In this document: positions 1 through 38,302 of the stretch, one piece after another
Numbering within the stretch: the first letter of the stretch is position 1
Layout: every line of letters begins with the position of its first letter
From: a virus
Reading direction: 5' to 3' (one strand)
DNA length: 38,302 bases
Virus record (IMG/VR): IMGVR_UViG_3300033552_000030
Span: 1 to 38,302 of that record
Position numbers and translations under genes: made by a program
Notes under the pieces: generated by a model
Told to the model about the DNA's origin: nothing
What the model saw: the letters and a program-made list of their open reading frames with translations, nothing else
The model's database searches: none

Positions 1-383
1 CGCCAGAGCAGGCAATTGAAAACTTAGACAAGGTTCGTGCAATCGTTCTTGATGACGAAAAACGCCTGCAAATGGACCACTGGCACGGAAGCGACGAATG
101 GCGCAATCGCACTTGCGCAGAGGAAACACTCTGCGGCACAACTCATTGCATGGCTGGCTGGCTGCAAGTCTGCACGACTGAGCAAGCCCTTAAAGATATT
201 CCGGCGCAACTCGCTGGTGTTCTTGCTGCGCCTATTGCCTCAAAGATGTTTTATCGCGGAAACGCTGAAGCGCTGGAATGGCTGCGTGATCGCAAATACG
301 CTGACGAAACCGAAGCCTACGAAAAGCGCGGCGCTGAATTGAAGGCGAAGCGTGAAGCAGCCGCAGCCACGGTGCAGCCATGA
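1..383 (+). CDS. Pentapeptide-repeat protein, C-terminal part (gene continues from 37749 across the circle join)
   Basis: This is the 3' part of the gene that starts at 37749; the reading frame enters at base 3 and ends with TGA at 381-383. Joined across the overlap the protein is about 238 residues. The part here is the non-repeat C-terminal domain. It carries a His/Cys/Trp-rich core (motifs [23 protein letters not shown]) and ends in a charged helical Lys/Glu/Ala tail. A Cys/His core of this kind could bind metal or form a small fold that docks a partner; I cannot name its activity. Base 93 is G here (Asp) but A in the duplicate copy at 38175 (Asn), so the two assembled ends differ by one amino acid. 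The next gene starts inside the stop codon (ATGA). Confidence 0.8.
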   Translation, partial: PEQAIENLDKVRAIVLDDEKRLQMDHWHGSDEWRNRTCAEETLCGTTHCMAGWLQVCTTEQALKDIPAQLAGVLAAPIASKMFYRGNAEALEWLRDRKYADETEAYEKRGAELKAKREAAAATVQP

Positions 384-631
384 ACGCCCGAACAGAGACC
401 GCCCTTTGCGCGCAGATCTTGGCCGACCTGCAAGGGCCGGTGCCGATGCTGCATAGCGAGTTCAACGATGACACGATTTACGTCTATGACGTGCTGACTA
501 AGCACTTGGTGCGTGAAATCGGCTGCAAGGACAGCGAAGCAATTGACTCGCGCTATATCGGCCTGCGGGTGGCTGCTGGCGAGACATGGGCAAAAGGTTT
601 AACAGCTAAATATCAAGGAGTTTGGAAATGA
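380..631 (+). CDS. Small hypothetical phage protein, 83 aa
   Basis: The ATG at 380 overlaps the stop of the pentapeptide gene (ATGA), which implies translational coupling, and its own stop overlaps the next start in the same way. The protein is acidic and mixed alpha/beta in character, with no membrane segment and no motif I recognise. Its position in the early rightward operon, upstream of the recombination genes, is where lambdoid phages carry host-takeover or counter-defence genes, but nothing in the sequence assigns that role. The coding call is supported by the tight packing and by the absence of any competing frame of similar quality. Confidence 0.75.
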   Translation: MNARTETALCAQILADLQGPVPMLHSEFNDDTIYVYDVLTKHLVREIGCKDSEAIDSRYIGLRVAAGETWAKGLTAKYQGVWK

Positions 632-909
632 AACAGAAAATTAAAAGTTTTGTCCACTACAGCACCAACCCATGGGAAAAGGGTCGCTTAACGATCTACC
701 CATGCGACATATGCAGTGTGACTAACGGCCAGATTCTTGTCGGTGAGATTGATGTTGAATTTGATATACCTGACGACTTTGATCCACGGCCCAGCCAGAT
801 TGCAGCACTGCAGGCAAAACAAAAAGAAGCCGCCGCCGCTTTCTACGCGATGACCACTGAACTTGACCGACAGATCAGCAAGCTTCAAGCGCTGGAGTTC
901 ACGGCATGA
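628..909 (+). CDS. Small hypothetical protein with C-terminal coiled coil, 93 aa
   Basis: I start it at ATG 628, which overlaps the preceding stop (ATGA) and has a good ribosome site AAGGAG at 615-620; the in-frame TTG at 622 is less likely. The first half is beta-rich with a Cys pair (PCDIC) and an acidic stretch (EIDVEFDIPDDFD). The second half, about residues 50-90, is an Ala/Gln/Lys/Glu helix consistent with a coiled coil. No known family is recognised. The stop overlaps the next start at 906. Confidence 0.75.
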   Translation: MKQKIKSFVHYSTNPWEKGRLTIYPCDICSVTNGQILVGEIDVEFDIPDDFDPRPSQIAALQAKQKEAAAAFYAMTTELDRQISKLQALEFTA

Positions 910-1082
910 ACAGCCGCTCTTACTACCGGAACAGCATTCTCGCGTTCCCAAAAACAAGTGAATACGGATGCGCTGTGGAGTTCTTTAAGCGCCGCCCCAG
1001 CCAGCGGCTGATGGTCCGGGTGTACGCCGCAGCGTTGGCTGTGGTGCTGATGTCAGTTGGCTTTTGGGGAGCGCCGGCATGA
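906..1082 (+). CDS. Small single-pass membrane protein, 58 aa
   Basis: This short gene runs from ATG 906 (overlapping the previous stop) to TGA 1080-1082, which overlaps the next ATG at 1079. The N-terminal two thirds is basic and aromatic (SRSYYRNS, FKRRPSQR). Residues about 36-55 form one hydrophobic segment (VYAAALAVVLMSVGFW), so a single-pass inner-membrane protein with the basic half in the cytoplasm is likely. Size and placement resemble small phage membrane proteins that act on the host envelope or on superinfection, but the function is unknown. The double ATGA overlaps are the main support for it being real. Confidence 0.65.
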   Translation: MNSRSYYRNSILAFPKTSEYGCAVEFFKRRPSQRLMVRVYAAALAVVLMSVGFWGAPA

Positions 1083-1345
1083 ACAGCGAACAACTCACAA
1101 GCCTTGCAGGTTATGCCACTAGCTGTATGTTGCTACAGACGCCAGTTGAAATGCTGCATGAAGATGGCAAGAAGCCAGCAGGCTTTCCGTTGCCGATCAA
1201 AAAAATGCAGCCCGGCACTGATGGCAGGTTGCGTCAGGAATATCGCCCGATAGCTGTGTTGGATTACATCAATGAAGTGCTGACCGGCGAGATTGCCGCA
1301 CGCGCCGCCCTTGACCGTGCCGCGCTCAAGAAGGAATCAGTATGA
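1079..1345 (+). CDS. Hypothetical phage protein, 88 aa
   Basis: The start is ATG 1079, overlapping the stop of the small membrane protein; the stop at 1343-1345 overlaps the next start at 1342. Earlier in-frame start codons lie inside the upstream gene and are not needed. The protein has a helical N-terminus, a Pro/Lys-rich middle (KKPAGFPLPIKKMQPG) and a helical C-terminus. No catalytic or binding motif is seen and I do not recognise the family. It belongs to the chain of coupled genes leading into recT. Confidence 0.7.
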   Translation: MNSEQLTSLAGYATSCMLLQTPVEMLHEDGKKPAGFPLPIKKMQPGTDGRLRQEYRPIAVLDYINEVLTGEIAARAALDRAALKKESV

Positions 1346-1584
1346 ACTACTACAAAAACTGCCCGACAACGCATTGCAAATGCACGCAGCCAATGATCTG
1401 CAACAACGGTTGCTACATCACGCCGCTGCATCAGGACAACAGCGACAACAGCGACAAGACCGACAACGGTGACACGCAGGCACTGACAGCGCCCGAAACG
1501 ATCCTTTTCGGCGGGGTGGTGCTGGCTGGCACCGGGATTTGCGCTGCAGTGCTCGGCTATGCCTGGCAGCGGTTTTTTAACTAA
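1342..1584 (+). CDS. Cys-rich N-terminus with C-terminal membrane segment, 80 aa
   Basis: The protein has two distinct parts. The first 25 residues hold five cysteines (CPTTHCKCTQ, MICNNGC), a pattern that could bind a metal or form disulphides. A polar Asp/Asn/Ser linker (DNSDNSDKTDNGD) follows, and residues about 53-75 form a hydrophobic helix (ILFGGVVLAGTGICAAVLGYAW) ending in a basic aromatic tail. The layout suggests a tail-anchored membrane protein. No family is recognised. The gene is coupled to its upstream neighbour by ATGA and ends 10 bases before the recT start. Confidence 0.7.
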   Translation: MNYYKNCPTTHCKCTQPMICNNGCYITPLHQDNSDNSDKTDNGDTQALTAPETILFGGVVLAGTGICAAVLGYAWQRFFN

Positions 1585-1594
1585 GGGGATTGAT

Positions 1595-2455
1595 ATGACT
1601 GCCGCACTCGCTGCACAACCATCCAGCGCCATCACACTGACAGATAAGGAACTAATCGACGTTCTGACCTCATCGCTTTACCCTGGCGCCAACCCGCTTT
1701 CAATAAAGATGGTTTTGGGGTATTGCAAAGCAGCAGGCTTGGACCCGATGCAAAAGCCTGTTCACATCGTTCCAATGTGGGACAGCAAAGCCGGTGCAAT
1801 GCGTGATGTGGTCATGCCCGGCGTTGGTTTGTACCGCACCCAAGCCTCACGCACCGGGCATTTTGCAGGGCAATCAGAGCCGGAATTTGGGCCAATGATT
1901 ACAACCACACTCAGCGGCGTGTCGGTAACCCATCCTGAATTTGCAAAAGTCACAGTCAAAAAATCAATGGCTAACGGCAGCATTGCGGAGTTCACGGCTA
2001 TCGAATACTGGATTGAAAACTACGCCGTGAAAGGCGGTAAAGAAAAGTCTTCGGCGCCAAACGCCATGTGGCTCAAACGCCCTCGCGGGCAGATTGCGAA
2101 ATGTGCCGCCGCCCAGGCGTTGCGTCTGGCATTCCCCGAAATGGGCGCACAGCCTACAGCCGAAGAAATGGAAGGCAAGACGATGCACGATGACGTTGCA
2201 GAGCGTTCCATCAATCCAGAAACCGGCGAAATTACCACTCACGTTTTTGATGTTTACGCTGCCTTGAATGCGGTTGAAATTTGCATAAATCCAGAGGCAT
2301 TGCTAAAGGTCTGGAAAACCGAAGGTGCAAAGGCGGTTGCTGCAAAAGACAAGGCCGGGCACGCAGCTCTAAAGGATGCCGTCAAGGCCCGCCGCGCAGA
2401 GTTTGAGGCCGACAGCGCCAACGAAAACATTATTGATGCAGAGGTGACTCAATGA
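1595..2455 (+). CDS. bet: RecT/Bet-family single-strand annealing protein
   Basis: The product, 286 aa, matches the RecT/lambda Bet annealing family: it starts with a helical ELIDVLTSSLYPGA segment, has the conserved region around residues 30-60 (MVLGYCKAAGLDPMQKPVHIVP), and the family-typical WLKRPRGQIAKCAAAQALRLAFPE block near residues 155-180. Such proteins coat resected single strands and anneal complementary DNA during phage recombination and replication. I start it at ATG 1595, with AAGGGG at 1583-1588 as ribosome site; the upstream extension overlaps the previous gene. The exonuclease partner follows directly with an ATGA overlap, as in lambda red. Confidence 0.92.
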   Translation: MTAALAAQPSSAITLTDKELIDVLTSSLYPGANPLSIKMVLGYCKAAGLDPMQKPVHIVPMWDSKAGAMRDVVMPGVGLYRTQASRTGHFAGQSEPEFGPMITTTLSGVSVTHPEFAKVTVKKSMANGSIAEFTAIEYWIENYAVKGGKEKSSAPNAMWLKRPRGQIAKCAAAQALRLAFPEMGAQPTAEEMEGKTMHDDVAERSINPETGEITTHVFDVYAALNAVEICINPEALLKVWKTEGAKAVAAKDKAGHAALKDAVKARRAEFEADSANENIIDAEVTQ

Positions 2456-3081
2456 GCGCGCTGATTATCCAAGGCAGCGAGGAATGGTTTGCCGCCCGCA
2501 TGGGCCGCGTGACCGCCTCGCGTGTGGCTGATGTGGCCGCAAAGACGAAAAGCGGCTACAGCACCAGCCGCGAAAACTACTGCATCGAGCTGGCGCTGGA
2601 GCGCCTGACCAGCACGCGGCAAGAGTCCTTCACCAATACCGCGATGAAGTGGGGCACCGAAACCGAGCCACTGGCCCGCGCAGCCTACGAAGCGCATACC
2701 GGCGCGCTGGTTGATGAGGTCGGCATGGCTGCGCATCCGTCGATTGACATGGCCGGCGCATCGCCTGATGGTTTGGTTGATGACGATGGTTTGCTTGAAA
2801 TCAAGTGCCCGAACTCAGCCACCCACGCCAGTACCTTGCTATCAGGTAAACCAGACGGCAAATACATCATTCAGATGATGTGGCAAATGGCTTGCACCGG
2901 TCGCCAGTGGTGCGACTTCGCTAGCTTTGATCCACGCTTTCCGCAGCCGCTACAACTGTTCGTCAAACGCATCCCGCGTGACGCCGAAAAGATCGCAGAA
3001 CTGGAGGCCGAGGTAGTCAAGTTCTTGGCCGAAGTGGATGACATGGTTAACAGACTCAACAACATGAAAGAGGCAGCATGA
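2452..3081 (+). CDS. exo: YqaJ/lambda Exo-type 5'-3' exonuclease
   Basis: The 209-aa product is a PD-(D/E)xK nuclease of the YqaJ/lambda exonuclease type. Visible motifs are the N-terminal GSEEWFAARMGRVTAS, the GTETEPLAR helix near residues 68-76, and the catalytic block SPDG (Asp106) followed by EIKCP (Glu116, Lys118). It would resect double-strand ends 5' to 3' and load the adjacent RecT/Bet protein. Its start overlaps the recT stop and its stop overlaps the next start, so exonuclease, annealase and the SSB-like protein are one coupled recombination cassette. Confidence 0.93.
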   Translation: MSALIIQGSEEWFAARMGRVTASRVADVAAKTKSGYSTSRENYCIELALERLTSTRQESFTNTAMKWGTETEPLARAAYEAHTGALVDEVGMAAHPSIDMAGASPDGLVDDDGLLEIKCPNSATHASTLLSGKPDGKYIIQMMWQMACTGRQWCDFASFDPRFPQPLQLFVKRIPRDAEKIAELEAEVVKFLAEVDDMVNRLNNMKEAA

Positions 3082-3371
3082 GCGATTACGACAACACGAA
3101 CCGAGGCGTACTTTTCAAAAACGACCGCAAACAAGAAGGCGACAAAAAGCCCGAATACACCGGCAGCTTGAATGTCGATGGCGTTGAGTTTTTTCTGGAT
3201 GCCTGGCTGAAAGTCGGCAAGAGCGGTGCGAAGTTTATGAGCGTGTCCGTCAAGCGCAAAGACAAGCAGCCAGAAGCCGCGTTACAGCAGCGCCAGCCAG
3301 CGCCAGCGGCCCGACAAGCGCCGGCCAGCCAAGGCAGCGGCTTTGATGACATGGACGAGCCACCTTTCTGA
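3078..3371 (+). CDS. Small SSB-like protein with acidic C-terminal tip, 97 aa
   Basis: The N-terminal 60 residues form an alternating beta pattern (NRGVLFKND, EYTGSLNVDGVEFFLDAWLKV, KFMSVSVKRKD) like the small DUF736-type phage/plasmid proteins. A flexible Gln/Pro/Ala linker follows (about residues 65-85), and the chain ends in an acidic tip FDDMDEPPF. That order of compact beta domain, disordered linker and acidic tail ending in Phe is the hallmark of bacterial SSB, where the tip recruits repair proteins. Placement directly after exo fits a single-strand DNA role. The OB-fold assignment is an inference. Confidence 0.75.
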   Translation: MSDYDNTNRGVLFKNDRKQEGDKKPEYTGSLNVDGVEFFLDAWLKVGKSGAKFMSVSVKRKDKQPEAALQQRQPAPAARQAPASQGSGFDDMDEPPF

Positions 3372-3373
3372 CC

Positions 3374-3550
3374 ATGCCAAGCACCGGAGAAACCAAACTG
3401 GCTCAGATGCGGGCCTATTACCGGACCCCGAAAGGCCAAGCAGCTAGCGTAAAGAAGTACGACACGAAGCTAGCAAAGCTGGGTAAGCGCCGCAAACCCC
3501 TTAAAGCAAAGCCAGCGCCGCTGATTCAGGCACTGGCTAATTGGAGATAG
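3374..3550 (+). CDS. Very basic small protein, 58 aa
   Basis: This gene starts at ATG 3374, two bases after the preceding stop, and ends with TAG 3548-3550. The product is strongly basic (KKYDTKLAKLGKRRKPLKAK in the centre) with an aromatic/Lys N-terminal half (MRAYYRTPKGQAAS). The shape resembles small phage nucleic-acid binding peptides, but no family is recognised. The next gene begins 3 bases downstream, so it fits the packed operon. It falls below the usual length cut-off and is easily missed. Confidence 0.6.
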   Translation: MPSTGETKLAQMRAYYRTPKGQAASVKKYDTKLAKLGKRRKPLKAKPAPLIQALANWR

Positions 3551-3553
3551 ACC

Positions 3554-4009
3554 ATGACCACAGCCACTCGCCAACATTACCCACTAATTCCTAAATGGTT
3601 TCAGCCGAAAGTGGCGCAGTCCGTGCAAACCACGGTGCAGGTTTACCATTGGCAAAACATCACCGCCATTGTCGGCGGCAAGGCTGATGCGTCTGTTCTG
3701 TGGGACTGGGTTGAATCCGCGCTGACCTACTCAGAAATGATGCGCCTGCTGCAAAAAGACGGCACAGAATTTACGCCGGAGGCGGTGACGGTGATTGCCG
3801 AACAACTAGAAATTACTCCGCTGGTTGTGGCACGTTTTCGCCGTACCAGCAGGGTCGGCTTTTCCGGCACCGAACTAAACATTGCCAAAGCCGCAGCGCA
3901 TGTGATGGACAGCCTGATTGGCATGGACCGCCACGGCATAGCCTGGCAGTCGCGGCAGTGGAGTAATGCGCAAATTGAACTATTAAAAAAGCAAGGCGAA
4001 ACCGTATGA
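3554..4009 (+). CDS. Hypothetical phage protein, 151 aa
   Basis: The protein is soluble and mostly helical. An N-terminal aromatic region (PLIPKWFQPKV, YHWQNITAIVG) is followed by an acidic helix and a segment around residues 70-100 (EFTPEAVTVIAEQLEITPLVVARFRR) that could form an HTH-like helical pair. A C-terminal aromatic stretch (IAWQSRQWSNAQIELLKK) completes it. I do not recognise the family and no catalytic motif is visible. It ends with an ATGA overlap into the next gene. Confidence 0.75.
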   Translation: MTTATRQHYPLIPKWFQPKVAQSVQTTVQVYHWQNITAIVGGKADASVLWDWVESALTYSEMMRLLQKDGTEFTPEAVTVIAEQLEITPLVVARFRRTSRVGFSGTELNIAKAAAHVMDSLIGMDRHGIAWQSRQWSNAQIELLKKQGETV

Positions 4010-4653
4010 CCGACACAACCCATCCAGACCGCCACTTACAAGAGTTGCAGGCTTACGAGTTGACAGTGAGTAATTTGCGGGCAGAGTTGGCGGCAGAGCG
4101 GGCACAGCCTGCCAATGATCGTGCAGCTTTTGAGGCTTGGGCAAAGCGTGAGGGGTTAAATCTTCGCAAGGCCGAGGCAAAAGAGCCGGGAGGAATACCT
4201 AGTTCGCGTTTTGGCCTTCGCCCTGCCAGCTTCTATTTTGATGAAGCTGAATGCGCTTGGAGGGCGTGGGCAAACAAACCAATCACGCAGCCAGTACAGC
4301 CAGCCGCCAAGGACATTCTTGGAGCGGTAGCACGCGGATGGTGTCATCCAATAAACGCCAAAAAAGTAATGGACTCGGACTTGGCTATCGCTATCAGTGC
4401 CGAGGTAAACGCTTTGCTTGAAGGTCAGCCAGCCGCACCTATAACGCAAGCAGCACAGCCTAGCCAGCCTACGGATGCTGAGCGGCTGGATTGGTTGGAG
4501 CGCCAAGATTTTGATAGCTTGGGTTTTGCTCTGGTGAGTGATGCTCCTCATGACGGGGAGTACAGGATTGAAACTGATTTTGGTACGTACTACGGCAAGG
4601 CGTTGCGCGAAGCAATTGACGCAGCCCTCACCACAAGCAAAGGAAAAACATGA
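4006..4653 (+). CDS. Modular hypothetical phage protein, 215 aa
   Basis: The sequence looks modular: an N-terminal coiled coil (residues about 8-40), a block AAFEAWAKREGL with a matching CAWRAWANK further on, Pro/Gln/Ala linkers (ITQPVQPAAK, ITQAAQPSQP), and a C-terminal block DAERLDWLERQ leading into REAIDAAL. The FEAWA/WRAW and ERLDWLE blocks recur in many phage proteins of unknown role, including a variant (FEAFAKS) at 5571-5888 here. The function is unknown. Both ends overlap their neighbours by ATGA. Confidence 0.75.
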   Translation: MTDTTHPDRHLQELQAYELTVSNLRAELAAERAQPANDRAAFEAWAKREGLNLRKAEAKEPGGIPSSRFGLRPASFYFDEAECAWRAWANKPITQPVQPAAKDILGAVARGWCHPINAKKVMDSDLAIAISAEVNALLEGQPAAPITQAAQPSQPTDAERLDWLERQDFDSLGFALVSDAPHDGEYRIETDFGTYYGKALREAIDAALTTSKGKT

Positions 4654-5048
4654 CCACAAACCTTGAGCGGGCGAAAGCCTGCAATGCAATTTTTACTGAC
4701 GGGTGGGGGCGCACTGTGATTGGGTTGACCTCTGACCAGCTTGACGCCTACACAGCCCAAGCCATCCGGGATGCGCCTAGTAAGTGCCCCGGCATACCGC
4801 GTGCAGGGTGTAACTACATAACGGAGTGTGGGCAAAGCTGCAACAAATGCGGCCATGTTCACCATGCACACCAGTTAAGCGCAGAGCCAGAGGCTAATCT
4901 AGTGAGAGCGGTGCCGCTGAGTGATGAGCAGATTGCCGATTTATGGGACGCGCAGCTTTTCCACATCACCGATCTGGCTGGTGCTATTGATTTGGTGCGC
5001 GATGTCGAAGCAGCGCACGGCATTAGCACACAGGGGGTGAAGTCGTGA
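4650..5048 (+). CDS. Hypothetical protein with Cys/His cluster, 132 aa
   Basis: The central region (about residues 45-75) contains a dense Cys/His cluster: CPGIPRAGC, then ECGQSCNKCGHVHHAH. Two CxxC-like pairs plus histidines suggest a zinc-binding knuckle. The flanks are helical: the N-terminal LERAKACNAIF and a C-terminal acidic SDEQIADLWDAQ helix typical of small phage accessory proteins. No enzyme signature is visible. Start and stop overlap the neighbouring genes, the stop with a GTG start at 5045. Confidence 0.7.
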   Translation: MTTNLERAKACNAIFTDGWGRTVIGLTSDQLDAYTAQAIRDAPSKCPGIPRAGCNYITECGQSCNKCGHVHHAHQLSAEPEANLVRAVPLSDEQIADLWDAQLFHITDLAGAIDLVRDVEAAHGISTQGVKS

Positions 5049-5215
5049 GCTACCTTGTAAAAATTATTCATTCGGAGACTGGCGAAGTGGTCAAGATGAT
5101 CGAAGCTGTATCAGAGCACCACGCTGACAGGATTGAGGGTGGTGTTTTGATCAACCTTAATCACGATCAATATCACACCGAAATTGCGCCACCCACACCC
5201 AAAGGAGCCGCATGA
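5045..5215 (+). CDS. Small hypothetical protein with GTG start, 56 aa
   Basis: The gene starts at GTG 5045 inside the upstream stop (GTGA) and ends at 5213-5215 inside the next start (ATGA at 5212). The product is a small beta/alpha protein (SYLVKIIHSETGEVVKMIE, then ADRIEGGVLINLNHDQY). The double overlap leaves little doubt that the frame is translated. The family is unknown. Confidence 0.6.
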   Translation: MSYLVKIIHSETGEVVKMIEAVSEHHADRIEGGVLINLNHDQYHTEIAPPTPKGAA

Positions 5216-5574
5216 CAACCGACAAAGAACTGCTTGAGCTTGCAGCTAAGGCTGTAGGGCTTGAACTGCAGTGGCACAAAAGCGCTTTGACCGGCGAGGC
5301 TTTGCCAAGCCCTACGCATTACACGCCAGGATGCGGGCATGTGTACTGGAGCCCACTCGACGACGACGGCGAGGCTCTGCGGCTTTTAAATCGTCTACCT
5401 TTTCACACTCTTTATGTGTCGGAGATAGGCGCTACGGTATTTATCCCGCACGAACCAAACACTGTTGGCCTCAAGTGCGACGAGTACGCAAGCGAGCACG
5501 GCGGCAATTTAGACGCAGCAACCCGACGCGCCATCACCCGAGCCGCTGCTGAAATTGGAAAGGAAATGCCATGA
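5212..5574 (+). CDS. Hypothetical phage protein, 120 aa
   Basis: The product begins with a helix (KELLELAAKAVGLEL), has a central aromatic region (YTPGCGHVYWSPLDDDGEALRL) and ends in a helix (DAATRRAITRAAAEIGK). This LELAAKAVG...WNPLDDDGDALRL arrangement is common among small early proteins of proteobacterial phages and has no known function. A ribosome site AAAGGAG lies at 5200-5206 upstream of ATG 5212. The stop overlaps the next start. Confidence 0.8.
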   Translation: MTTDKELLELAAKAVGLELQWHKSALTGEALPSPTHYTPGCGHVYWSPLDDDGEALRLLNRLPFHTLYVSEIGATVFIPHEPNTVGLKCDEYASEHGGNLDAATRRAITRAAAEIGKEMP

Positions 5575-5888
5575 CAACCGAAGCACAAAGGGCCGCGTTT
5601 GAGGCGTTTGCCAAGTCGAAGCGGTACAAGCTGGATAAAACCGTTGGCGGCAACTATCTGATTGCTCAGACGGCAATTTTGTGGGAAGGCTGGAAAGCTG
5701 CCATCAGGGCAGATCATGCGCTACCAGAGCCAACCGTGCCAGACAAGATGCAGGACTGGGCCGGAATGGATGGCGTGACAGCTTTTCACCTCATCACGCG
5801 CCACTCCGACAACTGGGGCGATGTGGACAAGATGATGGGCGAATGGCTAGCTGCAAATTGCGCTGCTGCAATCAGGGAGGGCGTATGA
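5571..5888 (+). CDS. Hypothetical phage protein, 105 aa
   Basis: An N-terminal block RAAFEAFAKSKRYKLDK followed by ILWEGWKAAIRA matches the widespread phage motif of an FEAFA helix and a W-x2-W helix, also present in the 215-aa protein at 4006. The C-terminal half is acidic and aromatic (QDWAGMDG, HSDNWGDVDKMMGEWLAAN). It is soluble and of unknown role. The ATGA overlaps at both ends keep it in the same transcript as the excisionase and integrase. Confidence 0.75.
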   Translation: MTTEAQRAAFEAFAKSKRYKLDKTVGGNYLIAQTAILWEGWKAAIRADHALPEPTVPDKMQDWAGMDGVTAFHLITRHSDNWGDVDKMMGEWLAANCAAAIREGV

Positions 5889-6157
5889 GCGATCTAAACC
5901 GCCAGCAACTTTGTGCCGCGCTGAATGTGTCGGAATCAACCGTCAGGCGCTTGGAGCATGATGGACTACCATTTACACCAGTCGGCACCCGGTCAAAGCG
6001 TTACGACTTGGCCGAATGCAAACTCTGGCTGAAAGCAAATCAATGTCAATCTGGGAAGACTCCAAAGGCCGTAAACATGTCGGGGTCATGGTCGGGGGTA
6101 AAAGACTTCACCGAATCCTTCCGGTCGGCTCGTCTGCGAGTGACGCCAAGCGCATAG
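5885..6157 (+). CDS. xis: Excisionase-like HTH DNA-binding protein, 90 aa
   Basis: Residues 4-55 form a MerR/AlpA-type winged helix: LNRQQLCAALNVSESTVRRLEHDG is a helix-turn-helix and TRSKRYDLAECKLWLK is the wing and following helix. Proteins of this type placed directly before a tyrosine integrase act as excisionases or recombination directionality factors. The last 35 codons overlap the integrase gene in another frame by about 115 bp, as lambda xis and int also overlap. The overlap tail (Ser/Lys rich) looks unstructured. Assignment as excisionase rests on the HTH plus position. Confidence 0.75.
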   Translation: MSDLNRQQLCAALNVSESTVRRLEHDGLPFTPVGTRSKRYDLAECKLWLKANQCQSGKTPKAVNMSGSWSGVKDFTESFRSARLRVTPSA

Positions 6158-6993
6158 ACGCAGAGCTTCGCGGCTCAATCGTCAAGACGGTAAAGCCGGT
6201 CAATATCCCCGGCGACCCGCCTTTGACGTCGATCATGGCGCTTTATATGGCCCATACCGACACCTTAAAGAGCCCGCAAACCGCCAAATATCACGCCATC
6301 CGGTTCGGCCCATGGGCTGAAAAGTACAAAGCCAGCGAAACCCGCAAGGCTGCAGCCCACTTTATCAAGGACGCTCAGCCGAAATACGCGGCGTCAACCA
6401 TCAACTGGAGCCTGTCAACGCTGAAGAAGGGTTTAGAGCTGGCGTACAACATGGACCTTATCCCTGAGAACTACGGCGACCGGGTGACCACGTTGGCGGT
6501 GCACAACATCCGGGACAAGGTTCTGACCATGGATCAGCTTAAACGACTTGTCGAACACTGCAGCGAGCCGGTACGGGTTGCCATCTGGATTGCCATCTAC
6601 ACAGGCTGCAGGCGGGGGGAAATACTGTCAATGACGCAGGAAAGCATAGGCGCGGACAGCATCACGGTTTACGCTGGCAACACCAAACGCCATAAGACAC
6701 GCACGATTCCCATTGTTGCGCCGCTGCGCCCATGGCTTGATCATGTGCCGATTGGTATCAATTTTGAAGGGCTGAAGTCGGGATTTAGACGCGCCAGGGT
6801 CAAGGCTGATCTTGAGTGGCTGAATTTTCACGATCTGCGGCGGTCGTGTGCAACCATGATGATTGCGGCTGGCGTTGATTTGTACGTGGTCAGCAAGTTG
6901 CTGGGACACTCCAGCGTCACGGTGACGCAGACCCGCTACGGACATCTGCAGACTGACCGCATTGCGGCTGGCCTAAGCAAGACTTTTGGGTAA
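6043..6993 (+). CDS. int: Tyrosine recombinase integrase
   Basis: A phage integrase of 316 aa when started at ATG 6043 (an upstream in-frame ATG at 6016 gives 325 aa). The N-terminal 50 residues look like an arm-binding domain (WEDSKGRKHVGVMVGGKRLHRI), a core-binding SAM-like helical domain follows, and the catalytic domain carries Arg190 (TGCRRGEI), His263-x-x-Arg266 (HDLRRS), His289 (LLGHSS) and the nucleophile Tyr299 (TRYGHL). All key residues are present. It is the last gene of the rightward operon and ends one base before a tRNA-Val gene on the other strand, the usual position next to attP. Confidence 0.95.
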   Translation: MSIWEDSKGRKHVGVMVGGKRLHRILPVGSSASDAKRIDAELRGSIVKTVKPVNIPGDPPLTSIMALYMAHTDTLKSPQTAKYHAIRFGPWAEKYKASETRKAAAHFIKDAQPKYAASTINWSLSTLKKGLELAYNMDLIPENYGDRVTTLAVHNIRDKVLTMDQLKRLVEHCSEPVRVAIWIAIYTGCRRGEILSMTQESIGADSITVYAGNTKRHKTRTIPIVAPLRPWLDHVPIGINFEGLKSGFRRARVKADLEWLNFHDLRRSCATMMIAAGVDLYVVSKLLGHSSVTVTQTRYGHLQTDRIAAGLSKTFG

Positions 6994-6994
6994 A

Positions 6995-7069
6995 TGGTGG
7001 GAGATACAAGTTTCGAACTTGTGACCTACCGCGTGTGAGGCGGTCGCTCTACCCCTGAGCTAATCTCCC
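6995..7069 (-). tRNA. tRNA-Val (anticodon CAC), probable attP core
   Basis: Read on the minus strand, bases 7069 to 6995 fold as a complete 75-nt tRNA including encoded CCA: a 7-bp acceptor stem (GGGAGAU with AUCUCCC), D arm GCUC/GAGC, anticodon stem ACCGC/GCGGU with loop CUCACAC, variable loop AGGUC, and T arm ACAAG-UUCGAAA-CUUGU. The anticodon is CAC, reading GUG. It abuts the integrase gene tail to tail. A full tRNA beside an integrase most likely marks the attachment site, with the phage using the host tRNA-Val gene as attB and restoring it on integration; a translated cargo tRNA is the alternative. Confidence 0.93.
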
Positions 7070-7070
7070 A

Positions 7071-7451
7071 AATTACACCAGCAAATTACACAGGGAGCTT
7101 GAAACCCGCATGAATGCTACGTTTCAACTGCAGTGTGAATGCTAGTGAAGGGGCGATTTTTACAGTGCTTCATTGGGAAGCTCAACTTCAGGAGCGCCCT
7201 GAATCGTGTGTAAATGGCATGGTTTTACACCAGGAATTACACCGGCTATTACGCAGTAAACCGGGTATCGGCTGACGAGATTGCGGCGAAGCTGTAAAAA
7301 AGCATTGCAACTGCGGGCCGAACCTTATAAACTGAGGCTTGAAACGTTGCGACAACTTTTCAGGCCTTGTGCCCCTAGACCTCCATCGCCCTGCAAGGTT
7401 TTGGGGGTTTTTGCTTTGTGGAGCATCAATCCCCAGCCAGCGCCCAATAAA
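7071..7451. promoter_or_regulatory. attP flank with repeated integrase-arm-like sites; no gene
   Basis: This stretch between the tRNA and the Rz gene has no convincing gene. It holds repeated copies of a T(T)TACAC element: AATTACACCA 7071-7080, AATTACACAG 7084-7093, TTTTACACCA 7223-7232, AATTACACCG 7235-7244, and an inverted copy GTGTGTAAAT 7206-7215. Clusters like this next to an integrase and a tRNA resemble arm-type integrase or excisionase sites on attP. There is also an inverted repeat TTGAAAC/GTTTCAA (7099-7105, 7121-7127) and a direct repeat TGAATGCTA (7111-7119, 7136-7144). No clear terminator is seen for either converging operon. Confidence 0.5.
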
Positions 7452-7928
7452 TCAAGGTTGCCCGGCTAGGCACACTTCGCGGGTGTAATCCTGCAGAGCC
7501 TTTGCCTTGCTTGCCAAGTTTGCAAAGTCGTTGTCCAGTATTGCAAGAGAAGTGGCGCATTGACTGATGATGGCTCCACGGGGATCATCAGAGCCTCCAA
7601 GGGGGGCGGCTTCTGTACCGGGGGCAATATCAAGGCTGGCTTTGAGGTCGCGCAGCCGGTCAGCAGTAGCGCGGCTATCAGCCACAAGCCGAGCCTTTTC
7701 TTTGATAAAAGCATTGGTGATTCCTTCGTTTGTAATCGTGAGCGCCTTTTCCTTCATGCGCCTAGCCTCAGATTCGGCCAGCGCGGCCTGTACCTGCTCG
7801 GCGCGCTCTTTGTCCCATGCTGCGCGGACAGTCGCTTTACCGGCCCGGTACGTGAACAGGTGCGTGAAACTCAGCCCGGCGACCAGCGCCAGGCAGATCC
7901 AGAAGCGGGGCGTGAGTAGCGCGGTCAT
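7452..7928 (-). CDS. Rz: Rz-like inner-membrane spanin
   Basis: The product is 158 aa from ATG 7928. An N-terminal membrane anchor (FWICLALVAGLSFTHLFTY, residues about 9-28) is followed by a long periplasmic alpha-helical region (KERAEQVQAALAESEARRMKEK and on), the standard shape of Rz inner-membrane spanins. Upstream in-frame codons reaching 7991 overlap the small membrane gene and are not needed. A lipoprotein gene of the Rz1 type is embedded in another frame (7466-7714), which confirms the call. The pair would fuse inner and outer membranes in the last step of lysis. Confidence 0.9.
   Translation of the reverse strand: MTALLTPRFWICLALVAGLSFTHLFTYRAGKATVRAAWDKERAEQVQAALAESEARRMKEKALTITNEGITNAFIKEKARLVADSRATADRLRDLKASLDIAPGTEAAPLGGSDDPRGAIISQCATSLAILDNDFANLASKAKALQDYTREVCLAGQP
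7466..7714 (-). CDS. Rz1: Rz1-like outer-membrane spanin lipoprotein, embedded in Rz
   Basis: This 82-aa gene lies entirely inside Rz in a different frame. It has a lipoprotein signal: basic start (MLLSKKR), hydrophobic core (LGLWLIAALLL) and lipobox LTGC with the lipidated Cys at residue 21. The mature part is proline-rich (ILPPVQKPPPLEALMIPVEP), as in Rz1 proteins, and ends with a Gln/Arg helix. It would sit in the outer membrane and pair with Rz across the periplasm. Nested Rz/Rz1 genes are known from lambda and many relatives. Confidence 0.92.
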   Translation of the reverse strand: MLLSKKRLGLWLIAALLLTGCATSKPALILPPVQKPPPLEALMIPVEPSSVNAPLLLQYWTTTLQTWQARQRLCRITPAKCA

Positions 7929-8050
7929 ACTTTGCCCTTTCTGATCCACTGCAGCAGAGACCACGCGCAGGCCGCACCAAGCACGACCCACAGCGCGGCC
8001 CTAACCACAAGCACCACAGGCGCCAAGGCGATGCGTTGCCACCACTTCAC
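7925..8050 (-). CDS. Tiny membrane protein in the lysis cassette, 41 aa
   Basis: A short gene starts at GTG 8050, overlapping the stop of the HExxH gene (GTGA), and ends with TGA 7927-7925, overlapping the Rz start at 7928. It encodes a basic N-terminus (MKWWQR), one hydrophobic span (IALAPVVLVVRAALWVVLGAACAW) and a basic tail (WIRKGK). Its size, membrane span and position between endolysin-side genes and the spanins suggest an auxiliary lysis or antiholin-like role, which is inferred. Both boundary overlaps support translation. Confidence 0.55.
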   Translation of the reverse strand: MKWWQRIALAPVVLVVRAALWVVLGAACAWSLLQWIRKGKV

Positions 8051-8376
8051 GATTCAGCCTCCATTAAAAGTTGACTAAGCATGTAGCAGAACGGTTCGCC
8101 ATTAGCCTCCCGAGGATCAATACCGCAGCGGTCAAAGACATGGAAAAGGCAGTGCGTTAGTTCATGCGCAAGCACATGAGAAGATTCGGCGAATATGAGA
8201 TATGTCCAAAACCCGTCCTTGCCTTCGCCGCCGTTGAATCGCCCGGCCTGCGCGCAAGTGAGGATGTCTGGTGTTTTGAATAGCCGCTTGTGTTGGCGCT
8301 CGTATTCCTTGCGGGACCGAACAACATAGAGGTTGCCGTTATAGGGCCGCAGGGACAAATTGCAAATCTTGCTCAC
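8047..8376 (-). CDS. Small HExxH protein (putative zinc peptidase), 109 aa
   Basis: The product contains HELTHCLFHVFDR near residues 71-83, a HExxH zinc-binding and catalytic motif, with a following acidic region (REANGEPFCYML) whose Glu could be a third ligand. The N-terminal half is beta-rich. It begins at GTG 8376 overlapping the transglycosylase stop. Its place between endolysin and spanins suggests a role in lysis or envelope processing, but many small phage proteins with this HELTH motif have no tested activity. A minimal metallopeptidase fold is inferred from the motif alone. Confidence 0.75.
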   Translation of the reverse strand: MSKICNLSLRPYNGNLYVVRSRKEYERQHKRLFKTPDILTCAQAGRFNGGEGKDGFWTYLIFAESSHVLAHELTHCLFHVFDRCGIDPREANGEPFCYMLSQLLMEAES

Positions 8377-8861
8377 AAGTCAGCCCCTGCCACAAACTCC
8401 CGCGCCGTCCGGTGCAGCGCAGCCCAGGTCTGCGGGTGGGGTTTGCCCGGTTGCCAATTGCGAATGTACGTGTCCCAAGCGCCTTGAGCGTTGCCGACTT
8501 CGGGCAGCGCACGCGGGTCTGTCAGTAGTAGTAGTCGGGCGAAACCTGCGGCCAGCACGTCATCATGCTCAAGCGCCAGCCATGCGGCCATCGGCTCGGG
8601 CGTGACATGCCTTGCAGCGCACAAGTCTTTGGCTTTGGTGCGGCTGGTCGGGTGATTGAGAGCGCCCCGAACGCCGCCGCCGCGTTCAAACTGCCAGTAG
8701 CCCATTGCAGGGCCGTTGCCCATTTGGCGGCGGTACTGAAAGCGGCTTTCCTGCAAGCCGATAGCCAACATTTGTACACGGGCCTGTGGACTGTCTTTGA
8801 CCTTGATGATTTCCAAGGCAGGTAGGTAGGCTTGTTCGATCGCGCTAATGAGACTTATCAT
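8373..8861 (-). CDS. Transglycosylase-like phage endolysin
   Basis: From ATG 8861 the product is 162 aa, with AAAAAGG as ribosome site upstream; longer in-frame starts overlap the holin-like gene. It has the lysozyme-like lytic transglycosylase pattern: a helical start, GLQESRFQYRRQ (catalytic Glu in the QES motif, about residue 37), MGYWQFERGGGVRG (the GxxQF motif) and a C-terminal helix region ending in HRTAREFV. There is no signal peptide, so export would depend on the holins. It would cleave peptidoglycan glycan strands during lysis. Confidence 0.8.
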   Translation of the reverse strand: MISLISAIEQAYLPALEIIKVKDSPQARVQMLAIGLQESRFQYRRQMGNGPAMGYWQFERGGGVRGALNHPTSRTKAKDLCAARHVTPEPMAAWLALEHDDVLAAGFARLLLLTDPRALPEVGNAQGAWDTYIRNWQPGKPHPQTWAALHRTAREFVAGADL

Positions 8862-9141
8862 TTTTATGCCTTTTTGTCTCACCATCCACGCGCCACACGT
8901 ACCCAAGGATCGTGACCAGCAAACCGCACCGCAGGAGCACGGCGGCATTCCAAAAGCCTTGCAGCGAGTCAAACTGCTTGACGGCCATCATTCCTGTTGC
9001 AAGCAAGGCACCGATCATCATCACCAGTCCGGCCTTCATCACGACGCCCTCTTGTATGCGCCGGGTCAGCACGATAAAGCTCAAAGCACCCGCGCACAAA
9101 AAAGAAGCTGCGCCGGCTATTTGCTGTGCAATTGTTTCCAT
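8845..9141 (-). CDS. Holin-like membrane protein, three spans, 98 aa
   Basis: Started at ATG 9141 (AAAGGA upstream), the protein has three predicted membrane spans: IAGAASFLCAGALSFIVL, LVMMIGALLATGMMAV and AVLLRCGLLVTILGYVW, and a charged tail (RVDGETKRHKNDKSH). Size, three spans and a charged C-terminus fit a class I holin. It lies between another small membrane protein and the endolysin and overlaps the endolysin start by 17 bases. Which of the two membrane proteins is the holin and which an antiholin cannot be decided from sequence. Confidence 0.75.
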   Translation of the reverse strand: METIAQQIAGAASFLCAGALSFIVLTRRIQEGVVMKAGLVMMIGALLATGMMAVKQFDSLQGFWNAAVLLRCGLLVTILGYVWRVDGETKRHKNDKSH

Positions 9142-9145
9142 GGCA

Positions 9146-9463
9146 TCAGTCCTTTCTGACCCATGGCAGCACATCGCTGAGCTTTGCCTGACGTATCCAG
9201 TCGTTAATCGCGCTGGTTAAATTCATGCCAAAAAGCCCTAGCATGAAAGCGATGCCGCTCATCATGGCGGGCGTCTGCAGGCTGAAAAACGCCGCCACGG
9301 CTGGAGTTAAAAATCCGGCCAGCAAAGTGCCTGAGCCCGCGTTAATCAGCCGTTCAGCCCAAGTCTTGCCCGGTGCACCTTTGAGCGCCACGACCGCGCC
9401 AGCTAGTCCAATGGCAAACGGGCTGGCCAGGATTTTGTCAAAATTGAATTCATGCGGCTGCAT
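9146..9463 (-). CDS. Second holin-like membrane protein, 105 aa
   Basis: An N-terminal polar segment (MQPHEFNFDKI) leads into hydrophobic spans around residues 12-28 (PFAIGLAGAVVALKG), 42-62 (GSGTLLAGFLTPAVAAFFSL) and 65-82 (MMSGIAFMLGLFGMNL), then a charged tail (WIRQAKLSDVLPWVRKD). Proteins of this layout occur beside endolysins in many proteobacterial phages and are annotated as holins. AAAGGA precedes ATG 9463. It is first of the lysis cassette, with the other holin-like gene starting 4 bases after its stop. Confidence 0.7.
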   Translation of the reverse strand: MQPHEFNFDKILASPFAIGLAGAVVALKGAPGKTWAERLINAGSGTLLAGFLTPAVAAFFSLQTPAMMSGIAFMLGLFGMNLTSAINDWIRQAKLSDVLPWVRKD

Positions 9464-9510
9464 GTTGCGGTCCTTTTGCGGTGGTTGAGGTTGGCTCAGG
9501 CATAGTCAAC

Positions 9511-10377
9511 TCAAGAAAACACACCACGGGCTACAGTGCGCGTGTAGTCAGCATCCAGCACAGTTGCGGCACTGCGCCCACTAATTGCCAGGTTTTCTCC
9601 AAAGCCGCGATACAAGCGGAATCTGGAAGCGTTGGTTATGCCTGCGGGTAACGCAACACCGGCAGCGCCGCTGAATCCCGCTAAAGCTCCGGCTTGTATG
9701 GCAACACCTGAAAAGTTCTGCGAGTTGTTGGAGTTGGTTGTCGTGCTTGACGAAACTACTCCGTTGGCCGACTTCAGCCGAGCGTATTGGCCCGTCGCAT
9801 CACGCCAAAACGCTAATTGCACAAAGTTGCCATAGTCGCCTGCGGCTGGAACCAAAGCGCTCAAAATGTCAGCAGTGCCTGCCCCGGTTTGCCGCCTTAC
9901 GGTAATTGCGCTGGTCGTGGCTTGTTGCGCCATCATTATGATGTTAGGCGCGGCAGTGTAAGAATTTGCACCCACGCGGAAAAACTCAAAAATAGTGCCC
10001 GCGCTATTCCATTGCGCCTGCGTTGGCAGTTTGAAGTAACCCGCTATAAGGAAATATTGGTTTGCAGAACCCCAGACACTGGTGGCTAATGCGCCAGCGC
10101 CCTGCACGAACGTTCCGTGCTTGGTCAGAGCGCCATAGTCGAAGCCGCCGCCAGCGTAAGACATTGTTTCGCCGCTTTGCAGCACGAATGAGCCATTAGC
10201 TGTATCACTCACATCATTGATCGGACTCGCGTTAACGGGAGTTCCACCCGCGTAGCTGTATGTGTAGGCAAGGTCAAAAAGAAACTTCACGCCACCGTTA
10301 TCGCCGGACAGCAATACGTCGCGTTTGTAAGCAGTCAAGCTGCTATCGGTAAATGTGCTGGTAAGTTTGAGAAGCAT
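9511..10377 (-). CDS. Virion protein, probably tail-associated, lectin-like, 288 aa
   Basis: The product is 288 aa, beta-rich, without membrane segment. Alternating hydrophobic strands with Gly/Ser/Thr/Asn-rich loops (NGSFVLQSGETMSYAGGG, YFLIAGYFKLP, NFVQLAFWRD) resemble the jelly-roll laminin-G/concanavalin-type domains found on phage fibres. It follows the SGNH tail fibre by 9 bases and has a good ribosome site (AAAGGA), so it is probably a receptor-binding or fibre-associated component. The domain name is inference from pattern only. Confidence 0.65.
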   Translation of the reverse strand: MLLKLTSTFTDSSLTAYKRDVLLSGDNGGVKFLFDLAYTYSYAGGTPVNASPINDVSDTANGSFVLQSGETMSYAGGGFDYGALTKHGTFVQGAGALATSVWGSANQYFLIAGYFKLPTQAQWNSAGTIFEFFRVGANSYTAAPNIIMMAQQATTSAITVRRQTGAGTADILSALVPAAGDYGNFVQLAFWRDATGQYARLKSANGVVSSSTTTNSNNSQNFSGVAIQAGALAGFSGAAGVALPAGITNASRFRLYRGFGENLAISGRSAATVLDADYTRTVARGVFS

Positions 10378-10386
10378 GGCGATCCT

Positions 10387-12774
10387 TTAAGCAGTTAAAA
10401 AGCGGGTAACGGCGTCCACAATCACGCGGCCACCAGTAGAAGGCTCTGGGTGAATCAGATCAGCGTTAAACCATGCACGCGGGCTGGTGCTGGCGTATTC
10501 GCTGAAGGTTTCACCAAACACGTATTGCAGGCCAATAAAGCCGCATTTGTTGGTTGCGGCCAGCTCATATAAGACCGTTTCGTAGTCGGTCATTGGACGC
10601 GTGTTGACCCTGCCGTTTTCACAAGGGCAGATCAGCACAATGTCAGCTAGGGGCACCGCTGCCCGCACGCGGGTTATCAGGGTCTGAGTGTGCGTCTTGT
10701 AAGTGGCCGAGTCGTAAGCCGCTTGGTCGTTGGTTGCCAGCATGATCGTGACCAGATTGGGCGCAAGCGCGGTTAGCCCTGCTTGCCACTGCGCCGCATT
10801 CGGGCTGACCCAATTGGCCGCAGTGCTGCCAGTTGCACCCAGCTTGTGCCAGCGCACGCCGTCAGTCGTTTTTTGAATGTCCAGACCGCAGATCGTGGTT
10901 GTGCCTGAGACATTTTCAATATCCAGCGTCCATGTGCCGGTTGGCATACTGGCAAGTGTTGCCACAGTCAAACCAGATCCGGCGCTTAGGTCCAGCGCGG
11001 TCCATGAGCCAGCATTCCAGCGGTATTGAATGGCTCCAGCGCCAGCAATGTAGAACAGGTTCACAGCACTGGTATTGCCTAGCGCTCCATATGCAACAGT
11101 AACCTTTGAGCCTGCTGTGCTGGAAAAGATGTGTCCTATGTCCGGGCTGGCCGACGAGCCATAAAGCACTGTCCAGTTAGCTGAGAGGGAAACTTGCACG
11201 TCACTAGGAATAATTCCTGGCCCGGGGGCGATGTTGTTACCAGTGACATTGCCATTGCCACCAGCCCAAGCATTAGACAAACCACCAAAACCCCAGGCAA
11301 AGCCCGTCCAACCGGGGCCAGCATCGCCGTAAGTGGTTTTCAGTGTGCTGGCAGTTGGTCCGGTCCAGCGGCTGACCGCATGGTTCCATGAGTCACCCAT
11401 GCCTGCAGCTACTAGTTGAGCGGCCTCAGCCAGTAACCGCTTACGCAGACGCTGGCGGGTTTCGCGGGTGTACCACTCGCCCCACTGGTGGCGCTTGGGC
11501 ATTCCGTAAGGGGTGAGGTGCTGGTCAATCCTTGTGGTCAAGCTGGTGCGGGTGCCGCGTGCGGCGGTCACTTCATCCGAAGCAATCTTGCCGTATGCCG
11601 TGCCGTCCCTGCGAATCCCAAAAGCTACTTTGTTGGCTGAATCAACAACGGTTAACAGGTCGTCAAGCGTCTCACTGTTTAGGTCAACCATCCCGCCCAG
11701 CGCGGAGGTAAATTGCCCGGCAACCGTGCCTAAACTTAGTGCGTAGGTGTTGTCTGCATTGCGCGTCAGGACAAGCCCGTTAGCTGTGCCGATGCTGAGT
11801 CCCAGCTTCGCCAGCAGCGTGCCGTCGGCGGTGATTCTTAACGCAACTTTTGAGGCCGCATCCAAGATCGTTAGCGGGTCGCCTGACAAGTCTTGTACAG
11901 AATCAATGATGCCGTCAAACTCAGCGGCTGGAAGGATGGTGTAGAGCAGCGTCTGAGTCGATACGCCGGTTCGCTGGTACATGGTTTGACGTGCCAGCAG
12001 AGTCACACCGTCATTGTCAAGACCGCCTTTTTTAACTTGAAAAAATGAGGTCGGGCCGGTGGTTGATGCACTTGCGGCGCGGCCTAAAGTTACGCTGTCG
12101 TAAATACCGGCGGCACTTTGTGACGCTTGCGCGTAAGTGTTGGCAAGGTCGCGTGCTGCTTCTGCAGCAGTCTTGGCTGTGGTTGCCAGCCCTGCCTGCG
12201 CTGTGCTGATACCGGCCTGCGCGCTGGCCGTTGAAGCGCTGCCAGCAGCAGCAGCCGTCTGATTGACCCACACGCCAGCAATGCGCGCATAACGGAAGCC
12301 GTCCGTGCCGCTGTACTCATTGCCGTCCTGGATAGCTGTGCCGTCAGGCCGCGTGGTAGGGGCAACTGCGTAAGTGCCGGGATAAATGCGGTTGTCAATT
12401 GCCGTGCGTGAAGCGGCTGCGGCGGTTGCGCTGGCCTGCGCTGTAGCTAGTGCAGCGGTCAGGCTCGCCAACGACAACTCAAACGAAGCATCCACCCCGC
12501 CGCCCACGATATTGCTTTGCGTCCACTGCGATACGCCATTTTGGTCGGTCAGCACGATCTTGTAGGTCAGGGCGCTATTGAGCCAAACCACGCACGTTCC
12601 ATTGCCGTCCAGCACAATCGGATTTGTGTTGGCAATCGTCATTGCCTGATCTTGATAAGTCGGCGTTTTGGTCGTGGTGCCGGTCAGGTAAGTGGTCAGC
12701 AGGCCACCGGCCAGGGGTGCCCCGGTCGCGCCTGTGAAGCGTAATCGGGGAATAGTTGCGATTGCACCGGGCAT
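10387..12774 (-). CDS. Tail fibre/spike with C-terminal SGNH hydrolase domain
   Basis: A 795-aa fibre protein. Residues 5-90 form the short N-terminal domain common to podovirus spikes (IPRLRFTGATGAPLAGGLL, NPIVLDGNGTCVVWL), which attaches to the tail. Alanine-rich helical repeats cover 95-225. Two related blocks follow (LTILDAASKVALRITADGTL near 301-320, LTVVDSANKVAFGIRRDGT near 374-392), then a hydrolase: GDS at 460-462, an ATND block near 675, and Asp772-x-x-His775 (DLIHPEP). These match the SGNH catalytic set, so the fibre probably deacetylates a surface polysaccharide. An intrinsic terminator lies just upstream. Confidence 0.88.
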   Translation of the reverse strand: MPGAIATIPRLRFTGATGAPLAGGLLTTYLTGTTTKTPTYQDQAMTIANTNPIVLDGNGTCVVWLNSALTYKIVLTDQNGVSQWTQSNIVGGGVDASFELSLASLTAALATAQASATAAAASRTAIDNRIYPGTYAVAPTTRPDGTAIQDGNEYSGTDGFRYARIAGVWVNQTAAAAGSASTASAQAGISTAQAGLATTAKTAAEAARDLANTYAQASQSAAGIYDSVTLGRAASASTTGPTSFFQVKKGGLDNDGVTLLARQTMYQRTGVSTQTLLYTILPAAEFDGIIDSVQDLSGDPLTILDAASKVALRITADGTLLAKLGLSIGTANGLVLTRNADNTYALSLGTVAGQFTSALGGMVDLNSETLDDLLTVVDSANKVAFGIRRDGTAYGKIASDEVTAARGTRTSLTTRIDQHLTPYGMPKRHQWGEWYTRETRQRLRKRLLAEAAQLVAAGMGDSWNHAVSRWTGPTASTLKTTYGDAGPGWTGFAWGFGGLSNAWAGGNGNVTGNNIAPGPGIIPSDVQVSLSANWTVLYGSSASPDIGHIFSSTAGSKVTVAYGALGNTSAVNLFYIAGAGAIQYRWNAGSWTALDLSAGSGLTVATLASMPTGTWTLDIENVSGTTTICGLDIQKTTDGVRWHKLGATGSTAANWVSPNAAQWQAGLTALAPNLVTIMLATNDQAAYDSATYKTHTQTLITRVRAAVPLADIVLICPCENGRVNTRPMTDYETVLYELAATNKCGFIGLQYVFGETFSEYASTSPRAWFNADLIHPEPSTGGRVIVDAVTRFLTA

Positions 12775-12791
12775 ATTGATTCTTTCAGGCT

Positions 12792-12823
12792 AAAAAAAAG
12801 CCGCCTGACGGATGCCGGGCGGC
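12792..12823 (-). terminator. Intrinsic terminator between ejection-protein and tail-fibre genes
   Basis: On the minus strand a hairpin with arms GCCGCC (12823-12818) and GGCGGC (12805-12800) is followed by eight Ts (complement of the A run at 12792-12799). It lies after the stop of the 674-aa virion gene and before the tail-fibre start, so it would lower tail and lysis expression relative to the upstream structural genes or act as a partial terminator. Confidence 0.85.
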
Positions 12824-12844
12824 TGTGATGGTTTGGATTAGCGG

Positions 12845-14869
12845 TTAATTGCCGTATGGAATAGGTTGCGCTAGCCGGTTGCCGATCTGCGAGCCGATAA
12901 ACGCCGTACCGTCCGCGCGCCGCGCGTTCTGCTCGTTGATTTGCCGCAGTAGACCGGCAAGGCTGTTCAGGTTCTGCTGAGCTTCTGGGCCTTGGGATAA
13001 CAGCATCCGGCCCATTTCATTGCGTACAGTCTCCGGTGTTTTAACGCGGTTCCATGCGTTTCTGGCCGCACCAAGGGCGCCCATTACATTCCCGGTTTGA
13101 GCTGATGTCACAGCGCCGCCCAGGTCGCCTATGGCGCCTATATCCATGTCGCCCATACCTGCCATGCGGGAGGCGGTTTGAGACCCCGTTCCAACGCTTT
13201 GAATGCGCTTCATGGCAGACTCCCGCGCTGCCGCTGATGCGAACTCACGAAACGCCCGCTCGTCACCAAAAATCACTTGCAGCTTTTCGCGCGTCGCTGG
13301 CTCTTTCCACATATTGAGGATATTTGTCTGCCCGGACTGCGTGCCTAACTTGCCGCGCAATCCCTCGAATGCGCCGATGCGGAAAGCCTCTAATTCACTA
13401 GCCGACATGCCGCGCACGACGCCCGATATCGCCGCTTCGTCCTGCGTGATGGACTGCCGCCCTCTTTGCGCTGCATCCATCAATTGCGATGGTCCTGCAT
13501 AGGCGTCCCGTGCAGCCTTGTAAACCGATGTGCCGGTATTTGGGTCAACCGCAAGGTCATCCAACTTTGAAACAAGCTGCTGCTTGAGCTGATCCATGGC
13601 CCGGCCTACTGCTGTCAGTTTGCCGTTAGGGTTGGTGTTACGGTCAATCAGGGTGTCAAGGCCGCGCTTAACGTGATCGAGGTCGCGCATACCCCATGAT
13701 CCGGCTTGTGCAGGGTCAAGCGTGAACGGTTCGCGCAAGGCGGTTGCCATGGTCTTGGCTTCGCCCAACGCCCCCAACTGATTGGCCGCTTGAACGATTG
13801 AAACCAAGTCATCATCTGCATTCACAGACATGGTGCGCAACTGATCGTAAAGCGGCTTAGCTGCCGCGCTGCGCTGCGCGTCCAGGCTTTCTAGTGTGGT
13901 TGTAAGCCGCGCGCCGTTGGTGCCCAGCGCTTGATCTGCCGCACCGCGCAGGCGCTCGCCTGCGGTCGCCGTGCGTTGTCGTTGCACTTGGGTAACTGCG
14001 TCTTTTGTCCTGCCGGGCAAGGTGGCAATGGTATCAAGTAGCTGGTTTGTGTTTTTGCCGCCTGCATCAACCAACGCCGATTCTGGCCCGAGTTTGTTCT
14101 GACGTGCCAAAATTTGAGCCAGTGGGTTGGATTGCCCTGACGTGAATACTTGGCCGCGCGCATCACGGGCTAATGCCTGCGCTATTTTTTCGCGGGCTGT
14201 GGCTGCGGCTGATGTTTCGCTGAGCCGGTTCATGACGTTGCCGCCTGCCGCGCCCATGCCCGCAATGATGGGTGTTGAGATACCGCCAAGCGCGGCACCA
14301 GTCGCTGCGCCGATAGCGCTATCCGTCGCCACGCCGCCCACGGTGTTCGCTGTGGAGTTGCCCGCGCCACCTACCGCGCCATAACCTGCGCCCATACCTG
14401 CCGCGCGCATGGAGTTGGCAACCACTCCGGTTTTTTGCGCGACGGCGGGCGCCATGCCGAGCGCGCCGGCCGGGTTCAGTAGCATCATGGGCGCTGATGC
14501 CATAGTTTGCGTAAGTCCGGTCGTCCACGGGTTCTGTTCGCGCTGTGCGTCCTGCATTCCGCGCACGGTGTCACGGTTGGCGCGGTAGTTGTCCGAAAAG
14601 GTCTTTGGACGGTTACCTAGAACCAGATCAGACAATGATTGTTTTGGCTGTTTTATGGTGTCGATGGCCCCACCGATAGCGCCCAGCACCTCGTCGCCAA
14701 AGCCCATCAACGGGCCATTGATGACAGACGCCAAACCCTGCAGCGCGCCCGGTGCGTTCTGTCCGGCTTCATAGTCTTTGTTTTTGGGTTTGGGGGCATC
14801 CCACTTAACGGCTTTTAGGTCGATGGCGGGCGCCGCGTCCCATTTGATTTCAGACTCGTTAATCGGCAT
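12845..14869 (-). CDS. Internal virion / DNA ejection protein, 674 aa
   Basis: A large, Ala/Gly/Met-rich soluble protein. It starts with a short repeated motif (IKWDAAPAIDLKAVKWDAP) seen at the head of many phage ejection proteins. A Gly/Ala-rich amphipathic region around residues 115-215 (MASAPMMLLNPAGALGMAP and the TGAALGG stretches) could insert in a membrane. Long helical stretches follow to the end. Its position downstream of the P22-like gp10 homologue with two other ejection-type proteins supports an injected virion protein that helps DNA cross the envelope. GGGAG precedes ATG 14869. Confidence 0.75.
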   Translation of the reverse strand: MPINESEIKWDAAPAIDLKAVKWDAPKPKNKDYEAGQNAPGALQGLASVINGPLMGFGDEVLGAIGGAIDTIKQPKQSLSDLVLGNRPKTFSDNYRANRDTVRGMQDAQREQNPWTTGLTQTMASAPMMLLNPAGALGMAPAVAQKTGVVANSMRAAGMGAGYGAVGGAGNSTANTVGGVATDSAIGAATGAALGGISTPIIAGMGAAGGNVMNRLSETSAAATAREKIAQALARDARGQVFTSGQSNPLAQILARQNKLGPESALVDAGGKNTNQLLDTIATLPGRTKDAVTQVQRQRTATAGERLRGAADQALGTNGARLTTTLESLDAQRSAAAKPLYDQLRTMSVNADDDLVSIVQAANQLGALGEAKTMATALREPFTLDPAQAGSWGMRDLDHVKRGLDTLIDRNTNPNGKLTAVGRAMDQLKQQLVSKLDDLAVDPNTGTSVYKAARDAYAGPSQLMDAAQRGRQSITQDEAAISGVVRGMSASELEAFRIGAFEGLRGKLGTQSGQTNILNMWKEPATREKLQVIFGDERAFREFASAAARESAMKRIQSVGTGSQTASRMAGMGDMDIGAIGDLGGAVTSAQTGNVMGALGAARNAWNRVKTPETVRNEMGRMLLSQGPEAQQNLNSLAGLLRQINEQNARRADGTAFIGSQIGNRLAQPIPYGN

Positions 14870-16214
14870 AGTCTGTACTCCCGTCGCTGTATTGAACGAC
14901 TTTCTTGCCGTTGTGCATACCCGTCCTCACTACCGTCTTAGCGGTGCCGGGCTGGCTTATCGTTTTGACACGGTTCTCGCCGTCAGGCACTTCAGCCAAC
15001 ACGCCGCGCGTTGATCTTTCACGGTTGGCTCGTTTTTGTGCGATGACCTTCGGGTCGGTTTCGCCAATCTGCGGGAAATATTGCTTTTCAGCGCTGTCAA
15101 ACTCATCTTTCCCAATCGCTGCGCCCGACTCCCTGCGCAGGATCGCGTTGATAAAGTCGCGCTTGGCTTGGTCCAGCCGTTGCCGGTCGGCTGATTGGGT
15201 TGCGTTGATTGCTGAGCCAATCCCAAAACCAGAGCGCGCGCCGGGCGTAGAGGTCAGCACGCCGCTTTTTTCCAATTCCGTAAATACATCCTCGGTAGCC
15301 TGCATTCTTGAGCCGAATTGCAGCGCTTTTGCCTGCCCCTCTGTCATTGGCTTGCTGGCGCCCTGCTTCGGCCCATACCCCGCCACTGGCTTGATATTGC
15401 CCTGCTTGTCCTGCTGCACCAGCACCGGCTTGCCGTCCTCGCCCGTTATTTCAAACGGTTTGGTCAGCGTGGCGGCAGTGCTTTCACGGCTGCGCTCGTC
15501 AACCCGCTTAGAGTTGCGTTCTTGCTGTGCAACACTTGCCACACTGTCCGCGCTCTGACCAATCGGCGATTTCGTTGTCTGACCAGGCACCACTTCGCCG
15601 TAGTAGTTGGTCGTTGTTCCTTGCGACACGTTGCCTAGATTGACGTTCTGGCGTGTGCCTTTGAGCGTTTCAAGCAGCTTGTCAGCAGTCACGCCAGCGC
15701 TACCAACCATCCAGGCGCGCGGGTCTTTTGCAAACCCCTCCATGTTGCGTTTTATCACTTCTTCGCGTGTGCCGAAATTGGCCGCGAATTTCCCTAGAAC
15801 TGGATGATCAAACATTGCCGCCACATATTGGCCCGCCGCTTCTGGCGTGTTGATTTGCGGCACATACGATCGAAAAGTGCTTAGGCTTTTATCCAGCACC
15901 TCGGCTTGCGTCTTGGCTGAGTCGTCCTTGAACTTGGATTGCTCTGCTATCGTTTTATCAATCGCCGCGCCCTGCTTGTAGTTGCCAGCGCCGTACAGCA
16001 ACTGGCTGAGCTTGTTCATGTCGCCGCCAGACTTGCGCGTGAGTTCGCGGGTCTGGTTTTCGTCAGCAACCCCTCGCGTGTACTCATCCATCTTCATGCC
16101 GCTCACCATTTCGGCGAGCTTGTTCTGCTTGGCTTGCGAGGCCTCGGCTTCGTAATCGTTGACCGACTTGACGCCGCGCCCGATGTTTTGGTAAATGCTG
16201 GAATCTATGGCCAT
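14859..16214 (-). CDS. DNA ejection protein, 451 aa
   Basis: The 451-aa product is helical and rich in Gln/Lys/Ala/Ser. The C-terminal third contains a block common to podovirus ejection proteins (RDFINAILRRESGAAIGKDEF, then YFPQIGETDPKVIAQKRANR). The N-terminal part is coiled-coil-like. The gene overlaps the next one by 11 bases and its own start overlaps the upstream stop by one base, with AGGAGGGG as ribosome site. By family and order it would be packed in the capsid and expelled into the periplasm with the genome. Confidence 0.8.
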   Translation of the reverse strand: MAIDSSIYQNIGRGVKSVNDYEAEASQAKQNKLAEMVSGMKMDEYTRGVADENQTRELTRKSGGDMNKLSQLLYGAGNYKQGAAIDKTIAEQSKFKDDSAKTQAEVLDKSLSTFRSYVPQINTPEAAGQYVAAMFDHPVLGKFAANFGTREEVIKRNMEGFAKDPRAWMVGSAGVTADKLLETLKGTRQNVNLGNVSQGTTTNYYGEVVPGQTTKSPIGQSADSVASVAQQERNSKRVDERSRESTAATLTKPFEITGEDGKPVLVQQDKQGNIKPVAGYGPKQGASKPMTEGQAKALQFGSRMQATEDVFTELEKSGVLTSTPGARSGFGIGSAINATQSADRQRLDQAKRDFINAILRRESGAAIGKDEFDSAEKQYFPQIGETDPKVIAQKRANRERSTRGVLAEVPDGENRVKTISQPGTAKTVVRTGMHNGKKVVQYSDGSTDYAD

Positions 16215-17308
16215 TACATGCCCCTCCTGAAAGGCGTGAACTGGTCGCCGTTGATCGAGCCGCCGTAAGCTGAGCCGGTGCCGCTGCTGTAGCCGTTGTC
16301 AAACAGTCCGGCAAGTTGGTTGCTACCCTGCGAGCCACGGAATGCCGACACCGCACCATTAAGGCCGTTTTGCCATGCGTTACCCCGTGCAATCGAGCTA
16401 GCACCTTGTGCGTTGCCTAAACCCTGCTGGCTGGCGCTGATGTTGTTTGCCATGTTCTGCCCGGCGGCGCTTACTTGGTTCGTCGCCTGCTGACCAGCGC
16501 CCGACAATCCCGCCAACTTGTTGTAAGTGCGGTCTTGGTTGTTGTTAAATCGGTTGTAGGACTCGCCGGCCTTGGTGCTGCCGTAGTCATTGCCAAAGCG
16601 GGTTAACGCTTTCAGGGTAGCGCCGGACAGCGTAGAGCCACCCGCCGCCGCTTGCCGGTTGATGGCGGTGTTGCCGTTGTCAAGGCCGAATTGCAGGCCG
16701 GATTGATACACCGGGTCAGCGTCACGGTCGGCCATGCTGAAATTGCGCATCAGGGAACCGGTTGACGGGTCTGCGTCCTGCTCTGCGGTTTGCTGGCTCA
16801 TGCGCTGATTGATGGCCGCTTGCAGCCCTTGCTCATCGACAATCTGCGAAGCCGGACCGTAACCAATGACTTCGCCGCCCCAATTGCCATCATCGGAGTG
16901 GCCCTGCACAAATGGCGAGCGGATTTCAGTGGGCACGCCTGCGCTGGTGAATTGCGCGAGCAATTGGTTTCGCAGGGCCTGTTGATCCTGCCCGCCCCCG
17001 CCACCACCAGATCGCAACCCCATGATCTGCGCCAGCTTGTTATTTGCCGCCAGGCCGGTTTCACGGAACGGCGCGTTATCGGCGCGTGTGGTGTCGTACT
17101 GGTAACGCTGAGTCGCATCCGATGCGCGCGCTGCGCCCGCTTGTGCGTCTGCTGCGTCACCGGCTGAGTCGGATGACATAAGCCCACCAAACAATGATGC
17201 ACCTGCACCCAGCAGACTTGCAGGATCGTACAAGCGCCCCCCGGGCCTGCTAGCGGTAATAAAGCCAGTCGTGATGAACTCGCTGGCTGTGGGGTCAATG
17301 TCGCGCAT
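16214..17308 (-). CDS. P22 gp7-like DNA transfer protein, 364 aa
   Basis: A Gly/Ala/Asn/Gln-rich protein with an N-terminal segment LLGAGASLFGGLM that resembles the amphipathic start of P22-type DNA transfer proteins, a Gly run (GGGGGG) near residue 104, and a C-terminal region of short Asn/Gln/Ala repeats. Order after the gp10-like gene and before two further ejection proteins matches the three ejection genes of P22-like phages. It overlaps the upstream GNAT-like gene by 14 bases. No enzymatic motif is visible. Confidence 0.7.
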   Translation of the reverse strand: MRDIDPTASEFITTGFITASRPGGRLYDPASLLGAGASLFGGLMSSDSAGDAADAQAGAARASDATQRYQYDTTRADNAPFRETGLAANNKLAQIMGLRSGGGGGGQDQQALRNQLLAQFTSAGVPTEIRSPFVQGHSDDGNWGGEVIGYGPASQIVDEQGLQAAINQRMSQQTAEQDADPSTGSLMRNFSMADRDADPVYQSGLQFGLDNGNTAINRQAAAGGSTLSGATLKALTRFGNDYGSTKAGESYNRFNNNQDRTYNKLAGLSGAGQQATNQVSAAGQNMANNISASQQGLGNAQGASSIARGNAWQNGLNGAVSAFRGSQGSNQLAGLFDNGYSSGTGSAYGGSINGDQFTPFRRGM

Positions 17309-17606
17309 GTTTTAGCCTTTCAGCTTTGTAATAAATGTTTGTGTCATCTGCATGGGTCGCATCAAAACCGAGCCGGGTCACAAAACGCTGGCCGGTTGTA
17401 TTTGTTTTTCCCACGCTGGTCAGCAAGTGGCCGTATTGCTCAAAAATCGGGGCGGTCAATTGCTCCAATACCTGCCGGGTCAACCAGCGACCGGTAACCG
17501 ATGCCAGCCGGCAGCAGTGGATTTCATTGGCCTTGACAAAAAACAGGCCAACTTGTTTATCACCGTGATAAACCGGCACCTCACGCCAGCCATCGGGCAG
17601 CCTCAT
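17295..17606 (-). CDS. Acetyltransferase-like small phage protein, 103 aa
   Basis: The product has the beta/alpha order of the C-terminal half of a GNAT fold: strand VGLFFVKANEIHCCRL, helix TRQVLEQLTAPIFEQY, strand HLLTSVGKTNT and the characteristic TGQRFVTRLGFDATH segment, which in GNAT proteins follows the acetyl-CoA site. It is too short to hold a full N-acetyltransferase domain, so it may be a structural derivative. Similar small proteins sit beside head and ejection genes in podoviruses. The start overlaps the upstream stop (ATGA). Confidence 0.65.
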   Translation of the reverse strand: MRLPDGWREVPVYHGDKQVGLFFVKANEIHCCRLASVTGRWLTRQVLEQLTAPIFEQYGHLLTSVGKTNTTGQRFVTRLGFDATHADDTNIYYKAERLKHARH

Positions 17607-18376
17607 GCCGCCACCGCCTTGATTGCCGCAAACGTCAGCAGCACAGTCTCAGCCAAGCTGCCCGCCGTGTTGTTGCGCACGCGAATCACGCATGAGCCCG
17701 CCGCGACTGAATCAACGCTAATGTCATAAGCGCCCGCCGTGCCGCCCGACTTGCGGTGACAGATCAACGCATCGTCAGCGCCTAGCGTGCTATTGATCAG
17801 CGTGAAGGACACTGACACACCCGCCGCCAGCGCTGCCGCATTCAGCGTGATCTCGCCGCAGGCTTTGTTCAGCGTCACGCCAGTCGCTTTGCTGGTCAGC
17901 TGCACCACCGCACCGCCTGCGCCGGTCAAATAGGCCGGTGGCGTCACTATGCTGGCGGTGCCGTTGAATGACACGCCGTTGATGTTGCGCGCCGTCTCTA
18001 GCGCTGTCGCTGTGCCCGCGTTGCCGGTGATCGTGGCCTGGTCGCCGGTATTGCTGCCCGACAGCGTTGTAATGCCGAGCTTTGATCGAATACCCGCTGC
18101 GCTGTTGTTGTGGGCGGTGTTGTCGCCCAAATGAGTAGCTAATGCCGTATTGGTCGCCTTGCGGGATTCCAGCTCATCAACAGCAGTCTGCACATCCAGC
18201 GCAATCATGGCGCCCGATGGCGTGTAGCTGATGGTGCTGGCGCCAACAAGACCCATCACACCACCCAGCCGGGCCTGCGCAATCGACAGCGCCCGCGAGG
18301 CTTCTGGCGTCAATGTGCGATCAGCCGTGACAAACGGCACGCGGATAAACGGCGACAAGTCCAGGATGGTTGCCAT
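17603..18376 (-). CDS. Virion protein, fibre-like beta-rich, 257 aa
   Basis: Starting at ATG 18376, which overlaps the gp10-like stop, the protein has an N-terminal region with a predicted short helix (TPEASRALSIAQARLG) and a middle with fibre-like repeats (GIRSKLGITTLSGSNTGDQAT, ITGNAGTATALETARNINGV). The C-terminal third is a Val/Ala/Thr beta-rich domain. The NGVSFNGTA motif is typical of phage fibre repeats. It may be a tail needle or head-tail decoration given its place after the gp10-like hub; the sequence alone does not decide. Confidence 0.65.
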   Translation of the reverse strand: MATILDLSPFIRVPFVTADRTLTPEASRALSIAQARLGGVMGLVGASTISYTPSGAMIALDVQTAVDELESRKATNTALATHLGDNTAHNNSAAGIRSKLGITTLSGSNTGDQATITGNAGTATALETARNINGVSFNGTASIVTPPAYLTGAGGAVVQLTSKATGVTLNKACGEITLNAAALAAGVSVSFTLINSTLGADDALICHRKSGGTAGAYDISVDSVAAGSCVIRVRNNTAGSLAETVLLTFAAIKAVAA

Positions 18377-19812
18377 CAACTAGAGCCCTTTTCGCCTTCG
18401 ACTACTGCGCCAAAGATTGCGAATTTACACGGATCAGACATGGACACCTCCCACACGCGATTGCGACCGGAGCCGAGCCGGTTGAACTTGGCGCGCGCGC
18501 TGTATTCGCCAATCTTGCCTATGGTGGCCGTCTTTTCGTTGCTCCAGGTGTGCCCGCCGTCATTCGAGTAGCGCAGCATCAGCAGCGGGTCAGAGCCTTG
18601 CCCTAATGCCAGCCCTACGCCGGTTTCCATGTCCACCTGCAAGCTGCTGTAAAACAGCCGGGTTTGCAGGTTTTCATTGCTGATAGTTGCGCGCAGCCGC
18701 AGAATCGGGTCGCCGTTGTCGGTGTAAGTGTTCAGATTAAGCTGATAAATTTTCCCGTTTTCGTAGTCGCCTACCAAATGTTTGCCATTGCTGAAACAAA
18801 AACAACTCGCCCGCCAGCGGCTTAAAACGCCCGTAGCAGGGTTGCGCCATGCCCTTTCGTGCCATTCGCCGGTAGCAATGTCATACACCCAAGTCGCATT
18901 AGCGGTCGGGAAGGTCAGCACATAAAAAACGTGCCCTTCTTGCTGATATGCGAAGGCGAAAGCGTCATCCCTGACCGCATACCCGCTGATGGCATGTTCT
19001 ACCCCGTGTGTGGATATGCGCTGCGGCGTGTAGCCGTTTGCGCGCCACACAATGCCCTCACCGCGCTTGTCGCAACCCAGCCAAAAAACGGTATTGTCGG
19101 CTTTGACGATGGCGGCTGGCGCTATGCAGCCGGCCTCAAGAAAGGCATTACCGGAGCGCTGAAATGGAAAATCAGCATTGCCGGTGTTCGTCCATATCTC
19201 TGCGCTTTCAAAGCCAAACAACCACAAATCACGGTTGCTCGACATAATGCCCAGCGTGTTATCGGGTGAGCCTTCAGCGGATGCAAAATCCAGCGCATCC
19301 CAAGTGCCGCCCGCATAGGGCGCTTGGTTGATCCAAAACGCTTGACTTTCCGCCTTTCCGGTGACGGCAAAATATCCATCTTGGAAGGTTGCCTGCTTGA
19401 CGCCATTGGGGAAATCAGGGTCTGTAATTTGCACCATGGAGCTTGGCAAGGTGCTCACCAGCCAGCCGCCTACGCCGTCAACAATCAGAATCTGCGCGCC
19501 ATTGCTCGCCATTGACACCTGACCAGTTGATGTGCCTATCGTGCCAATAGTGACCAGTGAAACGCCTGCAAATACGCGGTAAACCGTGTTGCCGGATACC
19601 CACCAGGTAAAGATGCCGGACTGGATGCAGCCGCGCACCGGAGCGGTCGGCAGGGTTTCAATCAGCACCATGCCCGGCGTGCCATGCAAGGCCACAGGCG
19701 CGCGCGGGCTGGCGTTGTCCATCTCAAGGTAGCAATTAACCGTGCGCTGCGCGTCAGCGTTCAGGCTTCGCGCCTGATAGGACGGACCTACAAATGGAAC
19801 TTTGGCGCGCAT
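18376..19812 (-). CDS. P22 gp10-like packaged DNA stabilization / tail hub protein
   Basis: The 478-aa product matches the P22 gp10 family of podovirus tail-hub proteins. Recognisable parts are the N-terminus VPFVGPSYQARSLNADAQRTVNCYLE, followed by propeller-like repeats around GYFAVTGK, DLWLFGFESAEIW and WLGCDKRGEGIVWRANGY. In P22, gp10 follows gp4 in the neck and plugs the portal after DNA packaging. The preceding gene here encodes the gp4 homologue and the two overlap by one base, so both are probably made together. Confidence 0.88.
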   Translation of the reverse strand: MRAKVPFVGPSYQARSLNADAQRTVNCYLEMDNASPRAPVALHGTPGMVLIETLPTAPVRGCIQSGIFTWWVSGNTVYRVFAGVSLVTIGTIGTSTGQVSMASNGAQILIVDGVGGWLVSTLPSSMVQITDPDFPNGVKQATFQDGYFAVTGKAESQAFWINQAPYAGGTWDALDFASAEGSPDNTLGIMSSNRDLWLFGFESAEIWTNTGNADFPFQRSGNAFLEAGCIAPAAIVKADNTVFWLGCDKRGEGIVWRANGYTPQRISTHGVEHAISGYAVRDDAFAFAYQQEGHVFYVLTFPTANATWVYDIATGEWHERAWRNPATGVLSRWRASCFCFSNGKHLVGDYENGKIYQLNLNTYTDNGDPILRLRATISNENLQTRLFYSSLQVDMETGVGLALGQGSDPLLMLRYSNDGGHTWSNEKTATIGKIGEYSARAKFNRLGSGRNRVWEVSMSDPCKFAIFGAVVEGEKGSS

Positions 19813-20459
19813 CAGTCGCGCACCTCAAAGCTAATCACTTCAGAGGCAATCGAGCTTTCTAGCGCGCGGTCACGCTTGACACCCCAGCGCTGCGCAATCT
19901 CTACCCGCTTACCCTGCTCTGCGCCAAATTTCAGGGCTATTTCGTTCGCTACACCGTAGCCAAGCGGGTTGTGCCAGTAACTTGGCAAATCAGGAGCGGT
20001 AGCCAGCACGGCGTCATCGACAAGCCGCTGGTATTGGATGGTCAATACCGGATCAACCGCAGGGACCGGCCACAAATAAAGCACATTGGCCGGGCTGATA
20101 TAAAAATGCGTTACCGACTCACCCGTCTGCGCGCGGTCAGCCATAGCCACCCATTGGGCGTGATTGATCTGCGTGAGTTTGGGCTTTTGCCCGTTCAGTG
20201 ATTTCCACAACACCGGGTAGGCGTAGTAGTCAGCCGGTAGGGTAATCGTTTGGCCATTGATCCATGCCAGCGCCGTCTCGGCCGACAGCTTGGGCCATGA
20301 ATAGCCCGCCAAAGGCAACTCTTTGAGGATGGCGTCCAGGCCACGTAAAGCGGTCTGCATGTCGCCCGCGCTGGCCGTTTCACCGTCGCCAATCACTCCA
20401 AGGTGCTCAAGCGCATCCGTGCAAATGTCGGTTGCGGCCAATGTCCAGGCGGTGGCCAT
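19812..20459 (-). CDS. P22 gp4-like head-completion / adaptor protein
   Basis: The 215-aa product resembles P22 gp4: a helical start (WTLAATDICTDALEHLGVIGDGETASAGDMQTALRGLDAIL region, residues 4-45), then beta-rich ITLPADYYAYPVLWKSL and VLYLWPVPAVDPVLTIQY. P22 gp4 binds the portal after DNA packaging, forms the adaptor ring for gp10 and carries a muramidase activity; whether that activity exists here is not visible. It starts one base after the upstream stop and ends on the gp10-like start. Confidence 0.85.
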   Translation of the reverse strand: MATAWTLAATDICTDALEHLGVIGDGETASAGDMQTALRGLDAILKELPLAGYSWPKLSAETALAWINGQTITLPADYYAYPVLWKSLNGQKPKLTQINHAQWVAMADRAQTGESVTHFYISPANVLYLWPVPAVDPVLTIQYQRLVDDAVLATAPDLPSYWHNPLGYGVANEIALKFGAEQGKRVEIAQRWGVKRDRALESSIASEVISFEVRD

Positions 20460-20720
20460 TTAGATCGACTCGACGCTGTACTGATACAGCGGGATCGACA
20501 CGGCTTTTTCCTTGCCATCAGCATCTTGAATGATGGTGTTGATGACGGCCAGCTTGGCCACGCCCAGAAAGTTCTCGTCAATCGTCGTTTCGGTGTTGCG
20601 CTTGTATAGATTCAGCTTGAAATTGTGGATCAGATCTACGTCGCCGCCTTCGCCGTGAAAGGTGATCTTGTATTGCTTCAAGGCACGCGCCTTGGGTTTG
20701 GATTCAATGATTTCGCTCAT
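20460..20720 (-). CDS. Small structural-region protein, 86 aa
   Basis: A small alpha/beta protein (ALKQYKITFHGEGGDVDLIHN, then LGVAKLAVINTIIQDADGKEK). It sits between the major capsid gene and the gp4-like gene, behind an intrinsic terminator, and has a good ribosome site (AAGGAA) before ATG 20720. Position suggests a head-completion or decoration role. I do not recognise the family. Confidence 0.7.
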   Translation of the reverse strand: MSEIIESKPKARALKQYKITFHGEGGDVDLIHNFKLNLYKRNTETTIDENFLGVAKLAVINTIIQDADGKEKAVSIPLYQYSVESI

Positions 20721-20739
20721 GTCGGGTTCCTTCAGGCAT

Positions 20740-20768
20740 AAAAAAAGCCCGGAGGGTTAGTCCGGGCT
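20740..20768 (-). terminator. Intrinsic terminator after the major capsid gene
   Basis: On the minus strand a perfect 8-bp stem AGCCCGGA/TCCGGGCT (20768-20761 with 20753-20746), 7-nt loop, is followed by a run of seven Ts (complement of As at 20740-20746). It lies 40 bases after the capsid stop and before the 86-aa gene, where it would keep capsid mRNA in excess over downstream tail genes. Confidence 0.9.
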
Positions 20769-20807
20769 TTGGGGTGGCTGGCTTCTAAGCGCCAGCCGGG
20801 TTAGTCA

Positions 20808-21791
20808 TCACGCGCTAGCAAGCGACTCAAGACGAATCAGCCAGCTTTGGTTGAGTATCGTGGTGACAGTCGTCGCCTTCCAACCCACGGTAGAGCGCTG
20901 CTCCAGTGGATCAGCCGTACCAGCAGAACCCAATGCCTTGACATAGGTTGACATTGCCTGACCGGCCAATGGCGACACGCCGTAGGCTTCGGCTGCGATG
21001 ATCAACGTTGCGTAAACATCGTTGGTTGTGGCACCCTTGAAGCCGGCGGTGAGAAGGGTCGTTGCGTTGGTAAAAATACGCGCATTGGTCGAAGTGACAA
21101 AGCGGATATTTTTGTACGCACCGATCTCGTCTTCAATCACGCCTTGCTGCGAGCCGTAATCCGACACCGCGCGGAAACCGACGATCTGCTCCAAATCGAA
21201 CTCAACGTCTGGGTGCACAATGCCGATGTAAGCCTTGCGGATGGCGCCGGTGCCCACATTGTCGGTCGGCGAAATGCCTTCCTTTATGTACTTGGCATTT
21301 TGGTTTTTCAGGAAACGGATGGCACGGTCCAGATCCAAGGCGGTCAGTTTGTTGACCAGTGCAAGGCGGTTGGCAACGCCCGAAGCAAAGGCCACGTTAG
21401 AGCCAGCCACCAGCACATCGCGCCGGGTCAGGTCAATCGTGGTGCCGGCTTGATCACCCAGAACGTCAGTAGCTTCGGTAACCACCGAGTCCTGATTGGT
21501 CATGCTGACCATATCCGACAGGGTGATAAAACTGCCGTACTGCGCCAGGGTTGAGGTAATGTCGGTCACGGACAGGGCTGAGCCAGTAGGCGTGACACCC
21601 TCGGTCAGCGCGGTAGTGGCAGCGGCCAATTGCGAATAACGGCGAAACTTGATCTGATTGCCGCTGCGTGTCGAGATCGGGCGCTTTTGACCGAACCGGC
21701 CATGCACGTCGTTGGGCTGGGCGCGTTCCAGCAGGTTGCGGTCGTAAAAAGCCTGGACGCCTGGGGGGACTTGGGCAAGGAATGAGGACAT
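20808..21791 (-). CDS. N4-gp56-family major capsid protein
   Basis: The 327-aa product carries the marks of the N4-gp56 major capsid family: NLLERAQPNDVHGRFGQKRPI near the start, then ATTALTEGVTPTGSALSVTDI, AQYGSFITLSDMV, and TIDLTRRDVLVAGSNV. This HK97-type protein forms the icosahedral shell. It follows the scaffold gene, as usual, with only 17 bases between. It is the structural protein most diagnostic of the phage type, and it combines here with P22-like tail-machine genes downstream. Confidence 0.93.
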   Translation of the reverse strand: MSSFLAQVPPGVQAFYDRNLLERAQPNDVHGRFGQKRPISTRSGNQIKFRRYSQLAAATTALTEGVTPTGSALSVTDITSTLAQYGSFITLSDMVSMTNQDSVVTEATDVLGDQAGTTIDLTRRDVLVAGSNVAFASGVANRLALVNKLTALDLDRAIRFLKNQNAKYIKEGISPTDNVGTGAIRKAYIGIVHPDVEFDLEQIVGFRAVSDYGSQQGVIEDEIGAYKNIRFVTSTNARIFTNATTLLTAGFKGATTNDVYATLIIAAEAYGVSPLAGQAMSTYVKALGSAGTADPLEQRSTVGWKATTVTTILNQSWLIRLESLASA

Positions 21792-21808
21792 AACTACTTT
21801 CTATCGGG

Positions 21809-22570
21809 CTAGTAGCCCTTGACTCTGCGCACTTCTTTAGCGAAGTCCGAGTCACTCATGGTTTGGAAACGACGAGCGTCTTCAAGCGCGGAATCGGCAG
21901 AGGTTTTGATGCCCCCGCCTGATCCCGCACCGGGTACGCTCATCGCCGACTTTTGCGCCAACTTGGCGGACTCGGCAGCGAATCGCTTGCCAATGTTCCG
22001 TTCAGCGTGCGCCAACTTTTCTTCAGTGATTTCACGGATAACTTCAATCGGGTCCGAACGGGTTTGATCGTCCAGCGCTGACAAACGCGACTCCAGCGAC
22101 TTCAGCAGCTCAGGGTCTAAATCGTTGCTGAAAATGCCCGGGTGAGCCTTGTCAATCACGTTTTGCCACTGGTTTACTGCTTGGTCGCGTTGTTGCGCCG
22201 GTGCCGGGTCTTGCGTCACGTAGCGGATGGCGTCGGCCAGTTCTGGATTCGCGTCCAAAATAGTTGGCTTGCTGGCTTCGCGGCGTTCGTTTTCCCGTTC
22301 CCTGCGCAATTGCGCGGCTTCTTGGCTGGCTTTGGTTGCCCAGGCTTGGTTGTCCCGTGCCACCTTTTCAGCCTTTTCAACGCGCGCCGTGAGTTCGGCC
22401 ATCGGGTCGGGCTTTGCAGCCTCCTCCTTGACCGGCTCTACCGCTTCAGCATCCTTTTCAGGTGCGCTGAATTGGCCTTGCGCATCGCGCGCGGGAGTGG
22501 CTTGCGCCGCCGCGTCCAATGCAGCAGCCGCTGCGTCGTACTCTTTTTGGTAGTCTTCCGATTCGTTCAC
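21809..22570 (-). CDS. Scaffolding protein
   Basis: An acidic, helical 253-aa protein with long coiled-coil segments (AELTARVEKAEKVARDNQAW, EAAQLRRERENERREA), a Pro/Ala/Gln-rich centre and a short C-terminal helix (DSDFAKEVRRVKGY) that could bind the capsid subunit. Composition and position directly before the capsid gene are typical of podovirus scaffolds, which shape the procapsid and are then released. I choose GTG 22570 as start because AAGGAG lies 6 bases upstream; a longer TTG start at 22615 has no such site. Confidence 0.82.
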   Translation of the reverse strand: MNESEDYQKEYDAAAAALDAAAQATPARDAQGQFSAPEKDAEAVEPVKEEAAKPDPMAELTARVEKAEKVARDNQAWATKASQEAAQLRRERENERREASKPTILDANPELADAIRYVTQDPAPAQQRDQAVNQWQNVIDKAHPGIFSNDLDPELLKSLESRLSALDDQTRSDPIEVIREITEEKLAHAERNIGKRFAAESAKLAQKSAMSVPGAGSGGGIKTSADSALEDARRFQTMSDSDFAKEVRRVKGY

Positions 22571-22611
22571 TGTGTACTCCTTGGGGTCGGTATTCCCGAT
22601 AGTCCCTAACT

Positions 22612-22872
22612 TCAATTTGCCGGGTCTTGTTCAGATAGTCCGGCGCTTAATGCCTGGCGCTCCTGTTGGAGCGTTTCGGGCATGTCTCTGAGGTCGCGCA
22701 AGGCTTTGATGCGCCCGCGTACCTGCTCTGATTCCTGGCTGACCAGTTGCCCGGTCAACGCTTCGATGCGGTGGTTGATCTCAGCCAGCACATGCGGCCA
22801 GCCGCTTTGGATGGCCTGCAAGGTGTTGCTGATCTCGTCAAGTCGTTGCTGTGCCAGATATGTATTGCTCAT
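22612..22872 (-). CDS. Small coiled-coil protein of the head module, 86 aa
   Basis: The product is almost wholly helical with heptad character (YLAQQRLDEISNTLQAIQ, EINHRIEALTGQLVSQESEQ, ALRDLRDMPETLQQERQAL). No other motif is visible. It lies between the Gly/Gln/Pro-repeat protein and the scaffold and may assist assembly. Its start is 12 bases after the upstream stop. Confidence 0.7.
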   Translation of the reverse strand: MSNTYLAQQRLDEISNTLQAIQSGWPHVLAEINHRIEALTGQLVSQESEQVRGRIKALRDLRDMPETLQQERQALSAGLSEQDPAN

Positions 22873-22884
22873 GGGTTCCCGTCG

Positions 22885-23286
22885 TCAAGCCAGCAGCAGG
22901 GCCAGCAGCGCCTCGTCGTCGTCTAGTTGTAGCGCTTCTAACGCCGCCTGCTTTGCGGCCAATTGCTGACCCAGAGCAAGCAGCGCCTGGATCTGCGCAT
23001 CGCGCATCCCTTGCTGCACACTGCGCCGGATGGCTTGCAATCCAGCGGCTTGCCCCGGTTGCCCCGGTGGTTGCCCCGGTGGTTGCCCCGGTTGCCCCGG
23101 TTTGGCGCTCGCTTCTTGCGGCTGTGCGTTGGCGGACGGTGCAACGCCTAAAAAGTGATCTGTAGCGCTTTGCCGTTGCGGCCCCCAATGCGCCCGCTTG
23201 GCAGGTTGCCAACCGCCCGTTCCACCGGTTTCAACCGGGTCTGGGTTGACCGCTGTCGGCTGACTGAACAGCAGTAGCAGCGACAT
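22885..23286 (-). CDS. Head-module protein with PGQ collagen-like repeat, 133 aa
   Basis: The N-terminal 60 residues are polar and low in structure. A short run of PGQ/PPGQ repeats follows (about residues 63-78: KPGQPGQPPGQPPGQPGQ) that could form a short collagen-like or flexible stalk. The C-terminal 50 residues are helical and Leu/Ala/Gln rich (QIQALLALGQQLAAKQAALEALQ) ending in acidic LDDDEALLALLLA. This coil-after-stalk layout suggests a trimeric head fibre or decoration. The family is not recognised. Confidence 0.65.
   Translation of the reverse strand: MSLLLLFSQPTAVNPDPVETGGTGGWQPAKRAHWGPQRQSATDHFLGVAPSANAQPQEASAKPGQPGQPPGQPPGQPGQAAGLQAIRRSVQQGMRDAQIQALLALGQQLAAKQAALEALQLDDDEALLALLLA
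23051..23103. repeat. Short tandem repeat coding for PGQ units
   Basis: Tandem copies of TGCCCCGGT separated by GGT or nothing (unit 9-12 bp) cover 23051-23103 and encode the PGQ/PPGQ stretch of the 133-aa head-module protein on the minus strand. Such runs change length easily by slippage. Confidence 0.8.
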
Positions 23287-24726
23287 TTAAGGGCCGGTGT
23301 AAAAGTAGGCGGTGATCCTGCTTTGCACGCCAGCGCCTGCAATCGGTGCTGTGATGGTTGTGGCGGTTGCCGCTGCTGATGACCTGATTGCGTTCGGTAG
23401 CACTTCGTCAACCACTGTTTTTGACGTTCCCGCCGCCAGTGCGTTGCCGTCTGTCCAAGCCAATGCGCCGGGCAAGTTGGTAGACGTAAAAGCCAATGCC
23501 ACGGCTGAACCTACGACCGCCGCCGCCGAGGTGTTGTGCAGTGTGATGCGAATGTGCGTGACGTAATTGAACAAGCCTGCAGCCGGTGCCGGCAATGTCA
23601 GCGTGGCGGCGGTGTTGGCAACTGATAACGTGGTCAAAGCGGTAACGGCTGCGGCCTGTGTGCGCAGCCCGTTGGTTGCGTCGCCGCGTAGTCGGTCCCA
23701 GCTTGTGCCGTTGTAGACCATATTAAAAGCCGACACCTCCTCGAAATCGTTGTCGTTGCTGCGCGCGTCTTGCGGCTTGACGGACGAACCCTTGCTGTAG
23801 GTTTTGTGCAGCTTGGTTTGTAGCCGGAAAGCGGTTTGCGCCGTTGCGCCGTTGGTGTAAACAACCCGGTAAAACTTGGCAGACACGCCCACGCTGAACA
23901 CTTTGCCCGTTGCAGCCGGGATGCTGTATGAGTCAGCGACATCCCAATTTGTGCCGTTTGTTGACTGCTGCATCTGCAAGCCATCTACGGCGCTTGCCTG
24001 GTCTGCAAAAACAACCACGCGAACGTCCGCAAACTCGGTCACGTCTTCAGCCGCGCCTGTAAATACGCCGCCGATACCCAGCGCCACTGCGCTGCTGTTG
24101 ATGGTGGAAACCAGGGCGTTTTCGATGGCCCTCATTGGCAATATCTGATTAGCGAATACACCGCCCACGCCATCCGATGCCCGCATGGCAATGGTGGCCG
24201 ATCCGCTTGTAAACGCCGTCATATTGACGCGCACCGATGCAAGCCCGGCAGGCGTTAGCCGAACAATGCCGTTTGCCGTGATGGTCGGTATCGGAAAGCT
24301 CGTACCCGCGTAAACGCCGTTGATGGGCGTCCAGTCCGTGCCGTTAACCGTGCCTTCAAACTGTATCGTTCCCGCCCATGTGCCGGTGATCTGCACCGTC
24401 GCGGCGCTTTTGCCGCCAGCCATTGAAAGTACAACGGTTTGCGCTGCTGCTGCGAGTGCGCCGGTTGCGGTAACGTCTACTGCGGTTGTGGGTTGCGTTG
24501 CTTGAAAGAATGCACCACTGACAGGCACAGCCGCAGCACGAAGCTGTGCATCAGTCAATGCCAGCGTGTTAGACATGCTAACCGGCAGCGGGTTAGCGGT
24601 AGAGGCGTGCGCTGGGGCTGATCCGTCTGGGCCGTGCCCGATCTTGACAATCTGATACTTGACGCCCGCGACATCATCCGACGCGATTACTTCGCCAGTG
24701 CCGGGCAGTACGGTATTGTCAGCCAA
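23287..24726 (-). CDS. Large beta-rich virion protein downstream of portal, 479 aa
   Basis: The product starts at TTG 24726, immediately after the portal stop, with AAGGGGAAG as ribosome site. An N-terminal block (VAGVKYQIVKIGHGPDGSAP, ANPLPVSMSN) is typical of a family of structural proteins found beside portal genes in podoviruses and siphoviruses. The rest is Ala/Thr/Val-rich beta sequence with repeated two-layer domains (VQITGTWAGTIQFEGTVNGTDW, VRVVVFADQASAVDGLQM), resembling head-fibre or decoration proteins. The precise role in the particle is not known. Confidence 0.7.
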   Translation of the reverse strand: MADNTVLPGTGEVIASDDVAGVKYQIVKIGHGPDGSAPAHASTANPLPVSMSNTLALTDAQLRAAAVPVSGAFFQATQPTTAVDVTATGALAAAAQTVVLSMAGGKSAATVQITGTWAGTIQFEGTVNGTDWTPINGVYAGTSFPIPTITANGIVRLTPAGLASVRVNMTAFTSGSATIAMRASDGVGGVFANQILPMRAIENALVSTINSSAVALGIGGVFTGAAEDVTEFADVRVVVFADQASAVDGLQMQQSTNGTNWDVADSYSIPAATGKVFSVGVSAKFYRVVYTNGATAQTAFRLQTKLHKTYSKGSSVKPQDARSNDNDFEEVSAFNMVYNGTSWDRLRGDATNGLRTQAAAVTALTTLSVANTAATLTLPAPAAGLFNYVTHIRITLHNTSAAAVVGSAVALAFTSTNLPGALAWTDGNALAAGTSKTVVDEVLPNAIRSSAAATATTITAPIAGAGVQSRITAYFYTGP

Positions 24727-26952
24727 TTAAACTTCCCCTTGAATAGTCTCGACACCGGCCACGCGGCCCATTTCGTCGCGTATCACCCGCTTGGGTGCAG
24801 CCATCGTGGCCATCATTTGCTGGAGCGCTTGCAATGTGGCTGTCGTGGCGCTGTCGTCGCCCTTGTCAGCTATCGGCTCAGGCTGCGCCATTGCTGCGGC
24901 CTGCAATTCCATGGCCTTCATACGTTCGGCAGACTCGGCCTGGATGCGCGCAATTTCCAGTTTGACCATTTCCGGGTCGGTGGTGGGCATGGCCTCGGGT
25001 GGTGGTTGCAGGGACAGCAGGCGCTTGGCTTCAGCGTCCTGCTCCTTGATGCCGATTTCGCGCTCTTTGATGCTCAGCTCACGCTCACGTCCGGCTCTTT
25101 CCGCTTCCAACTTGTCCACTTCTTCGCCGGCCTTGCCTAGCGCATCGCCCATTTTCTGCATTTGCTGCTGCATCTGGTCAAGTTGCTGCTTGATTTGCGG
25201 CGGGATCTCTTCTTCGCCTTCTTTCTTGAGAATCGGCGACTCACGGCCAATTTCCATCACATCCCAGGTCTGGTTCAGCAACTCACGCGCGTCGATCAAT
25301 GGTGCCGTCATGGGGTTGCTCATGGCAAAGTCGGCAAACGCGCGCAGTTTGTTGGTCAGCACTTCTTTTTGCATGAATGAACTTGTGCCGGTGGCCTGCC
25401 AGTCCATGAACGAATGCTTGCCAAACTCCTTGATCTGCTTCCAGATTTCGGCCGTTTCATCGCCGTGAATCTTTTGCACAGTCTCCACATCGAGAAACTT
25501 CAGATTCCACTCAATCAGGCTTTCCACAATTGGCTCAATCCACAGTTCATCAATATTCTGGATGACCTCCTTCATAGGCAGGCTTGACGCCGACATGATC
25601 ATGCTGATGCCGCTAGCGGTTTTGTTCAAGTTGCTACTGTCATCGCCCTGCGTGTACTTCGTGATGCCGGTGTCGTCGTCGCTGAACTGCTCAGACATGC
25701 GAATAACATCCATCCAGCCGCCGGTAATGTCCGGCTCGACGTGGTGAATGATGGCCGTCTTGCGATCTTCAGGCGAAAGATTCGGCTTTGATTGATAGAC
25801 TTTGCCGGGGAACTTCTTAAAATCCTCTGTCGGCAGGAACATGCTGCGGTCAACGCTAGCCGTCCCCAGCAAAGCCATACCTTTGCCTTCCATGAACAGG
25901 CGAAAGGCGGCGTTCGTGATCTTTTGCGGTGTGGCGTTGTTCTCAGCCACGCCAATGCCCCAGATTTCGTGCGGCACATCTTCATAGACGCAGCGCAGGG
26001 CGGGCGCTTGACCATACGGCGATTCATCCACCTTGACGACCACACCACCCGCCATGATGATGACCACATCAACCATCGGGCCGTTTTCTTCTACTGACTC
26101 GTCATCCGCGCCAATGTCGGTTTTCTTGTCCTCAGACACGCCTTTCATTGCACTGGCCGGCACTTTGCCAAAGAAGCGCGCAACCTTGATGCGGTCGTTC
26201 TTGTGCCAGTATTCGACATTGCCGCGCAATTGCTGGGTGCGCGCGCTGCCGTGGTCCTCGTTGCTGCCCTGGTTGACCAAAGCATCGGTAATATTGCTGT
26301 AGCGCTTGTCAGCCGCCCAGGCTGCGACCGTGTGCGGGCTTTCTAGATTCACCCAGAACACGCCCAAACCCTTGCCCAGGTCGCGCGCTTCGGGGTCCGG
26401 CAGCACGTCCATGGTGTTGCCAAGCTCGAAGAATGGCGCGTCAAACTTGTACTCGGTTTCTTTCAGCGTCGTGTAGCCCGATGTGTTATCGGCGCTGGTT
26501 TCCTTGATGCAGGCTTCACGCACAAACGGGCCGAATATAAAGCCGGTGCCGTAGGTCGCCAGCGTATTGACGCCCGCCTTCAGCACTCCCTTGAAATTCA
26601 TGCGGCCCATCTGCTCAGTCAGAATATCCTCAATGGCGTCCGCATAGGGTGCCATCTTCTCGTCTGTCGGCGTTGTGTCAAATGGCAAGCGACCAGCGCC
26701 AAACAGCGCGTCGTTTATCTTGGCGCGTGCGGCCCGGACTTTGTTGCGGGTAGAGCCGACGAACAGGCTCTTAGCCTTCTTCGATTTGGCCAAGCCTGTG
26801 CCGGCGGTGTCGTCATCAGCCGGAATCCGCATCACATCGCGGTAGCACTCCAGCATTTTCAACTCTTGCGGCTTGCGCGCCTTTTCCCAGGCAATCAACC
26901 GCTCCTCAAGGAGCAGCGCCAGCGCAGAGGTTTTTTGAAGTGTGTCGGTCAT
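24727..26952 (-). CDS. Portal protein, 741 aa
   Basis: The portal protein is large. The N-terminal half has the portal pattern of helix, beta wing and the conserved FIFGPFVREA region, plus VYEDVPHEIWGIGVAENN before the stem. From about residue 590 a long charged coiled coil begins (QQLDQMQQQMQKMGDALGKAG, REREIGIKEQDAEAKR), the crown/barrel extension typical of large podovirus portals. It stands between the large terminase and the head genes and forms the dodecameric DNA channel. Its size and order fit portals of N4-gp56-capsid phages. Confidence 0.85.
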   Translation of the reverse strand: MTDTLQKTSALALLLEERLIAWEKARKPQELKMLECYRDVMRIPADDDTAGTGLAKSKKAKSLFVGSTRNKVRAARAKINDALFGAGRLPFDTTPTDEKMAPYADAIEDILTEQMGRMNFKGVLKAGVNTLATYGTGFIFGPFVREACIKETSADNTSGYTTLKETEYKFDAPFFELGNTMDVLPDPEARDLGKGLGVFWVNLESPHTVAAWAADKRYSNITDALVNQGSNEDHGSARTQQLRGNVEYWHKNDRIKVARFFGKVPASAMKGVSEDKKTDIGADDESVEENGPMVDVVIIMAGGVVVKVDESPYGQAPALRCVYEDVPHEIWGIGVAENNATPQKITNAAFRLFMEGKGMALLGTASVDRSMFLPTEDFKKFPGKVYQSKPNLSPEDRKTAIIHHVEPDITGGWMDVIRMSEQFSDDDTGITKYTQGDDSSNLNKTASGISMIMSASSLPMKEVIQNIDELWIEPIVESLIEWNLKFLDVETVQKIHGDETAEIWKQIKEFGKHSFMDWQATGTSSFMQKEVLTNKLRAFADFAMSNPMTAPLIDARELLNQTWDVMEIGRESPILKKEGEEEIPPQIKQQLDQMQQQMQKMGDALGKAGEEVDKLEAERAGRERELSIKEREIGIKEQDAEAKRLLSLQPPPEAMPTTDPEMVKLEIARIQAESAERMKAMELQAAAMAQPEPIADKGDDSATTATLQALQQMMATMAAPKRVIRDEMGRVAGVETIQGEV

Positions 26953-26958
26953 GTAGTC

Positions 26959-28473
26959 TTAAAAGAAGAAGCCGTCAGAATCCGGCGCGGCTTGCTCGAT
27001 GGGGGTCAGGTTGGACGAAGGCACCACCGGCCGGGCAAAGGTCAAACCCAGCGCGTCGGCGGTGTCGGGCGAGCGGAACCCGCGTTTCTTCATATCCTCT
27101 TTGCGCTCCATCTTCAAAGCGCTGTTGCTGTCGTAGCTGTAACGGATCTGCGTCAAGTCGGCCTGCATCTCATCGCTGTCCGGTATCTGTGCCGGCTGCG
27201 CTTCCATCCATGCCTTCATCTCGCCCCACATTTCGGCGCGCTTGTTGGTGTACTTCTTGGCGTCGTAGGGCGACTCGGAGCTATTAACCTGCACAAGGTC
27301 GGTGCTTCCATACGGAATCATCTCTTGCAGCCGGTCATAGACCCCTGCGCCCAATCCACCCACATCGACCGCCACCTGGTCGGGCTTGACCTCTTTGATG
27401 ATTTGCAGCACCAGCCCGGCAACTTCCATCGTGCTTTTTTTGCTGTAGCTGCGCAACCAATGCACCTTGCGGCCCTGTCGGAAACAGATTGAGGTGCGGT
27501 CGTCACCAAAGCGCGCTGGGTCTACGCCAATCAACTTAGGCCCAATAGCCTCGGCTTCTGCTTTGCGCGCCTTCACAACGATGTCACCCTTGATGTACGG
27601 GTCCAGGCCCGACACTTGAAACGCCTCTGCGGCCGTAGCCGGGTATTCCTGCTTAAACAGTGTGTCGTCGCGCAATTCAACGGTCTTAGACCGGCGCCAG
27701 GCCATCTGCTCCAGCGTCAGGCTGTAGGCGTCCTGGTAGTCTTTTTCATCGGGCGTCAGTTCAAAGCCGGCAGGCAGCTTTTTGATGTATTCCGGCTGCC
27801 AGAACCACGGCACAAAAATGGCGATGTACTCAGACTGCCCGGCCTCTGCGGCTTGCCACTGCTGATGAAAATAGTTTCCAATGCCGTTCGCAGTGGATTC
27901 CATGATGGATTCGGTATCTGGCGCGTCCGGGATAGCTTGCAAGATTCCAGCCGCGTGCATCTGGGCGTTGGGCCAAAAGCCGACCTCCGAGCCGTGGAAT
28001 AACTGGATAGTGGAGCCGCGCCCCACCGCCTTGTTGCCTGCTGTGCCGACCTTGTAGCCGGAGTCCAGCTTGTTGAAATACAACTCCTTAGCGTTCGCAG
28101 CACTTGTTCCCGGCTTGACCAGCGCAGGGCAATTCTCGTGATACCTGTTGGCGATCTCAAACAGGTTATTGGTGGCCTCCTCTTCATGCGTGAGGATAAA
28201 AGCCCGTAACCCCTTGGAGTGCGTGACGCGCCAGTAGTAGCGGCCCTCTACATAGGTAGAGCAGCCTTGTTGCCGGCCCTTCAGGATCAACGCCCTGATG
28301 CGCCCGGTGTCTTTTCGTTGTTGCTCTAGTCGCTCATGGATATACAACTGCGCCGCGTTCAAAACAAACGGCTCAACTTTGGCGTCCTTTGTGCGAATCT
28401 TCAGGCACTTGGCCGCGTAGTGCATGAAGTCATCCTTCAGCCGCTGGCGAACCTCTAACTCTTCTCCGGTCAT
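26959..28473 (-). CDS. terL: Terminase large subunit
   Basis: A 504-aa packaging motor. The ATPase domain has a Walker-A-like loop KGRQQGCST (residues 65-73), the HGSEVGFW segment (160-167) after the Walker B strand and the STANG coupling motif (193-197). The nuclease domain begins with GVDPARFGDD (316-325), continues with VDVGGLG (369-375) and ends with the SPDTADAL motif, giving the acidic triad. The start overlaps the small terminase stop (ATGA). No packaging type (cos or pac) can be called from the sequence. Confidence 0.93.
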   Translation of the reverse strand: MTGEELEVRQRLKDDFMHYAAKCLKIRTKDAKVEPFVLNAAQLYIHERLEQQRKDTGRIRALILKGRQQGCSTYVEGRYYWRVTHSKGLRAFILTHEEEATNNLFEIANRYHENCPALVKPGTSAANAKELYFNKLDSGYKVGTAGNKAVGRGSTIQLFHGSEVGFWPNAQMHAAGILQAIPDAPDTESIMESTANGIGNYFHQQWQAAEAGQSEYIAIFVPWFWQPEYIKKLPAGFELTPDEKDYQDAYSLTLEQMAWRRSKTVELRDDTLFKQEYPATAAEAFQVSGLDPYIKGDIVVKARKAEAEAIGPKLIGVDPARFGDDRTSICFRQGRKVHWLRSYSKKSTMEVAGLVLQIIKEVKPDQVAVDVGGLGAGVYDRLQEMIPYGSTDLVQVNSSESPYDAKKYTNKRAEMWGEMKAWMEAQPAQIPDSDEMQADLTQIRYSYDSNSALKMERKEDMKKRGFRSPDTADALGLTFARPVVPSSNLTPIEQAAPDSDGFFF

Positions 28474-28760
28474 TTCAGCGCGTCAAGCGCGGCCTCATGA
28501 TTTGTCACTGACGCATTCATTTCAATGCTCGACAAACGGGGATGCACATACGGCGCGGCCATGTTGGCGGCGGCTAGTCTTTCCCGTGGCTCAGCCTCTA
28601 CGCTGCGCATCACGCTCAAAATGTACTCAAGCGGGCTGATGCCCTCGTCCATCGCCTTATTGGCAATCTCGCGGGTTTTGGTAGTCGCAGCGCCAGCTTT
28701 GCGCCCCGCGTTCTTGCGTGCCCCGCCGCGCTTTGAATTGGTTTGATTGTTTTCAATCAT
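28470..28760 (-). CDS. terS: Small terminase-like DNA-binding protein, 96 aa
   Basis: The N-terminus is a basic segment with KRGGARKNAGRKAG, a motif found at the start of many small terminase proteins. A helical part follows (ISPLEYILSVMRSVEAEPRERLAAANMAAPYVHPRL), also typical of the family. It ends in an ATGA overlap with terL, the canonical order. At 96 aa it is short for a small terminase, so it may be a compact variant. It would bind the packaging start site on phage DNA, perhaps in the structured non-coding region just upstream. Confidence 0.8.
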   Translation of the reverse strand: MIENNQTNSKRGGARKNAGRKAGAATTKTREIANKAMDEGISPLEYILSVMRSVEAEPRERLAAANMAAPYVHPRLSSIEMNASVTNHEAALDALK

Positions 28761-29034
28761 TCAAAGGCTTTCAAAGGTTAACTGCACACCCATCGGATTT
28801 ACCCTCACGGGCTGGGTTGACCGTTAGCGCTGCAAGGTAGTCGCGCCGACTTCGGAGATAAGCAGCATTTACCCGTGCTGCTCGCGCCCTTGCTGCACGA
28901 ATGATCGGGCTCGATGGAAAGCAGGGCTTACACCTGCTGCGGCTGATAAAGCCTCTGCCAGCCGATTAGGACTATTAGGTGCGGGCGCGCTCTCGTTGCA
29001 TTTAGCGTCGGAGTAGGTGAGCGGCCCGCGAAAC
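28761..29034. other. Non-coding region before terS with tandem stem-loops (candidate packaging or leader element)
   Basis: No open frame of useful length is seen in this 270-base gap. It contains at least two perfect small hairpins: AGCAGCA/TGCTGCT (28861-28867, 28876-28882, 8-nt loop) and AGCAGG/CCTGCT (28920-28925, 28933-28938). On the minus strand the element GGGTAAAT occurs twice, in the first hairpin loop and near 28795, and a related GTGTAAGC sits in the second loop. The region lies between the late terminator and the terminase genes, where pac/cos sites or a late leader RNA are expected. Confidence 0.5.
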
Positions 29035-29067
29035 GAAAAAAGCCGCAGGGCGTGAACCGTGCGGCTT
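29035..29067 (-). terminator. Intrinsic terminator ahead of the late genes (tR'-like)
   Basis: On the minus strand the stem AGCCGCA/TGCGGCT (29066-29060 with 29047-29041), loop of 12, is followed by a T run (complement of As at 29035-29041). It begins about 25-30 bases after the expected start of the 29126 promoter, so transcripts end early unless antiterminated. This is the spacing logic of a Q-controlled late terminator. Confidence 0.85.
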
Positions 29068-29098
29068 GATTTTGGTGGCAGTTATCCTGCTGATGCGC

Positions 29099-29126
29099 AT
29101 ATTACGCTAATTGTTGAGCTTGTCAA
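29099..29126 (-). promoter_or_regulatory. Strong sigma-70-type promoter (pR'-like late promoter)
   Basis: On the minus strand TTGACA (29126-29121) and TAATAT (29104-29099) are separated by 16 bp. The start site would be near 29092. It overlaps the last codons of the 53-aa gene and points at the late terminator and terminase genes. A perfect -35 and a near-consensus -10 make it the best-looking promoter in the window. Confidence 0.8.
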
Positions 29127-29268
29127 TGCCTTTTTGCAGCTCTCGCGCAATTTTTTTTAATGCCGCGTGTTTGGATGGCGGGAGGTAGATGCCGCGCACC
29201 TCGGTAAGGTCAGCTAGGAGCCTGCGCGCCCTTAGCGCTTCTTGGCGTTCGGCGGCTGTTTTAGCCAA
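29107..29268 (-). CDS. Small basic DNA-binding-like protein, 53 aa
   Basis: The frame starts at TTG 29268, overlapping the preceding stop by 8 bases, and ends with TAG 29109-29107. The product (MAKTAAERQEALRARRLLA, then VRGIYLPPSKHAALKKIAREL) follows the pattern of short phage proteins with a basic N-terminal helix, a beta strand and a C-terminal helix, resembling ribbon-helix-helix regulators. As last gene before the late promoter it might regulate that region. It is short and starts with TTG, so it is easily missed. Confidence 0.65.
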   Translation of the reverse strand: MAKTAAERQEALRARRLLADLTEVRGIYLPPSKHAALKKIARELQKGIDKLNN

Positions 29269-29509
29269 TTGGGATTATTCTGTAATCGTGGCCGCTTAAC
29301 TGTTTTTCTGTGCGCAGCGTTCTCATGGAAATATGCGCCGCCATTTCATCTTGACAGGTGAAATAGTTGTGCCACTCCCACGAAGGACCGAGCGGCATGA
29401 ATCGCATTTGAATTCTGTAGGCGTCGTATTTAATGGGGCGAAAAATCTGCGACCTTGACGCCCGTTGCCCTTGGGTTGTAATTTGCAAAAAATCAGGCCG
29501 ACCATTCAT
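29261..29509 (-). CDS. Hypothetical phage protein, 82 aa
   Basis: A mixed beta/alpha protein with many aromatic residues (SWEWHNYFTCQDEMAAHISMR, HDYRIIPIG). It starts in an ATGA overlap with the upstream gene and ends overlapping the TTG start of the 53-aa gene. The family is unknown. The overlaps at both ends are the main support. Confidence 0.65.
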   Translation of the reverse strand: MNGRPDFLQITTQGQRASRSQIFRPIKYDAYRIQMRFMPLGPSWEWHNYFTCQDEMAAHISMRTLRTEKQLSGHDYRIIPIG

Positions 29510-29694
29510 GTAAAGGCCGATGTTTCCATGCTATTGCAGCGGGCAATTTCATCAGCGCCAAAACGGGTTGTTATTTCTTCAAGAGCCAGCGCCGTTTCAA
29601 GGCAGTCGATTGAATAGGCGTTTTGGCTCGCTGGAATGCCGCGCAGATGCGGAGCTGCGTTGCGGCGGACTTGGAGTTCTTGTGTGGTGGTCAT
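29506..29694 (-). CDS. Small hypothetical protein, 62 aa, first gene after an operator-like promoter
   Basis: The gene starts at ATG 29694, with AGGA about 9 bases upstream, 27 bases or so after the predicted start of the 29755 promoter. The product is soluble and acidic in its second half (LETALALEEITTRFGADEIAR); no family is recognised. It heads a three-gene unit with the 82-aa and 53-aa proteins. Confidence 0.65.
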   Translation of the reverse strand: MTTTQELQVRRNAAPHLRGIPASQNAYSIDCLETALALEEITTRFGADEIARCNSMETSAFT

Positions 29695-29727
29695 TTTGTT
29701 TGTCCTGGTTGCGTTGCTTATGTCTCT

Positions 29728-29755
29728 ATTCTATTGCGTTACGCGTAACAGTCAA
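29728..29755 (-). promoter_or_regulatory. Strong promoter with a 12-bp palindrome in its spacer
   Basis: On the minus strand TTGACT (29755-29750) and TAGAAT (29733-29728) are separated by 16 bp. Twelve of those bases are the perfect palindrome GTTACGCGTAAC (29738-29749). A palindrome filling the -35/-10 spacer is a classic repressor operator. It drives the small genes at 29694-29107 and would also feed the late region if not terminated. Confidence 0.7.
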
Positions 29756-29779
29756 CAACTATTTAATTAGTACAAACCC

Positions 29780-30157
29780 TCACACCACACCAGCACCCAC
29801 TAGCCGCCTAAGCAATTTATTGCGCGCCTCCATTAAAAGAACCGTGCGTTCTTCAAGGTCAACCGGCAAACGTGGCGACGACCATACCGACAACCCCGTT
29901 ACAAGGTTGCGCGCCTGGAGTTGCAGGGCGGTGCGGTGCGATGGCTCCAGCTGCATCACATGAAAGTCCACTGACTCGCACCTCGCGGCGTCAATCGAGT
30001 CGTCCGCGATCTGCTCCAAGCTGTCCCATCCCTTGGATGTTTTGGCGTTGCGAAACATTGGGCTCGAATTAATGCCGCCTACATGTTTGTAACCGCAGGC
30101 CCAGCGGTGCCACTGGCACAGTAAATCGTTTAGCAGATTGTCGGTGTCATCGTTCAT
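29780..30157 (-). CDS. Possible Q-like late regulator / antiterminator, 125 aa
   Basis: The product has an N-terminal helix LLNDLLCQWHRWACGYK with the DxLLxxWxxW pattern, a short linker with SSPMFRNAKTSKGWDS, and a helical pair (SIDAARCESVDFHVMQLEPSHRTALQLQARN) like a sigma region 4/HTH end. Late-gene regulators of many proteobacterial phages share this outline and the final-gene position in the early operon, just before the late promoter. The assignment to an antiterminator is an inference from position, size and pattern. AAAGGG precedes ATG 30157. Confidence 0.5.
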   Translation of the reverse strand: MNDDTDNLLNDLLCQWHRWACGYKHVGGINSSPMFRNAKTSKGWDSLEQIADDSIDAARCESVDFHVMQLEPSHRTALQLQARNLVTGLSVWSSPRLPVDLEERTVLLMEARNKLLRRLVGAGVV

Positions 30158-30176
30158 GCGCGCCCTTTAAAGTGAT

Positions 30177-30575
30177 CTAAGCCAGCGACCAGCGCTTAGG
30201 CCGGCCGTTTAACTCTGCGTGATCCGGCACCAAAAAGCCACGTTTTGCGGCCTTTTGCACAACCATTCTGATAGCGCCCATGGTGCGATCTGGTTGCAGC
30301 TTTTTCATGTCCGCGATCATTGCGGGCTGCAAGGCACGCACAACCTCAAGAATTTCCCGCATCGAGCGCGAAACCTTGCCTTTTTTGACTTTTGCGGGCA
30401 CCGGCAGATAAGGCGCTAGCAGGACTTGCGGAGTGTCGTTGCGCCACTGTGTTTTAACCGGATTTTGCATACTATATTTTACCTGTTGTGCTTCGATTTT
30501 GCTAGCTAGAAACGCACTGTTTACGTGGCTTCCAGCGCTTTTTGTTGATATTTTTTGTGCGGCCGCGCCGGTCAT
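30177..30575 (-). CDS. Hypothetical protein, winged-helix-like C-terminus, 132 aa
   Basis: The N-terminal half is polar. The C-terminal 65 residues are basic and helical (SMREILEVVRALQPAMIADMKK, then TMGAIRMVVQKAAKRGFLVPDH) and end with RPKRWSLA, the look of a winged HTH: a helix pair, a recognition helix and a short wing. It starts by ATGA overlap with ninB. It may be a DNA-binding regulator, but no family name can be given. Confidence 0.65.
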   Translation of the reverse strand: MTGAAAQKISTKSAGSHVNSAFLASKIEAQQVKYSMQNPVKTQWRNDTPQVLLAPYLPVPAKVKKGKVSRSMREILEVVRALQPAMIADMKKLQPDRTMGAIRMVVQKAAKRGFLVPDHAELNGRPKRWSLA

Positions 30576-30997
30576 GCCGCCTCTATCTGCCGCTCAATGC
30601 GTGCGCTTTTGTAAACCGGCTGGATACCCTGCATTGCAGCCATGGCGACAAGAAACTCCATCCATGTGCTGAACGTCTTTTTGCCGAGCTTGCTGGTGCG
30701 CTGCGGGAGCATGATGACCTTGCCGTCAAATGCGGCCATCCTCATCTCGCCGTTCCATGCGCCGGTCAGAACGTCCTTCCAATCGTCATCTGTGACGTAT
30801 TGCAAAACGCCGTTAATGCAAAGCTGTTTCTGTGCTGCGAACCCGGCCAGATACGGCCATTGCGCGGCGTTCTGGTCCAGTGTGCGGCTTGTCTCGCCTA
30901 CCGTCACTGCAAAGCCTTCAGGCGCATCCTGCAGGATGAAATCAGCGGCACGGCGGCGAATTTGCGGATTTTGCAAGATGAAAGTGCGCTTACTCAT
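30572..30997 (-). CDS. ninB: NinB-like recombination protein
   Basis: The 141-aa product matches the NinB (lambda Orf) family: a start RTFILQNPQIRRRAADFI, the conserved TLDQNAAQWPYLAGFAAQ, and the DDWKDVLTGAW and TSKLGKKTFSTWMEFLVAMA segments. NinB binds single-stranded DNA and substitutes for RecFOR mediators in phage recombination. It overlaps the methyltransferase stop (ATGA). Together with NinG and the Red-type genes it gives this phage a full lambda-like recombination set. Confidence 0.9.
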   Translation of the reverse strand: MSKRTFILQNPQIRRRAADFILQDAPEGFAVTVGETSRTLDQNAAQWPYLAGFAAQKQLCINGVLQYVTDDDWKDVLTGAWNGEMRMAAFDGKVIMLPQRTSKLGKKTFSTWMEFLVAMAAMQGIQPVYKSARIERQIEAA

Positions 30998-31638
30998 ACC
31001 AAAACCGCCTGCTCTTGTTTGGCTCGCTCAGGCTCGAATAACTGGCCTTGGGCGTAGGCTTGCTTTATGCGCTTGCAAGCAATGGCAAAGTATTTAGGCT
31101 CGCGCTCTATGCCTGTGAACTTGCGGCCCATTTGGACGGCTGCTACGCCGGTGGTTCCGCTGCCAGCGAAAGGGTCAAGGATGGTTTGCGCGTCAGGGAA
31201 AAACGAAAGCGTCCACCGCATCACAGCAAGCGGCTTTTGCGTGGGATGCCCGCATCGCTCTGCGTTTGTCGCTGCGATGGTCTGGTCGATCAACCTGGCA
31301 TTCATATCACGGTTTGTCCAGGCTAGCTCTACATCCGCCGCGCTTGGCACACTATCGCGCTTGTACCAAACAAGCCAGCCACGCGAAGGGGGCAAAGGAA
31401 AGTAATTCCCACCCCAAATCACAATATCTTTGCCAGCATCAAGCAGGCGGCTAATGTCTGGAGCCTGTTTATCCCACTGTAATTCTGCTTTGCGCCCCCA
31501 TTTACCGCCGCAATCAAAGATTCCATAAGGCGGGTCAGTAATCACAGCATCAACCTTTGGCAGCGTCGGCAAGATATCCATGCAATCGCCCTGATACAGC
31601 GTAGCGTCGCCTATTTGCACCTTTTGAACATAGCTCAT
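30994..31638 (-). CDS. DNA methyltransferase (N6-adenine or N4-cytosine, beta-type order)
   Basis: The 214-aa product has the catalytic DPPYG motif (residues 35-39) near the N-terminus and the AdoMet-binding DPFAGSGTTG motif (155-164) near the C-terminus, which is the beta-class order. Other conserved parts are GDCMDILPTLP and HPTQKPLAVM. It has no restriction partner nearby, so it is an orphan enzyme that probably protects phage DNA from host nucleases or marks regulatory sites. The target sequence cannot be read from the protein. Confidence 0.92.
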   Translation of the reverse strand: MSYVQKVQIGDATLYQGDCMDILPTLPKVDAVITDPPYGIFDCGGKWGRKAELQWDKQAPDISRLLDAGKDIVIWGGNYFPLPPSRGWLVWYKRDSVPSAADVELAWTNRDMNARLIDQTIAATNAERCGHPTQKPLAVMRWTLSFFPDAQTILDPFAGSGTTGVAAVQMGRKFTGIEREPKYFAIACKRIKQAYAQGQLFEPERAKQEQAVLV

Positions 31639-31802
31639 ACCTTCCTCACCCTCGGCAAAGCCGCCCAGCCCAGCCGCTGCGTATCTTTATTGCGCGTTGT
31701 TTGCAATCTTTTTGATAGCAAACAACCCTTATAAATAGGGCAGATGGCCAGGCAATTGGCACTTAATTTATACAGCTCGATGGTTAGAGTACGCTTACTC
31801 AT
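31635..31802 (-). CDS. Small basic protein, 55 aa
   Basis: I start it at ATG 31802, overlapping the upstream stop (ATGA), and it ends overlapping the methyltransferase start. The product is basic with a Cys-containing stretch (CLAICPIYKGCLLSKR) and a KDTQRLGWAALPRVRKV tail. It is too small to assign; the double overlap supports expression. Confidence 0.55.
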   Translation of the reverse strand: MSKRTLTIELYKLSANCLAICPIYKGCLLSKRLQTTRNKDTQRLGWAALPRVRKV

Positions 31803-31999
31803 GCCGCCACCTGCCTTTTGACTTTGCGCGGAAATTCTGCCCAGCCCTGCCATTGGTCATCCTTGCCGTCCCATATCGTTTCGGTTGCGCAGTCGCCAGG
31901 CCCGAGCACTTGCACCCTTTTGCCGCGTGGGCACGTATCCATCGGCTGGCAATAGACTTCCGTGCTGACTACTACGGTTTGATCTGCGTTTAGCTTCAT
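31799..31999 (-). CDS. Small hypothetical protein, 66 aa
   Basis: The product has a beta-rich core (DQTVVVSTEVYCQPMD, KRVQVLGPGDCATETIWDGKDDQWQGWAEFP). Proteins with this valine/tryptophan pattern, two cysteines and a WxGWAEFP-like ending occur in phage early regions without known role. It is coupled by ATGA at both ends. Confidence 0.65.
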   Translation of the reverse strand: MKLNADQTVVVSTEVYCQPMDTCPRGKRVQVLGPGDCATETIWDGKDDQWQGWAEFPRKVKRQVAA

Positions 32000-32199
32000 G
32001 ACTTCAGCTCTATCAGCTTGTCAAGGTAATGGCGGGCCTTGAGCAGATCCTGCACGCCACCTTTGTCTTTCCAGCGGCTGACGTACTTGATGACGTTACC
32101 CTCAAGGTAGCCAATGTCGTTGCCGACGATGTAGTCCCACGGCTGGATTGCTTTGCCTTTGTAATGGTTGCCTGCAACCTGCTCGTCGTTGGCGCTCAT
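31996..32199 (-). CDS. DUF3310-family protein, 67 aa
   Basis: The sequence HYKGKAIQPWDYIVGN, GYLEGNVIKYVSRWKDKGGVQDLLKARHYLDKLIE fits the DUF3310 family almost completely. The family is widespread in phage early and DNA metabolism regions and its biochemical role is not settled. The gene is coupled to ninG upstream and to the 66-aa gene downstream. Confidence 0.88.
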   Translation of the reverse strand: MSANDEQVAGNHYKGKAIQPWDYIVGNDIGYLEGNVIKYVSRWKDKGGVQDLLKARHYLDKLIELKS

Positions 32200-32810
32200 T
32201 CGATTTCCTTTTGCAGTGCCCGCGTTTTTGCGGCGTGGTAAGTCTTGATATTTTTCAAATCGTCAATCGTGTAATGCCGCGTCGGGTGATGGCCCTCAAG
32301 CCACTCGACCAGATCTACGCCGATTTTTGCAATCAAGCCTTTGCGAAACAGCACCGCATTACCCGACAGGTGCGTATTGCAGGGCGCGCATTGCAGATGC
32401 ACGTTCAGCGGCTCATAGCGCAGTTCTGGCCGTGCGCCTACGCTGAGGTAATGCCCGGCGTGGTTTTGCCCTTGGTGGTGCCGTCCGCACGATATACAGG
32501 CGTTGCCAGCGTCACGGGCACGCACCCATTTGTTAAATTCGGTCTGCGCTTCACGCGCCCATTGCGCACGGCTTTTGAGCGTTTCGCGTTTCACCGCATC
32601 AGCCTTGCGCTCTTTGACTTGCGCGATTTTTTCAGCCTTGCCGTTGACCGACCGGGCAAAGGTCAGCGCACAGAACGGGCTGCACACTTTTGCACCCATG
32701 CGCGCCGGGGTGAAAAGCGTTTTGCACACCTTGCACGTTTTCTGCTTTTCTCTAGCCTGGCGCAGTCTTTTGGACTTTGGTTGAGCCGTTGGTGGTTTGC
32801 GGGTAATCAT
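32196..32810 (-). CDS. ninG: NinG (Rap)-like recombination protein
   Basis: The 204-aa product has the NinG features: a Cys cluster (CKVCKTLFTP, CSPFCA) in the first 60 residues, a basic helical linker (KADAVKRETLKSRAQWAREAQ), and an HNH-like zinc region CISCGRHHQGQNHAGH ... HLQCAPCNTHLSGN. In lambda, NinG/Rap is a structure-specific endonuclease that cuts D-loops and Holliday junctions and boosts Red recombination. It starts in the ATGA overlap with a small frame at 32807-33061. Confidence 0.9.
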   Translation of the reverse strand: MITRKPPTAQPKSKRLRQAREKQKTCKVCKTLFTPARMGAKVCSPFCALTFARSVNGKAEKIAQVKERKADAVKRETLKSRAQWAREAQTEFNKWVRARDAGNACISCGRHHQGQNHAGHYLSVGARPELRYEPLNVHLQCAPCNTHLSGNAVLFRKGLIAKIGVDLVEWLEGHHPTRHYTIDDLKNIKTYHAAKTRALQKEIE

Positions 32811-32847
32811 GATGCTATGCTTTCAATAGCTACTTGAGTCCGCTGTA

Positions 32848-33054
32848 CTAGCGCTGGCGGTTGTTTTGGCTCGCAAACCACACCGCGCGCGCCTTGCTTT
32901 GCGCCTCCGGTAGCGGCTGGTGCTTTTCGCAGTGATGCGGTGATGGCAGGTACTCCCAGCGCGGGCCGTGGGCGCACGGTGCAAGGCCGTGTCGCGCCAT
33001 GCTTGATGTTTTGAGTTGCCAATGGCTGCAACTCATGCAATTTAGATCGTGCAT
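32848..33054 (-). pseudogene. Zinc-ribbon-type protein, 3' part split off by an HNH gene insertion
   Basis: The sequence MHDLNCMSCSHWQLK ... CAHGPRWEY ... HHCEKHQP has a CxxC ... C ... C/H pattern of a small zinc-binding phage protein and is therefore considered the real frame here. In frame upstream, codons Glu-Ala-Thr-Cys-Arg precede Met33054, and the same Gln-Glu-Ala-Thr coding sequence ends the fragment starting at 33587. The HNH gene between them therefore appears to have cut one gene in two. The fragment may still be translated from ATG 33054 or by read-in. The overlapping frame 32807-33061 has GGAGG and an ATGA link to ninG but low-complexity sequence. Confidence 0.6.
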
Positions 33055-33542
33055 CCTGCATGTAGCCTCCGTTTTGCGTTTACGTATGCTTCGTGCGCTT
33101 GATTGGCAGTTTCAAATGCACCTAATGCGGTACGAATACCGTTTGTTTTGATATAGGCGCGATAAAGCCGCTCAGTGCCTTTTGGAGATGTGACTCCCAA
33201 CAACCCAGACATATTGTTTAGACGCGCCTTTTTTACATTTTGCGAATTTGTGATTCGTGGCACATCTCTCAAATTTGAGATTCGGTTGTCAGAGCAAATA
33301 CCATTTATGTGGTCAATCACACCGTTCGGCCAATCGCCATACACGTAAAACCAGGCCAAGCGATGCAACCTGTAAAAAGCACCATTCAACTTAATTCTTA
33401 AGTACCCAGCGCCATCACAAGTACCAAGTACACGGCCAATAATTGCTCTTGAATGCCACGGCACAGATGCCGTCGTAAACAGGCCAGAATCTGGTTCATA
33501 AGCCACAAGGCTTTTTAGCTTTTCATGCGTTAGTTCATTCAC
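33042..33542 (-). CDS. HNH endonuclease with AP2-type DNA-binding domain, inserted in another gene
   Basis: Started at GTG 33542, with AGGAGG 5 bases upstream, the product is 166 aa. The HNH motif is VIDHINGICSDNRISNLRDV (about residues 73-92) and the C-terminal part is an AP2-like domain (GLLGVTSPKG ... LGAFETANQAHEAYVNAKRR). These mark free-standing mobile endonucleases. The gene is bordered by a 9-bp direct repeat GGAGGCTAC (33544-33552 and 33062-33070 as reverse complement) and separates two halves of a small gene. It may also start at 33587 as a fusion with the gene fragment's N-terminus. Confidence 0.85.
   Translation of the reverse strand: MNELTHEKLKSLVAYEPDSGLFTTASVPWHSRAIIGRVLGTCDGAGYLRIKLNGAFYRLHRLAWFYVYGDWPNGVIDHINGICSDNRISNLRDVPRITNSQNVKKARLNNMSGLLGVTSPKGTERLYRAYIKTNGIRTALGAFETANQAHEAYVNAKRRLHAGCTI
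33062..33070. repeat. 9-bp direct repeat, right of the HNH cassette (partner 33544-33552)
   Basis: GTAGCCTCC occurs at 33062-33070 and 33544-33552, 482 bp apart, one copy at each end of the HNH endonuclease gene. On the coding strand it is GGAGGCTAC, which also contains a ribosome-binding sequence. Joining the two copies restores one open frame. Confidence 0.75.
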
Positions 33543-33587
33543 AGTAGCCTCCTGTAATTGTTTGGGCAGGTTTGGCAGCTCATTCAT
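33543..33587 (-). pseudogene. 5' fragment of the gene interrupted by the HNH cassette
   Basis: Reading from ATG 33587 (ATGA overlap with the upstream gene), the codons give MNELPNLPKQLQEAT and then run into the HNH gene. The same Glu-Ala-Thr codons reappear at the far side of the insert, where they continue into the zinc-ribbon sequence. The fragment is the former N-terminus of that protein, or now an N-terminal extension of the endonuclease. Confidence 0.55.
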
Positions 33588-33799
33588 GCAGCCTCCCAAT
33601 ACCCAGCCCGGTTGCCCCGTCCGGAATACCTGACGTGCACAAGGGCCAAACTGCGCGCTTCTAGCCACACCAGGGCCGCGTAAACGTCAATCCTTGCCAT
33701 ACCTATTTCGCGCGATATCTGGGACGCTGTGACTGCACCGTGCGCCAGAAAATCCTTGATGCATTGGGCGTGTTCGGACATTGGCTCGGTGTTGCTCAT
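33584..33799 (-). CDS. Small winged-helix DNA-binding protein, 71 aa
   Basis: The product is a compact winged HTH: helix 1 MSEHAQCIKDFLAHG, helix-turn-helix AVTASQISREIGMARIDVYAALVWLEARSL, and a wing ALVHVRYSGRGNRAGYW. It overlaps the P-like gene stop (ATGA) and the split gene start. It may regulate the early genes, or assist replication given its neighbours. Confidence 0.7.
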   Translation of the reverse strand: MSNTEPMSEHAQCIKDFLAHGAVTASQISREIGMARIDVYAALVWLEARSLALVHVRYSGRGNRAGYWEAA

Positions 33800-34353
33800 G
33801 CTGCAACCCCGGCATACATGCGCTCAAGCCGCATCAACTCTTTGGCCTCGTCACCGCCAGCACAGCCCACCGCGTCCGCAATAGCGGCCCACAGCAACGG
33901 CAGGCCAGTAACCGGCACCGGTGCAACCGCTTCAGCCTTGATCCTGGCACTTGCTGCGCGGGCTTCATCGGCATGGCGCTTGCGGGCCTCTTGGCTCATG
34001 GCCACGGGCGGCAGCGCGGGCCTGTACGCTTCACGCGGTGCACAGGCACGGCAGAAGTCCATAAACTCGGGTAGGCTTGGCGGGAATTCTGGTTTATCGC
34101 GCTTGCATCGGTCTAATGCGTCAATCACGACTGACTCGGAAAAGCCGCGCAGGTCATAAGCCCACACCTTGCGAGCGCTGGCAACGCCCATGTCCCGCCC
34201 TTTGTCGTCCAGCACGCCGGTGGCGAACTTAGACAAAAACAGGTTGCCATACGCGCCGTGCAGCACTTTAAAAACATTGTTTGCCGTGCCTTCAATAGCG
34301 GCGGCGGGCGGGCGGGTGAATTGTTCGGCAGTCAGGTTGATAGATGTCAGCAT
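33796..34353 (-). CDS. P-like replication protein (helicase loader), 185 aa
   Basis: The N-terminal half follows the lambda-P-type pattern: FKVLHGAYGNLFLSKFATGV, then VWAYDLRGFSESVVIDALDRCKRDKPEFPPSLPEFMDFCRAC. In lambda P, this part recruits host DnaB helicase to the origin. The C-terminal half is Ala/Arg-rich and helical. The gene follows the O-like initiator directly, sharing its stop/start overlap (stop 34355-34353), the same order as lambda O and P. Confidence 0.8.
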   Translation of the reverse strand: MLTSINLTAEQFTRPPAAAIEGTANNVFKVLHGAYGNLFLSKFATGVLDDKGRDMGVASARKVWAYDLRGFSESVVIDALDRCKRDKPEFPPSLPEFMDFCRACAPREAYRPALPPVAMSQEARKRHADEARAASARIKAEAVAPVPVTGLPLLWAAIADAVGCAGGDEAKELMRLERMYAGVAA

Positions 34354-35123
34354 TATTCGATCTCCGAGTCAAAAATAGCGGCGGCGGCGCCGGCGAATTT
34401 GTGGGTGTTGCGGGCTTGAACGGGCGAGTCCCTGCTCGCGTACCAATCGGCTTTAAACCCCTGCCAGCCGCGTTCACAGCAGGTTTTCAAAGCGTCCTCA
34501 AGGCTCACACCCGCTTTTTCCGCTTCGCGCTGTATGCCCGCCAATGCGGTGTTGGTCATCGGGGATTTTTTGGCGCGACGGATTTTTAGAAAATCTTCCC
34601 AAACCACATCACACACGCCGAAAGGCGCAACGCGGCACGCGGTGTCCTTCTTTGTCAGGGTTTCAGGAATCAGTGAATCAGGAATCAAGGAATCAGGAGT
34701 CAGCCCGATTGCCATAGTTGCCGCATCTGGTTTGCACAGTGTTTGCACAGTGTTTGCACAGTGCTTTGTTGTTGCTGGTTCCGCATCAGCAACATGCCCG
34801 TTCTGATCTGGCAGGATGCTCGCCTTTTCGTCGCGGTGCGGGTTCTGGTGTTTAGTAAAGTTCACAACCTGCAAGTACCGTGCGCCGTTGATGGTGTAGC
34901 GGGTAATCATTCCGGTTGCGGCTAACTGCTCCAGCAATGCATCGCAGTCCACGGTGTCAGCAGGAAACACATCCATCTTGATCTGCTTGGGTCGATCCTC
35001 TAGGCGTCCTGCACGGTCAGCCAGTGTCCAGAGCCCAATGAACAGCAAACGCGCCTCCATTGGTAACTCGACAAGATCGGCATTACGGAAAAAACCGGGC
35101 TTAATATTGCGTGCGCGTGCCAT
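34353..35123 (-). CDS. O-like replication initiator with internal iterons, 256 aa
   Basis: The N-terminal domain (ARNIKPGFFRNADLVELPMEARLLFIGLWTLADRAGRLEDRP, residues 4-44) is the winged-helix start shared by many phage replication initiators. It continues to NFTKHQNPHRDEKAS. A low-complexity middle holds the iteron-coded sequence (PDSLIPDSLIPET, NTVQTLCKPD). The C-terminal part (VWEDFLKIRRAKKSPMTNTAL, then ALKTCCERGWQGFKADW) is a DnaD/DnaB-interaction type domain. The helicase loader follows directly. Replication presumably starts in the iteron block inside the gene, as in lambda O. Confidence 0.85.
   Translation of the reverse strand: MARARNIKPGFFRNADLVELPMEARLLFIGLWTLADRAGRLEDRPKQIKMDVFPADTVDCDALLEQLAATGMITRYTINGARYLQVVNFTKHQNPHRDEKASILPDQNGHVADAEPATTKHCANTVQTLCKPDAATMAIGLTPDSLIPDSLIPETLTKKDTACRVAPFGVCDVVWEDFLKIRRAKKSPMTNTALAGIQREAEKAGVSLEDALKTCCERGWQGFKADWYASRDSPVQARNTHKFAGAAAAIFDSEIE
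34664..34763. repeat. Iteron block inside the O-like gene, candidate replication origin
   Basis: Three perfect tandem copies of TTTGCACAGTG occupy 34731-34763 (11 bp each). About 35 bp away, 34664-34702 carries five imperfect copies of a GGAATCA element (GGAATCA, GTGAATCA, GGAATCA, AGGAATCA, GGAGTCA). Two iteron families inside the initiator gene is the lambda-origin arrangement. The initiator would bind one or both. Confidence 0.7.
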
Positions 35124-35399
35124 TTACAGCGCCACCCAAACCCGGCAACCACCCCGAACGGCTTCAGACTTCACAATCCCGCCTGCTTCGCTAATACGGC
35201 GCTGGACGGTGTAATAGTCCATCTTCAAGCCGTCAGCAATCTCACGCGCGGTAAGACCCGCAGGCGTTGATTTGACGGCCTTGCTGATAGCTGCACGGTC
35301 TTTGTCAGCCTTGCAGCTGGCCGCGTGGTGCGCAGCTTCGCGGCTGGTGTCCGGGTCGGTGTTGCGCGACCGGGTGTGCGTAAATGTGAGGTTTTGCAT
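35124..35399 (-). CDS. Small winged-HTH protein, 91 aa
   Basis: The N-terminal segment HTRSRNTDPDTSREAAHHAAS is shared with many phage early proteins. The C-terminal half is a winged HTH (GLTAREIADGLKMDYYTVQRRISEAGGIVKSEAVRGGCRVW). It is placed just before the O-like gene. AGGAAAA is its ribosome site. A role in regulating the early operon or in replication set-up is likely but not shown. Confidence 0.8.
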   Translation of the reverse strand: MQNLTFTHTRSRNTDPDTSREAAHHAASCKADKDRAAISKAVKSTPAGLTAREIADGLKMDYYTVQRRISEAGGIVKSEAVRGGCRVWVAL

Positions 35400-35433
35400 G
35401 TTGTTGTTTTCCTACCGTGGGTAAGCCGTTGGC

Positions 35434-35676
35434 CTACACCGTTTGTGGACGTAAAAAAGCGCTGTTAAGCGTGATTTGCGGTCCCATAGGCAGCGACTTA
35501 ACGAGCCGGTTGTCGTTGGCACCAGGGCGCGGGCTAGACATTGGCTTTTGAACAAGTGGCGCCCGTTGACTAGAGGTTGTGAAAGTGGCAGGCGGCGTAA
35601 GGTTCGTAGGCTTTGCTGCTGCGTAAGCGCGCTGCGCTGCGGCTTCGGTAGCTTGTATTTCGCGGGCGCTGCTCAT
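35434..35676 (-). CDS. Hypothetical protein, 80 aa
   Basis: The product is polar and Ala/Thr/Ser/Pro-rich, with a helical start (REIQATEAAAQRAYAAAK) and an otherwise unstructured remainder (SSPRPGANDNRLVKSLPMGPQ). It overlaps the upstream CII-like gene stop (ATGA). No function can be given. Confidence 0.6.
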   Translation of the reverse strand: MSSAREIQATEAAAQRAYAAAKPTNLTPPATFTTSSQRAPLVQKPMSSPRPGANDNRLVKSLPMGPQITLNSAFLRPQTV

Positions 35677-36026
35677 GCCAAACCTGCCTGTTTCATCAGT
35701 GCTGCGATTTGCTTCATCGCCTCTAACTTCACTTGGTCAGCGTCTACGTCCTTGCGGCCTAAAAACTTTTCAACTAGGTAATAGATTGGCGTGAAGTCCT
35801 TGCTTTTGGCGATATAGAGCTCAAGGTCGTCAACGCCGAATTTGCGCTGACTGTCTTCGCTGAGCTGGTTGCTCAAGTTGCCGGGCGATTCATTCAGATC
35901 GATAGCGCAGGTGCTAAGACCGCGCCGATAGATGCCTGCGCCGATGCAGTCACGCAGGTTGCGGTGACGCTCCACAAGGCCGGGCTCAAAGTCCAGCGTC
36001 AATTGATTTTTTCCAGTGACAAGCAT
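35673..36026 (-). CDS. CII-like phage regulator, 117 aa
   Basis: The middle and C-terminus (LRDCIGAGIYRRGLSTCAIDLNESPGNLSNQLSEDSQRKFGVDDLELYIAKSKDFTPIYYLVEKFL) match the CP76/CII-type phage regulators: HTH with SPGNLSNQLS recognition helix and the TPIYYLVEKFL end. It is the first well-defined gene after cro on the leftward transcript, the cII position. Start ATG 36026 with AAAGGA 7 bases upstream. Direct repeats at its own promoter-proximal end (36014-36057) may be its or a partner's binding site. Confidence 0.7.
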   Translation of the reverse strand: MLVTGKNQLTLDFEPGLVERHRNLRDCIGAGIYRRGLSTCAIDLNESPGNLSNQLSEDSQRKFGVDDLELYIAKSKDFTPIYYLVEKFLGRKDVDADQVKLEAMKQIAALMKQAGLA

Positions 36027-36057
36027 TGATAAATCCTTTTGTCAGTGTTTGTCACTG
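36014..36057. promoter_or_regulatory. Three TTGTCACTG-type sites around the CII-like start codon
   Basis: TTTGTCAGTG (36038-36047) and TTTGTCACTG (36048-36057) are tandem, one helical turn apart. A third copy in reverse, CAGTGACAAG, lies at 36014-36023 inside the first codons of the CII-like gene. The two tandem units also form the inverted repeat TCAGTG/CACTGA. Spacing of one turn suggests protein binding on one DNA face. Confidence 0.45.
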
Positions 36058-36207
36058 ATAGGTAAAAAAATAGACAACATGCGAAACACAAACACTTTTA
36101 TCCACGCCGCCGAAGCCGCACTCACCGGCTTTCACCCGCGAATTGCCAGCGATCAGGCGCTTGTTGAGCAACTGATCTGCGCTGGTATTGGCTGGGGTGA
36201 GGTGCAT
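36052..36207 (-). CDS. Possible 51-aa protein between cro and the CII-like gene
   Basis: On the minus strand, ATG 36207 opens a frame ending with TGA 36054-36052. The product (TPANTSADQLLNKRLIAGNSR, then GECGFGGVDKSVCVSHVV) has reasonable codon choice and lies in the transcribed direction. No ribosome site is evident. A frame on the opposite strand over the same stretch is also open, so confidence is low. Confidence 0.35.
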   Translation of the reverse strand: MHLTPANTSADQLLNKRLIAGNSRVKAGECGFGGVDKSVCVSHVVYFFTYQ

Positions 36208-36219
36208 GGGGTGGATGAC

Positions 36220-36522
36220 TTAGGCGGTGCGCTGGTCGTTGCCTGTGCGCCTATCCGGGTCGGTGCGGCGTTGGCTGGCTCGGCGTGTGCTAACGGTGCG
36301 TTTGTCGGCGGCACTGGCGGCCAGCTCGGGCCAAATGGCCTGCCAGTCGTCGGGCAACAAGTCCTGCAGCGTTACTTCTGGGTCAATACTGTTCCAGCGC
36401 CGCGCAAACTTGGGGCTGGGCACCTTGAGACCCTTGATGATTTGGTAGAGGTATTGCTCGTTGCAATCCAAGAGCGCGGCCACTTCGTAGCGACGTTCTG
36501 GTGTGTAATTTGGAAGTGCCAT
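36220..36522 (-). CDS. cro: Cro-like HTH repressor, probably leaderless
   Basis: The N-terminal 60 residues form a Cro/YdaS-type HTH (YTPERRYEVAALLDCNEQYLYQIIKGLKVPSPKF). The C-terminal tail is basic and disordered (RRASQRRTDPDRR). It is transcribed away from the CI-type gene. I choose ATG 36522: the promoter -10 element ends 7 bases before it, so the mRNA probably starts at or next to the ATG, and no ribosome site is seen. A longer start at 36540 would place the start codon inside the -10 area. Confidence 0.8.
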   Translation of the reverse strand: MALPNYTPERRYEVAALLDCNEQYLYQIIKGLKVPSPKFARRWNSIDPEVTLQDLLPDDWQAIWPELAASAADKRTVSTRRASQRRTDPDRRTGNDQRTA

Positions 36523-36525
36523 ATC

Positions 36526-36572
36526 AAATATTCTAACCATCGGCTAGCTTTATGCAAGCTCTCAGCTAGAAA
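36526..36572 (-). promoter_or_regulatory. PR-type promoter and operator of cro
   Basis: On the minus strand TTGCAT (36557-36552) and TAGAAT (36535-36530) are 16 bp apart. The elements CTAGCT (36569-36564) and CTAGCC (36547-36542) lie 22 bp apart around the -35, and AGCT-GAG-AGCT forms a palindrome just before it. The same arrangement recurs at 37647-37693. Repressor binding here would block cro and the leftward early operon; a weak cI promoter could lie on the other strand. Confidence 0.75.
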
Positions 36573-36601
36573 TATTATTATTGGTCTGGTGCAATAACTC
36601 T

Positions 36602-37288
36602 ATGGCTGCAGAAGAAAACAGGCTCGCAAATTTTCGGAGCATAGTGGACAAAGAGGCGCAGGAAGCCGGGGGGAAACTGCGGCTTGGTTACCGCGCGGTC
36701 GCAGCGACGACAGGCCTGAACGAGGAATACGTCTACCAGCTCTACAAAGGCAGAAAGACCAACATTAGCAGCGCGGCGGCAAAAACGATTGCCCGTGCTT
36801 ATTCGAACGGCAGGCCATCTGGTTGGTTTGATGGGCTGATGAATGCGACTGATGTTTTGGTCGCTGATGTGACCCTTCACCAATACAACACCGGCGGCAG
36901 CATGGGTAACGGCTTAAAGTTAGTAGATCAGCCAGGCACGATCAAAAGCTGGAATGTCGATAAAGAGTGGATTCGCATGAATGTGAAGCATCACACTAGT
37001 GACGAGAATTTATGCATCGTCACAGGCTTTGGCGATTCCATGCTGGGCATGTACAACCCTGGCGATCCGCTACTTGTCGATAAAGGCGTCACATCCTGCG
37101 AATACGATGGCGTGTACTTTTTCCGGGTTGGTGATGAAGGATTTATCAAACGCCTGCAACGCATACCGGGCGAAGGGCTTTTAGTGATCAGTGAAAACCC
37201 GCGATATAGAGACTGGACCATCAAGCAAGGTGCAGACTTTGCCGTGTTGGCCAAGGTCTTGAAGGTGTGGGAAAGCAAGCAGTTTTAA
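36602..37288 (+). CDS. cI: CI-like repressor with S24 autocleavage domain
   Basis: From ATG 36602 the product is 228 aa. Residues 25-65 form an HTH (GYRAVAATTGLNEEYVYQLYKGRKTNISS). The C-terminal half is an S24 peptidase: the nucleophile Ser146 in TGFGDSMLGM, then NPGDPLLVDKG, and Lys183 in GFIKRLQR. This is the arrangement of lambda CI and LexA, so SOS-induced self-cleavage is likely. No clear Ala-Gly cleavage pair is visible in the linker. It is divergent from cro over a shared operator. A TTG start at 36581 adds seven residues and is less likely. Confidence 0.92.
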   Translation: MAAEENRLANFRSIVDKEAQEAGGKLRLGYRAVAATTGLNEEYVYQLYKGRKTNISSAAAKTIARAYSNGRPSGWFDGLMNATDVLVADVTLHQYNTGGSMGNGLKLVDQPGTIKSWNVDKEWIRMNVKHHTSDENLCIVTGFGDSMLGMYNPGDPLLVDKGVTSCEYDGVYFFRVGDEGFIKRLQRIPGEGLLVISENPRYRDWTIKQGADFAVLAKVLKVWESKQF

Positions 37289-37329
37289 CCGCGCCCACGC
37301 GTCCCGTGGGAATAAAGAGGGGGATCAAG

Positions 37330-37530
37330 ATGCAGAAGTTATTAATGCTCGCCATGGCATTGTTTATGGCTGGGACCGCCAACGCAGCGACGGCATTTTT
37401 TACCGGCCGCCAAGAGATGGTCCAGACGGTCACCTACCAACAAGCGTGGCGCTGTGAGTACAACTACCTCGGACAGACCTTCTACCGGCTTTTCCAGACA
37501 AGTTGCCCTTCTAGCGTGCAAGTCCAGTAA
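37330..37530 (+). CDS. Small secreted protein with signal peptide, 66 aa
   Basis: Start ATG 37330 with GAGGGGG upstream. Residues 1-19 are a Sec signal (MQKLLMLAMALFMAGTANA, cleavage after ANA). The mature 47 residues (ATAFFTGRQEMVQTVTYQQAW, then CEYNYLGQTFYRLFQTSCPSS) contain two cysteines that could form a disulphide. Proteins of this type sit near the repressor in many prophages and may be lysogen-expressed envelope proteins. It could be made from the repressor transcript, because it follows cI by 41 bases and is closed by a terminator. Confidence 0.8.
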   Translation: MQKLLMLAMALFMAGTANAATAFFTGRQEMVQTVTYQQAWRCEYNYLGQTFYRLFQTSCPSSVQVQ

Positions 37531-37552
37531 GAGCCACTCGCCATCGCATCAG

Positions 37553-37575
37553 CCGCCCCTTGAGGCGGTTTTTTT
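37553..37575 (+). terminator. Intrinsic terminator after the secreted-protein gene
   Basis: CCGCC (37553-37557) and GGCGG (37564-37568) form a stem with a 6-nt loop followed by seven Ts (37569-37575). It closes the cI / secreted-protein unit and insulates it from the pentapeptide promoter about 90 bases on. Confidence 0.88.
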
Positions 37576-37646
37576 ACGCCCGCTTTTTCCTTTTACAACT
37601 AATTCTTAATTAAGGGTTTTTACTTATAGGGTTTATTTTGATCTAA

Positions 37647-37693
37647 TTTCTAGCTGACAGCTTGCCTTTTACTAGCCATCAGATAGAATAATT
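37647..37693 (+). promoter_or_regulatory. PL-type promoter and operator, duplicate of the cro promoter
   Basis: TTGCCT (37662-37667) and TAGAAT (37684-37689) are 16 bp apart. CTAGCT (37650-37655) and CTAGCC (37672-37677) lie 22 bp apart, and AGCTG-A-CAGCT is a perfect palindrome just upstream of the -35. Over this stretch the sequence matches the cro promoter region closely, with the differences confined to the spacer and a few bases. Upstream DNA (37611-37646) is AT-rich with AGGGTTT twice, 15 bp apart. Confidence 0.75.
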
Positions 37694-37748
37694 CCAAGTC
37701 GCAAACACAGCGCGACAAGGCGAAAGTTTTAACTACCTGGAGCAGCAT

Positions 37749-38302
37749 ATGACGACAAAGAAAATCGTAAGCCGTTGGGATAGCAGCAAAGTTCTGTTTG
37801 AGTGCGAACTGCCAGACGGCACGCCGAGCGGCTTGGCCATGCGCCATGCGCTCGAAAAAGCTATTCTGAGCGATGCCGACCTGAGCGGTGCCGACCTGCG
37901 CGGTGCCTACCTGAGCGGTGCCGACCTGCGCGGTGCCTACCTGCGCGGTGCCGACCTGAGCGGTGCCGACCTGAGCGGTGCCTACCTGAGCGGTGCCGAC
38001 CTGAGCGGTGCCGACCTGAGCGGTGCCGACCTGAGCGGTGCCTACCTGAGCGGTGCTGATGGCAAACAACTTCCACGCGCCACGCCAGAGCAGGCAATTG
38101 AAAACTTAGACAAGGTTCGTGCAATCGTTCTTGATGACGAAAAACGCCTGCAAATGGACCACTGGCACGGAAGCAACGAATGGCGCAATCGCACTTGCGC
38201 AGAGGAAACACTCTGCGGCACAACTCATTGCATGGCTGGCTGGCTGCAAGTCTGCACGACTGAGCAAGCCCTTAAAGATATTCCGGCGCAACTCGCTGGT
38301 GT
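37749..38302 (+). CDS. Pentapeptide-repeat protein, N-terminal part (continues at base 1; ends at 383)
   Basis: The gene starts at ATG 37749 (GGAG upstream), about 50 bases after the predicted start of the PL-type promoter. Residues 1-39 form a small N-terminal domain, residues 40-104 hold 13 pentapeptide repeats of the A(D/Y)L(S/R)G type, and a C-terminal domain with a [10 protein letters not shown] core follows to residue 238. Repeats of this type form a square beta-helix that can mimic DNA, as in Qnr/MfpA gyrase-protection proteins. As first gene of the rightward early operon it may act on host DNA enzymes, but that is inference. The last 220 bases duplicate the start of the window. Confidence 0.9.
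37866..38060 (+). repeat. 13 tandem 15-bp units coding for the pentapeptides
   Basis: Thirteen in-frame copies of CTG(A/C)GCGGTGCC(G/T)AC run from 37866 to 38060 without gaps; the first has GAT in place of GGT and the last is CTGAGCGGTGCTGAT. The high DNA identity suggests recent expansion and possible length variation. The assembly ends meet just after this repeat. Confidence 0.95.
38083..38302. repeat. 220-bp terminal redundancy equal to bases 1-220 (circular assembly)
   Basis: The sequence from 38083 to the end repeats 1-220, with one substitution (38175 A, 93 G). This shows the contig closes on itself as a circle of about 38,082 bp; the mismatch points to a mixed population or an error at the join. 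Confidence 0.95.

Follow-up and report, generated by a model that had tools for sequence, protein, structure and literature searches.

The window, that is, the whole 38,302-nucleotide stretch of viral DNA that was analysed, contains a divergent cI/cro pair with candidate operators between the two genes, and matching candidate operators at a second promoter, PL, beyond cI. The PL operon carries recombination and int genes and the PR operon carries replication genes, as in lambdoid phages. The features of the region and of both early operons are as follows.

36220–36522, minus strand: cro, an ORF for a YdaS-like Cro, start ATG at 36522; profile and predicted-fold match to YdaS.
36530–36535, minus strand: PR −10, TAGAAT, read from the sequence, 7 nt ahead of the cro ATG; this spacing recurs in relatives.
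36533–36547, minus strand: candidate operator OR1, CTAGCCGATGGTTAG; covers the PR spacer and runs into the −10; centre at −62 from the cI ATG.
36552–36557, minus strand: PR −35, TTGCAT, read from the sequence.
36555–36569, minus strand: candidate operator OR2, CTAGCTGAGAGCTTG; overlaps the PR −35; centre at −40 from the cI ATG.
36578–36592, no strand: place of OR3 in relatives (L012, L015, L007, L134, L141, L148, L153 and L154 compared); no recognisable operator in the window.
36602–37288, plus strand: cI, with an N-terminal HTH and an S24 peptidase-type C-domain (PF00717, phrog_4, LexA/λ CI fold).
37330–37530, plus strand: small ORF whose start resembles a signal peptide, positioned as rexAB is in λ; no family match in the family search.
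37551–37577, plus strand: terminator-like hairpin and T-run, separating the cI operon from PL.
37650–37664, plus strand: candidate operator OL2, CTAGCTGACAGCTTG; overlaps the PL −35.
37662–37689, plus strand: PL promoter, TTGCCT, 16 bp, TAGAAT, read from the sequence.
37672–37686, plus strand: candidate operator OL1, CTAGCCATCAGATAG; covers the spacer and runs into the PL −10.
37749–38302, plus strand: pentapeptide-repeat gene (PF00805), first gene of the PL operon; resumes at window base 1 via the end overlap.
1559–6993, plus strand: rest of the PL operon, with RecT-like (1559–2455), YqaJ exonuclease (2452–3081) and integrase (6016–6993) genes.
32196–35399, minus strand: PR operon past cro, with genes for an HTH protein (35124–35399), a replication initiation protein (34353–35123) and NinG (32196–32810).

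The two ends of the record, window 1–220 and 38083–38302, overlap by 220 bp, so the pentapeptide-led plus-strand operon continues at base 1. At least one base differs within the overlap (gaagcAacg and gaagcGacg), which replaces Asn by Asp in the pentapeptide protein. The genome in this record is probably circular or permuted, with a small variant in the population. Just upstream of OL2, at 37611–37640, lies an element like AAGGGTTTTTACTTATAGGGTTTATTTT. It is near-identical in the window and in L012 (upstream of 5205), with a weaker likeness in L011 (upstream of 1103), and is a candidate UP element or other binding site. The PL leader, when folded, gave a hairpin no better than those of shuffles.

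Twin modules at PR and PL

A sequence-only reading of this DNA had noticed that the segments preceding cro and the pentapeptide operon line up. Minus-strand 36572–36526 and plus-strand 37647–37693 are indeed identical at 35 of 47 positions without a gap (74%). The runner-up match in the window, outside both sites, is 26/47, and the best match in 200 dinucleotide shuffles of the window averaged 25.3, with a maximum of 29. Each module holds a sigma70-type promoter with a −35 of TTGC(A/C)T, a 16-bp spacer and a −10 of TAGAAT, and the CTAGC starts are 22 bp apart in both; these spacings are those claimed earlier. That reading also took the CTAGC/AGCT elements to be the operator. The operator role is supported, but the unit is different: instead of separate elements, each module has two 15-bp dyads with the consensus CTAGC-N5-GCTAG (degenerate form C[T/A]AGC-N5-GCT[A/T]G). 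One dyad ends in the −35, where GCTTG supplies TTG, and the other reaches into the −10, sharing the TAG of TAGAAT.

Dyad pairs scoring 19/20 occur at just these two places in 38.3 kb. The next pair reaches 15 and no shuffle exceeds 17; no further operator pair was found by dyad-pair score across the whole 38.3-kb window. CTAG is depleted in the window: its base composition predicts ~145 occurrences, and 61 are seen. Of the four sites, two are off consensus in one half (CTAACC and CTATCT), and the −35 and the PRM −10 are poor. The distance from OR to OL is ~1.1 kb.

The relatives L148, L150/L134, L153, L154, L141 and L151/L007, whose cI is of this class, have three OR sites centred at about −63, −41 and −17 relative to the cI ATG; in L151/L007, one of the three is weaker. 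These distances are close to those of λ OR1–OR3. The window matches at the first two positions, and no OR3 is recognisable in it, so that the three-operator OR of λ is not reproduced there. Most relatives have OR3, and the nearest one, L012, has a decayed OR3 (8/10). OL has two sites in the window phage, as in each relative for which the PL pair was read. The missing OR3 suggests that Cro would repress PRM weakly or not at all, and that the same would hold for autorepression of cI. Phages with fewer than three OR sites still count as lambdoid; a two-site OR lowers only the case for a switch identical to that of λ.

In the relatives, site 3 is followed by TTGAAT and, 6–8 nt on, by the cI ATG; the cro-proximal site is followed by TAGAAT or TAGACT and, 5–9 nt on, by the ATG of the Cro-type protein. 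In the window, the cro ATG lies 7 nt past the −10 and the cI ATG 6 nt past a poorer TGCAAT. From these −10-to-ATG distances, leaderless cI and cro mRNAs are predicted. A PRM −10 at 36573–36578 was considered and dropped, as it would place an operator inside the PRM spacer and the relatives show TTGAAT-N6/7-ATG. On the basis of this arrangement in relatives, a leaderless PRM with OR2 at −40 was adopted. In λ, OR2 is near −42 from PRM. The λ cI mRNA is leaderless (PMC8630535).

CI, Cro and the operator in relatives

The CI protein matches PF00717 (1e-15) and the phrog_4 transcriptional repressor (6.9e-32), and its predicted structure has the LexA/λ CI type of fold. The C-domain is of the S24 self-cleaving type, with Ser146 of FGDSM and Lys183 aligned with UmuD. 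In AlphaFold models, the second helix of the HTH is EEYVYQLYK in CI (residues 41–49) and EQYLYQII in Cro (residues 22–29). In an ungapped alignment with the recognition helix of the 434 repressor, the Glu and Gln common to CI and Cro fall on base-contacting positions. Because the two proteins share this recognition-helix core, Cro very probably reads the operator dyad too. The assignment of Cro as YdaS-like comes from similarity in both sequence and fold: the profile of its relatives matches solved YdaS (8co2/8c7k) at about 1e-9, YdaS is the top match of the predicted fold (E 1.6e-3), and the LRPxDWxxIWPE motif is present. The window Cro gave no PF15943 hit above the curated cut-off, and its relatives reach 27 bits against a cut-off of 30.

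As a lone query, the window CI had no match in viral contigs and a single poor one in genome contigs; CI relatives were retrieved with an alignment as query instead of the single sequence. The nearest named ones are from phages of Bordetella and Paracidovorax, which suggests Burkholderiales as the putative host group. A pattern search for the host in 398 genomes, all belonging to the same phylum as a Paracoccus hit, produced 0 matches.

A search of related phages for the module had been proposed as a check, and the relatives bear the proposal out. The HTH is conserved in the close relatives L012 and L015, and so are the operators at PR and PL. L013 and L014, with CIs 58–59% identical, have a different HTH and lack the operators. 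When IMG/VR was scanned with operator DNA only, 53 stretches were found, 49 of which encode an HTH protein with the helix motif [EDKQ][EQ]Y[ILVM]YQ; in most contigs this protein lies within 15–70 bp of the module. The converse scan, with Cro protein only, gave 80 loci, 71 with a helix of the EQYLYQ type and 9 with other helices. At least one strict site lay at most 260 bp upstream in 69 of the 71 helix loci, 62 of which had two or more, versus none of the 9 others, and random 300-bp windows of the same loci had a site in 9.5% of cases. With redundancy removed at 60% identity, the contrast is 11/11 versus 0/6 (Fisher 8e-5), to be read with the fact that homologous loci share history, so that co-occurrence is partly inherited even after such filtering.

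Specificity appears to follow the DNA-binding half of CI. Among 27 CI relatives with various operators, the similarity of the PL-side module tracks the CI N-domain (Mantel p 0.0035) and does not track the C-domain (Mantel p 0.45), although the C-domain coding DNA sits between the N-domain coding DNA and that module. Twin PR/PL modules with other operator sequences also recur: 16 of 71 CI-relative loci score at least 22, where the 99th percentile of mismatched control pairs, some of them sharing operator type, is 20.5. It follows that the twin architecture belongs to this CI group in general and that what varies is the operator sequence.

Several loci depart from the cI-cro arrangement of the window. 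L130, L140, L131 and ~40 further contigs of the operator-DNA scan have the same module with a YdaS-like protein of 72–76 aa (NEQYLYQCLTGRREM) in divergent orientation to it. In this group, no cI was seen in the fetched DNA, and a recombination-type ATPase is among the products of the downstream genes; the YdaS-like protein may be the sole regulator there. L007 (5348–5821) and L010 (5609–5133) encode a 158-aa CI with the HTH of this class, accompanied by the operators, and a short C-terminal part with no S24 match, seemingly a class repressor that lacks the usual cleavage domain. In L134/L150, the ORF in the cI position has the class HTH, and its C-terminal part matches a stretch of type III restriction/DEAD helicase, so that a fusion, a remnant or faulty assembly is suspected.

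Proposed switch and its place among known phages

We consider it highly likely that a temperate lambdoid phage has its immunity region here, in which CI and the YdaS-like Cro would read paired dyads at OR and OL. The co-occurrence of helix and operators, and the tracking of operators by the CI N-domain, favour CI and Cro as readers of the sites. The earlier suggestion that the CI encoded at 36602 controls both early operons fits the order of the genes, the content of the operons and the comparative evidence. Site architecture, gene content, the helix–operator association and the λ-like geometry are seen in the sequence; we infer binding and repression, along with PRM activation, cooperativity or looping, an SOS response and leaderless mRNAs, as follows. 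CI (xEEYVYQ) and Cro (xEQYLYQ) would read CTAGC-N5-GCTAG through a nearly identical recognition helix. In the lysogen, CI dimers on OR1/OR2 and OL1/OL2 would shut the PR (replication) and PL (recombination/integration) operons. The 22-bp spacing corresponds to two helical turns and would put adjacent dimers on one face of the DNA, permitting side-by-side cooperative binding, and CI on OR2, centred at −40 from the cI start, would be placed to activate PRM. OR–OL looping, which is known in λ, would be possible over ~1.1 kb. The Ser146/Lys183 pair suggests that, upon DNA damage, CI probably cleaves itself and both operons open; mitomycin C induction had been used to isolate a prophage whose CI is related. 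Cro would compete with CI for the same sites and, after induction, damp both operons.

Other readers of these sites have to be weighed. It is conceivable that only one of the two proteins reads them, with Cro acting alone and CI binding elsewhere, or with CI using all sites and Cro a single one. In about 45 contigs of the operator scan, a Cro-type helix protein is present and no CI of the class is in the fetched DNA; moreover, the Cro proteins of PY54 and phiKO2 bind OR3 only, so Cro need not use every site. Against this, the CI of the window phage and its relatives bears the same helix core as Cro, and where a CI relative has another N-domain, its operators differ in OR as well as in OL. A single reader is unlikely. 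Shared regulation that has nothing to do with CI and Cro, by a CII-like activator or a regulator of the host, would account for the direct repetition of CTAGC at a 22-bp interval within each module, but the relatives carry full dyads. The sites also go together with a single phage-encoded helix and are missing where the helix is a different one, and they overlap −35 and −10, the position of a repressor, and are found nowhere else in the window. The CII-like direct-repeat reading was rejected on account of the complete dyads in relatives, and a reader of this general kind seems very improbable. We give almost no credence to a recent promoter duplication in which the second copy lacks regulatory meaning. 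In its favour, the two copies are 74% identical, but identity is confined to the promoter and the dyads, with variable bases in the dyad centres and the spacer, and the copies are kept as a pair in relatives and, with other operator sequences, in many CI relatives. Joint recognition by CI and Cro is retained as the most probable reading.

The architecture is already known. The window phage shares with λ the divergent cI/cro genes, matching PR/PL operators, a PL operon leading to recombination genes and int, and a PR operon leading to replication genes. It differs in its operator and HTH sequences, YdaS-like Cro, predicted leaderless cro, lack of a recognisable OR3, and two OL sites versus three. 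The closest experimental precedent for paired PR/PL repression is the cryptic prophage CP-933P of E. coli O157:H7, which also has a YdaS-type Cro. Its PL has the same −35/−10 as PR and similar operators, and YdaS and the CI analogue PaaR2, which has no similarity to λ CI, repress both promoters (PMC8630535). In contrast to the window phage, its operator repeats have the consensus GTTTAGTAA, OL has three sites, and YdaS has another recognition helix. A two-site OL is found in phiKO2 (three OR and two OL operators), and OL3 is absent from Stx phage 933W. In PY54, both cI and cro mRNAs were measured to be leaderless, as predicted from sequence here. Operator sequences differ in 933W and in the telomere phages phiKO2, N15 and PY54; the latter three are linear plasmid prophages, and in phiKO2 and PY54 Cro is confined to OR3. 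Bordetella phage vB_BaM-IFTN9 (L003) has a CI 51% identical over the last 179 residues and twin modules, one ahead of cro and one beyond cI and a further gene, with a different operator, TTTTGCGTTTCGCTAAA, and other CI and Cro helices. The modules of this named, mitomycin-induced phage lie at about 4780–4818 and 6358–6396, and it is a convenient laboratory relative for the same switch logic.

The operator/helix class and its two-way predictive link appear to be undescribed. No published description of the operator was found in searches of open-access papers, and the operator type had been unfamiliar to the sequence-only reading as well; named phages with a YdaS-like Cro (mEp043, Klebsiella phage 5 LV-2017, PHB09 and PseuP_224) have other helices and none of these operators. 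On balance, we are inclined to think that the helix xE-E/Q-Y-[VIL]-YQ, common to CI and Cro, defines a widespread CTAGC-N5-GCTAG class, in which the N-domain and OR/OL form one specificity set joined to unrelated C-domains, and in which some phages keep the operators with a Cro-type protein alone. If so, the Cro-type protein would be the sole regulator in phages that keep the operators without a class CI. A two-way sequence rule would then lead from six recognition-helix residues to the operator and from the operator to the regulator, and for many uncultured phages it would allow early promoters, immunity groups and cross-immunity to be predicted. The class would lend itself naturally to tests of how CI and Cro hold to one specificity as the remainder of each protein diverges, and the window phage would be a case for how a λ-type switch works without OR3.
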